Notes under the pieces: model-generated | Databases searched by the model: none | The model's input: only the letters and a program-made list of their open reading frames with translations | Told to the model about the DNA's origin: nothing | Assembly (NCBI GenBank): GCA_945870425.1 | Contig: CAMBSD010000020.1 | Location: 1 to 64,000, forward strand | Direction of reading: 5' to 3' | From: Chitinophaga pinensis | Lineage (GTDB): Bacteria; Bacteroidota; Bacteroidia; UKL13-3 | Length of the DNA: 64,000 nt | Shown here: one piece after another, positions 1-64,000 of the stretch | Layout of the letters: each line of letters opens with the position of its first letter | Numbering within the stretch: the first letter of the stretch is position 1 | Made by a program: the position numbers and the translations under genes

Positions 1-1
1 A

Positions 2-1519
2 GCAGAACCATTTATATTAATTGCCAATCATCCATATGGTGGAATTGATGGTTTAATTCTGATTTCAATACTTGGAAAACTGCGACCAGATGCCAAGTTG
101 ATGGCAAATTTTTTATTAAGACAGATTGAGCCACTAAAAGAGCACATTATTGCTGTAAACCCCTTTGAAAATGTGGGTGATAATGCCATGAATCTTTCTG
201 GTACAAAAGAGTTACTTACGCATTTGAAAACCTCTCCAATAGGAGTATTTCCAGCAGGTGAAGTTTCTGCATTAAAATTGAAAAATTTTAAAATTGAAGA
301 TAAAAAATGGTCTCCTAATGTTGGTAAAATAGTTGCCAAATCAGGTGTAAAAGTTGTTCCTGTGTATTTCAGTGGTCACAATAGTTTAGCTTTTAATTTA
401 CTGGGTTTGATTAATCCTAATATTAGAACCATAAAATTACCTTCAGAGTTATTTAATAAACATGAAAAAATAAAGGTTAGAATAGGAAAACCAATTAATC
501 CGAAAACCATAATTGATTTTGCTAATAATGATGAATTGATGCGTTACTTAAGGGCAATGACTTATGCCCTCGGAGCTAATCAAGTGAGAAAGAATATTAA
601 GTTAAGTTCTACATTGAAGGGATTGTTAAAACCTAAAGATATCATTGAAGAAACCAATAAAAGTATTTTGTCAGATGAGATTTCATTATTGGGAAATGAT
701 TTACTTTATTCCTATGAAAACTTTAAGGTGTATATGTCTGATGCTACTCATATACCAAGTATTTTGAGAGAGATATCTAGGTTGCGTGAAATTACATTTA
801 GAGAAGTGGGAGAGGGAACCAATCGCAGCTATGATAGTGACGAGTTTGATTTTTATTACAAGCATTTGTTTGTTTGGGATGAAAAGGAACAACGAATTGC
901 AGGTGCATATCGCATAGGTTTGGGCGATGAACTCTTTAATGCATTAGGAAAACGTGGATTTTATCTGTATCAATTGTTTAAAATTAAAAAGGGATTTTAT
1001 CCTATTCTACAACAATCAATTGAAATGGGCCGATCATTCGTTGTAAAGGATTATCAGAGACGGCCCTTAAGTTTAATGTTGCTTTGGAAAGGTATTAATG
1101 AGTTTCTTAAGAGGAACAAAGGTATATATAAATACATGATTGGTCCGGTAAGTATCAGTAATCAGTTTTCTAGATTATCTAAAGAGCTTTTAGTATCATA
1201 TATTAGACTTCATCATTACGATAGAAACTGGGCAAGTTTGATTACGCCAAGAAAGAAATTTAAATATAAGTATGACGATGATGAGAAGGCTCTTTTAAAA
1301 GCACATGCGGATGATATCAAGCAATTGGATAATCTTATAGGTGAAATTGAAAACAATCAATTAAAGATACCTGTATTAGTGAAAAAATATTTGAAGTTAA
1401 ATGCCAAAATTGTAGCGTTTAACATTGACCCTAAGTTCAATGACGCCTTGGACGGTTTTTTAATCGTTAATGTAGATGAAATACCCGATGAGGCTTTTGA
1501 TATGGTTAGTAGAAACTAA
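2..1519 (+). CDS. PlsC-type acyltransferase fused to OlsB-like GNAT acyltransferase (5' end missing)
   Basis: The reading frame is open from base 2, so the N-terminus lies outside the window. The first residues contain the glycerolipid acyltransferase motif NHPYGGIDG (about codons 9-17), followed by the FPAGEVSAL motif typical of PlsC-like enzymes. The second half (from about codon 240) looks like the hemolysin/OlsB GNAT family, with an EMGRSFV block, a YQRRPLSLMLLWKGI segment and a GPVSIS block. In Bacteroidota and some Proteobacteria such PlsC plus OlsB-like activities make amino-acid (ornithine or glycine) lipids: the GNAT domain N-acylates the amino acid and the PlsC domain adds the second, ester-linked acyl chain. 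I infer a cytoplasmic, membrane-associated aminolipid synthase; the amino-acid substrate cannot be read from the sequence. The gene ends convergent with the next one. Confidence 0.85.
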   Translation, partial: AEPFILIANHPYGGIDGLILISILGKLRPDAKLMANFLLRQIEPLKEHIIAVNPFENVGDNAMNLSGTKELLTHLKTSPIGVFPAGEVSALKLKNFKIEDKKWSPNVGKIVAKSGVKVVPVYFSGHNSLAFNLLGLINPNIRTIKLPSELFNKHEKIKVRIGKPINPKTIIDFANNDELMRYLRAMTYALGANQVRKNIKLSSTLKGLLKPKDIIEETNKSILSDEISLLGNDLLYSYENFKVYMSDATHIPSILREISRLREITFREVGEGTNRSYDSDEFDFYYKHLFVWDEKEQRIAGAYRIGLGDELFNALGKRGFYLYQLFKIKKGFYPILQQSIEMGRSFVVKDYQRRPLSLMLLWKGINEFLKRNKGIYKYMIGPVSISNQFSRLSKELLVSYIRLHHYDRNWASLITPRKKFKYKYDDDEKALLKAHADDIKQLDNLIGEIENNQLKIPVLVKKYLKLNAKIVAFNIDPKFNDALDGFLIVNVDEIPDEAFDMVSRN

Positions 1520-1526
1520 AAGCGTA

Positions 1527-1545
1527 TTGAACTATTTTAGTTCAA
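1527..1545. terminator. Inverted repeat between convergent genes
   Basis: TTGAACTA-ttt-TAGTTCAA forms a perfect 8-bp stem with a 3-base loop between the two convergent stop codons, and includes the stop codon of the minus-strand gene. It is AT-rich and has no clear T-run, so a bidirectional terminator role is plausible but weakly supported. Confidence 0.35.
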
Positions 1546-2458
1546 ACTCAGAATATCCAATTTTGAAGCCATCTGCAAAAAGTTCTGCTTTGTATTTTCC
1601 TTTTTGCCAATCACTTCCTTTGTTCCAATAGAAATTTATTTGTTGTGCATCTTGCGTGAAATCAATGGTTTTCTTGCTAGAATAAATAGACTCTTCGTTT
1701 TGGAATTTGAAAGTGCCAGATCCAGCACTATTGTTATAGACTGTAGTGCCATCAGGTCCAACCACTTTAAGGTAAATGTCCTTAGGACCTTTTTCAGCCA
1801 CATAGTTTTCAGCAATATTAAATGTGATTTTCAGTTGTTCTAATTGAGATGTTTTGATGGTTTCCTTTTCTTTACCATTGGTTCTAAACTTGACACCTGT
1901 CACAAAAATATTGGTTGTGTTGAGCTTAGCTCCGATAGCAACTTTGTTTTTCAACCCAACATTTTCCATTGTTAAATCTTCATTTTTACGTTTTTGAGAT
2001 TTTACATCCCCTTTCAGGTTATTGTTTTCGATATGCAAACTTTCAATTTGAAGTGAAAGTGAGTCGATTTGAGCAATATATTTTCGTCTGTAAAATCTTA
2101 ATTGGTCAATTTCTTCAAGGGCTTTGTCTAATTCTCCCTTATTTAATTTTTGTAGTTTTAATAAACCTTGTATACGCTCTGCATAGTCTTGCAACTGCTC
2201 ATTCTTTTCTTTTAAGAAATTATCCAACTCCTCATTTTTGCCTTTGTATTGTGTCAATTCAGCTTCAGTTTCACCTAATAACTTATCCAACGCAACTTTT
2301 GCCGAATCTGTAGAAAAAAGTCTTTCTTCGGTAACAACTAACTTTTTATCAGTTTGGAAATAGTTGAATACAAAAAAGCCGTTTAAGGCAGTTAATATAG
2401 CCACCAAGGTCCAAGGTAAAAATAAGGCAAATCGATTACGTTTTTTATTTTCTTCCAT
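1532..2458 (-). CDS. Single-pass membrane protein with long coiled coil
   Basis: The ATG at 2458 (MEENKKRNRFALF) is preferred over an upstream in-frame ATG at 2479, because it puts a short basic cytoplasmic tail directly before one membrane segment (about residues 12-33, LPWTLVAILTALNGFFVF). Residues about 45-165 are rich in K/E/L/Q and read as a continuous coiled coil. A C-terminal domain (about 170-308) is probably beta-rich and periplasmic or extracytoplasmic. No enzymatic motif is visible. The overall design resembles conserved Bacteroidota proteins of unknown function. Role unknown; a structural or scaffolding function in the envelope is only a guess. Confidence 0.75.
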   Translation of the reverse strand: MEENKKRNRFALFLPWTLVAILTALNGFFVFNYFQTDKKLVVTEERLFSTDSAKVALDKLLGETEAELTQYKGKNEELDNFLKEKNEQLQDYAERIQGLLKLQKLNKGELDKALEEIDQLRFYRRKYIAQIDSLSLQIESLHIENNNLKGDVKSQKRKNEDLTMENVGLKNKVAIGAKLNTTNIFVTGVKFRTNGKEKETIKTSQLEQLKITFNIAENYVAEKGPKDIYLKVVGPDGTTVYNNSAGSGTFKFQNEESIYSSKKTIDFTQDAQQINFYWNKGSDWQKGKYKAELFADGFKIGYSEFELK

Positions 2459-2536
2459 ACAATGGCAAAAATAATACATTCACATATAAATAAACGAATT
2501 CCTATCCACAGTGTTGATATATATGGCAATAAATAC

Positions 2537-2565
2537 TTGCAATACGCTGTCTTTTTTTACTTTTG
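2537..2565 (+). promoter_or_regulatory. Bacteroidota-type promoter upstream of rfbC
   Basis: TTG at 2537-2539 and TACTTTTG at 2558-2565 fit the Bacteroidota sigma-A pattern (TTTG, about 19 bases, TAnnTTTG), with 18 bases between them. The ATG follows only 6 bases after the -7 box, so the message would be leaderless or nearly so. Confidence 0.5.
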
Positions 2566-2571
2566 CCCTAT

Positions 2572-3114
2572 ATGAAAATTACTACAAGCCCCATTCAGGG
2601 ATTACTTATAATTGAACCACAGGTTTTTAAAGATGAAAGAGGATATTTTTACGAAAGTTATAATATCGATAAATTTAAAGATGCCGGTATTCATGAAAAT
2701 TTTATCCAGGATAACCAATCTCTTTCCCAAAAAGGAGCTATCAGAGGTTTACATTTTCAAGCAGCGCCTTTTGAACAAGGTAAATTGGTGAGGGTGGTGC
2801 AAGGTGCTGTTTTTGATGTGGTGGTAGATATAAGGAAAAACTCTGCTACGTACGGACAGCATTTTGATATAGAACTGACTGGAGAAAATATGTTGATGTT
2901 TTATATCCCGGCAGGTTTTGCGCATGGTTTTGAAACATTAGCTGACAATACCATTTTTCAGTATAAATGTACCAATTTATATAATAAAGCCTATGAAGGT
3001 GGAATTCTTTGGAATGATCCTGATTTGAATATTAAGTGGCAAACAAATACACCTATTATCAGTACAAAAGATCAAGAACTGCTAACATTTCATACATTTG
3101 TAAGTCCCTTTTAA
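2572..3114 (+). CDS. rfbC: dTDP-4-dehydrorhamnose 3,5-epimerase
   Basis: RmlC cupin epimerase of 180 aa, the usual family length. It epimerises C3 and C5 of dTDP-4-keto-6-deoxyglucose on the way to dTDP-L-rhamnose for surface polysaccharide. Visible family features are DERGYFYESY (21-30), the catalytic His in RGLHFQ (His61), the IPAGFAHGF block (112-120), the Tyr of the catalytic pair in QYKCT (Tyr131), and the NDPDLNIKW block near residue 150. The ATG at 2572 is chosen over a TTG nine bases upstream because the TTG lies inside the promoter -7 box. No other rhamnose genes are nearby, but an O-acyltransferase pair lies 1.8 kb downstream. Confidence 0.93.
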   Translation: MKITTSPIQGLLIIEPQVFKDERGYFYESYNIDKFKDAGIHENFIQDNQSLSQKGAIRGLHFQAAPFEQGKLVRVVQGAVFDVVVDIRKNSATYGQHFDIELTGENMLMFYIPAGFAHGFETLADNTIFQYKCTNLYNKAYEGGILWNDPDLNIKWQTNTPIISTKDQELLTFHTFVSPF

Positions 3115-3151
3115 ACTCTGAAACAAAAGTACTCACTCAAAAATTATTTTT

Positions 3152-4093
3152 ATGGAATTTGACAATGAAATACAAAATCTCTTAACGAAGTTAAAAGAAA
3201 AATATGATGCTTCGGGCCAAGATTGGAAAGCCTATTTAGAGGGTTTGTTGCATCAAAACTACCTTAGCTATTGGGATTATATTCATACGGATACTTTGTT
3301 GTCTCTGCAAAAGCCCAGAACAGCTATCCCTGATGAGATGATATTTATAATGTATCATCAAATTACGGAACTTTATTTCAAACTTACTCTGCACGAAATG
3401 GAACAAATTTCGAGTAAAAAGGATGGTATAGACCCCATTTTTTTTGCGGCTCGTGTAAAAAGAATGACCGGCTATTTTAAAAACCTTATCAATTCTTTTG
3501 AGATAATGGTAGAGGGTATGGAACCAAAGCAATTTTTGCAGTTTCGCATGAGTTTGTTGCCAGCTAGTGGTTTTCAATCGGCTCAATATAGAAGTATTGA
3601 AATTTGCGCTACAGACTTTATTCGCATGGTCGATAAAGAATATAGAGATAATATGTCAAATGCAAGTTTGGATGAGCAATACAAATACATTTATTGGCAA
3701 GCTGGTGCTACCGAATTGGCTACAGGTCAGAAGACTTTAACACTTACACAATTTGAAGAGAAGTACCAAGATTCATTGTTGAGATTAGCTAAAGACTATG
3801 AGAATAAAAATCTATGGGCTGTCTATAAATCAATGACTGAAGCAGATCAAAAGAATGAGGAGTTAATAAAACAATTAAAAGATTTTGATGCTTGTGTAAA
3901 TGTAAACTGGCCTTTGATGCATTATAAATCTGCGGTAAGATATTTGCAAAAATCAACTGAAGATATTGCTGCTACAGGTGGCACTAATTGGCAAAAATAC
4001 TTGCCTCCTCGTATTCAAAAACGAATTTTCTATCCTGAATTATGGAACGAAAATGAAATGCAAGAGTGGGGCAAATCATTAATGGAATTGTGA
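3152..4093 (+). CDS. kynA: Tryptophan 2,3-dioxygenase family protein
   Basis: Heme dioxygenase opening the indole ring of L-tryptophan to N-formylkynurenine, the first step of the kynurenine pathway; cytoplasmic. At 313 aa it sits between short bacterial and longer animal forms. Recognisable blocks are YLSYWDYIHTDTLLSLQKP (38-54), the distal-pocket His in MYHQITELYFKL (His69), a candidate proximal heme ligand (about His257, in LMHYKSAVRYL), and the ATGGTNWQKYLPP signature near residue 280. Later kynurenine-pathway genes are not in this window. The gene lies on the same strand as rfbC, 37 bases downstream, and may be co-transcribed with it. Confidence 0.85.
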   Translation: MEFDNEIQNLLTKLKEKYDASGQDWKAYLEGLLHQNYLSYWDYIHTDTLLSLQKPRTAIPDEMIFIMYHQITELYFKLTLHEMEQISSKKDGIDPIFFAARVKRMTGYFKNLINSFEIMVEGMEPKQFLQFRMSLLPASGFQSAQYRSIEICATDFIRMVDKEYRDNMSNASLDEQYKYIYWQAGATELATGQKTLTLTQFEEKYQDSLLRLAKDYENKNLWAVYKSMTEADQKNEELIKQLKDFDACVNVNWPLMHYKSAVRYLQKSTEDIAATGGTNWQKYLPPRIQKRIFYPELWNENEMQEWGKSLMEL

Positions 4094-4111
4094 AAATAAG
4101 CTTGTAAATTT

Positions 4112-4468
4112 ATGAAAAAATTAAGTCTCATATTCATTCTAAGTTTTGCATTTTTGTGCGAGGTCAAAAGTCAAGTTATAGATGATGAGAATGGCAAAAC
4201 TTACTATTATTTTGATAACGATAAAAAGCAAGTAAAGGAAATCTTTCATCATCTCAGACAAATGAAATTTGGTATACGAGATGGGGTTGATTTTGATACA
4301 ATAGTATATGTAAAGCATGGACCATATTTGAAGTATCACCCAAATGGAAGACTTGAATGCAGTGGCTATTTTCATTATGAAAAGCCAGATAGTATATGGA
4401 AAAGATATAGTGACGAAGGAAAGCTGATAGGAATAGATAGATACAGAAATGGACAAAAATTCGATTAA
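4112..4468 (+). CDS. Small secreted MORN-like protein
   Basis: 118 aa with a signal peptide (MKKLSLIFILSFAFLCEVKSQ). The rest carries repeated toxin_YwqK/MORN-like strands: GPYLKYHPNGRLECSGYFHYEKPDSIW and KRYSDEGKLIGIDRYRNGQ. Such G-x-Y/W-x-x-Y-x-x-N/E-G units form beta-hairpin repeats in many Bacteroidota surface or periplasmic proteins. It starts 18 bases after the dioxygenase gene and overlaps the following ORF by 20 bases. Function unknown. Confidence 0.7.
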   Translation: MKKLSLIFILSFAFLCEVKSQVIDDENGKTYYYFDNDKKQVKEIFHHLRQMKFGIRDGVDFDTIVYVKHGPYLKYHPNGRLECSGYFHYEKPDSIWKRYSDEGKLIGIDRYRNGQKFD

Positions 4469-4877
4469 ATTAATTTTACTTTTTATACTACTCGGAGGTT
4501 ACCCAATGGCATTTGCACAGGTGAAAAAAAACATTAGGGTAGGAGATTATATTTATGTAAAGCCATGTAAACCTGAGCATGAGGATTTTAATGGAATTGA
4601 TATCTATAGTAGAACTACTTCCATTATTAAGTCGCATGTTGACTCAATAACAGGTGATGGTTTCTATGAGGCCTTTTTTGATGGAAATAGCAGTATAGAG
4701 GGTAAAAGATTACCTTGCATCATGTCAAATAGAAAGTATAAAATTGCTGCTTTGCAAGAAGTGGAAGAGGAGGGCAAAATCAGGCGAATTGCTATTTGCT
4801 ATACAAGTTACCATTTAAACGTTATTTGGATTGAAATAGATGTTGCTTTAAAATCAAATGAAATTGAATTTAAGTAA
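4449..4877 (+). CDS. Small secreted protein of unknown function
   Basis: 142 aa with a hydrophobic N-terminus (LILLFILLGGYPMAFAQ) that reads as a signal peptide. The mature part has no motif I recognise. Its start overlaps the previous gene's end by 20 bases in another frame, suggesting translational coupling of two small secreted proteins. Confidence 0.6.
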   Translation: MDKNSIKLILLFILLGGYPMAFAQVKKNIRVGDYIYVKPCKPEHEDFNGIDIYSRTTSIIKSHVDSITGDGFYEAFFDGNSSIEGKRLPCIMSNRKYKIAALQEVEEEGKIRRIAICYTSYHLNVIWIEIDVALKSNEIEFK

Positions 4878-4935
4878 ATGCATATGTTCATTCATTTCTT
4901 TTTGTTTAATTTGTTTCTTAGCGAACAGATAAGAA

Positions 4936-6342
4936 ATGCTTTTTAATTCTCTACATTTTATATTTTTTCTACCTATAGTTATATTACTGTATTATCTCCT
5001 GGCTCACAAATACAGATGGATTCTATTATTCATAGCGAGTACCTATTTTTATTCAGTATTTTATCTTCCTTATGTATTTATCCTTTATGCTGTTATCATT
5101 ATTGATTATGTATGCGGATTGCTTATCGAAAATAGTGAAGGACGAAGACGTTGGTGGTGGTTGGTTATTAGTATTATAAGCAATATTGGATTACTAAGTT
5201 ATTTTAAGTATTCCAATTTCTTTATTGATATATTTAATAAAACAGCTCCATTGGTTCATATATCAAAACATATTAGGAATTTGGATATCATTTTACCAAT
5301 TGGTCTTTCATTCCATACTTTTCAGTCATTAAGTTATACCATTGAAGTTTATAGAAAGAAACAGAAAGCAGAAAAGCATATAGGTTATTTTGCCAATTAT
5401 GTATTGTTTTTCCCTCAAATGGTGGCTGGCCCAATTGAGCGATATGAGAGATTGGGAAAAGAACTCAGGATTTCTCAACAATTAACCTATGAAAATTTTA
5501 GTCATGGTTTGCGTTTGATATTATATGGATTATTTGTAAAAATGTGCATTGCCGATAATCTAGCACCTATGGTGGATGAGCTTTATCAAGCACCTGAAAG
5601 TTATTATTCTTTATCAGTTTGGCTGGCTATGATTGCTTTTGCCATTCAAATTTATGCTGATTTTTATGGTTACTCAACAGTGGCTTTGGGAGCTGCCAGA
5701 ATGCTTGGTATTCATCTAATGGATAATTTTAAACAACCTTATTTTGCAAAGGGAATACAAGACTTTTGGAAACGTTGGCACATTTCATTAAGCACTTGGT
5801 TTCGTGATTATGTTTTTTTTAGTTTTGGGGGAAGCAGGGTGAAAACTTTCCGTTGGATCATCAATGTATTGTTTTTGTTTGCTGTAAGCGGATTTTGGCA
5901 TGGGGCTAATTACACCTTTATCATTTGGGGTCTATTACATGGTATAGCCTATTTATTAGATAAGGGGATTTCTAGTATTTTACCATCCCGTATAAAGCAG
6001 CTAAAAGTGTATTCAATAATAAGTATGCTTGTCACTTTTCTTCTAGTTGTTATTATTTGGGTATTCTTTAGGGCAAAAGATTTAACAAGTTCATTGGCCA
6101 TAATGAAACAAAGTATTAGTTATGGCTTTGAAGCCAACAAACATTTGCAGGTATCTTGGATACCAATAGCGATGTTAGGAATATTTGTCTTGCTTGAGGC
6201 AGCCATCATAAACTCGCGTTTTGATAATTGGTTGGCATCAAAACAAATTTCTTTTCGTTGGGCAATTTATTCGGTGCTTGTGATGTGTTTATTGCTATTT
6301 AGCGGTATCAAAAGTATTCCATTTATTTATTTTCAATTTTAG
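4936..6342 (+). CDS. MBOAT family O-acyltransferase (AlgI-like)
   Basis: 468-aa polytopic membrane protein with about ten hydrophobic segments. It matches the AlgI/PatA branch of MBOAT enzymes, which pass acyl groups across the inner membrane for O-acylation of polysaccharides. Signature blocks are YFPQMVAGPIERY-like (FFPQMVAGPIERYERL), QIYADFYGYSTVALGAARMLG, DFWKRWHISLSTWFRDYVFF and FWHGANYTFIIWGLLHG. The two conserved histidines are His322 and His335. It starts with F-N-S-LHFIFFLP, as usual for the family. It is followed after 2 bases by a SGNH-like partner, the standard arrangement of an acyl carrier or transferase partner. The polysaccharide substrate is unknown. Confidence 0.92.
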   Translation: MLFNSLHFIFFLPIVILLYYLLAHKYRWILLFIASTYFYSVFYLPYVFILYAVIIIDYVCGLLIENSEGRRRWWWLVISIISNIGLLSYFKYSNFFIDIFNKTAPLVHISKHIRNLDIILPIGLSFHTFQSLSYTIEVYRKKQKAEKHIGYFANYVLFFPQMVAGPIERYERLGKELRISQQLTYENFSHGLRLILYGLFVKMCIADNLAPMVDELYQAPESYYSLSVWLAMIAFAIQIYADFYGYSTVALGAARMLGIHLMDNFKQPYFAKGIQDFWKRWHISLSTWFRDYVFFSFGGSRVKTFRWIINVLFLFAVSGFWHGANYTFIIWGLLHGIAYLLDKGISSILPSRIKQLKVYSIISMLVTFLLVVIIWVFFRAKDLTSSLAIMKQSISYGFEANKHLQVSWIPIAMLGIFVLLEAAIINSRFDNWLASKQISFRWAIYSVLVMCLLLFSGIKSIPFIYFQF

Positions 6343-6344
6343 CC

Positions 6345-7379
6345 ATGAAGAAAATACTATTTAAATTGGGATGTGCTTTTTTGATGCTGTTAATATGTAT
6401 GCCATTGTCCAATCTTATTTACGAAAAATACTTTTATAGGCAAGATTTAAAAGACTCGGATGCAGAGATGCTTTTGAAACTCGATTCTTTGCAGTACATT
6501 AGTGATGCGCTATATTTTGCTGAATCTTCTAATGCCACACTTGCCAATGATGATACATGTGTGTTGACTATTGCCCAAATGATTGATAGTTTGAGCACAG
6601 ATAATGTTGTTGCAATTGATCATGGAGCTATACATGCCAAAACCTACAAAAGCTTAATTGAAAATATTAAGGAGGACGCTAAGGTGAAAACGCTTATTGT
6701 GACATTGAATATGCGTTCATTTGGTGCTAATTGGATACACTCGAAAATGGAAACAGCCTTGATGAAAGCCAATGTGATGTATGAACAAATTCCTCCTATA
6801 GCCAAGAGAATAAAGCTAGCATTTAATGGGTTTGATAACCAAAATGATCAAATGAGAGGTCGTGTAATGGAAGACCATTGGCGACATGATTATATTCATT
6901 TGCCTGATAGTTTTCCATACAAAAATGTCAGGGCTTGGGATGATGCAGTAGGTGGTGGCAATGTATTGAATTTTAAAACAGCCAATGGGGATTGGGATAT
7001 GCCTCGTATTGAGCTTTCCACCAGTTATATCAAGACTTATGCTTTTACCATTGATCCAAGTTCAAATCCAAGAATAAAAGATTTTGATGAAATAGTAGAA
7101 ATAGCTAGAAGAAAAAAACTTAAATTAATTTATAATCTTTTAGCAGAGAACATGGAGTATGCTGACTCCTTAGTGGGAGAGACTTTAACGAATGTGATGA
7201 AAGAAAATGCCCAAATGCTTGTCAAACGCTATACTGAAAAAGGTGTTTTAGTAATAGATAATTTATCTGCAGTTGCGGGCAAAGATTTTACTGAAAAAAG
7301 ATGGACTAGTGAACATTATACCCAAAGAGGTAGGTGGACCATAGCAAGAAATGTGGCAATTGGCATGTCTATCAAATAG
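6345..7379 (+). CDS. SGNH/AlgX-like partner of the MBOAT acyltransferase
   Basis: 344 aa with one N-terminal membrane anchor (LGCAFLMLLICMPLSNLIYE); the rest is probably periplasmic. An AESSN segment (possible nucleophile block), a TLNMRSFGANW segment and a terminal SEHYTQRGRWTIARNV block resemble blocks I, III and V of SGNH hydrolase-type O-acetyl transfer partners. In SGNH enzymes block V is normally DxxH; here the residue three before His is Thr, so assignment of the catalytic acid is uncertain. Position directly after MBOAT strongly suggests joint O-acylation of an extracytoplasmic glycan. Confidence 0.65.
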   Translation: MKKILFKLGCAFLMLLICMPLSNLIYEKYFYRQDLKDSDAEMLLKLDSLQYISDALYFAESSNATLANDDTCVLTIAQMIDSLSTDNVVAIDHGAIHAKTYKSLIENIKEDAKVKTLIVTLNMRSFGANWIHSKMETALMKANVMYEQIPPIAKRIKLAFNGFDNQNDQMRGRVMEDHWRHDYIHLPDSFPYKNVRAWDDAVGGGNVLNFKTANGDWDMPRIELSTSYIKTYAFTIDPSSNPRIKDFDEIVEIARRKKLKLIYNLLAENMEYADSLVGETLTNVMKENAQMLVKRYTEKGVLVIDNLSAVAGKDFTEKRWTSEHYTQRGRWTIARNVAIGMSIK

Positions 7380-7456
7380 ATATTAATACCCAATCATGTG
7401 AGTTATTTGTTATTAGCAATTGCATGGCAATGCTGAAATTGCGATGATTAATAACC

Positions 7457-8167
7457 ATGAAACCAACCATACTTATTACTGGAATAACCAAAGGCATAGG
7501 ACGTGCTATTGCCGAATTGTTTGCAAAAAACGGATACAATGTAGCGGGCTGTGCTCGCGATAAAAAGGCTTTAGATGCTTTTAAAGCTGAACTTTGGAAC
7601 AAATACCCAGAACAAAAATTCCTGTTTGCTTTATGCGATGTGAGCGATAAAAACGATGTCTTGGCTTTTGCTTATGACGTAACAGATGAATTTGAAAAAA
7701 TTGATATTCTGGTAAATAATGCAGGCGTTTTTATACCAGGTTCTTTATTAAATGAAGAGGATGGTATTTTTGAAAAACAGTTGAATACCAATTTAGCAAG
7801 TGCCTATCATTTGAGTAGGGTTATTACACCAAAGATGATTGCCAAAAAAAGCGGTCATATTTTTAATATTTGTAGTACGGCTAGTATTAAAGCATACAGC
7901 AATGGAGCCAGCTATTGCATTAGCAAACATGCCTTATTGGGTTTTAGCAAAGGTTTGAGAGAAGAACTAATGCCAACAGGAGTGAGGGTTACGGCAGTTC
8001 TTCCGGGTGCTACTCTTACTAATAGTTGGGCTGGAACAGATTTACCCGAAGAAAGATTTATTAAGGCAGAAGATATTGCCCAAAGCATTTGGGATATCCA
8101 TCAACTTTCGGCCAATACGGATGTGGAAGAAATATTGATTAGACCGCAATTGGGTGATTTTGCTTAA
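7457..8167 (+). CDS. Short-chain dehydrogenase/reductase (SDR)
   Basis: 236 aa, a classical SDR. It has a cofactor-binding TGITKGIGRAIA (8-19), NNAGVF (about 90), the catalytic Ser in FNICSTAS, and YxxxK as Tyr153/Lys157 (YCISK). The substrate cannot be deduced. A small amount of sequence (about 75 bases) separates it from the O-acylation pair, so co-transcription is uncertain. Confidence 0.88.
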   Translation: MKPTILITGITKGIGRAIAELFAKNGYNVAGCARDKKALDAFKAELWNKYPEQKFLFALCDVSDKNDVLAFAYDVTDEFEKIDILVNNAGVFIPGSLLNEEDGIFEKQLNTNLASAYHLSRVITPKMIAKKSGHIFNICSTASIKAYSNGASYCISKHALLGFSKGLREELMPTGVRVTAVLPGATLTNSWAGTDLPEERFIKAEDIAQSIWDIHQLSANTDVEEILIRPQLGDFA

Positions 8168-8325
8168 GATGCACCTTTACTACTGTTTTTTTAAAAACTA
8201 AACATGTTCTAATCTTACCTTATTCCTTAGGTTGGTAACAAGCCACTTCAAATCTAAAAACCATCATTTTTCTGATTGTTTTTTATCGAATATTTTTTAA
8301 GCTTGTTTAACAAATAAATACAGCT

Positions 8326-8549
8326 ATGACTTGTGAAATTGAGATTGATGAAAAGACAGATAAGGCTAAGAGTGTATTTGAATTTTTAGACCAACATCAA
8401 ATAAAATATAATCCTAACTTACGGCTAAAGATGCTGAATTTGGCATTGGAAGGCCAGCAGCAGATGAGGAATTGGCGGAGTAACTCAACCGCTATATGCT
8501 GAGCGAAACTATAGATTTGGATGAATTGATAGATGAAACAAAAGCTTGA
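8326..8549 (+). pseudogene. Decayed antitoxin of a type II TA module
   Basis: From ATG 8326 the frame reads MTCEIEIDEKTDKAKSVFEF and continues as an antitoxin-like helix, then shifts by one base near 8419. In the new frame it reads AEFGIGRPAADEELAE, a stop (TAA 8481-8483) and LNRYMLSETIDLDELIDE, ending TGA 8547-8549. The uninterrupted reading would be a typical 70-75 aa Bacteroidota antitoxin with a GRPADEELAEYL-like block. The stop looks like a Tyr codon turned into TAA. One frameshift plus one nonsense change makes this a pseudogene. The end overlaps the toxin start by 17 bases, as in intact modules. Confidence 0.55.
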
Positions 8550-8825
8550 AATTTCAAAAGAAGCTTGGGATACAATAAAAGAACTTGCCGAATTTGTTGA
8601 GTCTAAAAATACTTTAGGCGCGGGCAGCCGTTATTTGAATGCTTTTTAACAAAAATAAAGGATGCCCTAAAAAGTCATGCAAAATATGCAGTTCGTAAGT
8701 ATCCGGATTTTGCTAAACTAAAACTCAAATGTTTTAATACTAATGATTGGGTTATTGCCTACCAAGAATCTAAAAACACCTTAGTTGTTAAAGCTATAAT
8801 CTATGGGACATTGTTGAATTATTAA
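8533..8825 (+). pseudogene. Frameshifted RelE/ParE-family toxin
   Basis: Starts MKQKLEISKEAWDTIKELAE at 8533 and reads to a TAA at 8647 just after RYLNAF. Adding one T to the T5 run at 8643-8647 restores a continuous frame (LTKIKDALKSHAKYAVRKYP, then KCFNTNDWVIAYQES and KAIIYGTLLNY) ending TAA at 8823-8825. The restored protein would be about 97 aa, matching RelE/ParE-like toxins. Because the break is in a homopolymer, a sequencing error is possible for this gene alone, but the partner antitoxin is independently broken. Confidence 0.6.
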
Positions 8826-9001
8826 CTTGTCTATTACTAGCGACAAATTTCGTAAGTGACATTTATCAATTCGTTTTAAATTGCAGCATCCATAAATTTT
8901 TATTATTTTCTATTGATTCATAGTGAATTATGTGAAATCTTTTTTAAATATGCAATATGAAAAGATAGAACATCGTTAAAACTATACTAAAACCGAAATA
9001 T

Positions 9002-9241
9002 ATGAATCAAATCTACACTGAAGAAACTCTTTTACGCTACATTTACAAAGAAACTACACCCACGGAAAATGCTCAAATTGAATTGCATTTGAAGTCGAAC
9101 GAGAACTTGAAAAAGTTGTATGATGAAATGCTTCAAACCATTGCAGGTATAAAGGAAGCAGAGCTAGCACCTTCAATGCATAGCGTGAATACTATTTTGG
9201 ATTACGCCAAACAGCATAGTTCGGCTGAAGAGTTGGCTTAA
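9002..9241 (+). CDS. Small conserved protein, anti-sigma-factor-like N-terminus
   Basis: 79 aa, soluble. The opening TEETLLRYIYKETTPTENAQIELHLKSNENL resembles the helical N-terminal segment of anti-sigma factors (leaflet L-x-x-Y-x-x-x-E-x-x-x-x-E-x-x-x-I-E-x-H-L), but there are no zinc-binding Cys and no membrane segment. The remainder (AELAPSMHSVNTILDYAKQH) recurs in small Bacteroidota proteins of unknown function. No sigma factor gene is adjacent. Confidence 0.55.
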   Translation: MNQIYTEETLLRYIYKETTPTENAQIELHLKSNENLKKLYDEMLQTIAGIKEAELAPSMHSVNTILDYAKQHSSAEELA

Positions 9242-9246
9242 TTTGT

Positions 9247-9639
9247 CTATTGAATCAAAATTCCTTTTGCCAGTATTTTAATTTCAGTACTGGTTTTTAC
9301 CATAGTGCCTTTTATGTAGGCTTTTTTTCCTTCGATTTTTCGGGGCAATACAAATGCATTGTCCTCAATATCCACCAAAATGGGCTGTTTACTTCCATTT
9401 TCTAAACTCAACCAACAGCCTTCCCCTTTGCAGTAATTGGCAATGGTGCCACTAAATATTCCAGTTTCGCTAGCACCAGTTTGTTCAATGGTATTATTTG
9501 CCGCAATGGCATTTTTAGAGTCGTTTGTATTTTCAATAATTTCACCAAAATTTCCAGTTTGAGCTATTTTGCTCCTTGGGTCGTTAGAACAAGCGAAAGC
9601 AAAGAATAAACAAGAAATAATTGCAAGTAGCTTTTTCAT
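9247..9639 (-). CDS. DUF4920 lipoprotein
   Basis: 130 aa. A lipoprotein signal (LLAIISCLFFAFACSN, lipobox Cys17) is followed by a DUF4920-like domain with the marks FGEII, GTIANYCKGEGCWLSLENG and IEDNAFVLPRKIEGKKAYIKG. The CxxxGCW element is the core of this family. It is convergent with the preceding gene, with 5 bases between stops. Role unknown; outer-membrane or periplasmic lipoprotein. Confidence 0.8.
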   Translation of the reverse strand: MKKLLAIISCLFFAFACSNDPRSKIAQTGNFGEIIENTNDSKNAIAANNTIEQTGASETGIFSGTIANYCKGEGCWLSLENGSKQPILVDIEDNAFVLPRKIEGKKAYIKGTMVKTSTEIKILAKGILIQ

Positions 9640-9811
9640 GATATGTGATTAATTTTCAAATATGATGAAATCTACATGACTATTCAAACAATATTAAGTT
9701 CAATTTGTATGTTCTTATAATTTATTTTCTCCGCTAGTGTAATTTTTGTGTGAGTAAAACACAATTGCTATGGCGATTTGACCTCAAATGATATTTTGCA
9801 AGTTATTTATA

Positions 9812-10894
9812 ATGATAAAAAACCAATCCATTCACCTAACGCTTTTATTGCTTTTCATGGCTCAAATTAGCTTATATGCTCAGAAACAACCAATTCACTC
9901 ATACACGTCTAATCCTACCTTGAAGAGCTTGAAATCGAAAGAGCTTTGGGCCGGTAATCCCCTAGACAAAGATGGTCGGTTCATCAATCATGAATTCCCG
10001 TTTTGGCCAGAAGCAAAAGAGCTTTGGAAATGGCAGAGAGAAACAAATCCGCAAAAGGAACAAAAGAAAAATGATACTTTTAAATTAAAAGTGGAAACAG
10101 ATACTAGCTTCTTGAGTCACAAAAATAATGTGATTATTTGGTTGGGCCATGCAAGTTTTTTTATCCGCATAAATGGAGTGAGTATGATTACTGATCCAGT
10201 GTTTTACAATGCAAGTGCAGTAGTGAAGAGGAAAAGTGCCTTGCCATTTGATGTCAATTTAATTAAGGGTTTAGATTATATTTTGATTAGCCACGATCAC
10301 CGAGATCATTTGGATGAAAAGAGTTTGAATTTGGTTTATACCAATAATCCAGGTGTGAAAATATTGTCGGGATTGAACATGGATGATTGGTTCAATAAAA
10401 TGCTTAAGAAACCTAATGTTGAAACGGCAGGGTGGTATCAACAGTTCAGCACTGATACTAGTAAAATTGAGATTTATTTTATGCCTGCCAGACATTGGAG
10501 CAGAAGAGGTTTGACTGATACCAATAAACACCTTTGGGGGAGTTATGTAATTAAAGCCAATGGCAAGAAAATATTTTTCAGTGGTGATACGGGTTATGGT
10601 AGCCATTTAAAAGAGGTGGGTGATTTGTTTGGTGGCATTGATTTTTGTATAATTGGTGTGGGGGCTTATAAGCCTGAGTGGTTTATGTCAAGCAATCATA
10701 TCTCACCATCAAATGCAGTGAAGGCTGCCAATGAAATGAGGACAAATCATTTTTTGCCAATGCATTATGGAACATTCGACTTGAGTGATGAGCCTATGGG
10801 TGAACCTGCTCAAATATTGTTGAAAGAAAAAAGTGAGTCGAGACTGAATGCTGACTTACATTTGCTGTCTATTGGTTTCAACTATCAATATTAG
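9812..10894 (+). CDS. Secreted metallo-beta-lactamase-fold hydrolase (NAPE-PLD/UlaG-like)
   Basis: 360 aa. Start 9812 gives a clean signal peptide (MIKNQSIHLTLLLLFMAQIS...YAQ); an ATG 24 bases upstream would precede it with unnatural hydrophobic residues. The family marks are WLGHASFFI, ISHDHRDHLD (HxHxDH zinc site), MPARHWSRRG, FFSGDTGYG and FLPMHYGTFDL, matching NAPE-hydrolysing phospholipase D-like proteins of the MBL superfamily. I infer a periplasmic zinc hydrolase; the substrate is not evident. The TonB receptor gene starts 6 bases after its stop. Confidence 0.88.
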   Translation: MIKNQSIHLTLLLLFMAQISLYAQKQPIHSYTSNPTLKSLKSKELWAGNPLDKDGRFINHEFPFWPEAKELWKWQRETNPQKEQKKNDTFKLKVETDTSFLSHKNNVIIWLGHASFFIRINGVSMITDPVFYNASAVVKRKSALPFDVNLIKGLDYILISHDHRDHLDEKSLNLVYTNNPGVKILSGLNMDDWFNKMLKKPNVETAGWYQQFSTDTSKIEIYFMPARHWSRRGLTDTNKHLWGSYVIKANGKKIFFSGDTGYGSHLKEVGDLFGGIDFCIIGVGAYKPEWFMSSNHISPSNAVKAANEMRTNHFLPMHYGTFDLSDEPMGEPAQILLKEKSESRLNADLHLLSIGFNYQY

Positions 10895-10900
10895 TCTTGA

Positions 10901-13282
10901 TTGAAAATTAGTTTAAAACATATCTTTATTTTTTTAGGTTTATGCCTTTTTGTGTTCAATACATCAGCGCAAAAAAGGTATACCATTAGTGGCTATTTAA
11001 ATGATAAGAGCACGGGTGAAAGTCTTATTGGCGCTACCGTTAAAGTGAATGAAATTAAAACGGGTACTGCTACCAATTCATATGGTTATTATTCTCTCTC
11101 TTTGCCTCAGGGTAAATATACTTTGGTATTCTCTTATCTTGGTTTTAAAACCATCAATGTTCCCATTGTTTTGGATAAAAACACCATCATCAATCAAAAG
11201 TTGGATGTACAAATTACTGAGAGTAAGGAGGTTGTTATTACAGGTGAACGCGAGGATAAGAATGTGAGGAGTACAGAGATGAGTCGATTGGAGATAACAG
11301 GACAACAAGTAAAAAGCTTACCCGTAATTTTTGGTGAGCCAGATGTGTTGAAAACTATTACCCTTTTGCCAGGTATAAAGAGTGGGGGAGAAGGTAGCAC
11401 TGGTTTTTATGTACGTGGTGGTGGGCCCGACCAAAACCTTATCTTAATGGATGAAGCTGTGGTGTATAACCCTTCGCATTTGTTTGGTTTTTTATCGGTG
11501 TTTAATACAGATGCTGTTAAAAATATAGATGTAATTAAAGGTGGCATTCCGGCTAATTATGGAGGTAGGTTATCATCCATCCTTAATGTGAATTTGCGAG
11601 AAGGGAATAATCAGAAATATGTTGTGAATGGTGGGGTTGGATTAATCGCTTCAAGGTTATCTGCTGAGGGTCCTATACAGAAAGGAAGAAGCAGTTTTCT
11701 TGTAGCAGTTAGAAGAACTTATGTGGATGTGCTTGCAAGGCCTTTTCTAGCAGACGATTTAAAAGGAAATAGTTATTACTTCTATGATGTCAATTTAAAG
11801 ATGAATTTCAATCTTGGGCAAAAAGACAAACTGTTTTTCTCAGGATATTTTGGTCGAGATATTTTGAATTATACAAGCCCAACGAATAGGGCGATAAACT
11901 TTAACTTAGGATGGGGGAATTCAACTGCCACATTGCGCTGGAATCATGTATTTAATTCAAGGCTATTTTGTAATACCAGTGCTATATATAACCGTTACGA
12001 TTTGTTTAATGATTTTAATTTTGGAGCAACAGGTTTCAATGTAAGAAGCGGCATTCAAGATTGGAATTTTAAGAATGATTATACTTGGTTTATAAACGAT
12101 AAACACCAAGCTAAGTTTGGTTTAAATTATACCTTTCATACTTTCACTCCAGGTATCTTAACAGGTCAAGCAGGTAGCATTATTTTAGATCAAGAAATCA
12201 GTAAGCAATACGCTCATGAGTTGGCAGTTTATGCCATGGATGAATGGCGAATCAACCAAAGATTTACATTGAATGCTGGATTGAGGGCGGTATTTTATAA
12301 TATGGTGGGACCTTACACCAAAAAACAGTACAATGATGATAATCTTCCAACAGGCGTTGAAACATCATGGAAGACCAATGAAAGCATCGCTTTTTACCCA
12401 AGATTAGAACCGCGTGCGGCCTTAACCTATTTGGTGGATGAGCAGTCATCGGTAAAAGCATCATTCACCCAAACCTATCAATTTATTCATCTAGCTACCA
12501 CCTCAGGCGCTTCTTTCCCTGTGGATTTATGGGTACCAAGTTCACTTAGGGTTAAACCTCAATTGGCTTACCAATATGCGCTCGGTTATTTTAGAAATTT
12601 TGATAACAATAAATGGGAAACTTCAGCTGAGGTTTACTATAAACCCATGTATAACCAAATTGAGTTTAAGCCCTTTTCTCGTTTATTTTTAAACCAAAAT
12701 TTAGAAGAAGAAATGGTTTTTGGACAAGGATTAAGTTATGGACTTGAACTATTCATTAAAAAGAAAGTGGGCAAAACAACTGGCTGGATTGGTTATACAT
12801 TAAGCAAAACCACTCGTCAGTTCGATGAGTTGAATGGTGGGCAAGCTTACTTATTTAGATATGATAGAACCCATGATATATCAGTTGTCATAAGCCATAC
12901 TTTTAATAAAAAATGGAGTATGAATTTTGTGTTTGTATATGGTACAGGTAACGCAGTTACTTTGCCTGTTGCTCGCTATGCATATAGGGTTGGTTACAAT
13001 TTGGAGCAAAACAAACCTGAGCTAACATTCATTGATGTGTATGATAAAATAAATGACTATAGATTGCCAGCCTATCATCGTGCAGACATTTCGTTTACCT
13101 ATTTAGCTAAGAAAACAGACAAATGGGAAAGTAATTGGAACTTTAGTGTTTACAATATTTACAACCGTGCAAACCCTTATTTTATTTATTTTTTACCTGA
13201 TTTAGATAAGTTGGAGGTGAAGGCATACATGGTATATTTATTTCCAATTTTGCCAAGCGTAGCATGGAACTTCAAATTTTAG
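10901..13282 (+). CDS. TonB-dependent outer-membrane receptor with carboxypeptidase-regulatory-like domain
   Basis: 793 aa starting at TTG 10901; no better start exists before the signal peptide (HIFIFLGLCLFVFNTSAQ). A CarboxypepD_reg-like domain (about 25-105: GYLNDKSTGESLIGATVKVNE) is followed by a plug domain (GEPDVLKTITLLPGIKSGGEGSTGFYVRGGGPDQNLILMDE broken here into its known blocks, about 140-230) and a beta barrel ending in ...VAWNFKF with a terminal aromatic. Active outer-membrane uptake, substrate unknown. The next gene, a DUF4249 lipoprotein, begins directly at the next base, as is usual for this receptor class. Confidence 0.92.
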   Translation: MKISLKHIFIFLGLCLFVFNTSAQKRYTISGYLNDKSTGESLIGATVKVNEIKTGTATNSYGYYSLSLPQGKYTLVFSYLGFKTINVPIVLDKNTIINQKLDVQITESKEVVITGEREDKNVRSTEMSRLEITGQQVKSLPVIFGEPDVLKTITLLPGIKSGGEGSTGFYVRGGGPDQNLILMDEAVVYNPSHLFGFLSVFNTDAVKNIDVIKGGIPANYGGRLSSILNVNLREGNNQKYVVNGGVGLIASRLSAEGPIQKGRSSFLVAVRRTYVDVLARPFLADDLKGNSYYFYDVNLKMNFNLGQKDKLFFSGYFGRDILNYTSPTNRAINFNLGWGNSTATLRWNHVFNSRLFCNTSAIYNRYDLFNDFNFGATGFNVRSGIQDWNFKNDYTWFINDKHQAKFGLNYTFHTFTPGILTGQAGSIILDQEISKQYAHELAVYAMDEWRINQRFTLNAGLRAVFYNMVGPYTKKQYNDDNLPTGVETSWKTNESIAFYPRLEPRAALTYLVDEQSSVKASFTQTYQFIHLATTSGASFPVDLWVPSSLRVKPQLAYQYALGYFRNFDNNKWETSAEVYYKPMYNQIEFKPFSRLFLNQNLEEEMVFGQGLSYGLELFIKKKVGKTTGWIGYTLSKTTRQFDELNGGQAYLFRYDRTHDISVVISHTFNKKWSMNFVFVYGTGNAVTLPVARYAYRVGYNLEQNKPELTFIDVYDKINDYRLPAYHRADISFTYLAKKTDKWESNWNFSVYNIYNRANPYFIYFLPDLDKLEVKAYMVYLFPILPSVAWNFKF

Positions 13283-14167
13283 ATGAAGCATATTTTATAC
13301 ATACTATCCATCCTCATCATCACCCTATCGGCCTGCGAGAAGGAGATAGAGGTTGATTTGCCGCCAACCACTCCGCTGCTTGTGATTGAAGCGAGTGTGA
13401 ACACTTATTCACCATGGCTTAACTATGTGTTTATTTCGAATACCATCGATTATTTTAAACCTGATTTAAGTTTTAATGGGGTTAAAGGTGCCACGGTTTA
13501 TATCACTCCCGGGAAGATTGTCAACAGCGATACATTGTTCGATAAAGCTAATCGTTACACTTTTGCTGATTTGAGTAATCTTGGTAATATCCCCGGCCTA
13601 GATAGCATTGGTAGAAGTATCAGTGGTATGTATTTAAATCCTTTGTTTAGGGCTTCTGCCAATACGAGTTATTTACTAGAAGTTAGTTTGGAGGACGGCA
13701 GGGTAATAACTGCTCGCACACATATACCTCCTGTTGTAACTATTGACAGCATGAAGGTAAGGTATGATGGCATAGGTGAAACAGGAAAACAGAATGCCTA
13801 TTTGAGTTTTTGGTTTAATGATGCACCCGGACAGAATAACTATAGAATGGCATTACGCAATAATCCAGATTCTGTGCTTTTTGGCTGGGGTAATGCTGAT
13901 TCGTACCGAACTTTTGATGACGAGTTTGTAAACAATGGAGTTATACCTTTTGAGTTTTTTAGGCCCTTTGAAGGAGGTGATACCTTGAATATTTATTTTA
14001 CTTCCATTGGAAGAAAAGAATTTCGTTTTTGGCAAAGTTTTGGACGAGCTGCGAATAATGGTGGACCGTTTGCTACACCTGGAAATGTTAAATCAAACAT
14101 TGATGGGGTAATTGGTTCCTTTACTGGATATGCCGTTGATTTTAAGAGAATTATTTTTGATGAATAG
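13283..14167 (+). CDS. DUF4249 lipoprotein paired with TonB receptor
   Basis: 294 aa. The lipoprotein signal has its lipobox at LSAC (MKHILYILSILIITLSAC, Cys18). The mature start EKEIEVDLPPTTPLLVIEASV is typical of DUF4249, an immunoglobulin-like Bacteroidota family encoded next to TonB receptors. ATG follows the receptor stop without a gap, so the two are one operon. Probably a surface or periplasmic partner of the receptor. Confidence 0.9.
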   Translation: MKHILYILSILIITLSACEKEIEVDLPPTTPLLVIEASVNTYSPWLNYVFISNTIDYFKPDLSFNGVKGATVYITPGKIVNSDTLFDKANRYTFADLSNLGNIPGLDSIGRSISGMYLNPLFRASANTSYLLEVSLEDGRVITARTHIPPVVTIDSMKVRYDGIGETGKQNAYLSFWFNDAPGQNNYRMALRNNPDSVLFGWGNADSYRTFDDEFVNNGVIPFEFFRPFEGGDTLNIYFTSIGRKEFRFWQSFGRAANNGGPFATPGNVKSNIDGVIGSFTGYAVDFKRIIFDE

Positions 14168-14219
14168 CTTTGGTTTATTGGCCTTAAATTTCATTTTTTA
14201 TCATACTTGATTGCATTCT

Positions 14220-14345
14220 TAAAAGATAGTTTCGCTATGATTCGCACGCTCACTATGACGCGGTGGTTGAACAATCATTTCGCATTTTTGTCATTTCGCA
14301 CTTCGCCTTTCTTTGTCATTTCCCAATTCGCATTTCTTTCTTCCG
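14220..14345. repeat. Short imperfect TCATTTCGCA-type direct repeats
   Basis: The 262-base gap before ftsK contains near-repeats such as ATCATTTCGCATTTTTG, TCATTTCGCACTTCGCC and TCATTTCCCAATTCGC. No gene is seen here. They could be remnants of the dispersed palindromic repeats found elsewhere in the window. Confidence 0.45.
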
Positions 14346-14429
14346 TTAATTAAATTTGATTATCAACATTTTTGTTCAGAACTTAAAAAATCTCAGCCGG
14401 ATAAAGATTTTATTTTCGCTACGAGTATT

Positions 14430-16919
14430 ATGGCTAAGAAAGCAAAAGAAAATAAGATATTGTTTGGTGATGTTCAGGATTTTGAAGAGAGAGAGCCTGT
14501 TGTTGAGAAGCCCATCAAAAAAGACAAGAAATACCTTGCCTTCATAGCTGATGAGCGCTTTCAAAGAGCCATGGGTGTAGTGTTTGTATTGTTTGCATTT
14601 TACTTATTCATTGCTTGTTTGTCTTTTCTTTTTACCTGGCAAGCCGACCAAAGTTTAGTACAAAACCTAAGTTGGTATATGTTTACCCAAATAGACCCTG
14701 AAGTAGCTGAGAATGTTTTAGGCAAATTAGGAGCTTGGTTGGGTTATGTTTTCGTTTATAGAGGATTCGGGATTTCATCCTTTGCATTCAGCATCGTTTT
14801 TCTGTCATTAGGTATTTATTTGGTGGCTAAACACCAGCCTATACCTATCGTAAAGACACTTCGTTATTCATTTTTTGGAGTGGTTTGGGTATCCCTTACA
14901 ATGGGATTTTTGTTAGGTGAAGTAAACCCTGTTTTAGGTGGTAGTTTTGGTTATTTCGGATATTTATACTTAAAGGCATTATTAGGTGGCTTGGGAACTG
15001 GTCTGCTTTTATTGGCCTATGCCTTGGTGTTTTCGATTGCGGTTTTTAATATCAAGTTGTATCAAGCAAAATCACTTGTTGAAGATATTCCTTTACCTCA
15101 AGAAGAAGAAAAGAAAAACAGTATCAAGCCAAGTGTGCCTAAAACAAAGGCCATTGATGAAATTCAATTGAATGAAGATGATTTTGTTTTACAAGTTATT
15201 GAAGAGCCTGAGCCTGAAGAAATACATGGTAGTATCACTATTAATCCCAAGATAGAAGAGCCTGAGGAAGAACCATATGTTACACCAGTTATTGCCAAAG
15301 TGGAAGAAAAGCCAAGTTCACTAAAAACTGAAAGTGGCTTGGTGCTTGAAGTGAATGAAGTGCCAGAAGAGGAAGTACCAGTGCGCAAGGAGCATTATGG
15401 CATTGATGAATTGTATGACCCTACATTGGATTTTAGCAATTACCAATTCCCTAGCATAGAATTGCTAAACGACTATGGCGAAGCCAAAGGCAAAGTAGAG
15501 CAAGATGAGTTGAGCGAGAAGACCAAGATGATTGAAGATACCTTGAAAAATTATAGCATCGGTATCAAAAAAATATCTGCTACAGTTGGTCCTACAGTTA
15601 CCTTGTACGAAATCATCCCTCAAGATGGGGTTCGAATAGCCAAGATAAAAAACCTTGAAGATGATATAGCATTAAGTTTAGCAGCTTTGGGTATTCGTAT
15701 CATTGCACCTATTCCGGGTCGAGGAACCATTGGTATCGAAGTGCCTAATACCAATCCAGCTATGGTGCCTATGCGAGCCATATTAAGCTCTGCTAAATTT
15801 CAAAATGCTGATATGGATTTGCCTATAGGTTTTGGTAAAACCATTTCGAATGAAGTGTTTGTAGCAGACCTAGCTAAGATGCCACACTTGCTGATGGCAG
15901 GTGCTACGGGTCAAGGTAAGTCAGTTGGTTTAAATACCATTTTGGTGTCATTGCTTTACAAAAAACATCCTTCTCAGATTAAGTTTGTTTTGGTCGATCC
16001 AAAAAAGGTGGAGTTGAGCATTTACAAAATGATTGAAAGGCATTTTCTAGCCAAAATTCCTGGTGATGCAGATGCCATTATCACTGATACCAAATTGGTG
16101 GTAAATACGCTTAACTCATTGTGTGTGGAGATGGACAATAGATATGATTTGTTGAAGGATGCACAGGTTAGAAATTTAAAGGAATACAATGCCAAATTTA
16201 TTTCACGTAGGTTGCCGCCTACTGATAAAATAGAACATCGTTTCTTGCCATACATTGTTGTGGTAATAGATGAGTTGGCTGATTTGATGATGACTGCAGG
16301 CAAAGAAGTTGAATACCCTGTGGCACGTATTGCGCAGTTGGCTCGTGCGGTTGGTATCCATTTGATATTAGCTACGCAAAGGCCATCTGTAAATATTATT
16401 ACAGGTACGATTAAAGCGAATTTCCCTGCACGTATAGCTTTTAGGGTTTCACAAAAAATAGATTCACGTACCATCCTTGATGCCAATGGTGCCGACCAAT
16501 TGATAGGAAAAGGAGATATGCTTTATAGCAATGGCAATGATTTGGTCCGTTTGCAATGTGCTTTTGTTGATACACCTGAAGTTGAAAAAATTGCTAGCTT
16601 TATAGGCAATCAAAATGGCAATGAGCCTTATTTGTTACCAGAAGTGAAAATTGATGGTGAAGATTTTGGCGGAGGCGAAAGCTTTGATAGCAGCAATAGA
16701 GATGAATTGTTTGAAGAAGCGGCACGTTTGATTGTGGTTCATCAACAAGGTTCAACATCTTTGATACAACGCAAGCTTAACTTAGGTTATAACCGCGCAG
16801 GCCGATTGATTGACCAATTGGAAAAAGCGGGAATTGTAGGTCCTTTCAAAGGCAGTAAAGCCCGCGAAGTATTGGTGCATACGGAGGCTGAGTTAGAAGA
16901 GATGATGAGAGGGTTTTAA
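14430..16919 (+). CDS. ftsK: DNA translocase FtsK/SpoIIIE
   Basis: 829 aa from ATG 14430; the frame is open about 120 bases further upstream but without a convincing start. Four membrane segments lie in about 45-210 (AMGVVFVLFAFYLF, WLGYVFVYRGFGISS, LRYSFFGVVWVSL, LLLLAYALVFSIAVF). A Pro/Glu-rich linker follows to about 350, then the motor with Walker A GATGQGKSV (about 491) and Walker B VVVIDELADLMM. The C-terminal gamma winged helix (STSLIQRKLNLGYNRAGRLIDQLEKAGIVGP) reads orienting sequences. It moves DNA through the division septum and activates dimer resolution. A TAAATTTG box at 14351 could be its -7 element. Confidence 0.95.
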   Translation: MAKKAKENKILFGDVQDFEEREPVVEKPIKKDKKYLAFIADERFQRAMGVVFVLFAFYLFIACLSFLFTWQADQSLVQNLSWYMFTQIDPEVAENVLGKLGAWLGYVFVYRGFGISSFAFSIVFLSLGIYLVAKHQPIPIVKTLRYSFFGVVWVSLTMGFLLGEVNPVLGGSFGYFGYLYLKALLGGLGTGLLLLAYALVFSIAVFNIKLYQAKSLVEDIPLPQEEEKKNSIKPSVPKTKAIDEIQLNEDDFVLQVIEEPEPEEIHGSITINPKIEEPEEEPYVTPVIAKVEEKPSSLKTESGLVLEVNEVPEEEVPVRKEHYGIDELYDPTLDFSNYQFPSIELLNDYGEAKGKVEQDELSEKTKMIEDTLKNYSIGIKKISATVGPTVTLYEIIPQDGVRIAKIKNLEDDIALSLAALGIRIIAPIPGRGTIGIEVPNTNPAMVPMRAILSSAKFQNADMDLPIGFGKTISNEVFVADLAKMPHLLMAGATGQGKSVGLNTILVSLLYKKHPSQIKFVLVDPKKVELSIYKMIERHFLAKIPGDADAIITDTKLVVNTLNSLCVEMDNRYDLLKDAQVRNLKEYNAKFISRRLPPTDKIEHRFLPYIVVVIDELADLMMTAGKEVEYPVARIAQLARAVGIHLILATQRPSVNIITGTIKANFPARIAFRVSQKIDSRTILDANGADQLIGKGDMLYSNGNDLVRLQCAFVDTPEVEKIASFIGNQNGNEPYLLPEVKIDGEDFGGGESFDSSNRDELFEEAARLIVVHQQGSTSLIQRKLNLGYNRAGRLIDQLEKAGIVGPFKGSKAREVLVHTEAELEEMMRGF

Positions 16920-17001
16920 GGAATTAAGTCGATACTTAAATGTTTGACATTTCTCATTTCTAAATATGCCTTAAAGTCAATTTAGGATTGATTTATTAAG
17001 G

Positions 17002-17009
17002 TATATTTG
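17002..17009 (+). promoter_or_regulatory. TATATTTG -7 box upstream of cysteine synthase
   Basis: A perfect TAnnTTTG, 18 bases before the start codon. The -33 partner is not clear, so only the -7 element is called. Confidence 0.45.
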
Positions 17010-17026
17010 TTCATCAATCTTATAGT

Positions 17027-18061
17027 ATGAAACACTTGCACAAACAATTTGGAAAAACGGAAAAACTTCAGCACTTATGGAGCATGGTAGGCAATACACC
17101 CATGCTTGAAATAAAGTATACCTACAAGGGAGAATCTAGGTTAATCTACGTTAAATGCGAACACTATAATCTAACTGGAAGTATCAAAGATCGAATGGCT
17201 CTCTATATAATGGAGCAGTCATATAAGCTAAATCTTATAAAGCCAGGTAATGTGATAGTTGAAGCTACAAGTGGCAATACGGGAATATCATTTGCAGCCA
17301 TTGGAAAAGCATTGGGTCATCAAGTGAAAATTATTATGCCCAATTGGCTTAGTAAGGAAAGGTTTGATATTATTGGTAGTTTAGGCGCGGAAGTAATACA
17401 AATTAGTAGGGAAGAAGGTGGATTTTTGGGAAGTATTGCTTTGTCAGAAAAGATGGCAGAAATGGATGAGAATGTATTCTTACCACAGCAGTTTAAAAAC
17501 CAATTTAATGCAATGGCACATCAGGTAACTACCGGGCCTGAAATATGGTTCCAGCTTAAATCAATTGATAAAAAACCTGATACATTTGTAGCTGGGGTTG
17601 GAACTGGGGGAACTGTGATGGGTGTTAGAAATTTTTTGAAAGATAAGGATCCCAACATTAAGGTTCATCCACTTGAACCATCAGAGTCACCAACTATCTC
17701 AACCGGATATAAAGTAGGTGCACACAGAATACAAGGTATTAGCGATGAATTTATTCCTGAAATTGTTGATTTGAGTAAGCTAGATAGCATCATACAAGCA
17801 TCTGATGGGGATTCAATTTTAATGGCAAAAAAATTAGCTTCAAAATTAGGACTTGCAGTGGGTATCTCTTCAGGTGCTAATTTTATTGGTGCTGTTAAAT
17901 TACAAAATTTATATGGCTCGGATAAAAATGTAGTGACTATCTTTTGTGATAGCAATAAAAAATATTTAAGTACCGATTTAATGAAGGACGAACCAGTTAA
18001 ACCCGACTATATTTCATCCGATGTAGAATTGGAAGGCTACGATGCCATCGGAAGGCTTTAG
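17027..18061 (+). CDS. Cysteine synthase-family PLP enzyme
   Basis: 344 aa. Fold-type II PLP enzyme: VGNTPMLE (substrate approach), NLTGSIKDR with the PLP-binding Lys, EATSGNTGIS (cofactor and substrate loop), GTGGTVMG (phosphate loop) and SSGANFIGAV near the C-terminus. It converts O-acetylserine plus sulfide to cysteine or acts as a related beta-replacement enzyme (cystathionine beta-synthase-like). It is longer than typical CysK (about 310) by an extra C-terminal tail. No sulfur-assimilation genes neighbour it. Convergent with the following protease gene. Confidence 0.88.
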   Translation: MKHLHKQFGKTEKLQHLWSMVGNTPMLEIKYTYKGESRLIYVKCEHYNLTGSIKDRMALYIMEQSYKLNLIKPGNVIVEATSGNTGISFAAIGKALGHQVKIIMPNWLSKERFDIIGSLGAEVIQISREEGGFLGSIALSEKMAEMDENVFLPQQFKNQFNAMAHQVTTGPEIWFQLKSIDKKPDTFVAGVGTGGTVMGVRNFLKDKDPNIKVHPLEPSESPTISTGYKVGAHRIQGISDEFIPEIVDLSKLDSIIQASDGDSILMAKKLASKLGLAVGISSGANFIGAVKLQNLYGSDKNVVTIFCDSNKKYLSTDLMKDEPVKPDYISSDVELEGYDAIGRL

Positions 18062-18093
18062 TGCCTTTTGATTAGTAAAGGTTAAACATGCTT

Positions 18094-19743
18094 TTACCCT
18101 CTGGTAAACTCATATTGATATAAGCCATCTTGAGTTTTTACTTTGAGCAAATACACTCCTTTTTTTAGTTTCTTGTATTGCTTTATTCCCACTCTTATTG
18201 GCCCGCTTTGTTTGCTTTTTATGTTGTCGCTCCAAATTTTATTTTCTATGGGTGCATGTATTGAAAGCTCATATTTTTGGGCTTGTTTCAAGAACATTGA
18301 AATGTGCATTTGCTTATTATCCAAAACTCGCACATCTAACAGGGTGTCTTCATCGTATGTCTTTGCCAGTTTTAAAGCCAATTCAAAATCAGGGATACCA
18401 GCACCTAGATATTTATCGGGCTCGTAATATTGGTTGGCACTTAATTGTATAATTTGTTTTAGTTGTGCTGGGGTCATTTTTGGGAAGGCTTGTAGCAGAC
18501 AAGCTGTAGCACCTGTTAAAATAGGGCAGGAGTATGAGGTGCCATTTCCTCTATAAATATTACCTGATTTTGAAACTACATATACATCTTCACCCATGCA
18601 AGCCAAATCAGGTTTTATTCTTTTATCTGCCGTTAAGCCTACAGAGCTAAAACCAACATAATCGCCCGTTTCATCCGTTGCACCTACTGCAATGATGTTT
18701 TCAGCATCAGCAGGAGTAGCAATGTTTTGCCAAAGGTTGTTTCCCTCGTTGCCTGCGCTGTTCAATACAATGATGCCTTTCTCAACCGCCATGTTTGCGG
18801 CTATACTTACCACAGTTATTTTACCATTCAGTTCTTTGTATTTATGTCCATAAGCACTTTCATCAAACTTGGTGTAACCCAATGACGAGTTGATGATATC
18901 TGCCCCTGCGCTATCAGCATATTCGGCAGCTGCGGCCCAATTGTATTCTTCAATAGGATATTCACTTGTTGCATCTTCGCTGCGTAGTAAAAGATATTCC
19001 GCATTAGGTGCAGTGCCCACCAACACATTCTTTTCGTTTGCAGCCATGCAACTCAACACAGCCAATCCATGTTGGTCGTTGTCATATACATCTTCATTTC
19101 TTTCCACAAAATCCCAAGTGCTAACAATGCTGTGATTGGTAATTAATTTTTTTAGCGTAGGTTGATTATCTGCTTGCGCAAAACCCGCATCCAAAACGGC
19201 TATGAGGATATGATCTCCCATAAAACCTTTTCGATGCAAGGCTTCAGTATTTATCAAATGTGTTTGTTTGTATGATTTGCCATAATAATTGGTGTCGCGG
19301 GCTTCTTTACTAAATTTTGATTCCAACATATTCACCCTATCGCTCAAAGCAAAATCATTTTTTTCGCTGTCATCGTCTTCTTTGATATTTACGTGACCAA
19401 TTTCTTTTACACCACTCACAAAAGGAAGAGATGAAATATTTTTGATACTGTCCTTTTTTGCAATGATGCTGATGCCATTCAACCATTTAGAAACGCCCTG
19501 CCAAGTACATCCATTTTCGAGCACTTGTTTGATATAGGCGTTATTAACTGGAATATCAGAAAGAGTGGTCTTTATTCCGTATTTGTTTCTTCTAGCAAGG
19601 CACTTTGCGGATAGGTATTTATAAGGCTGTGATAATTTAAAAACGCTTGTATCTTTGTCTTTAAACTGAACAAAGAAATACCTTTCTTGGGCTGAAATAG
19701 AAAGGGAAATAAGGCATAATATAGTTAGGAGGTAAATTCTCAT
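18094..19743 (-). CDS. S8 family secreted serine peptidase
   Basis: 549 aa from the ATG at 19743, which gives MRIYLLTILCLISLSISAQ as signal peptide; an upstream in-frame start would add 28 residues that do not fit. The subtilisin triad is in ILIAVLDAGFA (Asp), DNDQHGLAVLSCMAA (His) and GNGTSYSCPILTGATA (Ser); INSSLGY and SAGNEGN flank the oxyanion region. The C-terminal 80 residues form a beta-sandwich-like tail ending in KKGVYLLKVKTQDGLYQYEF, similar to a T9SS sorting domain. A secreted or surface protease; substrate unknown. Confidence 0.9.
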   Translation of the reverse strand: MRIYLLTILCLISLSISAQERYFFVQFKDKDTSVFKLSQPYKYLSAKCLARRNKYGIKTTLSDIPVNNAYIKQVLENGCTWQGVSKWLNGISIIAKKDSIKNISSLPFVSGVKEIGHVNIKEDDDSEKNDFALSDRVNMLESKFSKEARDTNYYGKSYKQTHLINTEALHRKGFMGDHILIAVLDAGFAQADNQPTLKKLITNHSIVSTWDFVERNEDVYDNDQHGLAVLSCMAANEKNVLVGTAPNAEYLLLRSEDATSEYPIEEYNWAAAAEYADSAGADIINSSLGYTKFDESAYGHKYKELNGKITVVSIAANMAVEKGIIVLNSAGNEGNNLWQNIATPADAENIIAVGATDETGDYVGFSSVGLTADKRIKPDLACMGEDVYVVSKSGNIYRGNGTSYSCPILTGATACLLQAFPKMTPAQLKQIIQLSANQYYEPDKYLGAGIPDFELALKLAKTYDEDTLLDVRVLDNKQMHISMFLKQAQKYELSIHAPIENKIWSDNIKSKQSGPIRVGIKQYKKLKKGVYLLKVKTQDGLYQYEFTRG

Positions 19744-19919
19744 TGCACGCAAAATAATGGAAATTTTAGAGCCTATGCGTAACACTCTAGTATTTTGATG
19801 TTTTACTCGAGTTGTAACTGTTTTCAATACAGCTTCAAAACGCCTTTCGCATGAAATAACAATGTATTGATTAAACCAATTCCTACATTAGCAGTCTTAA
19901 AAACTCAATGAACATTATT

Positions 19920-21227
19920 ATGAAAAAAATAATACTTCTTTTATTGGTTTTAGTATCTGTAAATGGAAAGGCGCAAAGCCTTTATTTTCCGCCTTTGAGC
20001 GGCAATGCTTGGGACACCCTTTCGCCTGTAAGATTACAATGGTGCCAAGCTAGAATTGATTCTTTGTATAATTATTTGGAAGCAAGAAATACCCAAGCAT
20101 TTATCATATTGAAAGATGGTAGGATTGTTATAGAAAAATATTTTGGCACTTTCACCGCAGATTCAATTCATTATTGGGCTTCTGCCGGAAAGAGTTTAAC
20201 AGCAACCTTAACGGGTATTGCCCAACAAAAGAAACTCATAAATATAAACGATAGCGTTTCAAAATACCTAGGTCAAGGTTGGACATCCGCACCTGCCAAC
20301 AAAGAAGGTTTGATTAGCTTAAAACATTTGATTAACATGACAAGTGGCTTGGATGAATCGCCCAAATTTCCATGTGACAATGAAGATACAGCTAGGACTT
20401 GTTTAACCTATAAGGTGGATGCAGGCACAAGATGGGCTTATCACACGGGTGCTTACCGGAAAATACAAGCAGTATTTAGTAAAGTGAGCGGACAATCATA
20501 CACCTTGTTCACCAACTCGGTTTTGGGAAGTCGCATAGGCATGACTGGTTTATGGTATGATGGGGTTTATTATAGCAAATCTAGATCTATGGCTCGATTT
20601 GGCTTATTTGTTTTGAACAACGGTATTTGGGCCAATGATACCATACTAAGTGATACGAACTATTATCACAACATGAATAATACCTCACAAAACTTTAATT
20701 TGTCATATGGTTACTTGTGGTGGCTCAATGGAAAGGCCAGTTTCATGGCACCTTCCTCTCAAATTGTTTTTAACGCGCCCTTATTCAGCAATGCCCCTGC
20801 GGATATGTTTGCTGCTTTGGGTAAAAATGACCAGAAAATATACGTTGTTCCAAGTCAGAAAATGGTAGTGGTGCGAGTGGGGGCCTCAGCTTATGATATG
20901 GCAGCTGCTTTTTCGCCTTTCGACAATGAATTATGGGCCTATATCAATCAATTAAAATGTGATGCAAGTTCAGGTATGTTTAATCAAACTCCTCTAGATA
21001 AATTCAAGTTATTTCCTAACCCCGCCAATCAGCTTCTTTATGTGAATAGTTCTGAATTACCATCAAACATAGTTATTCAAAATATGCAAGGGGAAACGTT
21101 GTTTCAAATAAAACCAGAAACGACTTCAAGTCAATTGGATATTAGTAACTTAGCACAAGGCATGTATTTGGTTGAAATCACTACTGAAAAGTCTAAATTC
21201 TGCCAAAAACTTATCATAAACAGATAG
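19920..21227 (+). CDS. Class C beta-lactamase-like serine hydrolase with T9SS sorting domain
   Basis: 435 aa from ATG 19920 (MKKIILLLLVLVSVNGKAQ, signal peptide); an ATG 12 bases upstream is also possible. SAGK (in WASAGKSLTATLTG) is the SxxK nucleophile, and a YHTGAYRK block takes the place of the usual YxN motif. The C-terminal domain (about 350-435) starts KLFPNPANQLLYV and ends GMYLVEITTEKSK...KLIINR, a type A T9SS sorting domain, so the protein is exported and probably cell-surface attached. Such proteins are esterases or peptidases as often as beta-lactamases; substrate unknown. Confidence 0.9.
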   Translation: MKKIILLLLVLVSVNGKAQSLYFPPLSGNAWDTLSPVRLQWCQARIDSLYNYLEARNTQAFIILKDGRIVIEKYFGTFTADSIHYWASAGKSLTATLTGIAQQKKLININDSVSKYLGQGWTSAPANKEGLISLKHLINMTSGLDESPKFPCDNEDTARTCLTYKVDAGTRWAYHTGAYRKIQAVFSKVSGQSYTLFTNSVLGSRIGMTGLWYDGVYYSKSRSMARFGLFVLNNGIWANDTILSDTNYYHNMNNTSQNFNLSYGYLWWLNGKASFMAPSSQIVFNAPLFSNAPADMFAALGKNDQKIYVVPSQKMVVVRVGASAYDMAAAFSPFDNELWAYINQLKCDASSGMFNQTPLDKFKLFPNPANQLLYVNSSELPSNIVIQNMQGETLFQIKPETTSSQLDISNLAQGMYLVEITTEKSKFCQKLIINR

Positions 21228-21341
21228 ATAGGATCAAGCCGATTGCCTCAATAAATGTATCATCCACAATTTAGTTGATAAGTTTGAAGCCCTCAAAAAA
21301 CAAAAATGCTGTAATTTGCCATTCGTTTTTAAGTAAAAAGT

Positions 21342-23219
21342 ATGGCAGAAGAGGAAGTAATATATAACGAAGACAGTATTCGCTCGCTCGATTGGCGCGA
21401 GCATATCAGGTTACGTCCGGGAATGTATATTGGTAAACTAGGAGATGGTTTATCAATGGATGATGGTATTTACGTGCTTGCCAAAGAAATCATGGATAAT
21501 TCGATAGACGAATTTGTGATGGGGAATGGCAAAAACATAGAAGTAAAGATAGTTGATAATAAAGTAACTGTAAGGGATTTTGGCCGAGGTATTCCTTTGG
21601 GCAAAGTGATTGAGTGCGTTTCGCAGATAAACACAGGGGGTAAATATGATTCAAAGGCCTTTAAAAAGTCTGTTGGATTGAATGGAGTGGGAACCAAGGC
21701 TGTAAATGCCTTGTCGAGCAGTTTTAAAGTGCAATCTTTTCGCGATGGCAAAACAATGTTGGCCGAGTTTGAATATGGAGAATTAAAGAAAGCCCACAAA
21801 ATCACTGATACCATGGAGCCTAATGGTACTTTGGTTACTTATTTTGCTGATGATTCGATTTTTAGAAACTACCGTTATGTAAACGAGTTTATCCAAAATC
21901 AAATTTGGAACTATGCCTACCTAAATGCAGGTTTAACCATCATTTTCAATAACGAGAAGTATTTTTCAAAAGGTGGTTTGCTTGATTTGTTAAAGCGCAA
22001 AACCAACGAAGAAGAGCTTCGCTACCCAATCATTCATCTAAAGGGTGATGATATTGAAGTGGCCATTACTCACGAAAACCAATACGGTGAGGAGTATTAC
22101 AGCTTTGTAAACGGGCAGCATACCACTCAAGGTGGAACGCACTTGAATGCTTTTAAGGAGGCATTTGCCAAAACCGTTCGTGAGTTTTATAAAAAAGATT
22201 TTGATTTGGCCGATATCCGCGCTTCCATTGTAGCTGCAGTAAGTGTGCGTATTCAAGAACCCGTTTTTGAATCGCAAACCAAAACCAAATTAGGTTCACA
22301 AACCATATCTCCTGAAGGAAATATTTCTTTGAAACAATTTGTAACCGATTTCTTGAAAAAGGAATTGGATAATTTCTTACACAAACATCCAGAAGTAGCA
22401 GATGCCTTACAAAAACGAATCTTGCAAAGCGAACGTGAGCGTAAGGATATGGCGGGCATCAAGAAATTGGCCAACGAGCGTGCTAAAAAAGCCAACCTTC
22501 ATAATAAGAAGTTAAGAGATTGTCGCTTCCATTTGGATGATGAAAAGAACGAACGCAGGTATGATTCGACTTTGTTTATCACCGAGGGAGATTCGGCAAG
22601 TGGTTCGATTACCAAAAGCCGAAATGTAGAAACACAAGCGGTATTTAGTTTAAGAGGAAAGCCTTTGAACTGTTATGGTTTGACCAAAAAAGTGGTGTAT
22701 GAAAATGAGGAGTTCAACTTATTACAACATGCCTTAAACATCGAAGAAGGTATTGAAAATTTGCGATACAATCAGATTGTAATAGCTACCGATGCTGATG
22801 TGGATGGTATGCATATTCGTTTATTGATGTTGACTTTCTTCTTACAGTTCTTTCCTGATTTGGTTAAAAACGGACATTTATACATTCTTGAAACGCCTTT
22901 GTTTAGGGTGCGTAATAAGCAAAAAACCATTTATTGCTACAGCGAGGACGAGAAACAAAAAGCCATACATCAAATTAGTGGACGGCCAGAGATTACCCGA
23001 TTTAAAGGATTGGGTGAAATCTCACCAGATGAATTTGGAATGTTTATTGGCAAAGACATTCGTTTGCAACCCGTATTGTTAACCCAAGATATCACCATTC
23101 AAAAACTACTTGAGTATTATATGGGTAAAAATACCATGGACCGTCAGGCCTTTATCATCAATAACCTTCGCATCGAAAAAGATGTGTTGATTGAAGATGA
23201 AATTGAAGAAGTTGTTTAG
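21342..23219 (+). CDS. parE: DNA topoisomerase IV subunit B
   Basis: 625 aa. The opening [24 protein letters not shown] ATPase blocks ([32 protein letters not shown]), the TOPRIM core ([25 protein letters not shown]) and a [11 protein letters not shown] block identify a type IIA topoisomerase B subunit. The short length and the opening are typical of Bacteroidota ParE rather than GyrB. It decatenates sister chromosomes with ParC, whose gene is not in this window. Confidence 0.92.
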
Positions 23220-23305
23220 TATAGTGCTTCAAGCAGCTAGTTCATTGATTGTAATTAAAGCATATTGTCGAAAGGATTAGCCATGATGTATAAACTTTCG
23301 AAAAT

Positions 23306-23327
23306 ATTCGTTTCATTGCAAACGAAT
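23306..23327 (+). promoter_or_regulatory. Hairpin directly upstream of mltG start
   Basis: ATTCGTTT-cattgc-AAACGAAT is a perfect 8-bp inverted repeat ending 2 bases before the ATG at 23330. It may be a protein operator or an RNA hairpin limiting ribosome access. Confidence 0.4.
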
Positions 23328-23329
23328 TT

Positions 23330-24367
23330 ATGACACGAGAAAGAGCCGTATTAAAATATATCTATTTGGGAGTGGTCTTGTTGCTTTTTTTTGCTGCTTG
23401 GCGGTTTTATGATGATGTGTTTGCTGCCAATGTTAGTCTAAAGAAAGGTCAAACGGATTATATCTATGTGCATACAGGCGAATCCTATGATATGTTTATC
23501 AATCGTATTGAAGGTTCGCAATTGGTGCAGAATGCAGATGGTTTCAGACGCTTGTCTAGATTACTTAATTTAGACGATAGACTAAAAGCGGGTCGGTACA
23601 AAATTGAAGGGGGAATGAGTAATTTTGATATGATAAAATTGCTCAAATCGGGGAGGCAAAGTACCGTTAATGTTACCTTAAAATATGCCCACAATTTGGG
23701 TGAAATAGCCAAGACCTTTTCAAAATATTTTGAGTCGGATTCAGCTCATTTTATGGAAGCCTTTATGGATACTGCTACACAAGTGAAGTATGAACTCAGC
23801 TACCAAACTTTCATCAGCCTATTTGTACCAAATACCTATAATTTTTATTGGAATACCAAGCCCGAAAAAGTGCTTGAAAAACTCAATGCTGAGTACCTGA
23901 AATTTTGGAACAAAGACCGAAGTACATTGGCAATCACTAAGGGTTTATCGCCTTTAGAGGTTTGTATTTTGGCCTCCATTGTGCAAAAGGAATCGAATAA
24001 AGCAGATGAAATGCCTAATATTGCCAGTGTGTATCTCAATCGTATCAAGGTAGGAATGCCATTGCAAGCTGATCCAACAGTTATTTTTGCTTGGAATGAC
24101 TATAGCATTAAAAGGGTAACAGGATTGCATACAGCTATCAATTCGCCATATAACACATACATCAACAAAGGACTTCCTCCTGGCCCTATTTGCATGGCTG
24201 GAGCCACTGCCATAGATGCTGTTCTTCATGCCGCCAATACTAAATATTTGTATTTCTGTGCCAAGGAAGATTTTAGCGGTTATCATGCTTTTGCTGAAAC
24301 ATTAAACCAACACAATAAAAACGCTGCTCGATACCAAAGAGCCTTGAATAAATTAGGCGTTAAGTAA
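23330..24367 (+). CDS. mltG: Endolytic murein transglycosylase
   Basis: 345 aa. One N-terminal membrane segment (YIYLGVVLLLFFAAW), a LysM-like region, then the YceG/MltG catalytic domain: FVPNTYNFYWNT, ILASIVQKESN with the catalytic Glu, ASVYLNRIKVGMPLQADPT, and TGLHTAINSPYNTYINKGLPPGPI. It cuts nascent peptidoglycan strands at the membrane and ends glycan elongation. It follows parE with 110 bases between. Confidence 0.93.
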   Translation: MTRERAVLKYIYLGVVLLLFFAAWRFYDDVFAANVSLKKGQTDYIYVHTGESYDMFINRIEGSQLVQNADGFRRLSRLLNLDDRLKAGRYKIEGGMSNFDMIKLLKSGRQSTVNVTLKYAHNLGEIAKTFSKYFESDSAHFMEAFMDTATQVKYELSYQTFISLFVPNTYNFYWNTKPEKVLEKLNAEYLKFWNKDRSTLAITKGLSPLEVCILASIVQKESNKADEMPNIASVYLNRIKVGMPLQADPTVIFAWNDYSIKRVTGLHTAINSPYNTYINKGLPPGPICMAGATAIDAVLHAANTKYLYFCAKEDFSGYHAFAETLNQHNKNAARYQRALNKLGVK

Positions 24368-24384
24368 TTCTCTTTTTCCTTTTT

Positions 24385-24505
24385 CTCCGCATATTGGGTT
24401 TATTTCTGCGGTGAATAATGGGTTTAATCTCCGCAAATTTGCGGAGATTAAATTTGTATTTGCGGAGAATAGGAGATATATTTACCGCAAAAATGCGGAG
24501 ATTAA
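24385..24505 (+). promoter_or_regulatory. Cluster of CTCCGCA/TGCGGAG operator-like palindromes before fic
   Basis: A perfect 30-bp palindrome spans 24423-24452 (half-site TTTAATCTCCGCAAA and its reverse complement). A second, imperfect dyad (CCGCA-aaaa-TGCGG) lies at 24485-24498, with further half-sites CTCCGC at 24385, TGCGGTGAATAA at 24407 and TGCGGAGAATA at 24461. The last copy ends 6 bases before the fic ATG and supplies a GGAG that would serve as ribosome-binding site. This looks like multi-site binding of a repressor, perhaps the C-terminal wHTH of the Fic protein itself. Confidence 0.65.
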
Positions 24506-24506
24506 T

Positions 24507-25622
24507 ATGGCAAAGTACATATACCAAATAAAGGGATGGCCCAATTTTACTTGGAATAACGATGATTTGTTGCCCTTGCTATCTGTGGTTAGACATAAAC
24601 AGGGAAGATTGAAAGGTTATATGGAAGTATTGGGTTTTGCTTTAAGAAACGAAACCACTTTGCAAGCCCTTACCTTAGAAGTTTTAAAGAGTTCAGATAT
24701 AGAAGGAGAGGTGCTCAATCCTGAGCAGGTTCGTTCCTCTATAGCGCTCAAATTGGGTATGGATGTAGCAGGTTTGATGCCCGCAGGTAGAAATGTAGAT
24801 GGTGTGGTGGAGATGATGCTTGATGCCACCCAAAAATACAATAAGCCTTTGAGCAAAAATCGTTTGTTTGCCTGGCATTCGGCTTTGTTTCCAACTGGCC
24901 GAAGTGGCATGTTTAAGATAACAGTAGGTGATTGGCGTGATAATGAAAAAGGTCCCATGCAGGTTGTGTCGGGTGCTATGGGCAAAGAAAGGGTACATTA
25001 TCAAGCCCCTGATGCCAAGGTGTTGGAGAAAGAAATGAAAAGCTTTCTGAAATGGTTTAATGCCAAAGATGATTTGGATGCGGTGATAAAATCAGCTGTG
25101 GCGCACCTGTGGTTTGTTACCATACACCCTTTTGATGATGGCAATGGCCGTATGGCAAGGGCTATAGCAGATATGCAATTAGCAAGGTCTGATGGTGATC
25201 AGCAAAGATTTTATAGCATGTCGGCACAAATACGATTGGAGCGAAAAGCCTATTACGATATACTGGAAAGAATACAAAATGGAACCTCATTAGACATCAC
25301 CAAATGGCTTGTGTGGTATTTGAAATGTTTGGATAAAGCCTTGAATGAAACAGATAAGGTTTTGAAAGGTGTATTGAATAAATCTCGATTTTGGGATAAG
25401 CACCAACATACGCATATCAATACCCGACAACGGATGATGATAAACAAGTTATTTGATGGTTTTGATGGAAAATTAAATTCATCAAAATGGGCTAAGATAG
25501 CTAAATGCTCTGCGGATACAGCCCTGCGTGATATACAAGATTTGATAAGCAAAGATATATTGGTGCAAGAAAATGCAGGAGGAAGAAGTACGAGTTATGA
25601 CTTAAGGGATTTTGAGTTTTAA
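24507..25622 (+). CDS. Fic/DOC family protein with DUF4172 N-terminus and C-terminal wHTH
   Basis: 371 aa from the ATG at 24507 (an upstream in-frame start at 24411 would run through the operator palindromes). The N-terminus YIYQIKGWPNFTWNN...RHKQGRLKGYM is DUF4172. The Fic active site is HPFDDGNGRMARAIAD, with His207; an inhibitory-helix-like SSDIEGE-type block (KSSDIEGEVLNPEQVRSS) is present upstream. The last about 70 residues (LNSSKWAKIAKCSADTALRDIQDLISKDILVQENAGGRSTSYDL) read as a winged helix. Fic proteins transfer AMP to target proteins; here the target is unknown. The operator array suggests autoregulation. Confidence 0.9.
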   Translation: MAKYIYQIKGWPNFTWNNDDLLPLLSVVRHKQGRLKGYMEVLGFALRNETTLQALTLEVLKSSDIEGEVLNPEQVRSSIALKLGMDVAGLMPAGRNVDGVVEMMLDATQKYNKPLSKNRLFAWHSALFPTGRSGMFKITVGDWRDNEKGPMQVVSGAMGKERVHYQAPDAKVLEKEMKSFLKWFNAKDDLDAVIKSAVAHLWFVTIHPFDDGNGRMARAIADMQLARSDGDQQRFYSMSAQIRLERKAYYDILERIQNGTSLDITKWLVWYLKCLDKALNETDKVLKGVLNKSRFWDKHQHTHINTRQRMMINKLFDGFDGKLNSSKWAKIAKCSADTALRDIQDLISKDILVQENAGGRSTSYDLRDFEF

Positions 25623-25703
25623 AAGTTGAATGGAATGCAAATGCTTATAGCCATATTTGTTTGTTGTTAGTATTTACCACACTAGCAAGATTCGATATAT
25701 ATT

Positions 25704-25739
25704 CGGTGTCGCTGCGCTAAACACCAACCATAGGCAAAT
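25704..25739. repeat. 36-bp REP-like repeat, copy 1
   Basis: Identical to 27041-27076 over 36 bases (core GGTGTCGCTGCGCTAAACACC has GGTGT/ACACC arms). The two copies flank the gene at 25914-27014. Copy 2 additionally carries the outer arm ATGGT (27036-27040) pairing with ACCAT. Confidence 0.75.
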
Positions 25740-25747
25740 GGAAATCT

Positions 25748-25785
25748 ACCCAACTCTAGGCCCTCCAAGGACGGGAAGGCATTGT
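25748..25785. repeat. Degenerate CCCTCCAAGGACGGG palindromic repeat
   Basis: Shows CCCTCCAAGGACGGGAAGGC, a decayed version of the palindrome family described at 27425-27460. Confidence 0.45.
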
Positions 25786-25913
25786 CAGTAGCATTGTGTT
25801 TTAAGTTTGTATCTCGAAAAATATAAATTATTGTTGTGAAATATATTTTCAACATCTTCGTCAAAAGACAATGCTCATATAAATTAATTCAAGAAAAGGG
25901 TTTTAACATAAAT

Positions 25914-27014
25914 ATGATAAGTAAAGCACAATTCTATTCTTTGTTTTTTATAAATGTGATACTCTCGAGTTATGTCTGCTTTTCTCAAGTTTCAAACTAT
26001 ACAGTTTATAGAAAACAAAAAGTTATTCTAAATAAAGCTATGTTTATGATGGATTTAGATTCTCTTTCTCAATCAGAATCTTATTTCAAATTAGCTATGA
26101 AACAAGGTGACCTTAATACTTATTATTCAATTCAAGCTTTATATCTTTTCTCATTAGTTAAGAATGAAAAGTATATTGTAAAAGTATTAAAACAGTTTCC
26201 TTCAAAGTATGTCAATTATTGTAATGAGTTAAAAAACAACTGTGCTATTGAAACAGAAATAATGAATGATAGCATTATTTCTAATCAAATAAAAAAATCA
26301 CATTTTGCTCTTAAGCAAATCGAAAAGTTAAGAAAACGTCAGCAACTAACTTATTCTAAAAAAGAGCGATTGTTTTTTGAATGTCTGAATAAAATTAATA
26401 CTAATGACCAACTCTATAGAAAAGAATTTGATAGTATCTTATCAATATTGCCAAATAAAGAAGATTCATTAAGTAAAATATTAGAGGGAAAGGATTCCGT
26501 CAATTTTATTGATTTTATTTCATTGCTAAAGTATAAAAGTTGGCCTAAGCAATCAAAATATGGTTCATTAGCGGAATATCCGCTTTGGCATTGCAATATC
26601 GAAGAGGAGTACCTAGAAGAATTAACAAAAAATACTGCAAAAAGAAAAGAGCTCGATTGGGAGGTTTATGAGCACTTCATAAGACGAAGTAATAAGTTTG
26701 TAAATGCATTAATTTTTCAAAAGAAATTGGTTCTATCTAATTTAGTTTTGAAAAAATCTAAATTTACTTCAGAAATTAAAGCACAGCTTCATTTTCTGAT
26801 TGACTGCTTCAATTACTATAACATTAAACCTGAGAATGTTCATCTTAGCTTTAATAGTGATGGAACTACCCGATACAAGAAATTAAAACTAATTGACCTA
26901 ATAAACATTTTTGAAGACTATGACCAAAAATTTGCAAATGTTAAAATAATAGAAATGACTTCAAGTCAATATTTAAACAACCAAATAATTATTACTATTG
27001 ATAAAAGCAAATGA
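25914..27014 (+). CDS. Secreted DUF6624-like protein
   Basis: 366 aa from the ATG at 25914, which gives a signal peptide (FFINVILSSYVCFSQ); the open frame extends 78 bases upstream without a convincing start. The middle (FFECLNKINTNDQLYRKEF) and a later block (SWPKQSKYGSLAEYPLWHC...EEEYLEELTKNTAKRKELDWEVYEHFIRR) follow the spacing of DUF6624. It is more AT-rich than its neighbours and lies between two copies of a 36-bp repeat, which suggests acquisition. Function unknown. Confidence 0.55.
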   Translation: MISKAQFYSLFFINVILSSYVCFSQVSNYTVYRKQKVILNKAMFMMDLDSLSQSESYFKLAMKQGDLNTYYSIQALYLFSLVKNEKYIVKVLKQFPSKYVNYCNELKNNCAIETEIMNDSIISNQIKKSHFALKQIEKLRKRQQLTYSKKERLFFECLNKINTNDQLYRKEFDSILSILPNKEDSLSKILEGKDSVNFIDFISLLKYKSWPKQSKYGSLAEYPLWHCNIEEEYLEELTKNTAKRKELDWEVYEHFIRRSNKFVNALIFQKKLVLSNLVLKKSKFTSEIKAQLHFLIDCFNYYNIKPENVHLSFNSDGTTRYKKLKLIDLINIFEDYDQKFANVKIIEMTSSQYLNNQIIITIDKSK

Positions 27015-27035
27015 TGTTTGCCTTCGATTTAAAAT

Positions 27036-27076
27036 ATGGTCGGTGTCGCTGCGCTAAACACCAACCATAGGCAAAT
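27036..27076. repeat. 36-bp REP-like repeat, copy 2, with longer hairpin
   Basis: ATGGT-C-GGTGT...ACACC-A-ACCAT forms an interrupted 10-bp stem around CGCTGCGCTAA. A further outer arm TTTGCC (27017-27022) pairs with GGCAAA (27070-27075). Related to a weaker copy near 38885. Confidence 0.7.
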
Positions 27077-27116
27077 AATTGGTATAATAAATCGTGGGTG
27101 TATGTATCGAATATAT

Positions 27117-27344
27117 TCATTGTATTTCAATATCATGTTTTAAAGGCAAATCGTTAGGATTATAACCATACATACCATAGGCAATATTTATAAATTTTCT
27201 TAGTTGAACTAGGGTTTGTTCAGGACTTAATTTTGCCATCTCCAATCTTTCATAAGTCTCTTGTTCCTCGAAAGAGTTAAATACTTTCAATTCTGTATGA
27301 TAAACAGCTGCAGGTTCGTTTGTTATATTTTCTTCATCACTCAT
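27117..27344 (-). CDS. Small conserved Bacteroidota protein
   Basis: 75 aa, soluble and acidic at the N-terminus. EEQETYERLEMAKLSPEQTLVQLRKFINIAYGM reads as a helical pair I have seen in small conserved proteins of this phylum. No assigned function. Located in the accessory pocket before mnmA; no partner gene is adjacent. Confidence 0.5.
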   Translation of the reverse strand: MSDEENITNEPAAVYHTELKVFNSFEEQETYERLEMAKLSPEQTLVQLRKFINIAYGMYGYNPNDLPLKHDIEIQ

Positions 27345-27424
27345 ATTGGCGAATCATATTAATATACAAATATATCATTGTTGAGGATTAAATTTAACTC
27401 CAATTAAATTTCAAGTTTCCTTTT

Positions 27425-27462
27425 TTACCCACCCCTAGCCCCTCCAAGGAGGGGAATGCCTA
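27425..27462. repeat. CCCCTCCAAGGAGGGG palindrome repeat
   Basis: A perfect 7-bp stem (CCCCTCC-aa-GGAGGGG, 27439-27454) preceded by CCCACCCCTAG, the reverse-orientation form of the GGGATG-tailed palindrome family. Confidence 0.65.
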
Positions 27463-27531
27463 GTCGTTAATAGTTTCAATTCCGTTATTTTATCAAATTC
27501 TTACTCATTAGGTAAATTACATTTCAGCTCT

Positions 27532-27540
27532 TACTTTTGC
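27532..27540 (+). promoter_or_regulatory. TACTTTTGC -7 box upstream of mnmA
   Basis: Matches TAnnTTTG and the rfbC promoter exactly at TACTTTTGCC. It leaves an untranslated leader of about 40 bases before the ATG at 27585. The -33 element is not clear. Confidence 0.45.
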
Positions 27541-27584
27541 CTTATCAATCAAGAGGGCTATTTACCCTGCTTTGTTTTGAAAAT

Positions 27585-28685
27585 ATGAGTAAACACGGAA
27601 GAATTTTAGTGGCCATGAGCGGGGGGCTTGATAGTACCGTGGCAGCAGTGATGCTTGCCGAAGAAGGTTATGAAGTAATTGGCGTAACCATGAAAACCTG
27701 GGACTATGAAAACAGTGGAGGTTCCAAAAAAGAAACAGGCTGTTGTAGCCTTGATTCCATCAACGATGCGCGTTCCATTGCTGTTAAACATGGCATCCAT
27801 CATTTGATTTTAGATATCCGAGATGAGTTTGGCGATTTTGTAATCGATAATTTTATTGAAGAGTATTTAGCTGGACGTACGCCCAATCCATGTGTATTGT
27901 GCAATACGCATATCAAATGGGAGGCATTGCTAAAACGTGCGCAACAATTGGATTGCGAGTTTATTGCCACGGGTCATTATGCCCAAGTGCGAAACGAAAA
28001 CAATCGATATGTCATCTCAAAAGGTTTGGATGAAAACAAAGACCAGTCCTATGTTTTGTGGGGATTGAGTCAAGAAAGTCTTGCTCGCACGCGTTTCCCT
28101 TTGGGTGGTTTTCGCAAAACCGATATTAGACAAATGGCCTTAGACCGTGGATTTATTGAAATGGTAAATAAAAGCGAGAGCTACGAGATTTGTTTTGTTC
28201 CAGATAACGACTACCGAGGTTTTTTAAAACGCAAAGTAGATGGATTGGAGCAAAGACTTGATGGTGGAAATTTTATAACAAGCGAAGGCAAGGTTTTGGG
28301 CAAGCACAGAGGTTATCCATTTTATACGGTTGGTCAACGTAAGGGATTAGAAATTGCCTTTGGCGAGCCTATGTTTGTATTGGAAATTCAACCTGAAAGC
28401 AATACCGTAGTGCTGGGTAGAGAAGAGGAGTTACAACGCAAAGGTATGTGGGTGCGTAATGTGAATATGGGTAAATTTGCTAGTATTGACAGTCCTATGG
28501 AAGCACTTACCAAAATCCGCTATAAAGATGCAGGCGGTTTTGGCACAATTGAACAAGAAGATAATCGAATGAAAGTGGTGTTTAATAACCATGTGAAAGC
28601 CATTGCCCCAGGCCAATCAGCCGTGTTTTATGACGGCAATGATGTGATTGGTGGTGGATGGATACAATCTAGTTTTGAGGTGTAA
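27585..28685 (+). CDS. mnmA: tRNA-specific 2-thiouridylase
   Basis: 366 aa from ATG 27585 (MSKHGRILVAMSGGLDSTVAA); an upstream in-frame CTG/TTG extension crosses the promoter and is rejected. SGGLDS is the ATP pyrophosphatase P-loop. Two catalytic cysteines are Cys103 in NPCVLCNTHIKW and Cys203 in YEICFVPDNDYRGFL. GHYAQ, KDQSYVLWGL and the C-terminal PGQSAVFYDGNDVIGGGWI block complete the match. Adds the 2-thio group to U34 of Lys, Glu and Gln tRNAs. Cytoplasmic. The following lipoprotein gene starts 3 bases later. Confidence 0.95.
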   Translation: MSKHGRILVAMSGGLDSTVAAVMLAEEGYEVIGVTMKTWDYENSGGSKKETGCCSLDSINDARSIAVKHGIHHLILDIRDEFGDFVIDNFIEEYLAGRTPNPCVLCNTHIKWEALLKRAQQLDCEFIATGHYAQVRNENNRYVISKGLDENKDQSYVLWGLSQESLARTRFPLGGFRKTDIRQMALDRGFIEMVNKSESYEICFVPDNDYRGFLKRKVDGLEQRLDGGNFITSEGKVLGKHRGYPFYTVGQRKGLEIAFGEPMFVLEIQPESNTVVLGREEELQRKGMWVRNVNMGKFASIDSPMEALTKIRYKDAGGFGTIEQEDNRMKVVFNNHVKAIAPGQSAVFYDGNDVIGGGWIQSSFEV

Positions 28686-28688
28686 AAT

Positions 28689-29330
28689 ATGAAACTATAC
28701 TTTGGGATAATAGTAGCGCTTAGCTTGGTGGCTTGTCAGAAGAACGCTGAACAGCCTAATTTGGACTATGGCTACTATTATTATCCCATTAAACCTAGCA
28801 CAAGTCATGTGTTTTGGGTCGACTCTATCTCCTACAATGATAATACAGGTAAGATTGATACCTTTCGTTTTCAGTTATTACAAAAGTTTGATACACTCAT
28901 TTCAAATAATCCTACCACCTATAGAATATTGCGCTTTGTCCGAACTCATGATTCAACAGAATGGATAGAGCGAGAGTCCTATTTTGTGATACAAAAGAAA
29001 GAGAATATTCAAATGGTGGAGGATGGGATATATTTTGTAAAACTGAGTTTTCCAGTATCAATTGGAAGTAAATGGAAAGGAAATTTGTTTAATAATTTGG
29101 CACCTGAAACCTACGAATACCAATCAGTCGGTGTGCCTTATACAATAGGTGATAGCACCTTTCAACAAACCGCCACAGTTACTTACAGCACCATAAATGC
29201 CATTGAAGAAATTGAGAAAACGGCTGTTTATCAAAAGGATTTTGGACTTATTTTTTATCAGAATACTTACGTCAATACCCAAGAAGACAAGCGTTCTGGC
29301 TATAAAATGAGCATGCGATTGAGATACTGA
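28689..29330 (+). CDS. Lipoprotein of unknown function
   Basis: 213 aa. The lipobox at LVAC (MKLYFGIIVALSLVAC, Cys16) marks an outer-membrane or periplasmic lipoprotein. The mature part is beta-rich with repeated aromatic strands (YYYYPIKPSTSHVFWVDSI, DTFRFQLLQKF, YHIL-like RILRFVRTHDS) and no motif I can name. Probably co-transcribed with mnmA (3-base gap). Confidence 0.7.
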   Translation: MKLYFGIIVALSLVACQKNAEQPNLDYGYYYYPIKPSTSHVFWVDSISYNDNTGKIDTFRFQLLQKFDTLISNNPTTYRILRFVRTHDSTEWIERESYFVIQKKENIQMVEDGIYFVKLSFPVSIGSKWKGNLFNNLAPETYEYQSVGVPYTIGDSTFQQTATVTYSTINAIEEIEKTAVYQKDFGLIFYQNTYVNTQEDKRSGYKMSMRLRY

Positions 29331-29480
29331 TTCTTAAATAAATTTATATTCTAGAATTGTTTTTACCATTGATTATTAACGGCACGAAATTGGCAATGTG
29401 CATGGAATGGGTTTCTGCATTGGACAGTCCAAGACAAAAGGCTTATATAATTTAAGCATTCAAAATTTACAAATCTTATA

Positions 29481-32400
29481 TTGCGCTTCGGTTTGCGAAA
29501 GCTAATTGTAAAAATATCATATTCGTTGATGGGCGTTTTCTTCGCCTTCATGCTATTGATTTACCTTGTTTTTAATAGTACGCCTTTCCAAAATTTTATT
29601 ATTCATAGGGTTGATAAATGGCTTTCCGGGGCTTTCAAAACAGAGATTTCTATTGATAAAATCAACTATGATGGTTGGACCTATTTCAGTATCGATAATA
29701 TTTATTGGGGCGATCAAAAGAAAGATACCCTCTTTTTTGTAAAGAACTTGCAGTTTGATATTGCGGGTATGGAAATTGATAGCATGCGTTTTGTATTAGA
29801 TGATGTGCGTGTGAATGGGGCCTTATGCAAAATTGTAACTTATCCTGATAAGACTTTCAACATTGACGTGTTATTTAATATCTTCGATCCACTTGATACG
29901 GTAATCGATCCAAATGCACCCAAATTTAATTTGTATTTTAATGATATCACAGCTGAGAACACAAGATTTCATTTGATTGACTCAACCGAAAAATTTTCTC
30001 CGGAGGGGTTTGATCCATATAATATTTGTTTTAGTAACATCAACCTTAGGGCAAAGCATTTTAAGATTATCGAAGATTCGCTTCATTTTAAAATGAGGTC
30101 ATTTAGTGGTGTTGAGCGAAGCGGTTTTGCTATTCAAAATATGAAAAGCATCACCACCATTTGTCCTACCTTGATGGAGTTTGATAAAATGCGATTGGAA
30201 ACAGACAATAGCATTATCAAGGACTTTGCTAGCATGAAATACGATAGCTGGGATTCAGTAGCTAGCAACTTTATTAGCAATGTATACATGAAAGGGAATA
30301 TCAGAGAGAGTGAAGTGGACATTAAGGATATAGCATTTTTTGCCCCACTACTCAATACTTTTCATTACAAAGCCATTGTAAATAGCAAATTGAGCGGTAC
30401 CATTGATAACTTTAAGCTGAAGGATGTAGATGTGAGGTATGGCAATTATACGCGATTCAAAGGCCAAGTAGCTCTCAATGGTTTGCCTAATATTGACCAA
30501 ACTTTTATAGATGTACAAACCGATTTTGCTAGTAGTATTGAAAATGAGATTGAGAAAATTATTGATTACAACCTTCCTGATGAGTTTTTTCATTCACTTG
30601 GTTTGGTAAAGTATAAAGGAAATTATACAGGGTTTATTAATGACTTTGTGAGTTATGGTGAAATTGAGACTGTGTATGGCAAAATCACAACGGATTTGAA
30701 CATGAAGCTTCCTGATTTTGATCCTGCTCGTTCATCATACTCTGGCAATCTGGATTTGAAAGATTTCAATTTAGGTGGGCTTATTAACCAAAGAGATTTA
30801 ATAGGATTTACTACCCTTAAGTCGTCTGTGCAAGGAAAAGGCTTAGATACAAAGCATATCAATGCCAATATCAATACACAAATAGCCTATATTGATTTTA
30901 ACCAATACAAATACAATAATATTGATTTTATTGGCTTGTTGAATAAGAAATATTTTAGTGGTAAAATGAATTGTGATGACGAAAATGTTAAGTTTAACAT
31001 CAATGGAAAAGCAGATTTTAATAAAGATATTCCAGAGTTTATATTCAAAAGCGATATTGAAACGCTTAAGCTAAAAGAATTGCATTTTTGGGATAAAGAT
31101 ATCAATGTCCAAACCCATATTGATGGAGATTTTAGGATAAAAGATTTTGATCATAACAGTGGTAATTTGAACATTACTAATACCTATTTGGAATACAAAG
31201 GATCTGAATACACCATTAACCATATTGATATTAGTTCAGTGAATGAAAATAGGAAGAAATTGAGTATTAACTCCGATTTTTTAAATGCATCCATTGATGG
31301 CGATTTTAATTTTTTGAGCCTTGATAAAAGCATGAAAAATTTAGTGAATAAGCTAGTACCTGCTTATTATACCCAAAGTTTTTCGAATTTGCCTAAACAG
31401 AATTTTGTATATAATATAAAGGTAAAAAACACCTATAATATTTCTCAAATGTTCTTTCCGAATATTGATTTAGATAAGTTTGAACTTCAAGGCAAATATG
31501 ATAATTCAAACAATATTTTTGACAATATTGGCTATGCACAAACTTTTAGGTACAACAATTATTATGTAAGCGATTTGACCTTTAAAACTAATGTGAGCAG
31601 TAACATGAAGGCCGATTTGCTGCTTGGAATATCACAACTTTCGCGAAATGATACCATGCTTATAAATGAATTTGCTGTGAAAGGTTCTGTGGCACAAAAT
31701 AAAGGGAATTTGCAGGTGAAAATGCAAGATACAAGCAGTTATATTTATTCAAACCTAAATACGAATTTTATATTCAAAAAGGATTTGATTCAGATGAGTT
31801 TTGATACTTCTGAGTTTCATTATAATAATTCGCATTGGAATGTAAACTCTGATGGGATGGTCTATTTATATGATTCAATCATTAAATTTAATAATGTTTC
31901 CTTTCAAAATAAAATGCAGCAAATTGCAATCAATGGCAATTATGCTATGAATGGTGCTGAAGAGAGTTTGCTATTTACTTTGGTTAATTTCAATTTAGAT
32001 AACCTGAATAGTTTTATGCCAAGGCTTAATATCAAAGTGAATGGAGAAGCAAATGGAAATATTACTTTGCAAAGTGTAAAAAAGAAAATGGTTATCAATA
32101 GTAATTTGGATTTGAATGATGTGATGTTGGATAATGACAGCATTGGATTTATTCAGCTAACAAGTGACTATGACGCAGTGAATGAAAGGTTAAATTTTAT
32201 AGGGAAGGCGTTAAGTGGTAAATTGAATAATTTCGTGGCCGCAGGCTACGTATTTATGAAAAATAGTACCCTAGATATTGATGTAAATTTTGACAATGCA
32301 GAGGTAAAGGCATTTAACGCTTTTGTAAAAGATTACATTGCCATTTATGATGGATTGGCCTCACTTAAATGTAAGATAACTGGGACCATAAGCAGACCTA

Positions 32401-33875
32401 ATGTGGATGGGGTTTTAGAAGCCAAGAATATTGTTACACGAATTGAGTATTTGAAAACAACCTATCGAATTAGCGATAAAATTATTTTTGATGAAAATAG
32501 CATTCAGCTTTTGCCTACCAAAATATATGATGTAAATAATTTAACTGCAGATATAGAGGGAACAATAAAACATAAAGGATTCGATAATTTTATTTTTGAT
32601 ATCAATATCCATAACTTTAAAAAGTTTCAGATGTTAAATACTACTGCCAATGATAATTCTTTGTATTATGGCACTGCTTATGGTACTGGCTATTTTACTA
32701 TTAAAGGGCCATTTAATAATATGGTTTTAGACATCAATGCCCGCACTGAGAAGGGAACACTCATCTATTTAACGCCATTTGGAAATAGTGATGATAATGA
32801 GGAATCTTTGATTCACTATGTCAACTATGATACTACCTTTAAAGACATTGTAGTTCGTAAAAATGTGTTGAGTGGGTTTAGTCTTAATATGAATGTTAAG
32901 GCTACACCTGATGCTGAAATGCAAATTATTTTTGATGAACAAACAGATGACAAGTTGAGGGCTAGAGGCACGGGAGATGTAAGATTAGAGCTTACAAGGC
33001 AAGGTGCATTTAATATGTATGGTGAAGTAACTTTAAGTAGTGGCGATTATCAATTTAGTGCAGTGAATGTAGTAAGTAAAAAGTTCTTGTTACAAAGTGG
33101 AAGTAAGATAACCTGGGGCGGAGACCCATTCGATGCAAGGTTGAATATAACGGGTTTGTATCCTTTGCGAACTACCATTAATGAGATTTATAGCACAACT
33201 GCCTCTACACAGAATACAAATACTAAAATTCCAGTTGAATGTTTGATGAATATTAGAGGTAATTTGAGCAGCCCTATTTATAGTTTTGATATTAATTTCC
33301 CCAATTTAGAAAACAGCCTAAGTGGCACAGAAGCCAATGGTTTGAATGCAGTTGTATCCTCTATTAGAAAGGAACCTGAGAATATGACCCAGCAAGTAAT
33401 TAGCTTATTGGTTTTTGGTAAGTTCACTCCTTTGGCAAACGTAAACCAGAATAACAATGTAAGCAATAATATTGGAGTCAATACCCTTTCCGATTTGGCA
33501 TCATCGCAAATTAACAATGCTTTAAATAAAGTAGTGCCTGGCTTTGATTTTAGTGTAGATATGCAGAATGCCATTGCTGTAGATCCCACCAAAGGAAGAT
33601 CTTTTCTTTTGTCGGCATCTAAAAAGTTTTTTGATAATAGGCTTGAAGTGATGGGCTCATTTGCCACAGATAACTCACAAAATAATATTATTACCCAATA
33701 TAATATTTCAAGAAGCGGCAACTTTAAAGCTCGCGCATTTAACCGCCAAGCTTTAAATCCTATTTATGATAAAAACATAACCACCCAAGGGTTAGGATTA
33801 TATTACCGCAAAGAGTTTGATAATTTCTACGACCTTTTTAATATCAGAAAGAAGAAAATGGTTTCACTAAAGTGA
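29481..33875 (+). CDS. TamB/DUF490 family translocation and assembly protein
   Basis: 1464 aa. Called from TTG 29481 because the basic RFGLRKLIVK run precedes one membrane segment (YSLMGVFFAFMLLIYLVF); an in-frame ATG lies at 29529 just after it. A long repetitive beta-rich body follows, and the C-terminal about 400 residues are DUF490/TamB-like: GDVRLELTRQGAFNMYGEVTLSSGDYQF, ITWGGDPFDARLNITGLYPL, PVECLMNIRGNLSSPIYSFDINFPNL and LIVFGKFTPL-type end. TamB-like proteins bridge the periplasm and are implicated in outer-membrane lipid transport and assembly. In Bacteroidota a partner BamA-like TamA is usually elsewhere. Confidence 0.88.
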   Translation: MRFGLRKLIVKISYSLMGVFFAFMLLIYLVFNSTPFQNFIIHRVDKWLSGAFKTEISIDKINYDGWTYFSIDNIYWGDQKKDTLFFVKNLQFDIAGMEIDSMRFVLDDVRVNGALCKIVTYPDKTFNIDVLFNIFDPLDTVIDPNAPKFNLYFNDITAENTRFHLIDSTEKFSPEGFDPYNICFSNINLRAKHFKIIEDSLHFKMRSFSGVERSGFAIQNMKSITTICPTLMEFDKMRLETDNSIIKDFASMKYDSWDSVASNFISNVYMKGNIRESEVDIKDIAFFAPLLNTFHYKAIVNSKLSGTIDNFKLKDVDVRYGNYTRFKGQVALNGLPNIDQTFIDVQTDFASSIENEIEKIIDYNLPDEFFHSLGLVKYKGNYTGFINDFVSYGEIETVYGKITTDLNMKLPDFDPARSSYSGNLDLKDFNLGGLINQRDLIGFTTLKSSVQGKGLDTKHINANINTQIAYIDFNQYKYNNIDFIGLLNKKYFSGKMNCDDENVKFNINGKADFNKDIPEFIFKSDIETLKLKELHFWDKDINVQTHIDGDFRIKDFDHNSGNLNITNTYLEYKGSEYTINHIDISSVNENRKKLSINSDFLNASIDGDFNFLSLDKSMKNLVNKLVPAYYTQSFSNLPKQNFVYNIKVKNTYNISQMFFPNIDLDKFELQGKYDNSNNIFDNIGYAQTFRYNNYYVSDLTFKTNVSSNMKADLLLGISQLSRNDTMLINEFAVKGSVAQNKGNLQVKMQDTSSYIYSNLNTNFIFKKDLIQMSFDTSEFHYNNSHWNVNSDGMVYLYDSIIKFNNVSFQNKMQQIAINGNYAMNGAEESLLFTLVNFNLDNLNSFMPRLNIKVNGEANGNITLQSVKKKMVINSNLDLNDVMLDNDSIGFIQLTSDYDAVNERLNFIGKALSGKLNNFVAAGYVFMKNSTLDIDVNFDNAEVKAFNAFVKDYIAIYDGLASLKCKITGTISRPNVDGVLEAKNIVTRIEYLKTTYRISDKIIFDENSIQLLPTKIYDVNNLTADIEGTIKHKGFDNFIFDINIHNFKKFQMLNTTANDNSLYYGTAYGTGYFTIKGPFNNMVLDINARTEKGTLIYLTPFGNSDDNEESLIHYVNYDTTFKDIVVRKNVLSGFSLNMNVKATPDAEMQIIFDEQTDDKLRARGTGDVRLELTRQGAFNMYGEVTLSSGDYQFSAVNVVSKKFLLQSGSKITWGGDPFDARLNITGLYPLRTTINEIYSTTASTQNTNTKIPVECLMNIRGNLSSPIYSFDINFPNLENSLSGTEANGLNAVVSSIRKEPENMTQQVISLLVFGKFTPLANVNQNNNVSNNIGVNTLSDLASSQINNALNKVVPGFDFSVDMQNAIAVDPTKGRSFLLSASKKFFDNRLEVMGSFATDNSQNNIITQYNISRSGNFKARAFNRQALNPIYDKNITTQGLGLYYRKEFDNFYDLFNIRKKKMVSLK

Positions 33876-33891
33876 TGTTAATTTGAGTAAT

Positions 33892-34794
33892 ATGAATTCG
33901 ATTAAACACATATTATTTATCGTGAATCCTTATGCTGGCAAAGGTAAAGCTTTATCCGTATCGCAGTATGCTCAGGAAGTATTAAATAGGAATAATATTA
34001 AGACTACCTTGTTTACCAGTCAATCTAAGGGGGATATTTCCCAAATCACCTCAAAGTATAATAGCACTGACTTTACCAGTGTTGCAGTATTAGGTGGGGA
34101 TGGCACTATGCATGAGGTATTGAATGCTGTGATAACTGATGAATCTTGGTTGAAGTTATCTTATCTACTTTTCCCTTGCGGCACTGGTAATGCCTTTAAT
34201 TATGACCTTGATTGTTTGACTTCAGACAAAGTAATTGATCATTTATTGAATGGAAAAGATACCTTGATAGATATTGCAGAAGTGAAAACAAATGCAGGGA
34301 GTGTTTGGTCCTTTAACATAGTTGGCTGTGGTCTAGTTGCTCATATCAATGTATTGGCAGAAAAAATGAGGTGGCTAGGTTCAGCTCGATATACAGTTGC
34401 TTCACTAATTAAAATTCTGTCTAATCCTACTATTAAGGCCAAGGTAATTGCAAATGGTAAAGAGCTAAATGCTGAGTTTTGTTTCTTGTTTGCATGCAAT
34501 ACTCGCTATACAGGTAAGGCAATGAAAATGGCTCCTATGGCTAGTCTTACTGATGGAAAGATTGATTTTTTGATTGTTAAAAAAGCATCTCGATTGGCAT
34601 TATTAGGATTGTTTCCTAAGGTGTTTAGTGGTAAGCACATGGATTCACCATTGTTACAGTATGTTCAAACAAGTCATTTGAAAATTGAAACTGAAAAACC
34701 AGAAATAGTAAACATTGATGGTGAAATAAAAGGGAATACTTCTTTAGAAATTTTGATGCATCCAAGAAAGTTGAAAATAATTTCTCAAACCTAA
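33892..34794 (+). CDS. Diacylglycerol kinase family lipid kinase
   Basis: 300 aa from ATG 33892; a TTG 9 bases upstream is the alternative. The DAGK catalytic domain shows IVNPYAGKGKA, VAVLGGDGTMHEVLNAV (nucleotide-binding), FPCGTGNAFNYDL and GKAMKMAPMASLTDGKIDFLIV. It phosphorylates diacylglycerol or related lipids (LCB5/YegS-type family). Its stop overlaps the convergent queE stop by 4 bases. Confidence 0.9.
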   Translation: MNSIKHILFIVNPYAGKGKALSVSQYAQEVLNRNNIKTTLFTSQSKGDISQITSKYNSTDFTSVAVLGGDGTMHEVLNAVITDESWLKLSYLLFPCGTGNAFNYDLDCLTSDKVIDHLLNGKDTLIDIAEVKTNAGSVWSFNIVGCGLVAHINVLAEKMRWLGSARYTVASLIKILSNPTIKAKVIANGKELNAEFCFLFACNTRYTGKAMKMAPMASLTDGKIDFLIVKKASRLALLGLFPKVFSGKHMDSPLLQYVQTSHLKIETEKPEIVNIDGEIKGNTSLEILMHPRKLKIISQT

Positions 34795-35405
34795 TCAATG
34801 CCCATAAACTTATGGGTTTGTAAACTGATTTTCCATTGTGGATTTTCCTTTACGAAATCAATAATCAAAGGCAACATTTCTTTTGATTTATCCCATTCTG
34901 GTTGTAGGTATAGTTTGCAATTTGTATTTACCAATGCGGCATTTTTATTAGCCCAATCAAAATCTGATTTGTTAAAGATTACTACTTTAAGTTCATCTGC
35001 ATGAATGATACTTTCAGGAAATGGAGCTTTAAATTTCTTTGGAGAAACACATACCCAATCCCAACTGCCACTCATAGGATGAGCCGCTGAAGTTTCAATA
35101 TTGGTTTGAATGCCTTTTGACTTTAACATAGCCGTTAATTCTGTTAAATCATGCATAAGAGGTTCGCCACCGGTTATCACCGCTAATTTTGCCCGAGCCT
35201 TCTCAACCCATGATACGATTTCATTAAGCTCGTATTGGGGATGTTTGTCAGCATCCCAACTCTCTTTAACATCACACCAAACGCAACCCACATCACATCC
35301 GCCTAATCGAATGAAATAGGCAGCATTTCCCGTGAAATACCCTTCTCCTTGTATGGTGTAAAAATGCTCCATTACAGGCAAAGTTTGTTTGTGATTTGTA
35401 TTCAA
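34791..35405 (-). CDS. queE: 7-carboxy-7-deazaguanine synthase (radical SAM)
   Basis: 204 aa. The radical-SAM cluster motif is CDVGCVWCD, Cys37/Cys41/Cys44 with spacing CxxxCxxC, preceded by MEHFYTIQGEGYFTGN, a QueE hallmark. VITGGEPLMHD and CVSPKKFKAPFPE follow. It makes the 7-deazaguanine precursor of queuosine from carboxytetrahydropterin. The DUF6913 gene stop is 3 bases before its start, so the two are in one operon with the sigma-54 activator and miaB upstream. QueC, D and F are not in the window. Confidence 0.92.
   Translation of the reverse strand: MNTNHKQTLPVMEHFYTIQGEGYFTGNAAYFIRLGGCDVGCVWCDVKESWDADKHPQYELNEIVSWVEKARAKLAVITGGEPLMHDLTELTAMLKSKGIQTNIETSAAHPMSGSWDWVCVSPKKFKAPFPESIIHADELKVVIFNKSDFDWANKNAALVNTNCKLYLQPEWDKSKEMLPLIIDFVKENPQWKISLQTHKFMGID
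34801..34820. terminator. Inverted repeat in the queE 3' end, near convergent lipid kinase
   Basis: CCCATA-aact-TATGGG followed by TTTG on the plus strand. It lies inside the queE reading frame and could end lipid-kinase transcription; short stem, weak. Confidence 0.25.
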
Positions 35406-35408
35406 TTA

Positions 35409-35948
35409 TTAGATGACGTTAAGGTAGTGAAATATTTGTTGAGTAAGGTTAACAATGTCTTTGTTGTTTTTGGTGTCTATCATGGCATCAAAGTAGCGAG
35501 TCCCATTCTCATGCATGGCTGAAATTTTATAGTCCGCTTTGCTATATACACTCATGGCATGAAGCGGTAGGATGTCGTCAAAATAAACTCCTATTATCAA
35601 ATCAAAATGGGTACTTAAAAATCTTCCAATTTTACTCTTATCTGGCAGATTGAAAACATCCAATTTTTCTTGCCAAAAGAACTCAGACTGAATATGTATT
35701 TTCTTCGTATGAGGTAATACTTTTTGATCAACAAAACCCATTAAGAATACTTTTTTACCATGCTCTCTTAATGAGGCTGCAAAGCGCTGCACACTCTCTT
35801 CATTTTGTTTGTTGGCTGCATCATACACAATACCAATTTCATTCATTTGGTCGAATGAAACGAGTTTGTTTTTCTTATGGATATTCGCAGCTTGAAGATT
35901 AAGCCTACGTTTACCAAAAAAAGTTTTTATGTCTTGAATAAATTTCAT
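35409..35948 (-). CDS. DUF6913 family protein
   Basis: 179 aa, soluble. Characteristic stretches are EIGIVYDAANKQNEESVQRFAASL, KKVFLMGFVDQ, DVFNLPDKSKIGRFLSTHFDLIIGVYFDDILPLHAMSVYSKADYKI, which match DUF6913. No catalytic motif; biological role unknown. It lies between the sigma-54 activator (6 bases upstream) and queE (3 bases downstream). Confidence 0.75.
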   Translation of the reverse strand: MKFIQDIKTFFGKRRLNLQAANIHKKNKLVSFDQMNEIGIVYDAANKQNEESVQRFAASLREHGKKVFLMGFVDQKVLPHTKKIHIQSEFFWQEKLDVFNLPDKSKIGRFLSTHFDLIIGVYFDDILPLHAMSVYSKADYKISAMHENGTRYFDAMIDTKNNKDIVNLTQQIFHYLNVI

Positions 35949-35954
35949 GGTGGC

Positions 35955-37187
35955 TTATTCTAAATCGTACTGTTTAATTTTTCTATAAAGCGTTCTTTCT
36001 GAAATACCCAGTTCGTTAGCCGCTTTCTTGCGCTTACCATTGTATTTATTCAAGGCCTTTTTAATCATTTCAATCTCTTGTTGTTCAAGTGATAAAGATT
36101 CTTGAATCGGTTGGGCTTCCGTTATCTCAATAATATTTGGATTGGATGCAACAACTGTGTTTACCGGCTGAACCTGCGGTGAAGGATTACTGAAGGAATT
36201 ATCTTGATAGTTACTGGCAAAATGATTTTGGGTTATTAATTCGCTGCCAACTGGGTTTGCTCCACCTTGCAGCATACCATATACCACGCCTTTTAATTCG
36301 TTCAAATCTTTACGAAGATCAATCAAAACTTTATAAAAAATATCACGCTCGCTTAGATTTGAATGTTCGCCACCCAGGCCCGTAAACAGAGCGGGAATAC
36401 CTGATTTTTCTGCTGGCAATACTTGCCTTAATTCTTGGGCATTCACATTTTTATCTTCATCAAGAACTGAAAGTTGTTCGGCTACATTCTTTAATTGACG
36501 AATATTACCTGGCCATCTGTAATTGATAAGTAATTGTTGGGCTTCAGTATCTAACAATACAGGTTTTGATTTGTATTTTTCGGCAAAGTCAGCACTGAAT
36601 TTTCTAAATAATAAATGAATGTCTTCCTTTCTTTCACGAAGCGATGGTACTTTTATCGGCACTGTTGAAAGTCTGTAATACAAATCTTCTCTAAATTTGC
36701 CACTAGCTGAATAGTCTAACAAATCTCTATTGGTAGCAGCAATAATCCTTACATCCGTTTTTTGGGTTTTTGAAGAGCCCACTTTTATGAACTCACCACT
36801 CTCAAGTACACGAAGTAATCTTGCTTGTGTTTCTAAGGGTAGTTCACCTACTTCATCTAAGAAAATAGTTCCGCCATTCACGGTTTCAAAATAACCTTTA
36901 CGGGTATCCAAAGCACCTGTGAAAGAACCTTTCTCATGTCCAAATAATTCCGAATCGATGGTTCCTTCGGGTATGGCCCCGCAGTTAACAGCTATAAAAG
37001 GCCCGTGTTTACGGTTGCTCAAAGAATGAATTACCTTGCTAAAAGCCTCTTTACCTACACCACTTTCACCATTAATTAAAACGGTTATATCGGTTGGAGC
37101 CACTTTGGTAGCAGTAACCAAAGCATAATTAAGCAAAGTCGAATTGCCAATTATCTCAAACCTTTGTTTTATATCTTGTATGTTCAT
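35955..37187 (-). CDS. Sigma-54 interaction domain transcriptional activator
   Basis: 410 aa. AAA+ domain with Walker A GESGVGKE (40-47), GHEKGSFTGAL with the sigma-54 contacting loop, Walker B FLDEVGEL and VRIIAATNRDL. The C-terminal Fis-type helix-turn-helix (IKKALNKYNGKRKKAANELGISERTLYRKI) binds DNA. There is no receiver or other N-terminal sensor, as seen in the conserved Bacteroidota activator that follows miaB. It stimulates sigma-54 promoters by ATP hydrolysis; targets not visible here. Confidence 0.92.
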   Translation of the reverse strand: MNIQDIKQRFEIIGNSTLLNYALVTATKVAPTDITVLINGESGVGKEAFSKVIHSLSNRKHGPFIAVNCGAIPEGTIDSELFGHEKGSFTGALDTRKGYFETVNGGTIFLDEVGELPLETQARLLRVLESGEFIKVGSSKTQKTDVRIIAATNRDLLDYSASGKFREDLYYRLSTVPIKVPSLRERKEDIHLLFRKFSADFAEKYKSKPVLLDTEAQQLLINYRWPGNIRQLKNVAEQLSVLDEDKNVNAQELRQVLPAEKSGIPALFTGLGGEHSNLSERDIFYKVLIDLRKDLNELKGVVYGMLQGGANPVGSELITQNHFASNYQDNSFSNPSPQVQPVNTVVASNPNIIEITEAQPIQESLSLEQQEIEMIKKALNKYNGKRKKAANELGISERTLYRKIKQYDLE

Positions 37188-37200
37188 TTAAAATTTCGAA

Positions 37201-38583
37201 TTAAAACCTATACCTATCAATAGCCTTGCCAATTAAACTGGTTTGTGTAGAGCGTTCAATTTTTACAGCCACATAGTCACCTTTCTGGTACATGCCATCT
37301 TTAGGGAAAATTACCGTATGATTGGTTTCGCTTCTACCCACCCAATCTTGATCTGATTTCTTTGAGTTACCTTCAATCAAAACAATATGCGTACTCCCTA
37401 TTTGTTTATTATTTTTAGCTATGCTTATGCTATGTTGTACATTGATAATTTCTTGTAACCTGCGAAGTTTCACATCATTTGGTATGTCGTCTGGATACCT
37501 TCGTGCGGCAAGGGTTCCAGGTCTTTCACTATAGGTGTACATATAGGCAAAATCAAATTGGGCATATTCAAACATGCTCAACGTATCTTGGTGTTCTTCT
37601 TCGGTTTCGCTACAGAAACCAGCAATTACATCGCTTGAAATACCGCAATTAGGCATGATTTCACGGATTTTATCCAATCTACTCATAAACCATTTTCTGT
37701 CGTAAGTGCGGTTCATCATACTTAAAACCCTGCTATTGCCATGTTGCAATGGGTAGTGAATATGCTTGCAAATATTTGGATATTTTACCATGGTATAAAG
37801 CACTTCATCTGTAATATCTTTTGGATGTGAGGATGAAAAACGAACCCTCAAATCAGGTGCCACAAGTGCTACTTTTTCAAGCAATTGGGCAAAATTGCAA
37901 ACAACATTCCCTTGTTCGTTTTCCTCTTTGTAGCTATCTACATTCTGACCTAAAAGACTTACTTCTTTGTAACCATTGTTATACAAATCTTGCGCTTCTT
38001 TTATAATAGATGCTGAAGAGCGACTACGCTCACGGCCTCGTGTAAAGGGTACTACACAGAAGCTACACATATTATCGCATCCGCGCATAATGCTAATGTA
38101 GGCATTGATACCATTGCTGCTCAATCTTACCGGAGTAATTTCAGCATACGTTTCTTCTCTACTCAACAAAACATTAATGGCTTTTTGGCCCTCTTCCACT
38201 TTGGCTATCAAGGCTGGTATATCACGGTAAGCATCAGGTCCCACAACAATATCTACCAATTGCTGTTTTTCCATTAGCTCTTCCTTTAAGCGCTCTGCCA
38301 TGCAACCCAAAACGCCTACTATCATTCCTGGATTACTTTTTTTGGTGTGTTTTATTTCTTTTAATCGGCCCCATACATGGCTTTCAGCATTGTCTCTTAT
38401 GGCGCATGTGTTCACAAAAACCACATCTGCATCAAGCATATTTTTAGTAGTTTTAAAACCATTGTCGGCCATAATACTTGCCACTACCTCGCTGTCTGCT
38501 AAGTTCATGGCACATCCATAAGTTTCTATATATAGGTTTCGTGTAGCATTCTCTGGCTCCACTGATGCGGTTACGCCTTTCAT
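37201..38583 (-). CDS. miaB: tRNA-2-methylthio-N6-dimethylallyladenosine synthase
   Basis: 460 aa. MTTase N-terminal domain with Cys in ETYGCAMN (Cys24), NTCAIRD and GCMAERL; radical-SAM CxxxCxxC in [26 protein letters not shown] domain at the end ([32 protein letters not shown]). It adds the methylthio group to ms2i6A37 of tRNAs. Starts the gene run miaB - sigma-54 activator - DUF6913 - queE, 13 bases between the first two. Confidence 0.94.
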
Positions 38584-38739
38584 TCTTTAGATAAAATTTG
38601 GAATGCGAATGTAGGCTTTTTTCTGACAGAGTGGCAGAAAAATTTGTAGATTTTTCGATTTAATGAATTGAAATTTTTCGTTGAATTTTTCTTCAGGAAA
38701 AGGTTTCAATGGATTAATACTTTTCCTCTAAAATTAATT

Positions 38740-38826
38740 ACCCCGAAGGGGTAAAATAATTAAAGCCGTAGGTGAAACCTAGGGAAATAAAATAAAGGAA
38801 TGCAATGAAGAACCCCGAAGGGGTTT
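38740..38826. repeat. Two ACCCCGAAGGGGT palindromes 71 bases apart
   Basis: CCCC-GAA-GGGG occurs at 38741-38751 and 38813-38823. Between them the text includes GCCGTAGGTGAAACCTAGGG. In the 339-base gap upstream of miaB no gene is visible; the element looks like a REP-type intergenic repeat. Confidence 0.6.
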
Positions 38827-38874
38827 AATAACCAGGATCATGTTGTGCATTTTATTTAATTATCATTGAAGTTT

Positions 38875-38914
38875 ACATGGTTGGTGAAGCTGCGCTATGA
38901 CACCAAGCGTGGGC
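38875..38914. repeat. Diverged copy of the GCTGCGCTA repeat
   Basis: TTGGTG-aagctgcgctatga-CACCAA shares the core GCTGCGCTA and the hairpin layout with 25704-25739 and 27041-27076. Confidence 0.5.
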
Positions 38915-38922
38915 CATTTCAA

Positions 38923-39705
38923 TTAAGGCACCAAAACAATAATCCCCAAATTGCTATTGATATCCAAAATAGGGTAGTCGTTAAAATCAACTGAAGTATC
39001 TCCATTCAAATCTGATTCGAAATACCCCAAATCCCCATTATTACTGCTAATGTCGAGGGGAGGATAGTCGTTAAAATCTACAGAACCATCTTGGGTGATA
39101 TCGCCACTATAAACAGCAAAATTACCATCACCCAAATCTGCAAGGTTATCACCTGCAGCTTTGTTTGTACCATCACTAAAATTATACTCAGCACCATTAT
39201 TGGTTATCAAAACGGGGGTAGAACTCCATGTCTCAACTGAATTACGGTGCTTTAATACAATGTAGTATGATTTACCAATGCATAAGGGCGAGAACAAAAT
39301 ACTAGCCGAGCCATCTGTTTGCAGTGAACCTTTTCCTGTAAATGAAAGGGGGTGTCCTGCAATTGTATCATGCAATTCTACCGTTATGATATCTGCAATA
39401 TTCGACATCAAAGGGTCGCCAAGTGATGAAGACATGAACCCTGATCCCATATAAAAACCTTGAATAAATGCGGTAAGATTTAAATACACGCCAGAATCCA
39501 CAGAGGCTTTTTGCTGAAAACCTTGACTTAATAAAAGGCTACCACCAAGAGTGGCTGTAAATGTTTCGCCCAAGGTTGAACTTACATTGAAATTAGAATT
39601 ACTAAAATAGCCTCCTCCAGCTGAAATAGCCCTTCTGCTAATATTTTGTCCACTTACGCCATGAAGCGAAAAAAGGAATAGTATGCCTAAAATAGTTCTT
39701 TTCAT
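38923..39705 (-). CDS. Secreted protein with dockerin-like EF-hand repeats
   Basis: 260 aa. Signal peptide (MKRTILGILFLFSLHGVSG), an N-terminal GGGYFSNSNFNVSSTLGETF block, a central region (LNLTAFIQGFYMGSGFM... then SYYIVLKHRNSVETWSS) seen in Bacteroidota surface proteins, then two calcium-loop repeats: DITQDGSVDFNDYPPLD and DLNGDTSVDFNDYPILD. The D-x-N/T-x-D-G/T-x-V-D-x-x-D spacing is dockerin/EF-hand-like. Probably a calcium-binding surface protein; there is no T9SS sorting domain and partners are unknown. Confidence 0.7.
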   Translation of the reverse strand: MKRTILGILFLFSLHGVSGQNISRRAISAGGGYFSNSNFNVSSTLGETFTATLGGSLLLSQGFQQKASVDSGVYLNLTAFIQGFYMGSGFMSSSLGDPLMSNIADIITVELHDTIAGHPLSFTGKGSLQTDGSASILFSPLCIGKSYYIVLKHRNSVETWSSTPVLITNNGAEYNFSDGTNKAAGDNLADLGDGNFAVYSGDITQDGSVDFNDYPPLDISSNNGDLGYFESDLNGDTSVDFNDYPILDINSNLGIIVLVP

Positions 39706-39710
39706 GTTCC

Positions 39711-40625
39711 CTAAAATCTTCTAACAGCCCTAACCCTGCATTGACCACCTTTTAAATTTACATCACAATAGCCGCTAGCAAAGTATTGCATCCACGCATA
39801 AGAGGCATCCGTTTCGTTGGAACTCCAATAACTTCCAAATTGAAAACCATTAGCGTCACCCAACACTTCATTTACAACAGTGGCTGCATTATAACATTGG
39901 TTTAATTCCCATGCAGATGGAAGATACCAATCGCTGTATCCACCAGAACTATATGCATTACATATAAAAGCCGCACCAGATACGCAGCCCGATTGGCTAA
40001 CAATAGCAGTGGTATTCACCTGCCCATCCCTTGAGTTTTGTGCTGTTCCAACGGCTAAGTAGGTAATATTACTGTATGTGGCACCAGTGCTAATATCTGT
40101 AAGTGAAGCTATCAAACCATGTTCGGTTCCATTTTTTTTCCAAACCGCTATTACAATTCCACCACCAAAAAGTTCGCCAATATAATGTGTGAAAAGGCCA
40201 TTGGTGTTAAGGTTTACACTTCCCGCAGTGCCGGCATATAGGGCATAAGGCACACTCATCATTTGTTGGGTGCCTATATCAATATAATTATTGCCAGTGG
40301 CTGATGTATCTAACTCAACCTTTAAAAATTTACTGCTATTCCCCCAATCAACTGCTCCAAAACTTCCCGTAATTGGATTACCTGTTCCTACATTTAGGTT
40401 AAATATTCCCAATGAATTGGTGCTAGTATTGTGAGTCTCTTTATATGAAACAGTGCCTGTAGCGCTTGCATTCAAAATGCTAAATCTCACCATGATATTT
40501 TTATTGATAATGGCTTGACCATTGGCAAATCTAGCCGCTGCCTGATAAGGAATACCTTGAGGGGCTTGTGCTTTTATCATCACAAATGATAAAACGAATA
40601 ATCCAAGTATGAATATTTTTTTCAT
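39711..40625 (-). CDS. Secreted DUF1566-like protein
   Basis: 304 aa from ATG 40625 (MKKIFILGLFVLSFVMIKAQ, signal peptide). A typical T9SS-associated N-terminus reads APQGIPYQAAARFANGQAIINKNIMVRFSIL (YQA-type); the C-terminal part (WYLPSAWELNQCYNAA, YWSSNETDASYAWMQYFASGYC, RVRAVRRF) is DUF1566/FISUMP-like. Probably extracellular; role unknown. Same strand as the dockerin-like protein downstream with 5 bases between, so one operon. Confidence 0.75.
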   Translation of the reverse strand: MKKIFILGLFVLSFVMIKAQAPQGIPYQAAARFANGQAIINKNIMVRFSILNASATGTVSYKETHNTSTNSLGIFNLNVGTGNPITGSFGAVDWGNSSKFLKVELDTSATGNNYIDIGTQQMMSVPYALYAGTAGSVNLNTNGLFTHYIGELFGGGIVIAVWKKNGTEHGLIASLTDISTGATYSNITYLAVGTAQNSRDGQVNTTAIVSQSGCVSGAAFICNAYSSGGYSDWYLPSAWELNQCYNAATVVNEVLGDANGFQFGSYWSSNETDASYAWMQYFASGYCDVNLKGGQCRVRAVRRF

Positions 40626-40795
40626 TGCGTATTTATTTTCAATGGCATATATAAGTAAATTTGAATTAAATTGTATAAAATAATACATATCACCCCTAAA
40701 TTTAATTTCGTTTAACTGGCAATAGCTATTTAGTATATTGTTTTTGGTATAACTTGTTTAATTCTTCTTGTCTCAGAAGTTAAATTGCAATCCAA

Positions 40796-41218
40796 ATGGC
40801 ACGCATAAAATTACAACTTCCGGCACATTTTGAATTTTCAACAGAGTTAGAAATTCGTATTTCAGAAATTAATTATGGCAATCATCTTAGCAATGATGCC
40901 TATTTGAGTTTGATGCATGAAGCTAGGTTAAGGTTCTTTGCAAGTTTTGGATATAGCGAATTTGACCTTGCTGGAGCATCAGTAATTATGGGGGATGTGG
41001 CGATAGTGTATAAAAAAGAATGTCATTATGGTGATGTGTTAAAGATAGAAGTAACAGCAGCAGAATTTGGCAGCCGCAGTTTTGATTTATTTTATCGATT
41101 TATTAAAACTAAAACGAATGAGATAGCATGCGAAGCCAAAACCGGCATCATTTGTTATGACTATAAAGAAAAGAAAACAGTAAACGTTCCAGATGCATTC
41201 AGGAATAGGTTTGGGTAA
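40796..41218 (+). CDS. Hotdog-fold thioesterase (4HBT-like)
   Basis: 140 aa. Hotdog fold with EIRISEINYGNHLSNDAYLSLMHEARLRFF, in which Asn-Tyr-Gly-Asn-His stands for the usual D-x-N-x-H block of acyl-CoA thioesterases; GDVLKIEVTAAEFGSRSFDLFYRF follows. It probably hydrolyses acyl-CoA thioesters; substrate unknown. Confidence 0.85.
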   Translation: MARIKLQLPAHFEFSTELEIRISEINYGNHLSNDAYLSLMHEARLRFFASFGYSEFDLAGASVIMGDVAIVYKKECHYGDVLKIEVTAAEFGSRSFDLFYRFIKTKTNEIACEAKTGIICYDYKEKKTVNVPDAFRNRFG

Positions 41219-41249
41219 AGAAAATGTTAGTTAGTTCGATCGATAATCC

Positions 41250-41416
41250 TGTCAGTTCGAGCGGAGTCGAGAACAAAGGAATGTTTAGTGCTTTTGTCTA
41301 TTTCTCGACTCCGCTCGAAATGACAAAGGCTGCTCGAAATGACTAAAGCGATGAACCGAACAACTATCAACCGTAAACTGTGAAGCGAAAAACTGTGAAC
41401 CGAACAACCATGAACT
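41250..41416. repeat. Stem-loop repeat upstream of rnr, copy 1
   Basis: Arms TTCGAGCGGAGTCGAGAA (41255-41272) and TTCTCGACTCCGCTCGAA (41302-41319) form an 18-bp stem, with flanking TGTCA/TGACA. After it come GAACCG-type tandem fragments (GATGAACCGAACAACTATCAACCG). An almost identical copy lies after rnr. Confidence 0.8.
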
Positions 41417-41432
41417 AAAAAAACAAAAGAAT

Positions 41433-43658
41433 TTGAAAAAGAATAATCAAAAATTACACCGCGATATACAAAGAGTCTTTGCTGAAAATGCACGCAAATT
41501 GTTAAACTACAAACAAGTCGCATCAAAGCTCGGTATCGAAGATAACAAAGGCAGAGATGAACTTCTTATTGCATTGAAAATATTAGATAGGGAAGGGGTG
41601 ATTGAAGAAATTCAACCAGGGAAATATGTAGCCCGATTGAAGCACCAATTCATCACCGGTCGTGTGGATATGACCCAACGCGGACAAGGTTATCTTGTTC
41701 CTGATGAAGGGCAAGACATCACTGAAGATTTATACATCAGCCCTGATTACTTAAATACTGCCCTTGATGGTGATAAAGTAAAGGTGCAAATGATGGGACA
41801 TAAAATCAGTGACAAACAAGCCGCTGAAGTGGTGGAGGTATTAGAACGCAACAGAACAGATTTTGTTGGAACCCTTCAAGTAAATGCCAGCTATGGTTTC
41901 TTGGTGTGTGATGATAAGAAGATGTATGTCGATATTTTTATCCCACAAGATAAATATGGCAAAGCCAAAAACGGAGATAAAGCCATTGCACGTATTGTTA
42001 AATGGACGCCTGATGACAATAATCCTGTAGGTGAAATTGTGGATGTTCTGGGTAAACCGGGCAACCATGAAACAGAGATGAATGCCATCGTTGCCGAGTT
42101 TGGATTTCCTCTAAAATTTAACCCTGAAACAGAGAAAGAGGCAGAAAAGATTTCAGATAAAATTGGCAAAGATGAAATAGCCAAACGCAGGGATTTTAGA
42201 AAAGTACTAACCTTTACCATAGACCCTGAAGATGCAAAAGATTTTGATGATGCCATTTCTTATGAAGTAATGAAAGATGGTACTTTCGAAATTGGTATTC
42301 ACATTGCCGATGTATCGCATTTTGTAAGACCGGGCACCCAACTCGAAAAAGAAGCTTATGACAGAGCCACATCAGTCTATCTGGTAGATAGAACCATTCC
42401 CATGTTACCAGAAAAACTTAGTAACGGGGTTTGCTCATTGCGACCACATGAAGAAAAATTGACTTTCTCGGTAGTGGTTAAAATGAATGAGAAATCCGAA
42501 GTGTTAGATACATGGATTGGTAAAACGGTTATTTATTCTGATAGAAGATTTAGCTATGAAGAAGCCCAAGAACGAATAGAAAGCAAAGAAGGTGATTTGG
42601 CTAGTGAAATAAACATCCTTAATAAATTGGCATTAATCCTCCGCGAGCAAAGGTTTAAAAAAGGTGCCATTAGTTTCGAAACACAAGAAGTAAAGTTTAG
42701 GTTAGATGAAAATTTTAAACCTACGGATGTGTATGTAAAAGAACGCAAAGATGCCCATAAATTGATTGAAGAGTTTATGCTACTTGCCAATAGAAAAGTG
42801 GCTGAATATGGCAGCAGCCAAATTGAAAGCAAGAAGCCGAAAACATTTGTGTACCGTACACACGATTTACCAAATGAAGACAAACTAAAAGTGTTTAGCA
42901 CCTTTGCTGCACGCTTTGGTTATAAGGTAAATGTTGAATCACCTAAAAATGTGGCAAGGGCATTAAACCATTTGCTTGAAGAAGTGGAAGGCAAGCCAGA
43001 ACAGAATGTGTTGCAAAGCCAAGCAGTGCGTACCATGCAAAAGGCTATGTATACCACCAAAAAGACAAGCCACTATGGATTGGCATTTGAGCATTATACC
43101 CATTTCACTTCACCCATCAGGCGCTATCCTGATTTGATGACCCATCGTTTATTGTTTGATTATTTGCATGGGGATAAATCTGCCCCACAAGATAAATACG
43201 AGGAGGCATGTAAGCATTCATCTGCCATGGAAGTGAAAGCTTCTGATGCAGAAAGAGCTTCTATTCGTTATAAGCAAGTAGAGTATATCAAAGATTTTGT
43301 AGGCACCACTTTCCAAGGCATCATCTCTGGCATGTCGGAGTGGGGTATATATGTAGAGATAACCAAATTCAAATGTGAAGGTATGCTGCGCCTTACCAAT
43401 ATCAATGACGACTACTACCAATACGACAATAAAAACCAATGGATAGTAGGACAAAGAACAGGACGTAAGTTCCAGTTTGGCGATACATTAGAAGTGGTGG
43501 TTGTTTCAGCAGATATTATCAAACGGCAAATTGATTTGAGTTTACTCGAAACCGAAACCATGAAAAGTTTCAGAAGCAAATGGGAGAAAAGCAAAGGCAA
43601 AAAATTAGGTGCTTCAAAAAAATCCGGTGGTGAAAGAAGAACGAGAAGAGGACGTTAG
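41433..43658 (+). CDS. rnr: Ribonuclease R
   Basis: 741 aa starting at TTG 41433 (no in-frame ATG nearby upstream). An N-terminal winged helix (HRDIQRVFAENARKLLNYKQVASKLGIED), cold-shock domains (GQGYLVPDEGQDITEDLYI, ASYGFLVCDDKKMYVDIFIP), RNB catalytic domain with TIDPEDAKDFDDAISYE and IGIHIADVSHFVRPG, and C-terminal S1 (GTTFQGIISGMSEWGIYVEI). A Lys/Arg-rich tail ends the protein. 3'-5' exoribonuclease that degrades structured RNA. Flanked by two direct copies of the stem-loop repeat. Confidence 0.94.
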   Translation: MKKNNQKLHRDIQRVFAENARKLLNYKQVASKLGIEDNKGRDELLIALKILDREGVIEEIQPGKYVARLKHQFITGRVDMTQRGQGYLVPDEGQDITEDLYISPDYLNTALDGDKVKVQMMGHKISDKQAAEVVEVLERNRTDFVGTLQVNASYGFLVCDDKKMYVDIFIPQDKYGKAKNGDKAIARIVKWTPDDNNPVGEIVDVLGKPGNHETEMNAIVAEFGFPLKFNPETEKEAEKISDKIGKDEIAKRRDFRKVLTFTIDPEDAKDFDDAISYEVMKDGTFEIGIHIADVSHFVRPGTQLEKEAYDRATSVYLVDRTIPMLPEKLSNGVCSLRPHEEKLTFSVVVKMNEKSEVLDTWIGKTVIYSDRRFSYEEAQERIESKEGDLASEINILNKLALILREQRFKKGAISFETQEVKFRLDENFKPTDVYVKERKDAHKLIEEFMLLANRKVAEYGSSQIESKKPKTFVYRTHDLPNEDKLKVFSTFAARFGYKVNVESPKNVARALNHLLEEVEGKPEQNVLQSQAVRTMQKAMYTTKKTSHYGLAFEHYTHFTSPIRRYPDLMTHRLLFDYLHGDKSAPQDKYEEACKHSSAMEVKASDAERASIRYKQVEYIKDFVGTTFQGIISGMSEWGIYVEITKFKCEGMLRLTNINDDYYQYDNKNQWIVGQRTGRKFQFGDTLEVVVVSADIIKRQIDLSLLETETMKSFRSKWEKSKGKKLGASKKSGGERRTRRGR

Positions 43659-43711
43659 TTAAAAGTTGGTTATTGAAAACAAATGCATTCCTCATCCTAT
43701 CAAAGCCAAAT

Positions 43712-43860
43712 CTGTCAGTTCGAGCGGAGTCGAGAACGAAGGAATGATTCGTGTTTGTCTATTTCTCGACTCCGCTCGAAATGACAAGGTCCGCTCGAAA
43801 TGACTAAAGCGATGAACCGAACAACTATCATTCTTGAACCGTCCACCAGTGAACCGACCA
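43712..43860. repeat. Stem-loop repeat downstream of rnr, copy 2
   Basis: Same orientation and nearly the same text as 41250-41371 (GTCAGTTCGAGCGGAGTCG..., then TTCTCGACTCCGCTCGAAAT...). It is followed by GATGAACCGAACAACTATCA as in copy 1 and by GAACCG fragments. Confidence 0.8.
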
Positions 43861-43936
43861 CGCGTCATGCTCAGGCACGAAGCATCTTTACTAATTTGAA
43901 AATGTTTGATTTAGCAGATTTGAAAACGGATGCCTT

Positions 43937-43963
43937 CCCCCTTTGAAGGGGGTTAGGGGGATG
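43937..43963. repeat. CCCCCTT-AAGGGGG palindrome with TTAGGGGGATG tail
   Basis: Member of the palindrome-plus-tail family. Occurs in the 515-base gap 43659-44173, where no protein gene is visible and the sequence is almost entirely repeats. Confidence 0.7.
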
Positions 43964-44049
43964 TTGTCAAATCTCACTAACTTTCTTAAAAACAGCGTAT
44001 AGTTTAATTTAAATATTTTCTGATAATTCATTTTGAATACGGATTCATT

Positions 44050-44082
44050 CCCTCCGTTAGCTAACGGAGGGTTAGAGGGATG
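44050..44082. repeat. 22-bp perfect palindrome (half CCCTCCGTTAG) with TTAGAGGGATG tail
   Basis: The palindrome spans 44050-44071 and the tail 44072-44082. A decayed echo, TAGCTAACTAAGGTCAAAGGG, lies at 44161-44181 and contains the stop codon of the DUF559 gene. Confidence 0.7.
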
Positions 44083-44173
44083 TATATACTCATCCCAAAA
44101 GTTTACTCAAATCCCAAACTTATCCTGAATCTATTATAAAAAACGAATTTAGGTTTCCAATAGCTAACTAAGG

Positions 44174-44554
44174 TCAAAGGGATGTGTTTTCTAAATACCA
44201 AATTGTCTCCTCAATTCTTAAAATAACATTATTTATATCCTGCTTTACCTCTAAATCCTTACATCTAAAAAATGTAACACCATGTTCTTCTAATCTGCTT
44301 TGCCTTAATGAGTCTAGTTCAATGGCATCATCATTGTCATGAGATATGCCGTCAATTTCTATGGCTAACATCAATTCGTGACAATAAAAATCAACAATAT
44401 ATTCAAGCATTGGAACTTGGCGATGAAATTCGTAACCAAGTGATTTTCCTTTGAGCTGTTTCCAAAGTAACACTTCACTTAAAATCCTCTTTTTTCTTAG
44501 ATCTCTCGCTAAGTTTTTTAAGTCTTTTTTATATGGAATAATTATGTTTTTCAT
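44174..44554 (-). CDS. DUF559 (Vsr-like) endonuclease-domain protein
   Basis: 126 aa from the ATG at 44554; the frame is open through the repeat upstream to 44638 but the repeat itself is not likely coding. The DUF559 domain shows LARDLRKKRILSEVLLWKQLKGKSLGYEFHRQVPM, EYIVDFYCHELMLAIEIDGISHD (Asp-x9-Glu-x-Asp core) and RQSRLEEHGVTFFRCKDLEV. This is a restriction-like PD-(D/E)XK fold related to Vsr. Its stop codon (TGA 44176-44174) lies inside the degenerate repeat and its upstream side abuts an inverted copy of the same repeat tail. No partner gene is near. Confidence 0.85.
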   Translation of the reverse strand: MKNIIIPYKKDLKNLARDLRKKRILSEVLLWKQLKGKSLGYEFHRQVPMLEYIVDFYCHELMLAIEIDGISHDNDDAIELDSLRQSRLEEHGVTFFRCKDLEVKQDINNVILRIEETIWYLENTSL

Positions 44555-44585
44555 TGGTGAAATTATTTGGTGTTGAATGTCGTAA

Positions 44586-44624
44586 ACATCCCCCTTAATC
44601 CCCCTTTCCCGATGCATCGGGAGG
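44586..44624. repeat. ACATCCCCC... inverted repeat copy upstream of DUF559 gene
   Basis: Reads ACATCCCCCTTAATCCCCC and then the palindrome CCCGATGCATCGGG (44608-44621). In reverse complement it ends GGGGGATGT, the same tail as the other members. Together with 44176-44185 (AAAGGGATGT) it makes inverted ends around the DUF559 gene. Confidence 0.7.
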
Positions 44625-44674
44625 GAATTCCAGCCCACTAGCTTCTCCTATATTTTCAATTCATCATCCAAATG

Positions 44675-44790
44675 TGAACCGACAAACCGTGAACCCACAA
44701 ACCGTGAACCGTCCATCCGTGAACCGAAAAACTGTAACCCATGAACTGACAAGCCAAGCACCGAGCACCAAGCACCGCCAACCATCCACC
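44675..44790. repeat. Degenerate GTGAACCG tandem array
   Basis: About seven imperfect units of the form CCGTGAACC(g/c)aCAAA, then GCACCGAGCACCAAGCACCG. The same unit type follows both stem-loop repeats near rnr. No coding potential. Confidence 0.6.
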
Positions 44791-44795
44791 TCCCC

Positions 44796-45515
44796 CTAAA
44801 TCATCACCACATTCTCATCCCTCAACAATTCCTCATTCCTAAATTTAAGCATCAGGTTAGCCACCGTCACCACATCCTTTTGGCAATAGGTTTTAATACG
44901 TTCAAGGTCTTTATCCAGCCAATACACTTGCCACACCATGCTGCCATCTATATCATCTTTAGGGGTGGGCACATTGAAGCTAGCCGCCAACAAATCCAAT
45001 GAGGTGAAGCTTTTATAATCACCAAACTTCCATAGTTCCATGGTGTCTAAGAGGTTTACCTCCCAAGGCTTTTTGCCTGCGGTGTTAAGTATGTGAGGTA
45101 TTTCAAGGCCATTAATAAGGCACCTACGTGCAATGTATGGGTAGTCGAACTCCTTGCCATTGTGGGCACATAAGGAGTTGCCTGCATCACTAAAATGCCT
45201 TTCTATCATCCTGCAAAAATCCCCCAGCAGTTGGGCTTCATCATGACTGTAAAACGACTTTACCCTAAACTGATACTCACGGCCGCTGCTGCTAAAAAAG
45301 CCACAGCTAATGCACACAATTTTGCCAAACTCAGCGTAGATGCCTGCGCGGTTGTAAATGTCTTCAGGTGTTTGGCCTTCCTCTTTCTTTAGTATGGCCG
45401 ATTTCTTCTTCCATAGTTCTTTCCATCTTTCGGGCAATTGGCTGTATTCGGCATACTGCGGCACCGTTTCTATATCCAGAATAAGTATTTTGGTTAGGTC
45501 GAGATGTTGAATCAT
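44796..45515 (-). CDS. 3'-5' exonuclease, DnaQ/PolB-like RNase H fold
   Basis: 239 aa. RNase H-like exonuclease with ILDIETVPQ (Asp14/Glu16), LCAHNGKEFDYPYIARR (second acid) and YCQKDVVTVANLM (C-terminal Tyr/Asp). Matches the predicted PolB-like exonuclease family. It probably trims single-stranded DNA. Its 5' part and promoter region are duplicated about 3.8 kb away (48990-49365); the intact copy here lies downstream of the inserted nuclease operon. Confidence 0.85.
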   Translation of the reverse strand: MIQHLDLTKILILDIETVPQYAEYSQLPERWKELWKKKSAILKKEEGQTPEDIYNRAGIYAEFGKIVCISCGFFSSSGREYQFRVKSFYSHDEAQLLGDFCRMIERHFSDAGNSLCAHNGKEFDYPYIARRCLINGLEIPHILNTAGKKPWEVNLLDTMELWKFGDYKSFTSLDLLAASFNVPTPKDDIDGSMVWQVYWLDKDLERIKTYCQKDVVTVANLMLKFRNEELLRDENVVMI

Positions 45516-45575
45516 AATGCGATACTTTCTTGTTTACACAATTATAGCATTTTTTTGTTTGGGTGGGAAAAGAAA
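45200..45575. repeat. 375-bp direct repeat, left copy (part of exonuclease gene)
   Basis: Matches 48990-49365 with 5 mismatches and no gaps that I can count. It covers the first about 105 codons of the exonuclease and about 60 bases of its upstream region including the TATAATTG-type promoter box on the minus strand. Confidence 0.9.
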
Positions 45576-45584
45576 AATTTAGAA

Positions 45585-47894
45585 TTATGTTTTTAGTTTT
45601 GCCTTCAATAGTTCTGTTAAAGATACTGTGATTGGGTTTGGAGAATTTCTAAAAGATTTAAAATTCTGTAATTCTTTTAAATCAAAATCTAAATTTCCGA
45701 ATTCATTTGAAACTTCATTTTCTATTTTGTATAAAATATATAAATCGCCTGAGGGATCTTTATAACCAGATTTAATCATATCATCTTTTGAGAATATTTT
45801 TGGTCCCTCTTCATTCAATTTGAAGATTTTATTCGTTGTAGTTTTGCTTTCTCCATGCAGAACCAAATATTTGGCTGATACCTCTTTTACTCCCAAAGGC
45901 AAAGAGCCTTTGTTTGTGCCTGTTCTGAAATTATATAGTTTGTTTTTTATTATCCATTCTAATTGAAATTTTGATTTGTAATAACCAACCAATACAAATG
46001 TTTCATCAGGTATAAGTTTCTCGTTTCTATTCTCATCAAAATATTCAGGCATTGGTTCATTTAGAATATTCGAATCGTCCTTTTCATTTTTGTGAATGTC
46101 GTAGATTTTAACCGCAGTATGTTCTCTTTGGGATGCTCTGTCAATAAAGTTTGCAATTACTTTTCTAATGAATGTTTTTAAATGCTCTTTGTCTTTATCG
46201 TCTTTATTAGGTTTAATTACAAAAGCACCCAAGCCAGGAATTAATTCATGAAAGCCTCTAAAAGAATCGTTCTTGCCTTCTCCTGGATATAAAACATAAG
46301 CACCGCCAGTTCTTCTAATTGCATCTTTGTAGGCATGCATTTTTAGTAAATCCTGATTTTTAAATGTTCCTTTCTTTACTTCTTCTGCCTCTTCCTTTAT
46401 TAGTTCAAAGTTTTCTTTCTCTGACAATTCCTCGTCTTTAGATTTAGAAATTAACTCATAGAAATTTTTGACTTTGTATTTTGCGTCAAAGTGAATGTGT
46501 GTAATCAATTCTGTTCTTTCTGCCTCTTTTGCTTCTGTTATTTCTTCAGGCCAAATAGATAAAGTGTAATCAGGGCGGAGTGTGGTTGTGTAACTGCCTG
46601 AATTCGGAAAAGTTTTGCCGCCACCAAAAGAACGATTATAGGAGAATTGAATATTTAAGTTTCTTGATGGAGATTTGTATACACCTTTCATTGCAATGGC
46701 CGTTCCCTGCTTTAAATTAAGCGATAATTGACCCTTATCGAATTGAATCAATTCTGCGATACTTTTAGGTTCAATTTCAAATACTTCTTTTAATAAATCT
46801 AACAAAGTAAAAAACAACCAATATTCGTAAAGCGTAGCAATATCTTTTTTACCAGCATCATAAACATTTTCGCCACCTTGCCAAATCAATTTGGCTGCTA
46901 AGTCAAATTTTAGCCAAGCATTTAAAACTTCTCTATACCCGCTTTTCCTTTGAAGTACGGGGCTATTTAGCTTTAATGAACTTGGTCTTGATATTTGTTT
47001 GAAGAATGATTGATTTAATAAAGTGGAAAGTTTTGTTGCTAGCAATCCAGATTCAAATTTTGCAGTTGAATATTTTTCAAATTTTAATTCGCAATTTTCG
47101 CAGAAAAAAAGAAATTCTTCTAATGCATGTTTAATAAAACGATTTTCGGATGTGTCTATAGATTCTATTTTCCTTGTACTATCTATTTTTGTTGGAATGG
47201 AAGTTAGCCCGTAAGACTTATTCAAAAAATGATCACTATTTATTGCCATTCGGTTACTTTTGGTAACCAATTGTTTTATATTTTTTTGATTAAATCTTCG
47301 TATTCTTCGAATATCTTTTACCTCATGTTCCTGTTCCCATTTTGTTGTAGGATTGGACACAATTTTTTGAATAGCTTCTTCAAATTCTAGTGAATCAATT
47401 AATGATTTTACAAAAGAAAAGCGTTGATATAAAGTCTCTGGGTTCTTATTGAAATCGGTTTCAAAATGCTGGGTAATTGGCGAATCAATCTGCATAATCA
47501 AATCCGTGCATCTTTCGGTGATGCTTTCAAGCATATAGCGGTAATCTGTCCGATAATCTGATTTGACTTCTAATTTGAATTTATGGACATTGCCTAAACT
47601 TTCTGAATGAACAATTTCAAATGTTAAAGCGCCTACATATATATTGGGCGAAATAATGCCTATGTGTGGCTTTCTGCTATGAGCTTGAATGTAATCTGTT
47701 TTTTTAAATGAATAGTTCGGATCCGAAAACTCATAATCATAAAAACAGCCTTCTTTTAGTTGGTATCTGCATTCTCCTTCTTGTTCTGAATTTGTAACGT
47801 CAAATAAGCTATCTGTTATTTTAGCATCTATAGTTAGTGATAAGTCCTTTTCTATAAAAGCTAATGGTATCGAAATGAAAGTTAATGATGTCAT
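45585..47894 (-). CDS. DUF2357/DUF524-type PD-(D/E)XK restriction endonuclease-like protein
   Basis: 769 aa. The N-terminal half matches DUF2357 architecture; the middle has the nuclease domain with RPDYTLSIWPEE and THIHFDAKYKVK (Asp ... Asp-x-Lys, PD-(D/E)XK pattern), followed by an extra about 150-residue C-terminal region (LVGYYKSKFQLEWIIKNKLYNFR...KYLVLHGES) that could be a PUA/EVE-like base-sensing module (inference). Such DUF2357 proteins are usually partnered by a McrB-like AAA+ GTPase in restriction systems; here the partner, 6 bases upstream, is a DUF1016 nuclease and no AAA+ protein is in sight. Confidence 0.8.
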   Translation of the reverse strand: MTSLTFISIPLAFIEKDLSLTIDAKITDSLFDVTNSEQEGECRYQLKEGCFYDYEFSDPNYSFKKTDYIQAHSRKPHIGIISPNIYVGALTFEIVHSESLGNVHKFKLEVKSDYRTDYRYMLESITERCTDLIMQIDSPITQHFETDFNKNPETLYQRFSFVKSLIDSLEFEEAIQKIVSNPTTKWEQEHEVKDIRRIRRFNQKNIKQLVTKSNRMAINSDHFLNKSYGLTSIPTKIDSTRKIESIDTSENRFIKHALEEFLFFCENCELKFEKYSTAKFESGLLATKLSTLLNQSFFKQISRPSSLKLNSPVLQRKSGYREVLNAWLKFDLAAKLIWQGGENVYDAGKKDIATLYEYWLFFTLLDLLKEVFEIEPKSIAELIQFDKGQLSLNLKQGTAIAMKGVYKSPSRNLNIQFSYNRSFGGGKTFPNSGSYTTTLRPDYTLSIWPEEITEAKEAERTELITHIHFDAKYKVKNFYELISKSKDEELSEKENFELIKEEAEEVKKGTFKNQDLLKMHAYKDAIRRTGGAYVLYPGEGKNDSFRGFHELIPGLGAFVIKPNKDDKDKEHLKTFIRKVIANFIDRASQREHTAVKIYDIHKNEKDDSNILNEPMPEYFDENRNEKLIPDETFVLVGYYKSKFQLEWIIKNKLYNFRTGTNKGSLPLGVKEVSAKYLVLHGESKTTTNKIFKLNEEGPKIFSKDDMIKSGYKDPSGDLYILYKIENEVSNEFGNLDFDLKELQNFKSFRNSPNPITVSLTELLKAKLKT

Positions 47895-47900
47895 AAATGT

Positions 47901-48935
47901 CTAATTGTTTTTGCTTTCAATTAGTTTTTGCAATTCTTTTTTGCTTGGAAGAATCAATTCATACTTACTTGCAAATATTTGTTCGTTATTTTCGGGCAAG
48001 GTAATTTCTACCATAGTGTCTTTTTTATCCTTACATAAAACAATACCTATAGTTTTATTTTCTTCTTCAAGTTTCACAAATCTATCATAGTAGTTCACAT
48101 ACATCTGCATTTGACCAAGGTCTTGATGTTTGAGTTTACCAATTTTCAAATCAATGAGTACAAAACATTTGAGCAAACGATTATAAAAAACCAGATCAAC
48201 TCTAAAGTGCTCTTCATCAAATGTAAATCGCACTTGTCGCCCAACAAACGTGAATCCTTTTCCTAACTCAAGTAAAAAATGCTCTAACTTATTAATTAAA
48301 GCTTGTTCTAAATCTGTTTCGTTGTAAGATGTTTTTTCTTCTAAATTTAAAAACTCCAGTACGTAAGGATCTTTTATTAAATCAAAAGCTTTTTCTATTA
48401 TTTGACCATTCTTGGAGAGTTTTACTATTTCCTCCTTCTCTTTACTAATGCATAAGCGCTCATAAAGAGATGAGTTGACTTGGCGATCTAGTTCCCTTAC
48501 ACTCCAATTGTTTTTTGAAGCTTCTATTTCATAAAATTTGCGTTCATCTTCATTTTCTATTCTGACCAATATCAAATAATGCGACCAACTTAAGTTGAAT
48601 ATAACAGACACTGTCTGCTTTATTGCTTTTTTAGATTTAACAGACAGTGTCTGCTGTTTTTCATAAGCCAAGTAAAAGTTTCTCATTTGTTGAATATTAG
48701 TAACTGAGAAACCTTTGCCAAATTCCTTTGTCAAGACATTTGATAATCCAAGTAAAAGACTCTTTCCATACTCTGCTCTATCTTTGCCATTTTGCTCTTC
48801 CTTTACAATTCTTTCACCAATTTTAAAATAGGTCAAGACCATAGTTTGATTTACAGCAAGCACTACGCTATTTCGTGCAGCTTGCAGCAAATCGATAATT
48901 TGATTATAAAAAGCAGTATTTATGGTTGTTTTCAT
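47901..48935 (-). CDS. DUF1016/YhcG-type PDDEXK nuclease
   Basis: 344 aa. N-terminal DUF1016 helical domain (VLAVNQTMVLTYFKIGERIVKEEQNG...YGKSLLLGLSNVLTKEFGKGFS), then the PD-(D/E)XK nuclease core FRVDLVFYNRLLKCFVLIDLKIGKL followed by a QMQMYVNYYDR block. Such proteins occur with restriction and anti-phage systems. Its ATG lies one base after the stop codon of a truncated copy of the exonuclease gene, and it is followed by the DUF2357 gene. Transcription probably starts at the copied exonuclease promoter. Confidence 0.85.
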   Translation of the reverse strand: MKTTINTAFYNQIIDLLQAARNSVVLAVNQTMVLTYFKIGERIVKEEQNGKDRAEYGKSLLLGLSNVLTKEFGKGFSVTNIQQMRNFYLAYEKQQTLSVKSKKAIKQTVSVIFNLSWSHYLILVRIENEDERKFYEIEASKNNWSVRELDRQVNSSLYERLCISKEKEEIVKLSKNGQIIEKAFDLIKDPYVLEFLNLEEKTSYNETDLEQALINKLEHFLLELGKGFTFVGRQVRFTFDEEHFRVDLVFYNRLLKCFVLIDLKIGKLKHQDLGQMQMYVNYYDRFVKLEEENKTIGIVLCKDKKDTMVEITLPENNEQIFASKYELILPSKKELQKLIESKNN

Positions 48936-48936
48936 A

Positions 48937-49305
48937 CTAATGATTGGATTTATGCTTCAGCGTAACTTGCAAAACCATTTTCAACTGCATTTCTATCATC
49001 CTGCAAAAATCCCCCAGCAGTTGGGCTTCATCATGACTGTAAAACGACTTTACCCTAAACTGATACTCACGGCCGCTGCTGCTAAAAAAGCCACAGCTAA
49101 TGCACACAATTTTGCCAAACTCAGCATAGATGCCTGCGCGGTTGTAAATGTCTTCAGGTGTTTGGCCTTCCTCTTTCTTTAGTATGGCCGACTTCTTCTT
49201 CCATAGTTCTTTCCATCTTTCGGGCAATTGGCTGTATTCGGCATACTGCGGCACCGTTTCTATATCCAGAATAAGTATTTTGGTTAGGTCGAGATGATGA
49301 ATCAT
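48937..49305 (-). pseudogene. Truncated 5' copy of the exonuclease gene
   Basis: 122 codons, the first about 106 nearly identical to the intact gene at 44796-45515 (Gln3 replaced by His), then a 16-residue foreign tail ending NH-stop. The RNase H motif I (ILDIETVP) is present, but motifs II and III are missing, so the product cannot be active. The stop codon is one base before the DUF1016 ATG, which allows translational coupling. Confidence 0.85.
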
Positions 49306-49365
49306 AATGCGATACTTTCTTGTTTACACAAGTATAGCATTTTTTTGTTTGGGTGGGAAGAGAAA
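48990..49365. repeat. 375-bp direct repeat, right copy
   Basis: Same orientation as 45200-45575 and offset by exactly 3790 bases. The two copies bound the DUF1016-DUF2357 operon, as expected from single-crossover integration of a circular molecule carrying a piece of the exonuclease gene. Confidence 0.9.
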
Positions 49366-49382
49366 TAATACCAAGGCAAATT

Positions 49383-52300
49383 TTAAGTAGACATTTTAGC
49401 TGAATCTTTCCATAAATAATGAGGCATTGGCTCTGCTAATTCCCAAGTAATATTCATAGGCTTTTCTCCTTCACTATCAATAAATTTTGCTTTGCCAACA
49501 AACACATAACCAAAAGTATTATTGAATTCATTTTTAGATTTTTCTCTAATAAATAGTAATATATGTTTATTATTTATGTTTTGTTGTATGTATGATAAAC
49601 CTCTTCCTAATTCAGGTTTTGAGGAGTTTTGACTTTGCCAATGAAACAAAATCTCACTTATTGCATAATCATTATACATTGTAGATGGTGAGAAGTCTTC
49701 TTCTGATTTAATTAAATCAATAAACAAAATTTCAGTATTCAATTCTTTGTTTTCTGCTACTCCTTCTCTATTTGACGATTTTTTTGTGAAGGTGCTTAAT
49801 CCAAAGCTAACTAATATTTGATCTCTCGTATATCTTGAATGTAATTTTAAAGGTTGTGAATAAGGTAAATTAATTTCGATTTCTTTAAAGTCTATTTGAT
49901 TTATTAGGTATTCTAGAACTTCAATTATTTCATTATTTAATGTTTTGTTTTTGCCTATTTCTTTAATGCTATTTTCTAGTGTGTCAAATCCCGCCTCTTT
50001 TTGCCATATGTCATAATGTATCATTAATAACATTTTTCTCTCAATTTCATTGTAGGAATCAATTTCAATATTAAAGTCAATTCTTGCCAAGCTCAGTATG
50101 AATTTAAAATAACTTAAGGAATTAGTAGAAAGCCATTTTTTATATATACAGGAAACGATTTGTTTTTCATTTTTTGTATCAAAATTTTCAATAACTCCTG
50201 CAATTTGACATAGTCTTTTCCAACTATCCTTACTATAAATAATTTGAATAGGGAGGTTATAGAATTCAAGAAAATTTTTTAAAGTTAGACTTAAGCTCGT
50301 TTCATAATTAAAATTTCTTATTTTTTGAATTAATTGATTCCTATTCAGAGTTGTTGCTTCAATTATGTTTTTCAGAATATGCTCTTTAGCTTTTTTTTCT
50401 AATATTATAGAACATCCTAAGGGAAGATGAGGGAAATTATCTTCAATTTCCTTTTGAACAGAAGTGTTTGTTTTACCAATCAATGCTCTGAATTTATTTT
50501 CAAATTTGTATTCTGATCTTGCATTTCCAACAAAATCTAAAATTGTTAAACAATCTTTACCTTCTGCTAATCTCAAACCACGTCCTAATTGCTGTAGAAA
50601 AATGGTTAAGCTTTCTGTAGGTCTTAAGAATAAGATTGTATCTATTTCTGGGATATCAATTCCTTCATTAAATATATCAACAACAAACAAATAATTGATT
50701 TCTTTATTAATAAGTTTTTGTTTTAGTATGTCCCTGTTTTGAGTATTTACACTTGTTAAGTATTCAGCCTTTAGTCCAGCATCACAGAACATATCTGACA
50801 TATATTTTGCATGTTCCATTGATACACAAAAACCTAAAGTCCTAATGTCATTAATATCTTTTGTATATTTATTTAGATTGAAAATTATCTCGCCAACTCT
50901 TCTAGAATTATCCTTATATAAACGAGTCAATTCACTGACAACATATTTCCCATTTTGCCATGACACATTTGAAAGATCAATGCTATCAGAAATGCCAAAA
51001 TATTGAAATGGACAAAGTAATTTTTTATTCAGAGCCTCAGGTAATCTGATTTCAGCTGCAATTTTGTAGCAAAAATCTTCTAGTATGTTTTCATTATCCA
51101 TTCTCTCAGGAGTGGCCGTTAAACCGAGTAAAATTTTGGGTTTAAAATAGTTTATTATAGGCCTGTAACTGGATGCCGATATATGGTGAACCTCATCAAT
51201 AATTATGAAATCATAATATTCAGGACTTAATTTCAATTCTGATATTTTATTCGAAATAGATTGAACAGATGCGAATACAAATTGAAAGTTATTTGGAACA
51301 ATCCCATCAACCCATAACTCGCCAAAGTTATTATCTCTTAAAATACCTTGAAATGTTGCTCTAGCTTGAATCAATATTTCTTTTCGATGAGCAATAAATA
51401 ATAGTTTTGCTGACTGATTTTCGAGTTTAAATTTTTTATAATCAAAACCTGAAATTACAGTTTTACCAGTACCTGTTGCTGCAACAATTAAGTTTTTAAA
51501 TCTTTGGTGAATAGTTCTCTCTACTTCTAGTTTTTCTAATATTTCGCTTTGATAGTTGTGAGGTCTTAAATCAAAATATGCAGTTGTATTTGTATAATCT
51601 TTTGAGGATTTGGCTTGACTTAAGGCTAAAGTAAGTTTATCTGTGTGTTTTTTTTCATCAAACAATTCAAAGTCATTGTTTTGCCAGTAAGTTTCGAAAG
51701 TTTTTTGAAACTTATCAATAATATGACTTACTTCTTTGGTTGTGATTTTTAAATTCCATTCCAAACCATCGGTTAATGCAGATCTTGAAAAGTTTGAAGA
51801 ACCAATGTAGCCAGTATGAAATCCAGTATTTCTATGAAATAAATAAGCTTTCGCATGTAATCGTTCATTTCCTGTATTATAAGAAATTTTCACTTCTGTA
51901 TTCTTGAGTTGAGACAACAACTGAATTGCTTTGTAGTCAGATGCACCCATATAGGTTGTTGTTATAACTCTAAGTTGACCACCTCTATTTGTGAATTCTC
52001 TAAGTTCATTTTCTAAAATTATGATTCCTTTCCATTTAATAAATGAGACTAGTAAGTCAATTCTATCTGAGGATAAAATTTCTTTTTTTAATTCACTATC
52101 TAAGGAAAGTCCAGCATTTCCGCCAGTGAATAATTCACTATGCGTTAATCTTGTGTATGGAGTAATTTCTTTTAGATGTAAATCTAAATTAGAAAAATGA
52201 GAATCTATTTTGCTGAAAATTGCCTTTAATATATTCCCTTCTATATCTACAATATCATCGTTAAACTCTTCTTTGTGCAATTCATCTCTTAATAGTTTGA

Positions 52301-52520
52301 TTATTTTATTTGCAATATCAATTTGATATTCTATTGCTTTTTCACCTTTAATTGAGGAAAGCGCATGCCTTATGGTTTTAGCTAAATGTTGTGAAAGTAT
52401 AGAAGATGCTTCTTCTTTGTCGATTTTAGTTGATCTAAATTCGAAATTTGTTTTGTCTAAACTCTTAAGTTGGTTAACAACTAATTGAGTTACTAATTCT
52501 TCATAAATTCCTTGATTCAT
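49383..52520 (-). CDS. PLD-like nuclease, superfamily II helicase and DUF3427 fusion
   Basis: 1045 aa. In order: an N-terminal helical region, a phospholipase-D-like domain (RLHAKAYLFHRNTGFHTGYIGSSNFSRSAL, HxK and GSSN), a DEAD/DEAH helicase with AATGTGKTVISGF (Walker A), FIIIDEVHHISASSYR (motif II), TATPER, and helicase C with LQQLGRGLRLAEG, and a DUF3427 domain at the C-terminus (HSRYTRDQILVSFGLS, MYNDYAISEILFHWQSQN, HILLFIREK, PMNITWELAEPMPHYLW). Known DUF3427 proteins of this build lie in defence loci. The NUDIX gene 2 bases upstream is its usual neighbour. Confidence 0.92.
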   Translation of the reverse strand: MNQGIYEELVTQLVVNQLKSLDKTNFEFRSTKIDKEEASSILSQHLAKTIRHALSSIKGEKAIEYQIDIANKIIKLLRDELHKEEFNDDIVDIEGNILKAIFSKIDSHFSNLDLHLKEITPYTRLTHSELFTGGNAGLSLDSELKKEILSSDRIDLLVSFIKWKGIIILENELREFTNRGGQLRVITTTYMGASDYKAIQLLSQLKNTEVKISYNTGNERLHAKAYLFHRNTGFHTGYIGSSNFSRSALTDGLEWNLKITTKEVSHIIDKFQKTFETYWQNNDFELFDEKKHTDKLTLALSQAKSSKDYTNTTAYFDLRPHNYQSEILEKLEVERTIHQRFKNLIVAATGTGKTVISGFDYKKFKLENQSAKLLFIAHRKEILIQARATFQGILRDNNFGELWVDGIVPNNFQFVFASVQSISNKISELKLSPEYYDFIIIDEVHHISASSYRPIINYFKPKILLGLTATPERMDNENILEDFCYKIAAEIRLPEALNKKLLCPFQYFGISDSIDLSNVSWQNGKYVVSELTRLYKDNSRRVGEIIFNLNKYTKDINDIRTLGFCVSMEHAKYMSDMFCDAGLKAEYLTSVNTQNRDILKQKLINKEINYLFVVDIFNEGIDIPEIDTILFLRPTESLTIFLQQLGRGLRLAEGKDCLTILDFVGNARSEYKFENKFRALIGKTNTSVQKEIEDNFPHLPLGCSIILEKKAKEHILKNIIEATTLNRNQLIQKIRNFNYETSLSLTLKNFLEFYNLPIQIIYSKDSWKRLCQIAGVIENFDTKNEKQIVSCIYKKWLSTNSLSYFKFILSLARIDFNIEIDSYNEIERKMLLMIHYDIWQKEAGFDTLENSIKEIGKNKTLNNEIIEVLEYLINQIDFKEIEINLPYSQPLKLHSRYTRDQILVSFGLSTFTKKSSNREGVAENKELNTEILFIDLIKSEEDFSPSTMYNDYAISEILFHWQSQNSSKPELGRGLSYIQQNINNKHILLFIREKSKNEFNNTFGYVFVGKAKFIDSEGEKPMNITWELAEPMPHYLWKDSAKMST

Positions 52521-52522
52521 CG

Positions 52523-52912
52523 CTAAGTTGTTAATTTTTTCATTATCGGAATATCTGCATCAGCCCAATCTAAACTATTCAACTGCTCCTTTTCTAACCA
52601 TATATAATTAATATGCTCATTTAATTTAGGAGTTAAGCCATCGCAAGTGCAAATGAAGCTATGCATTTTTAATTTAAAGTCAGGGTATTGGTGTACTACT
52701 GTTAAAAATTCACTTTGTACTTCAATTTTCATTTCAAGTTCTTCGAAAATTTCTCTTTGAATACACTCTGTTTTTGTTTCGCCAAGTTCTAATTTGCCAC
52801 CCGGAAATTCATATTTTCTTGAGGTATAACTATACTTGTTTTCCCCTCTTTGAACGCATAAAAATTTATTGCCATTCTTAATGATTGCGGCAACAACCTC
52901 AATTTCCTTCAT
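52523..52912 (-). CDS. NUDIX hydrolase (MutT-like)
   Basis: 129 aa. The NUDIX box is GGKLELGETKTECIQREIFEELEMKI, matching G-x5-E-x7-R-E-x2-E-E-x-G/U with Met at the last position. VVAAIIKNGNKFLCVQRG begins the domain. It probably hydrolyses (deoxy)nucleoside triphosphates. Encoded first in a two-gene operon with the DUF3427 helicase (2-base gap). Confidence 0.9.
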   Translation of the reverse strand: MKEIEVVAAIIKNGNKFLCVQRGENKYSYTSRKYEFPGGKLELGETKTECIQREIFEELEMKIEVQSEFLTVVHQYPDFKLKMHSFICTCDGLTPKLNEHINYIWLEKEQLNSLDWADADIPIMKKLTT

Positions 52913-53093
52913 TCCTAAAGATTAATTTATTTTATCTGAATATGATGAGTAAAATAAGGAATTATTAAACTAATTATTAGAATGCTCACTTTTTTTTAGA
53001 ATTAGAATAGTTGTTTGGTTTTGCAGTACACGTTAGCTATTGGTTTGTATGATCTTGTTAATTCAAAAAGCCCTTGATCCTTTTACCTATGCG

Positions 53094-53113
53094 CACGCGT
53101 ATTTCCATACGCG
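53094..53113. repeat. CGCGTAT-ttcc-ATACGCG hairpin in 579-base gap
   Basis: A perfect 7-bp stem with 4-base loop (53096-53113). Close by, ATCGACTATAAGT is repeated (CGACTATAAGTAAAT at 53130, CGACTATAAGTG at 53145). The gap 52913-53491 otherwise shows no gene; it is AT-rich. Confidence 0.5.
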
Positions 53114-53491
53114 CAAGCTACATTTCCTTCGACTATAAGTAAATCGACTATAAGTGAACTTTTTATTATTAGTAATATAATAGTAACCATAATGAAAGAC
53201 AATGCTTATTCCATTAAAATATGGCAGCAATTAGTATTGTCACAGAATATTTTAGAATTTCGCTTGAAAGCATCAGAGTAAACAGCTGCAACAGCCAGTT
53301 TGGATAACAGAATACTGTAATTTTTCAACAATTTTTAAAAGACAACTTATTGTTGATTATCAGCGTATTGTATTTATTAAAACTACTTGTAATAGTGAAT
53401 AACTATTAATTGTGGAAAAGACCTTGAAAATCAAATAATTGTACCATTTTAATTATATATTAAATTTGTATTATAAAAAATAAAGTAAAAC

Positions 53492-53680
53492 ATGAAAAGA
53501 GTTGTATTGTATGCATCAGACATCAGTCTATTACTAGGTAAAAGCCTAAGCACTGGCTATAGAGTCCTTCGTGATATTCGCATATCTGTTGGTAAATTTG
53601 ATTGCAAATATGTTACCGTTGATGAAGCAGCAAATTATTTACGTATTGGCAAAGACGCAATCGAGAATCAGTTAAAATAG
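53492..53680 (+). CDS. Small helix-turn-helix-like protein
   Basis: 62 aa. Residues 9-30 (SDISLLLGKSLSTGYRVLRDI) and 40-60 (TVDEAANYLRIGKDAIENQL) look like helical DNA-binding segments of AlpA/excisionase-type small proteins. It has a leading AAATAAAGTAAAAC region with no strong ribosome-binding site and ends 28 bases before a terminator hairpin. Function unknown. Confidence 0.55.
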   Translation: MKRVVLYASDISLLLGKSLSTGYRVLRDIRISVGKFDCKYVTVDEAANYLRIGKDAIENQLK

Positions 53681-53707
53681 TTTTGTCTTTTTAGTAAAGA
53701 ATTAATT

Positions 53708-53740
53708 AAGGCTGCCATTCAAGGGCGGCCTTACTTGTTT
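53708..53740 (+). terminator. Intrinsic terminator after the small HTH-like gene
   Basis: AAGGCTGCC (53708-53716) pairs with GGCGGCCTT (53724-53732) with one G-T wobble, followed by ACTTGTTT. Confidence 0.65.
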
Positions 53741-53836
53741 ATTATGGCGGCCTTTCGACCTACTAAGCAAAATGCAATGAAGCGAAGCATCTAATATCAC
53801 ATAAACTTGTTATCCAAAAACTACCCGAATGCTACT

Positions 53837-53893
53837 CCCTTCTCCTTAGGAGAAGGGTTGGGGATGAGGCCTGATGAGGCCTGATGAGGCCAA
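53837..53893. repeat. CCCTTCTCCT-AGGAGAAGGG palindrome with GGGGATG tail and TGATGAGGCC repeats
   Basis: A 21-base near-palindrome (53837-53857), the tail TTGGGGATG (53858-53866), and then three TGATGAGGCC-type units (53862-53891). Member of the palindrome-plus-tail family. It lies in the 306-base gap 53681-53986, where no gene is visible. Confidence 0.7.
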
Positions 53894-53986
53894 CACATAC
53901 AAACGCTCATTGAACGGAGTTGCCAAATGGCCAAAACCTACCTCATTGGTTCGTTCCCGACCCCGCTAGAACTGTCATGGTAACAT

Positions 53987-54784
53987 TTACCCTTCTAGAT
54001 TGGGTTCTATTTTCTTGTCTTCTTTGGTATTTATGATATCATGCAGTTGAGCAATCACTTCATTTTGTTTGTGATTTTGTTTAGCCACATTTTCAATATC
54101 AATTTTAGTAGATGCAATTTCATTTTTTACCGAATTCACAAGCCTTTCAGCATAAAATTGTTGTTGCTCTTTGGCAGCATCTATAGCCTCTTTTTTTTCC
54201 ATTAGCACCGAATTAATTTTAGCATCTAATGTAGTTTCAAGTTTGCTTGAAAGAAGGATTAAATCGTTTTTCAATGCGTGAATTTTTTTAGTGCTCAAGA
54301 AATTGAAAATTAGGCTAATGAGTAAGGCGATTACAGCAGCTATTCCCAGTGCTATCCAAATGGTATTATTGGTTTTGGCCTGGGCATTTTCAATCGTCAC
54401 AAAATGATTGTCGTTTATTCTTTGCAACTCATCCAGCGAAAAGCGAGTTTTGTTTAGCGAATCAGAAGTGTTTTCAACCTCCATGCTAGTTGAGTTCAGT
54501 GTTTCTTCAATCTTCTTCAAATCCTCAGATAATTTATTGATTTGGGCATCTTTTGAGGCAATGCTATTTCGCAAAGAGTTATTAGATGAAGTGGCTTTGC
54601 TAATATCTGCTTTCAAGCCCATCAATATTTCATCAAAATCTTTTTTTAATAAATAGGGGATAGGCCCTTTGGGTTTAACAGGCGCTACAGCAGCAGCAGG
54701 CAAAGGTGCACGATTTATTTTTGGTTGGGCATCGCTTTGTATATAGCACGCTAAAATGAACAATAGAGTAAGAAACTTTTTCAT
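53987..54784 (-). CDS. Membrane-anchored coiled-coil protein
   Basis: 265 aa from the ATG at 54784 (MKKFLTLLFILACYIQSDAQ, signal peptide); the frame is open further up but the upstream residues do not look coding. A long coiled coil runs about 70-140 (STSMEVENTSDSLNKTRFSLDELQRIN), then one membrane segment about 150-170 (WIALGIAAVIALLISLIFNFL), then a second helix-rich part. Role unknown. Confidence 0.65.
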   Translation of the reverse strand: MKKFLTLLFILACYIQSDAQPKINRAPLPAAAVAPVKPKGPIPYLLKKDFDEILMGLKADISKATSSNNSLRNSIASKDAQINKLSEDLKKIEETLNSTSMEVENTSDSLNKTRFSLDELQRINDNHFVTIENAQAKTNNTIWIALGIAAVIALLISLIFNFLSTKKIHALKNDLILLSSKLETTLDAKINSVLMEKKEAIDAAKEQQQFYAERLVNSVKNEIASTKIDIENVAKQNHKQNEVIAQLHDIINTKEDKKIEPNLEG

Positions 54785-54889
54785 AAGCTTTATAATTATA
54801 ATTATTTGAAAAACACGCCACAAGATTAAGCATATTTTAATCAAATATCACAAATTTTAACTCGCTAAAAAGTTAAGGTGCAAGCGGTT

Positions 54890-55786
54890 TTATGACTTTT
54901 CATTACAAGCTTTTATAAGGTAGCCCAATTTATATACATCATAAAAATATAGAAAAGGGAGTGGTGATTTTAGAATGAAAACAACCAAGGGCTCCGCCAT
55001 AAAAAATCCAAACAAGAGCCAATTTGATATACCCATTTTCTTGATTTTTCTATAGAACCTTACAATGTTTATCTCATCCAACATTTGTTCATCACGCTCC
55101 ATCATCACAGCCAAGTTTTGCATCGCCATTTTGCTTTTCTCTAAAAAGAGCTCTGTATCCTCTAATCCTTGGTGCAGCATAGGGTTTTCAATATGAAATA
55201 TACTTGCATGCTTTTTACTTAAAGATATGGCGTGCAGGGTGTCTTCATGCCCGTATTTTTTCAATCGTTCATCAAAGGGGCATTCCAACATAAGTTCTTT
55301 TTTTATCAAAAGATTACATGTTTTAACACTTATGTATGGATGGCTATTTCTAATGGCTGCTGTTATTGACTCCCTTTGCCTTCCATAATGCCAACGAAGA
55401 AGGTGATTACTTTTAGGTTTTTTATCACCGTATGAAACCCCACCATAAATGGCATCTGCTTCATTTTTATGCTTCAAATAGTTTGCAATAAAATCCTCAC
55501 CTTCACATTGCATATCAGAGTCAATAAATAATAGGTAGGGGTATTTAGCATCTTTGGCTAACTTGTTACGAATGGCTGCACGCCCTATATTTTTTCTTAT
55601 GAATTGATGATGCAAATGGGGTATTAGCGTCAATGCCTCTTTGTTTTGCAGATAACACTCTTCATCCGAACCATCCTCATAGCATCTTATTTCCCATTCA
55701 ATCTCCAGCTTTTGCAATTGATGGTATAAAGAAGCCACCAAGTGCTCAACGGGGTAGTTGTGGTTGGGTATTAAGATGGATAGCAT
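54890..55786 (-). CDS. GT2 family glycosyltransferase
   Basis: 298 aa from ATG 55786 (MLSILIPNHNYPVEHLV); the ten-residue extension upstream is discarded. The GT-A fold has CYEDGSDEE (nucleotide-sugar site) and LLFIDSDMQCEG (DxD-like), plus NPMLHQGLED and a terminal membrane-like segment (WLLFGFFMAEPLVVFIL). It transfers a sugar to an unknown acceptor, probably in surface glycan synthesis. Separated from the downstream genes by a strong terminator. Confidence 0.9.
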   Translation of the reverse strand: MLSILIPNHNYPVEHLVASLYHQLQKLEIEWEIRCYEDGSDEECYLQNKEALTLIPHLHHQFIRKNIGRAAIRNKLAKDAKYPYLLFIDSDMQCEGEDFIANYLKHKNEADAIYGGVSYGDKKPKSNHLLRWHYGRQRESITAAIRNSHPYISVKTCNLLIKKELMLECPFDERLKKYGHEDTLHAISLSKKHASIFHIENPMLHQGLEDTELFLEKSKMAMQNLAVMMERDEQMLDEINIVRFYRKIKKMGISNWLLFGFFMAEPLVVFILKSPLPFLYFYDVYKLGYLIKACNEKS

Positions 55787-55817
55787 TGTGAAGCGCAAAT
55801 TAAGTGGAATTGCCAAA

Positions 55818-55853
55818 TAAAAAAAGGCTGCTTCATTTCTGAAACAGCCTTTA
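55818..55853 (-). terminator. Strong intrinsic terminator after the T9SS cargo operon
   Basis: On the minus strand AAAGGCTGTTTCAG-aaat-GAAGCAGCCTTT with TTTTT following; a GC-rich stem of about 8 bp plus extra pairs. It ends the operon of the two T9SS cargo proteins. Confidence 0.8.
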
Positions 55854-55873
55854 ATATGTACATTGTGATTGGC

Positions 55874-58585
55874 TTATTTACCGCTCACCACAAACTTAAT
55901 AGATTTACTTCCTGCATCGTTGCTTAAAGTGATGAAGTAGATGCCATTTTTTAAATTGGTTACATCAAATTCTTCTTTCACTTGTTTGCTGTTTATTTGT
56001 TTAGAGATGATGTCTCTGCCTAATAAATCAGTTAGAGTAACTTGTAGTGGTAATGATTTGTATCCTGAAGCTTCAACAAACAATACATTGTTAGCCGGTG
56101 AAGGATAAACCAAAATATTAGCAGATTGCAAGTCGTTTTCGTTAATACTGGTTCTGAATCCTACGATTACAGTTCTGGTTTTTGAAGCTGTGTTACCCGC
56201 TAAATCACTCACTGAATAAGTAAGAACGTATGTACCAATCACTGATGAATCAATGCTACCTGTTCTGATAATTTTTGACGAGATATCCTCTTCCACATCA
56301 TCTATTGCAATGGCACCCGCATCAACATATGAAGTATTGATAACAAGTGTGTCTGGGTTTTTACCTTTTAGTGTAATAACTGGCTTAGTAACATCTGTAT
56401 TGGCAACCGTTACTGTTCTATAAGCAGTATCAGTTAATAAGGCCAAGTCAGTAGCGATGTATGTAATTTTGTAAATACCCAAAGTATTTACGTCAACGGT
56501 TCCGCTGCTTGTCATACTTACAACCACATTGTTATCGGTTGCTGTTGCGCCTGCATCTGCATAGGATGTACCCAATAGCACTGTTTTTGGATTAGCTCCA
56601 TTCACTTTAATACGTGGCATCACAGTATCAATATCTATGTCAGCCAAGCTGCGTGGATTTATTTTCCAATTACCATTTAAGAAGTATAAAATACCAGCAG
56701 TTCTAAATGCTTTTTGCCCATTTTTCAAAGCTGCATTGAATTTGGTGTTTCTGTAGTTACCACCTAAATCGTTTACTCTAAAACTTAGGCTAGCATTTTT
56801 ATCGTTTGACAAACTGAATTCTTGGAAATCACTTGCAGGACCATCAGGGTTGCTGCTCACCACATAGTTGGTGTCAAAACCAATTACTTGACCTTCCCAT
56901 GCATTGAAATTTTGTCTAGCACCCACTGGTCTAGCATCACTATTCCATAATGCCAAAGTATCGATGTTTAATGTGTTGATAGACGCTGGAACAGGATTGT
57001 TACTGCTTATTTTTGTGGCTGAAACATCATTCAAAGTGGTCATGTTACCCGCTTCTATTACCTTACCCGCTGTGATTAATACTGAATCACCTTGAGCCCA
57101 AGTCGAAGTTGCATCACCTAATTTTCTGTTTACAATGATGGCAGCATTAGCACCTGTGCCTTGCTGAACTGTAGCAAAATTAATGGCAGCACCTTGCAAC
57201 ATATCATTAGATGTAACAAGCGCTCTAATGTTCATGTTGGTGATAGTAGAATCACCGTTGAATATTGAAGAATTGTTATTGTAAGTGCTAAATTGTAATT
57301 GTCTGATGTTGGTAATACCACCATCTCTTACAATAAATGATTTAGCCGTGCCGAAAGTGTCTTTGTTAGCAATATCATTTACATCATAAGCTTTGATGTA
57401 ATAGTAAATTTGACTACCATCAGGCATTGGAGCTATTTGAGCCGTCCAACCTGTATCAATACCTACCACTACTTTTGTTAAAGAAACAGAATCGAATAAT
57501 GTATTATCATTTGGCTTAGAATAAAACACCCTTGCATATCCTAAAGCCGCATCATTTTGTTGAATTTTATAAGTGAAACGGATACTGTCTGATGAACTAG
57601 GCGCCACAGGCGTTCTTGCCCTAGCAGCAATAGTTGGAGGAGTATACAAAGCCGGACCTAAATCATTTGTATATAATGGAGCAATGCCATATCTGGTTGC
57701 ACCTTGCAAACTATATTCCTGTATAACCCCTCTCAGGTAAGCAAAACTTTTACCAATAGGCGGAGGTGTAAATCTTTTGTTGTTAGCACCAAAAACTGAA
57801 TCTGCTGTTAAGGCATCATTTCTGTAGTATCCTGAATAGTCGCGGATGCTGATAGCATTACCAGATTTATCGGTTACCGACCATGTCCATCTTGAAGCAC
57901 CGCTTGCTGCTCTGTCGTTATAAACACTCACATTTCTTAATTCAACATACACACCTTCCCATTTTTCGCCAATGCTTTTGTTAACATTGAAACCTGTAAT
58001 AGGATTTCCAGTTGTGATTGAATCAATAGGAAGAACCACAGGATTTAGTTTGTTAGGACCAAAATCAATTACCTCCACACCATTGTTCCATTTGCTAGTA
58101 CCTTTTAATAGATACAATTGGGTATTGTATTGAGCCGAACCTGATGTAAAAGCAGCTCTAATAATACCAGTTACTCTTACCTTGTATCCAGGCTTAACAT
58201 TATCATAAAAAGAGTTATCATCGATAAGGGTTGTTAATGGACCAACACCATTACCCATGCCTACCACAGCAGGGTCACAAATGACTTCAACACCACCCCA
58301 AGCACCGCCTATGGTGTCTTTTACAAGTATAGTTGACTTACGGCTTATACTTAATCCATAGTAACGAGGATCGAATAATACATAACCTTCAATTCTCACT
58401 GTATCGCCATAGCGAGCATTCACACGAGGTGAAACGTAATCAGGTGAATCGATAGGAGGGTTTTGCGATAGTTTCGCAAAAGAGGTTCTCTGAACTGAAT
58501 CAAGAGGGATGATTGGATACGGATTTTGCGCCTTTAACACAAAGGCAGCCACCGCAAAACTTAAAAGTAATAGAACTTTTTTCAT
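55874..58585 (-). CDS. Large T9SS cargo protein with DUF5011 repeats
   Basis: 903 aa. Signal peptide (MKKVLLLLSFAVAAFVLKAQ), an N-terminal beta-rich region with a TVRIEGYVLFDP segment that I do not recognise, two DUF5011/immunoglobulin-like domains (VMPRIKVNGANPKTVLLGTSYADAGATATD and TKPVITLKGKNPDTLVINTSYVDAGAIAIDD, about residues 670-810), and a T9SS type A C-terminal domain (NILVYPSPANNVLFVEASGY, KNGIYFITLSNDAGSKSIKFVV). Exported and surface-attached or released. 22 bases downstream of its operon partner. Confidence 0.85.
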   Translation of the reverse strand: MKKVLLLLSFAVAAFVLKAQNPYPIIPLDSVQRTSFAKLSQNPPIDSPDYVSPRVNARYGDTVRIEGYVLFDPRYYGLSISRKSTILVKDTIGGAWGGVEVICDPAVVGMGNGVGPLTTLIDDNSFYDNVKPGYKVRVTGIIRAAFTSGSAQYNTQLYLLKGTSKWNNGVEVIDFGPNKLNPVVLPIDSITTGNPITGFNVNKSIGEKWEGVYVELRNVSVYNDRAASGASRWTWSVTDKSGNAISIRDYSGYYRNDALTADSVFGANNKRFTPPPIGKSFAYLRGVIQEYSLQGATRYGIAPLYTNDLGPALYTPPTIAARARTPVAPSSSDSIRFTYKIQQNDAALGYARVFYSKPNDNTLFDSVSLTKVVVGIDTGWTAQIAPMPDGSQIYYYIKAYDVNDIANKDTFGTAKSFIVRDGGITNIRQLQFSTYNNNSSIFNGDSTITNMNIRALVTSNDMLQGAAINFATVQQGTGANAAIIVNRKLGDATSTWAQGDSVLITAGKVIEAGNMTTLNDVSATKISSNNPVPASINTLNIDTLALWNSDARPVGARQNFNAWEGQVIGFDTNYVVSSNPDGPASDFQEFSLSNDKNASLSFRVNDLGGNYRNTKFNAALKNGQKAFRTAGILYFLNGNWKINPRSLADIDIDTVMPRIKVNGANPKTVLLGTSYADAGATATDNNVVVSMTSSGTVDVNTLGIYKITYIATDLALLTDTAYRTVTVANTDVTKPVITLKGKNPDTLVINTSYVDAGAIAIDDVEEDISSKIIRTGSIDSSVIGTYVLTYSVSDLAGNTASKTRTVIVGFRTSINENDLQSANILVYPSPANNVLFVEASGYKSLPLQVTLTDLLGRDIISKQINSKQVKEEFDVTNLKNGIYFITLSNDAGSKSIKFVVSGK

Positions 58586-58607
58586 ATTTGTTTTTGTTGT
58601 TGATTGT

Positions 58608-60728
58608 TTATTTTAAAATGGCAAAGTTGCCCGTTGAAATATTTCCGCTCTGCAAATCTTTTACACTAAACATATATATCCCAGTAGAAACCTGTGTTTT
58701 ATTATTGGTGAGTAAATCCCAAGCATGCTCTCCACCACTCATGCTAATGGTGCCTTGCGCATATTTATCAAACCACCTGATGTTTTCACCTTTATAGTTT
58801 TTAGCATCATGAAACATACTTGAAAGTACATCACCACTTGTGGTGTATATGGTTATCTCGCATCTGTTAGGTAGGTTATAGAAGTACAATTTTCTGTCCC
58901 TGCTTCCCACACCATCCCAAGCGGCTGTGGTCGAATAAGGGTTGGGGTAAACACCCACTTTCTTCGAAGGATTATCGCTTGTGAAATCGTTACTAGGTGT
59001 GCCACAAAAAGCATGTACTTGGTTATCGTTGAAGGATGACTCTTGTGAACTTAAACCCAATTTGGCATCTCCTTTATCAAAGGCAGTTACAGAGAATAAA
59101 TATTGCCAACCATTTAATAAGTTAGGCATTTCAAACTTGTAATAATAAGTGTTGCTATCGCCTTCAAACTTGGCAGGGGTATTAAGTTTAATGGCATTAA
59201 AGCCGTTGTTAAACCCAATATCATTGTTTTCAATATCCCATTGAGCAATCATATTGGATGAATCTAAGTCAATCCTAAGTTTTAAGTCTTCACCTAGTTG
59301 ACTTCTATACAACCGGTATCCCTCAAAATCCTTTTGCCTTGAAATGGGGTCTACAGATTCTTCAGCCATTCTATCCCAATAAATCGTTGCCTTTTGGTTT
59401 TCGGTTATCACTTTAATAAGCGGAGAAGTAGGTGGTTCAGGTACAATATATCTGTCTAATTTACCATTTTTATTTACATCTTTTTCTAGGGTGTAAATCC
59501 CATTTTCGTCACCATCTTCACCCAGGTAGGTAGCACGACATGTTTTTAAATGATCATTCAGTTCTGCCCTATCTTCTTCCGTACTTAACACATTAGCCCC
59601 TTGAATATTGGGATTACTCTGCTTGGCACATACATAAGCCATGGTAAAATGCATTTTCTCTCCAGGGTTCAAATTTGAAATAGGACCTGCCGAAATCAAT
59701 TGAATCCAGTTAGCAGGTTGTCCAATAAACGGTCCTTTGCTTGGGTCAAATAAGGTAAGAGAGTCTATTGAGTTCTTTAGTTTGTTGTATCTATCTAAAT
59801 CAGTTGAAGGAGCTATCCATGGGCTTGATCCATTGTAGTTCCAGAAATTGATATTCAATTGAGGGGCTGGAAATCCTGATTTTACAAAAGTATCTGGCTT
59901 GTTAGGATTGAAAAACATACCTCTCCAATCCATGCCCAAAAATTGAATGGCACCATAGGATTGGGTATAATCATAATCATTCACATCTGCCCTTGCCAAG
60001 TAAGCATACACAGCCATCCTTTGTCTATCGAAGCCATTGCGGCCTCTCGAGTAGTAGTTAGAACCTGTTCCATCAGTAGAATATTGAATGTTTCTTACTA
60101 CCAAATCACTCCAATTACCAAACCAAATGCTATCCCATCTTTTGTCTGAATTATTGGTAACTTCATAATTGGCTATCACAAAGTAATCAGCCGTTGATTC
60201 GCTCCATGCATAGGTTTCCAATTTAATTACTGCTTTCAAAGGATTGGTATGCGAATTAATCGGAATACTAGAACCTGGCACCACCACAAAACTATCTGTA
60301 AAATTGGTTATAAAATCCTGACCTGATATGGCTTGTGATGAGAAGTTACTGCTGCTTTTGGTTTTAGATCTTTCCTTGATGTCACTTAATTGGGTAAATT
60401 CATAACCGGCTTTTCCGGTCGAGTATCCACTAGGGTCATCCACAGCACTGGTAGATACCAATACTTGGCCATCTACTTGCGCACCTAACCAAATGCCAGC
60501 TTCAAACAAATGCTCAATACCCGTTCCTTTAGGAAATTGCATCGACCAATTTTTGCTTTGTCTGTCGTTTCGGATGGTATTAGGATTTCCGATGGTTCCA
60601 GCATTGCTAAAACCTACGCCAATCCTGCCTGTATTGGTTGATTTTTGGCTAAAGCTAACTTGCGTTTTAGCCTCATTACAAACGATATAGGATAAAAGTA
60701 TAAGTAAGAAGTATTTTTTCAAAAGCAT
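58608..60728 (-). CDS. Large secreted protein with FlgD-like/T9SS C-terminal domain
   Basis: 706 aa. Signal peptide (YFLLILLSYIVCNEAKTQ). The body (ISWLGAQVDGQVLVSTS, ADYFVIANYEVTN, WGNWSDLVVRN) is typical of exported Bacteroidota proteins. The C-terminal part starts VGVYPNPYSTTAAWDG and ends STGIYMFSVKDLQSGNISTGNFAILK, FlgD-like immunoglobulin domain that serves as a T9SS target. Function unknown. First gene of the operon with the DUF5011 protein. Confidence 0.8.
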   Translation of the reverse strand: MLLKKYFLLILLSYIVCNEAKTQVSFSQKSTNTGRIGVGFSNAGTIGNPNTIRNDRQSKNWSMQFPKGTGIEHLFEAGIWLGAQVDGQVLVSTSAVDDPSGYSTGKAGYEFTQLSDIKERSKTKSSSNFSSQAISGQDFITNFTDSFVVVPGSSIPINSHTNPLKAVIKLETYAWSESTADYFVIANYEVTNNSDKRWDSIWFGNWSDLVVRNIQYSTDGTGSNYYSRGRNGFDRQRMAVYAYLARADVNDYDYTQSYGAIQFLGMDWRGMFFNPNKPDTFVKSGFPAPQLNINFWNYNGSSPWIAPSTDLDRYNKLKNSIDSLTLFDPSKGPFIGQPANWIQLISAGPISNLNPGEKMHFTMAYVCAKQSNPNIQGANVLSTEEDRAELNDHLKTCRATYLGEDGDENGIYTLEKDVNKNGKLDRYIVPEPPTSPLIKVITENQKATIYWDRMAEESVDPISRQKDFEGYRLYRSQLGEDLKLRIDLDSSNMIAQWDIENNDIGFNNGFNAIKLNTPAKFEGDSNTYYYKFEMPNLLNGWQYLFSVTAFDKGDAKLGLSSQESSFNDNQVHAFCGTPSNDFTSDNPSKKVGVYPNPYSTTAAWDGVGSRDRKLYFYNLPNRCEITIYTTSGDVLSSMFHDAKNYKGENIRWFDKYAQGTISMSGGEHAWDLLTNNKTQVSTGIYMFSVKDLQSGNISTGNFAILK

Positions 60729-60983
60729 TCTCTTTATGAACGCGCAAATATGTAGAATTTCTTCGTAATCCCCATTAACTTAGTGTAAACATGTTTGAGA
60801 ATCATAAATGATCCAATATATTTTTGACAATCAAATACTTGTGAGCTTATTTTGACTGTTTAGGTCCAGTGTAAGATGAATGATGATTTTAAAAACTGAA
60901 ATAGAATCCATGCCAATAAGGGTAGGGTATAGGGTCACCATCTAAGCTAAGTTTATTTGCTATCCATAGGTAATATCCATCCA

Positions 60984-61238
60984 TTAATCTCTCAATGTCA
61001 TGATGTCAATTTTCATATAGGGATAGTAGGGCAGGGTTGACAGTTTTTTATCTACATCTAATTTGTCATTTGCCAATAAAACCAAGTAAATTCCTGCGGT
61101 TTCGGCTTTTATATACGAGGCTAATAGGGTCCCATTTACTTCCCACTCTTTTATCATCTCTTGTTCTTTGGGTAACAAGGCCATTCTTGTTTCATTATCC
61201 AATCCTTGCAAAAGGATGTCAATCATAAATTTATTCAT
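60984..61238 (-). CDS. Small muconolactone isomerase-like domain protein
   Basis: 84 aa. MNKFMIDILLQGLDNETRMALLPKEQEMIKEW, GIYLVLLANDKLDVDKKLSTLPYYPYMKIDIM match the ferredoxin-like MIase/YciI-type family pattern. Often binds small aromatic molecules; actual role unknown. It begins an accessory mosaic region. Confidence 0.65.
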   Translation of the reverse strand: MNKFMIDILLQGLDNETRMALLPKEQEMIKEWEVNGTLLASYIKAETAGIYLVLLANDKLDVDKKLSTLPYYPYMKIDIMTLRD

Positions 61239-61375
61239 AGTGTTCTTGTTTAATTATTTAATCAATTCGGTTAAAGGCTTAGTTTGATTTTTTATATGTT
61301 GTTCTTGTTATTTTAATTCCCCCTAAAAAGAATAAAGATTATCAGAACCCCACTGCGTTACACGTTTTTAATCCT

Positions 61376-61390
61376 TATGTGTTATGTGCT
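61376..61390. repeat. GTTATGTGC site 1
   Basis: TGTGTTATGTGCTGT at the end of the DUF4143 remnant; its TAA stop (minus strand) lies inside this site. See 61672-61690 and 63303-63316. Confidence 0.55.
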
Positions 61391-61597
61391 GTGGATTGCA
61401 CCTAACAGCCAATCTATAACGTTTACTTTATGTATCCCTTCAATACTTGTGTTGTCAAAGTCGAGTGTCAGTAAAAATTTTGGGTAATTATCACGTATAT
61501 TTCTAAATGCCGAAATTTCAGGTTCAAATGTTTTTTCGTCATTAACGGTAAAAGCTATTTGATAATATTCGCGTTCATTATTCGGCTTTTGCACCAC
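61382..61597 (-). pseudogene. C-terminal remnant of a DUF4143 AAA-type ATPase
   Basis: 71 codons. EREYYQIAFTVNDEKTFEPEISAFRNIRDNYPKFLLTLDFDNTSIEGIHKVNVIDWLL is the end of DUF4143 ATPases, which are normally about 400 aa. The N-terminal ATPase and most of DUF4143 are missing; the text upstream of VQKPNNEREYY switches to repeat sequence. The stop codon lies in a GTTATGTGC site. Confidence 0.7.
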
Positions 61598-61692
61598 AAA
61601 TGTTCAATTTAGCACAAAAGCTAATAGAAAGTACTAATGCTCAATTTAGCACTTCAGCCCAGCTTTTGCAAAACCGCTGTTATGTGCCGTAT
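61598..61692. repeat. Accessory repeat with AACCG/GTTATGTGCC end (site 2)
   Basis: The sequence reads CTCAATTTAGCAC... and ends AACCGCTGTTATGTGCC (61672-61688). The element TTCAATTTAGCAC occurs at 61603 and 61650. It meets the stop codon of the copper monooxygenase gene. Confidence 0.65.
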
Positions 61693-63252
61693 TTATTGTC
61701 GCACTATCTTTTTGTAAACTACTTCGTCTTCCTTAGTCTTGATTTGTAAATAGTAAATTCCTTTGTTAAGATGCTGAATGTTTAAAGGGGCATTTGATTC
61801 GTTGGTCGATGCATAAACAACTTTTCCTTCACTGTTGTAAATAGTTGAGGTGTATATTGTATTAATTCCTTCCAGTTGAATTAACCCTGTTGTCGGGTTG
61901 GGATAAATATTCACATTTAATTGGCTGTAATTATTTATTCCTGTTGTCTGAAAACAAGAAGCGTCATGTGGAAAATGGCTTAATGTGTCAATGACAATAT
62001 TTGTATCTCCAGCCATATAGGTTGAAAGGTTCATATATATTAAAAACATTTCGTCTTCAGTTCCCTCACCAACACTAACATTTTGTGGTGGATTATTAGG
62101 ATTATTGGGATTGTTGGTCGTGTTGTCGTATGTCGCTTGTCCATAAAGAACACTGCCTACAGGAAGTCGAATTGGTTTCTGAAATTGATAAAAGTATTGC
62201 CAATGAAAATCCCATTCAGGAATATCTATAAGGTGAATAGTATCATTTGTTGGTGTCACACAATAAGCTTTTATTGATTTTCCTATTAAGTGCATGTGTG
62301 GCATTATACCTGTCAGAGTTCTATTTGTTGTAACATTGACTTGGCCATAAAAAGTTTTAACTGAGTCAGCAGGAATAAAAAGTGGACCATTTGTAAGTGA
62401 AGAACCATGATTTATTGCAGCAACGGTTGTAACATTTCTTAGAGACGATAAGCCATACTTCAACCGTATTTGTGTGCTGTCAACCTGTCCGCTAACACCA
62501 CCGGGATAGTGCATTTGAATAACGATGTATGAGTTTGGAAGCATCACGGCTCCAAAACCCGGTGCGAAATTAAATGCTCCTTGTCCGGGCGTGTAAACTG
62601 TAAGCAGTTTAGACGTAGGAGAACCTGTTCCGCCAAATGCATTATATCCAGGGAGTGGGTCGTTTTGGTCTAATGTAAATGGTATTAAAGATGTATCCTG
62701 ATATACAAGTGCATGATGAACGATTTCCCTGTTTCCCGGAAACACTTCAATACTCTGAATTGTCTGTTGAGTTGAGTTATTCACAGGAATAACGAACATG
62801 CGGTAAACATCATTGTTTGATGTAACCGTATAGGTTGGAATTTGTCCTACAAAATCAGGAGTTGTAATCTGATAACCTGATGTGTAGGTAGGAGGAGTTG
62901 GAATATTAGCGGCATTCCCCAATGGAGCAAAATTGTTAACCCAGTCAACAATTTCGTCTATTTCATGGTCGCTTAATGTGTTAGCATGTGCGTATTTCCT
63001 TTTATCCTGACTTGCAGGGAAGGGAGGCATACTTTTAGCCTGCACCGATGCAGCTATTGAGAAACGATTTTGAAAAACATCGTTATATGTCATCAATGAG
63101 AAGGGGGCTATTCCGTTCTGATTATGACAGCTTGTGCAATGTGTGTAAACAATACAAGCAATACCGTCAGTCCAAGTCGGGTTGTGAGCTTTGGCTGAAT
63201 TTTGAAACAGCACAAAGGCTGTCATGGCGATTAGTAAACTTTTTAACTTCAT
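61693..63252 (-). CDS. Secreted cytochrome c - copper type II monooxygenase fusion with T9SS domain
   Basis: 519 aa. Signal peptide (MKLKSLLIAMTAFVLFQNSAKA). A heme c site CTSCH (Cys39, Cys42, His43) with APFSLM and a conserved MPPFPAS loop forms an N-terminal cytochrome domain. The PHM-like copper monooxygenase part has REIVHHALVYQ (CuH), IQMHYPGG, MPHMHLIGK (CuM HxH) and DEMFLIYMNL (Met ligand). The C-terminal T9SS type A domain is NVNIYPNPTTGLIQLEG...KGIYYLQIKTKEDEVVYKKIV. Inferred role: an extracellular copper oxygenase reduced through its own cytochrome. Bounded by inverted GGCACATAAC sites. Confidence 0.88.
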   Translation of the reverse strand: MKLKSLLIAMTAFVLFQNSAKAHNPTWTDGIACIVYTHCTSCHNQNGIAPFSLMTYNDVFQNRFSIAASVQAKSMPPFPASQDKRKYAHANTLSDHEIDEIVDWVNNFAPLGNAANIPTPPTYTSGYQITTPDFVGQIPTYTVTSNNDVYRMFVIPVNNSTQQTIQSIEVFPGNREIVHHALVYQDTSLIPFTLDQNDPLPGYNAFGGTGSPTSKLLTVYTPGQGAFNFAPGFGAVMLPNSYIVIQMHYPGGVSGQVDSTQIRLKYGLSSLRNVTTVAAINHGSSLTNGPLFIPADSVKTFYGQVNVTTNRTLTGIMPHMHLIGKSIKAYCVTPTNDTIHLIDIPEWDFHWQYFYQFQKPIRLPVGSVLYGQATYDNTTNNPNNPNNPPQNVSVGEGTEDEMFLIYMNLSTYMAGDTNIVIDTLSHFPHDASCFQTTGINNYSQLNVNIYPNPTTGLIQLEGINTIYTSTIYNSEGKVVYASTNESNAPLNIQHLNKGIYYLQIKTKEDEVVYKKIVRQ

Positions 63253-63630
63253 TTTATTTTGTATTTGTTGTTAGACTATTTTGTTGTCGTTTGGTTTAAT
63301 ATGGCACATAACGGTTTCGGGCTTGGCGAAGGTGGCGAATTTCACCACAAATGTTGATGCGGAGAACCAATGTTTGTTTAACCACAAATGTGTCTGCGGA
63401 GCACTGAACCGCCACTTTTTTGTAGGTGCTGTTACCACCAGTGCTTTCTTGTCTGCCGCGGTTTGTTTGACCTGTTTTGCTTACTCTCATTTGTCTTTTT
63501 GTCGTGCGGTTGGGCATTTTTTTAAATTTCTTTTTTTTCTTGGGTCGGCTTTGCAAGCTCTTTGACAAAGCTTTGGTTGCAGCGTAGGCTTGTGCGGCTT
63601 TGGCAATGTGCTTGCAAATAGCGTAGGCTT
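63253..63630. repeat. Intergenic mosaic with GGCACATAACGG (site 3) and GCGTAGGCTT repeats
   Basis: GGCACATAACGGTT at 63303-63316 is the inverted copy of the GTTATGTGCC end at 61679-61688. Further on, direct copies of GCGTAGGCTT (63582, 63621) and CCACAAATGT (63349, 63381) occur, with strong T/G enrichment on the plus strand. No gene is seen. Confidence 0.6.
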
Positions 63631-64000
63631 TTAAATTAGATGTCGTACTTTGATTTTCTTATATCTCTTACCCATTCCTAGTGCAATCGCTGTCGGATTT
63701 TTGATGATTAATTCACCCTTTTGTAGACCTGCAATGGCTTGTTTTATTTCTTGGAACTCTGCACCTGATACACCAAATAAGTCTTTAATTACGCCATCGT
63801 TTATGGATTGTTGTTTCATAATTAATGGGTATTGTGCATTTGCATAAAAGTCAAAATATTCACTCTTATAGCTGTCCATATTCTGTGTCGCAAGGATTAT
63901 ACTAAGTCCTTTATTTCTACCTATTGCAATTAAGTCACGAAGCGGTTTGTTGTCGAAGCCTAACATATAGTGTGCTTCGTCAATTATGGTAAAGTGTCTG
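63631..64000 (-). CDS. HerA/FtsK-like AAA ATPase, C-terminal part (5' end beyond window)
   Basis: The frame is open to the window's right edge; 122 codons are visible. It contains FTIIDEAHYMLG (Walker B), RDLIAIGRNKGLSIILATQNM and a C-terminal AIAGLQKGELIIKN block. This matches the sensor and C-terminal part of DUF87/HerA-type ATPases, which act in DNA translocation, repair, conjugation or defence. The Walker A and the N-terminal domain are outside the window, so the system cannot be assigned. Confidence 0.75.
   Translation of the reverse strand, partial: RHFTIIDEAHYMLGFDNKPLRDLIAIGRNKGLSIILATQNMDSYKSEYFDFYANAQYPLIMKQQSINDGVIKDLFGVSGAEFQEIKQAIAGLQKGELIIKNPTAIALGMGKRYKKIKVRHLI

Follow-up and report, generated by a model that had tools for sequence, protein, structure and literature searches.

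Stand-alone DUF559 nuclease genes as probable coding members of a class of mobile palindromic elements

A class of mobile palindromic elements probably has the stand-alone genes of the DUF559 family as its coding members, and the spread of these elements would be nuclease-driven and of the homing type. The mobility of these elements and the pairing of each nuclease with a cognate repeat are well supported, and we infer that the nuclease drives the movement by cutting the hairpin-tail unit.

The DUF559 gene of the window and its palindromic units

The window is the whole stretch of DNA that was analysed, 64,000 nucleotides from Chitinophaga pinensis; the source genome (2.96 Mb in 43 contigs) possesses three DUF559 genes. 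The gene in the window and the units around it are as follows.

44174..44554, minus strand: DUF559 gene, nuclease of the Vsr fold (EDxHD-like), 126 amino acids, PF04480 E 2.2e-24
44153..44185, plus strand: decayed unit containing the stop codon (44174-44176), tail AAAGGGATGT kept, score 36 to the intact unit
44586..44628, minus strand: inverted unit 5' of the gene, hairpin TCCCGATGCATCGGGA (44607-44622), tail ending in GGGGGATGT toward the gene
44050..44083, plus strand: intact unit 3' of the gene, hairpin CCCTCCGTTAGCTAACGGAGGG (44050-44071) and tail TTAGAGGGATGT toward the gene
43937..43964, plus strand: second unit 3' of the gene, hairpin CCCCCTTTGAAGGGGG (43937-43952) and tail TTAGGGGGATGT, fold z -2.05

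The window protein matched the DUF559 profile PF04480 with 85.9 bits (curated cut-off, 20.6). The Pfam scan detected DUF559 and MTES_1575 only, and a GIY-YIG domain was absent. The protein has all of E27, D55, E66, D68, H72 and D81, which are invariant or nearly so in an alignment of 34 homologs (A1). By comparison with a published DUF559 protein (PMC12907096), E27, D55, D68, H72 and D81 would correspond to the catalytic E, D, x, H and D. An AlphaFold2 model of the protein (pLDDT 91) was compared with known structures by Foldseek, and 3hrl, 3r3p (E 6.5e-4) and 1vsr (E 0.12) were matched; 3r3p was also detected by hmmsearch (E 1.8e-6). The first is NGO0050 of N. gonorrhoeae, a member of the DUF559 family whose structure was solved without a function, the second is the catalytic domain of the homing endonuclease I-Bth0305I, and the third is Vsr. 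Judging from the model, the window protein would have the fold of Vsr and I-Bth0305I.

The ATG at 44554 is probably the start codon. The frame is open further upstream, through the 5' palindrome, as an earlier note on this DNA had stated, and as far as a GTG at 44638. The TGA stop codon (44176-44174, minus strand) lies within AAAGGGATGT (44176-44185). The earlier note had placed this codon in a decayed repeat, and the comparison of 44153-44185 with the intact palindrome 44050-44083 bears this out: the global score was 36, the random windows had a mean of 5 (sd 4.8), and none of 3934 reached 36. The hairpin fold of the decayed unit is gone (z 0.39). The upstream inverted copy with the same tail, which the note had also described, was found with its tail ACATCCCCC at 44586-44594. 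As single-stranded DNA, the unit 44050-44083 folds with a z of -5.4, and none of 200 shuffles was equally stable. The tails of all units at the window gene run ...GGGATGT toward the gene.

The clear GGGATGT-type units (43937-43964, 44050-44083, 44153-44185 and 44586-44622) lie less than 700 bases apart, at the DUF559 gene. The proposal that their tail is common to palindromes scattered in the window did not hold, since GGGATGT occurs 8 times across the window against 5.2 expected, which is no enrichment; it was dropped as a window-wide repeat. Exact GGGTTAGRGGGATGT tails occur four times in the whole 2.96 Mb genome, twice at the window gene. The remaining hairpin units in the window have different tails, of the GGGTGGGTA type in inverted orientation at 25747 and 27426, and GGGGATGAGG at 53837. 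At the second stand-alone DUF559 gene of the genome, perfect inverted 35-nt units with another tail, CCCCTCCTTGGAGGGG-TTAGGGGTGGGT, were found on the two sides. The window copy appears to be an old one, as one of its flanking units has decayed. No clean empty site could be read for it: the gene order of the relatives differs (exonuclease followed by rnr or the thioesterase), and the exonuclease had no match in one relative (G001).

Some other repeats were observed in the window. A short AT-rich palindrome pair (TTAATCTCCGCAAATTTGCGGAGATTAAAT) at 24424-24505 is unrelated to the hairpin-tail units. Another palindrome class (TGTCAGTTCGAGCGGAGTCGAGAA...TTCTCGACTCCGCTCGAAATGACA) at 41250-41325 and 43713-43786 resembles the CGTC/TGTC-tagged REPs, which have been reported without a dedicated transposase (PMC3733652, PMC10969869). 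Single-domain GIY-YIG genes in these genomes had matching repeats on both sides in 14 of 20 cases, and GIY-YIG proteins may be the partners of the CGTC/TGTC-like palindromes. In addition, 300 nt of the exonuclease gene occur twice with 99% identity (45193-45492 and 48983-49282), around two genes of 769 and 344 amino acids, which by eye are apparently DUF2357- and DUF1016-like nucleases. We read this arrangement as an insertion of 3.8 kb that left a long target duplication.

Flanking units and their pairing with nuclease lineages

From 58 relatives, 40 stand-alone DUF559 genes were collected with their flanks. A scan of GTDB genomes gave 80 named loci from Bacteroidota, Planctomycetota, Calditrichota, Zixibacteria, Hydrogenedentota and others; its profile was the narrower alignment A2 (full A1 without conserved stretch), so that these loci are biased toward the clade of the window gene, and the set of 58 relatives is free of this bias. 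A hairpin-plus-G-run unit was detected within 300 nt of 95 of 113 DUF559 genes and of 140 of 1129 control ORFs (Fisher p 6e-58), by a detector designed after examples had been seen and applied to the controls by the same rule. Units on both sides within 300 nt were found for 60 of the 113 genes, which are phylogenetically non-independent, and for 10 of the 1129 controls (Fisher p 1e-59). Thus, most DUF559 genes do not lack such flanks. Nor are the repeats as close to other genes: the density was 7.8 units/kb within 100 nt of DUF559 and fell to 0.2/kb at 2-10 kb.

Many units are intergenic, and one might suppose that GC-rich hairpins simply fill intergenic space in which short DUF559 frames are then found. 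However, the intergenic sequence of the same loci contains 0.48 units/kb against 7.8 adjoining DUF559. The match between the two flanks of a gene also exceeds that of control genes: the upstream flank resembled the reverse complement of the gene's own downstream flank above the control 99th percentile in 18 of 38 DUF559 genes, against 2 of 367 control genes. In a larger set, inverted matches were found in 31 of 77 pairs (controls, 16 of 822) and direct matches in 37 of 77 (controls, 24 of 822). With the insertions within conserved genes described below, the control genes and the intergenic density refute a compositional artefact, whose chance we regard as practically negligible.

The tails are of the types GGGGATGT, GGGGTGTGT, GGGTGGGT, GGGGTGAG and similar. 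Their orientation varies; in stand-alone genes they point mostly inward, in the inspected in-frame elements outward, and the two units are often direct, not inverted. Strictly inverted, inward-pointing ends were therefore abandoned as a rule among the genes examined. The expectation that DUF559 genes would have inverted GGGATG ends was right as to flanking units, which are common, but inward inversion is not general and the tails differ by lineage. On a plasmid of Deinococcus psychrotolerans (L077), DUF559 lies in the paa operon and is framed by inverted repeats that are near-perfect and about 55 nt long; their hairpins are on the inside and their tails on the outside. In Neisseria gonorrhoeae (L075), the gene is flanked by direct repeats of about 75 nt containing a hairpin; the structure 3hrl (NGO0050) is of the same family and species as this protein.

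E. coli DUF559 shows similar repeat framing. The gene, ycjD, lies between sapF and fabI (L158, L163). Of 5426 complete genomes, 3365 have it, and the alternative allele is the eef efflux operon (eefRABCD). Because of this alternative allele, ycjD was set aside as a clean empty/filled site and is a presence/absence polymorphism only. Pieces of the adjacent palindrome were found at several other places per E. coli genome, even where ycjD is absent, whereas the gene itself is confined to one locus.

The identity of the nuclease proteins covaries with the similarity of their flanks (111 genes, Mantel r 0.54, p 0.001). Part of this value reflects common ancestry, which has less influence on the test within genomes and on the exact patterns. 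In genomes with two nucleases, the repeat followed the nearest nuclease elsewhere and not the genome-mate by 16 to 7 (Wilcoxon p 0.01), several exceptions being close paralogs. The GGGGTTAGGGGTGGGT pattern (GGGTGGGT type) occurred in 2 of 58 genomes, both carriers of the cognate nuclease, and the end pattern of the in-frame clade in 5 of 58, all carriers. The Flavobacteriaceae unit CCCCTTGAGGGGAYYWYAGGGGTGT was found in 5 of the 396 genomes of the class sample; three were among the five best carriers, and the only two multi-copy genomes were both such carriers. Reversed-pattern controls gave 0 in the carriers and in all but one other genome. The window-type tail occurred in 5 of 58 genomes, two of which carry the nearest nuclease clade and have the most copies. 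Exact copy numbers per genome were low (1-7). Current activity is thus uncertain.

In-frame elements inside conserved enzymes

DUF559 domains that appear to be fused to large proteins proved to be palindrome-DUF559-palindrome units lying in frame within conserved enzymes. Being in-frame insertions themselves, these genes were dropped as a negative control for the flanks. The hosts are as follows.

LeuRS, two sites (A and B): before VFTTRPDT and before TMPGWAG
AcsA: before DVYWCTADIGWITGHSY
HsdR: before WHTQGSGKS
SpoIIE phosphatases: before IADCTGHG
Further hosts: MetH, RecG, RecJ, a CoA-transferase and a type IIG methylase

Profile scans of the inserted proteins detected host domains and DUF559 only, and no Hint or splicing domain. 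In one further locus (L204, G041:C20), the DUF559 frame extends into a large SpvB/TcdB-like ORF (Pfam). Annotations of DUF559 fusions would be insertions and not functional fusions.

No transposase was found in the elements; the empty-site partners were too diverged for a target-site duplication to be read. Another idea is that the palindromes are moved by a RAYT or IS200-type transposase, or by host processes, and that a captured DUF559 gene rides along. REP-RAYT systems do move similar hairpins elsewhere (PMC3733652), and Y1-transposase genes are present in 49 of 58 of these genomes. However, the RAYT-like genes were without units (6 of 28 had them on either side and 1 of 28 on both), and RAYTs were rejected as the mover on account of these flanks. 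The tail type tracks the clade and the presence of DUF559, and the in-frame elements hold DUF559 and no other gene between their palindromes. A passenger role is therefore quite improbable in our judgement.

Within one genus, site A of LeuRS is empty (G017), contains a bare in-frame palindrome TPNRSPQERGRGEDV (G005), or contains palindrome, nuclease and palindrome (G027). Site B is filled in G009 and empty in G020, again within one genus. The polymorphic presence that had been predicted for the window element was thus seen at other sites, here and at ycjD, and bare palindromes without the gene, one of them in frame, agree with the non-coding relatives that had been proposed. The bare palindrome of G005 lies exactly at the position of the filled element in G027. 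Such bare copies, and E. coli repeats that persist without ycjD, may also mean that palindromes are seeded by a separate mover and that the nuclease only homes into those already present. This is a possible but rather unlikely course, since bare palindromes could just as well have arisen from filled elements by deletion, and genomes without the nuclease have hardly any of the exact patterns.

In the domain tree, one clade (support 100/95) is made up of dedicated in-frame elements, and other in-frame groups branch separately from it. A single origin per site was rejected by AU tests for LeuRS site A (p 0.0004), LeuRS site B (p 0.009) and AcsA (p 0.02). Since the elements at the same site do not form one clade, they moved between genes, repeatedly into the same sites. 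In G041, the inserts of two SpoIIE paralogs are identical at 392 of 410 nt (96%) up to the end of the palindrome tail, and past the tail the host DNA is identical at 309 of 631 nt (about 49%), beyond a short conserved motif. This pair represents a recent transfer, the border of which coincides with the palindrome. In another protein of G041, the same palindrome end was found in frame and without the nuclease. The occupied and empty alleles at LeuRS sites A and B, the AU tests and the SpoIIE paralogs thus indicate spread not by descent alone, as is required of a homing element.

The Vsr-like fold invites the reading that DUF559 proteins are house-keeping enzymes of Vsr-type mismatch repair, and that nearby hairpins and G-runs need repair or regulate their expression. 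Caulobacter VsrA, a DUF559 protein, gave DNA damage when its partner methylase was absent, and was read as a mismatch-repair nuclease without biochemistry; it is the sole functional study that we found (PMC12907096). Yet a repair gene would not be expected to have clade-specific tails on both sides, to be inserted in frame in unrelated enzymes, to be patchily distributed or to have moved recently within a genome, and we consider this role very improbable.

Proposed mechanism, related systems and implications

In the mobile element that we favour, the gene of a small Vsr-fold nuclease is framed by GC-rich hairpins, each with a G-rich tail (e.g. hairpin-TTAGGGGGATGT), and the tail would be specific to the nuclease lineage. 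Most likely, the nuclease recognises the hairpin-tail unit cognate to it, and would cut either this unit, as a single-stranded hairpin or as duplex, or the unoccupied allele. An occupied locus would then serve as the template for repair of the break, so that the element is copied, which gives homing-type spread. Nuclease-free palindromes would be the non-autonomous relatives. The in-frame life in conserved enzymes would have arisen in one dedicated lineage and, in addition, at least three times elsewhere, with no splicing domain detectable, and the in-frame elements adjoin active-site motifs, where imprecise loss would be lethal.

The association, the cognate pairing, the recurrent insertion at the same sites, the recent movement within a genome, the fold and the conserved catalytic residues are observations. 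Of the minimal self-propagating element suggested earlier, the mobility and the pairing stand well supported, and propagation would be by the element's own nuclease. The varying tail orientation and the low copy numbers fall outside this model and are not explained by it. The recurrent use of sites could arise if only insertions in permissive loops survive selection, and the E. coli repeats in strains without ycjD, with the gene at one locus, also count against the model.

We lean slightly toward a wider view, in which DUF559 is the dedicated nuclease of pan-bacterial palindromic elements, distinct from the HUH systems (RAYT/IS605), and in which one lineage is translated, unspliced, within essential enzymes and moves between unrelated genes, as an intein-like parasite without an intein. 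REP/RAYT systems (REPtrons; PMC3733652, PMC3116915) likewise have GC-rich hairpins whose conserved tail is unpaired; their copies are dispersed, some of them inside genes, and an enzyme gene lies between cognate repeats. However, their enzyme is an HUH tyrosine transposase and their tag is GTAG, whereas the DUF559 elements have a Vsr-fold nuclease and G-rich tails (GGGGATGT, GGGGTGTGT, GGGTGGGT) that lack this tag. Between the palindromes, DUF559 only and no HUH tyrosine transposase gene was found, and the Y1_Tnp genes are without units. The Rickettsia palindromic elements and the CGTC-tagged REPs (PMC3733652, PMC10969869) share in-frame palindromes in many unrelated proteins, and DUF559-type units also lie in frame in proteins. 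They differ in having another tag, no known dedicated enzyme and no nuclease inside; neither the CGTC/TGTC tag nor a CCA tail was seen in DUF559-type units. Inteins and the ShiLan domain (PMC11855218) are also nuclease-bearing insertions in conserved enzyme genes without stop codons. Inteins have a splicing domain, which is missing in the DUF559 elements, whose ends are mobile palindromes, and the HNH of ShiLan is out of frame, whereas DUF559 is read in the host frame (PMC11855218). I-Bth0305I (PDB 3r3p) shares the fold, the pattern of catalytic residues, presence/absence alleles and insertion in conserved genes, but is a mobile-intron protein, whereas in DUF559 elements no intron or intein was detected and palindromes frame the gene.

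DUF559/COG2852/YcjD (PF04480, PRK09767), with NGO0050 (3hrl), is the same family and is known only as structure or annotation. In the literature that we searched, no description was found that connects DUF559, COG2852 or ycjD to repeats, to palindromes or to homing. Ssn, a GIY-YIG protein, is encoded by a single-domain nuclease gene flanked by repeats that Ssn recognises. It differs from DUF559 in its unrelated nuclease fold and its different repeats, and we know of no in-frame residence of Ssn in essential enzymes.

If this explanation is true, a function would be given to the widespread family PF04480, including E. coli YcjD, and dispersed palindromes without a known transposase would have a candidate engine. 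It would also show how nuclease genes can turn into lasting, translated domains of essential enzymes such as LeuRS, methionine synthase and acetyl-CoA synthetase. The origin of in-frame palindromes in proteins, which were noted in Rickettsia, would become directly testable with a purified protein of 126 residues and short oligonucleotides.
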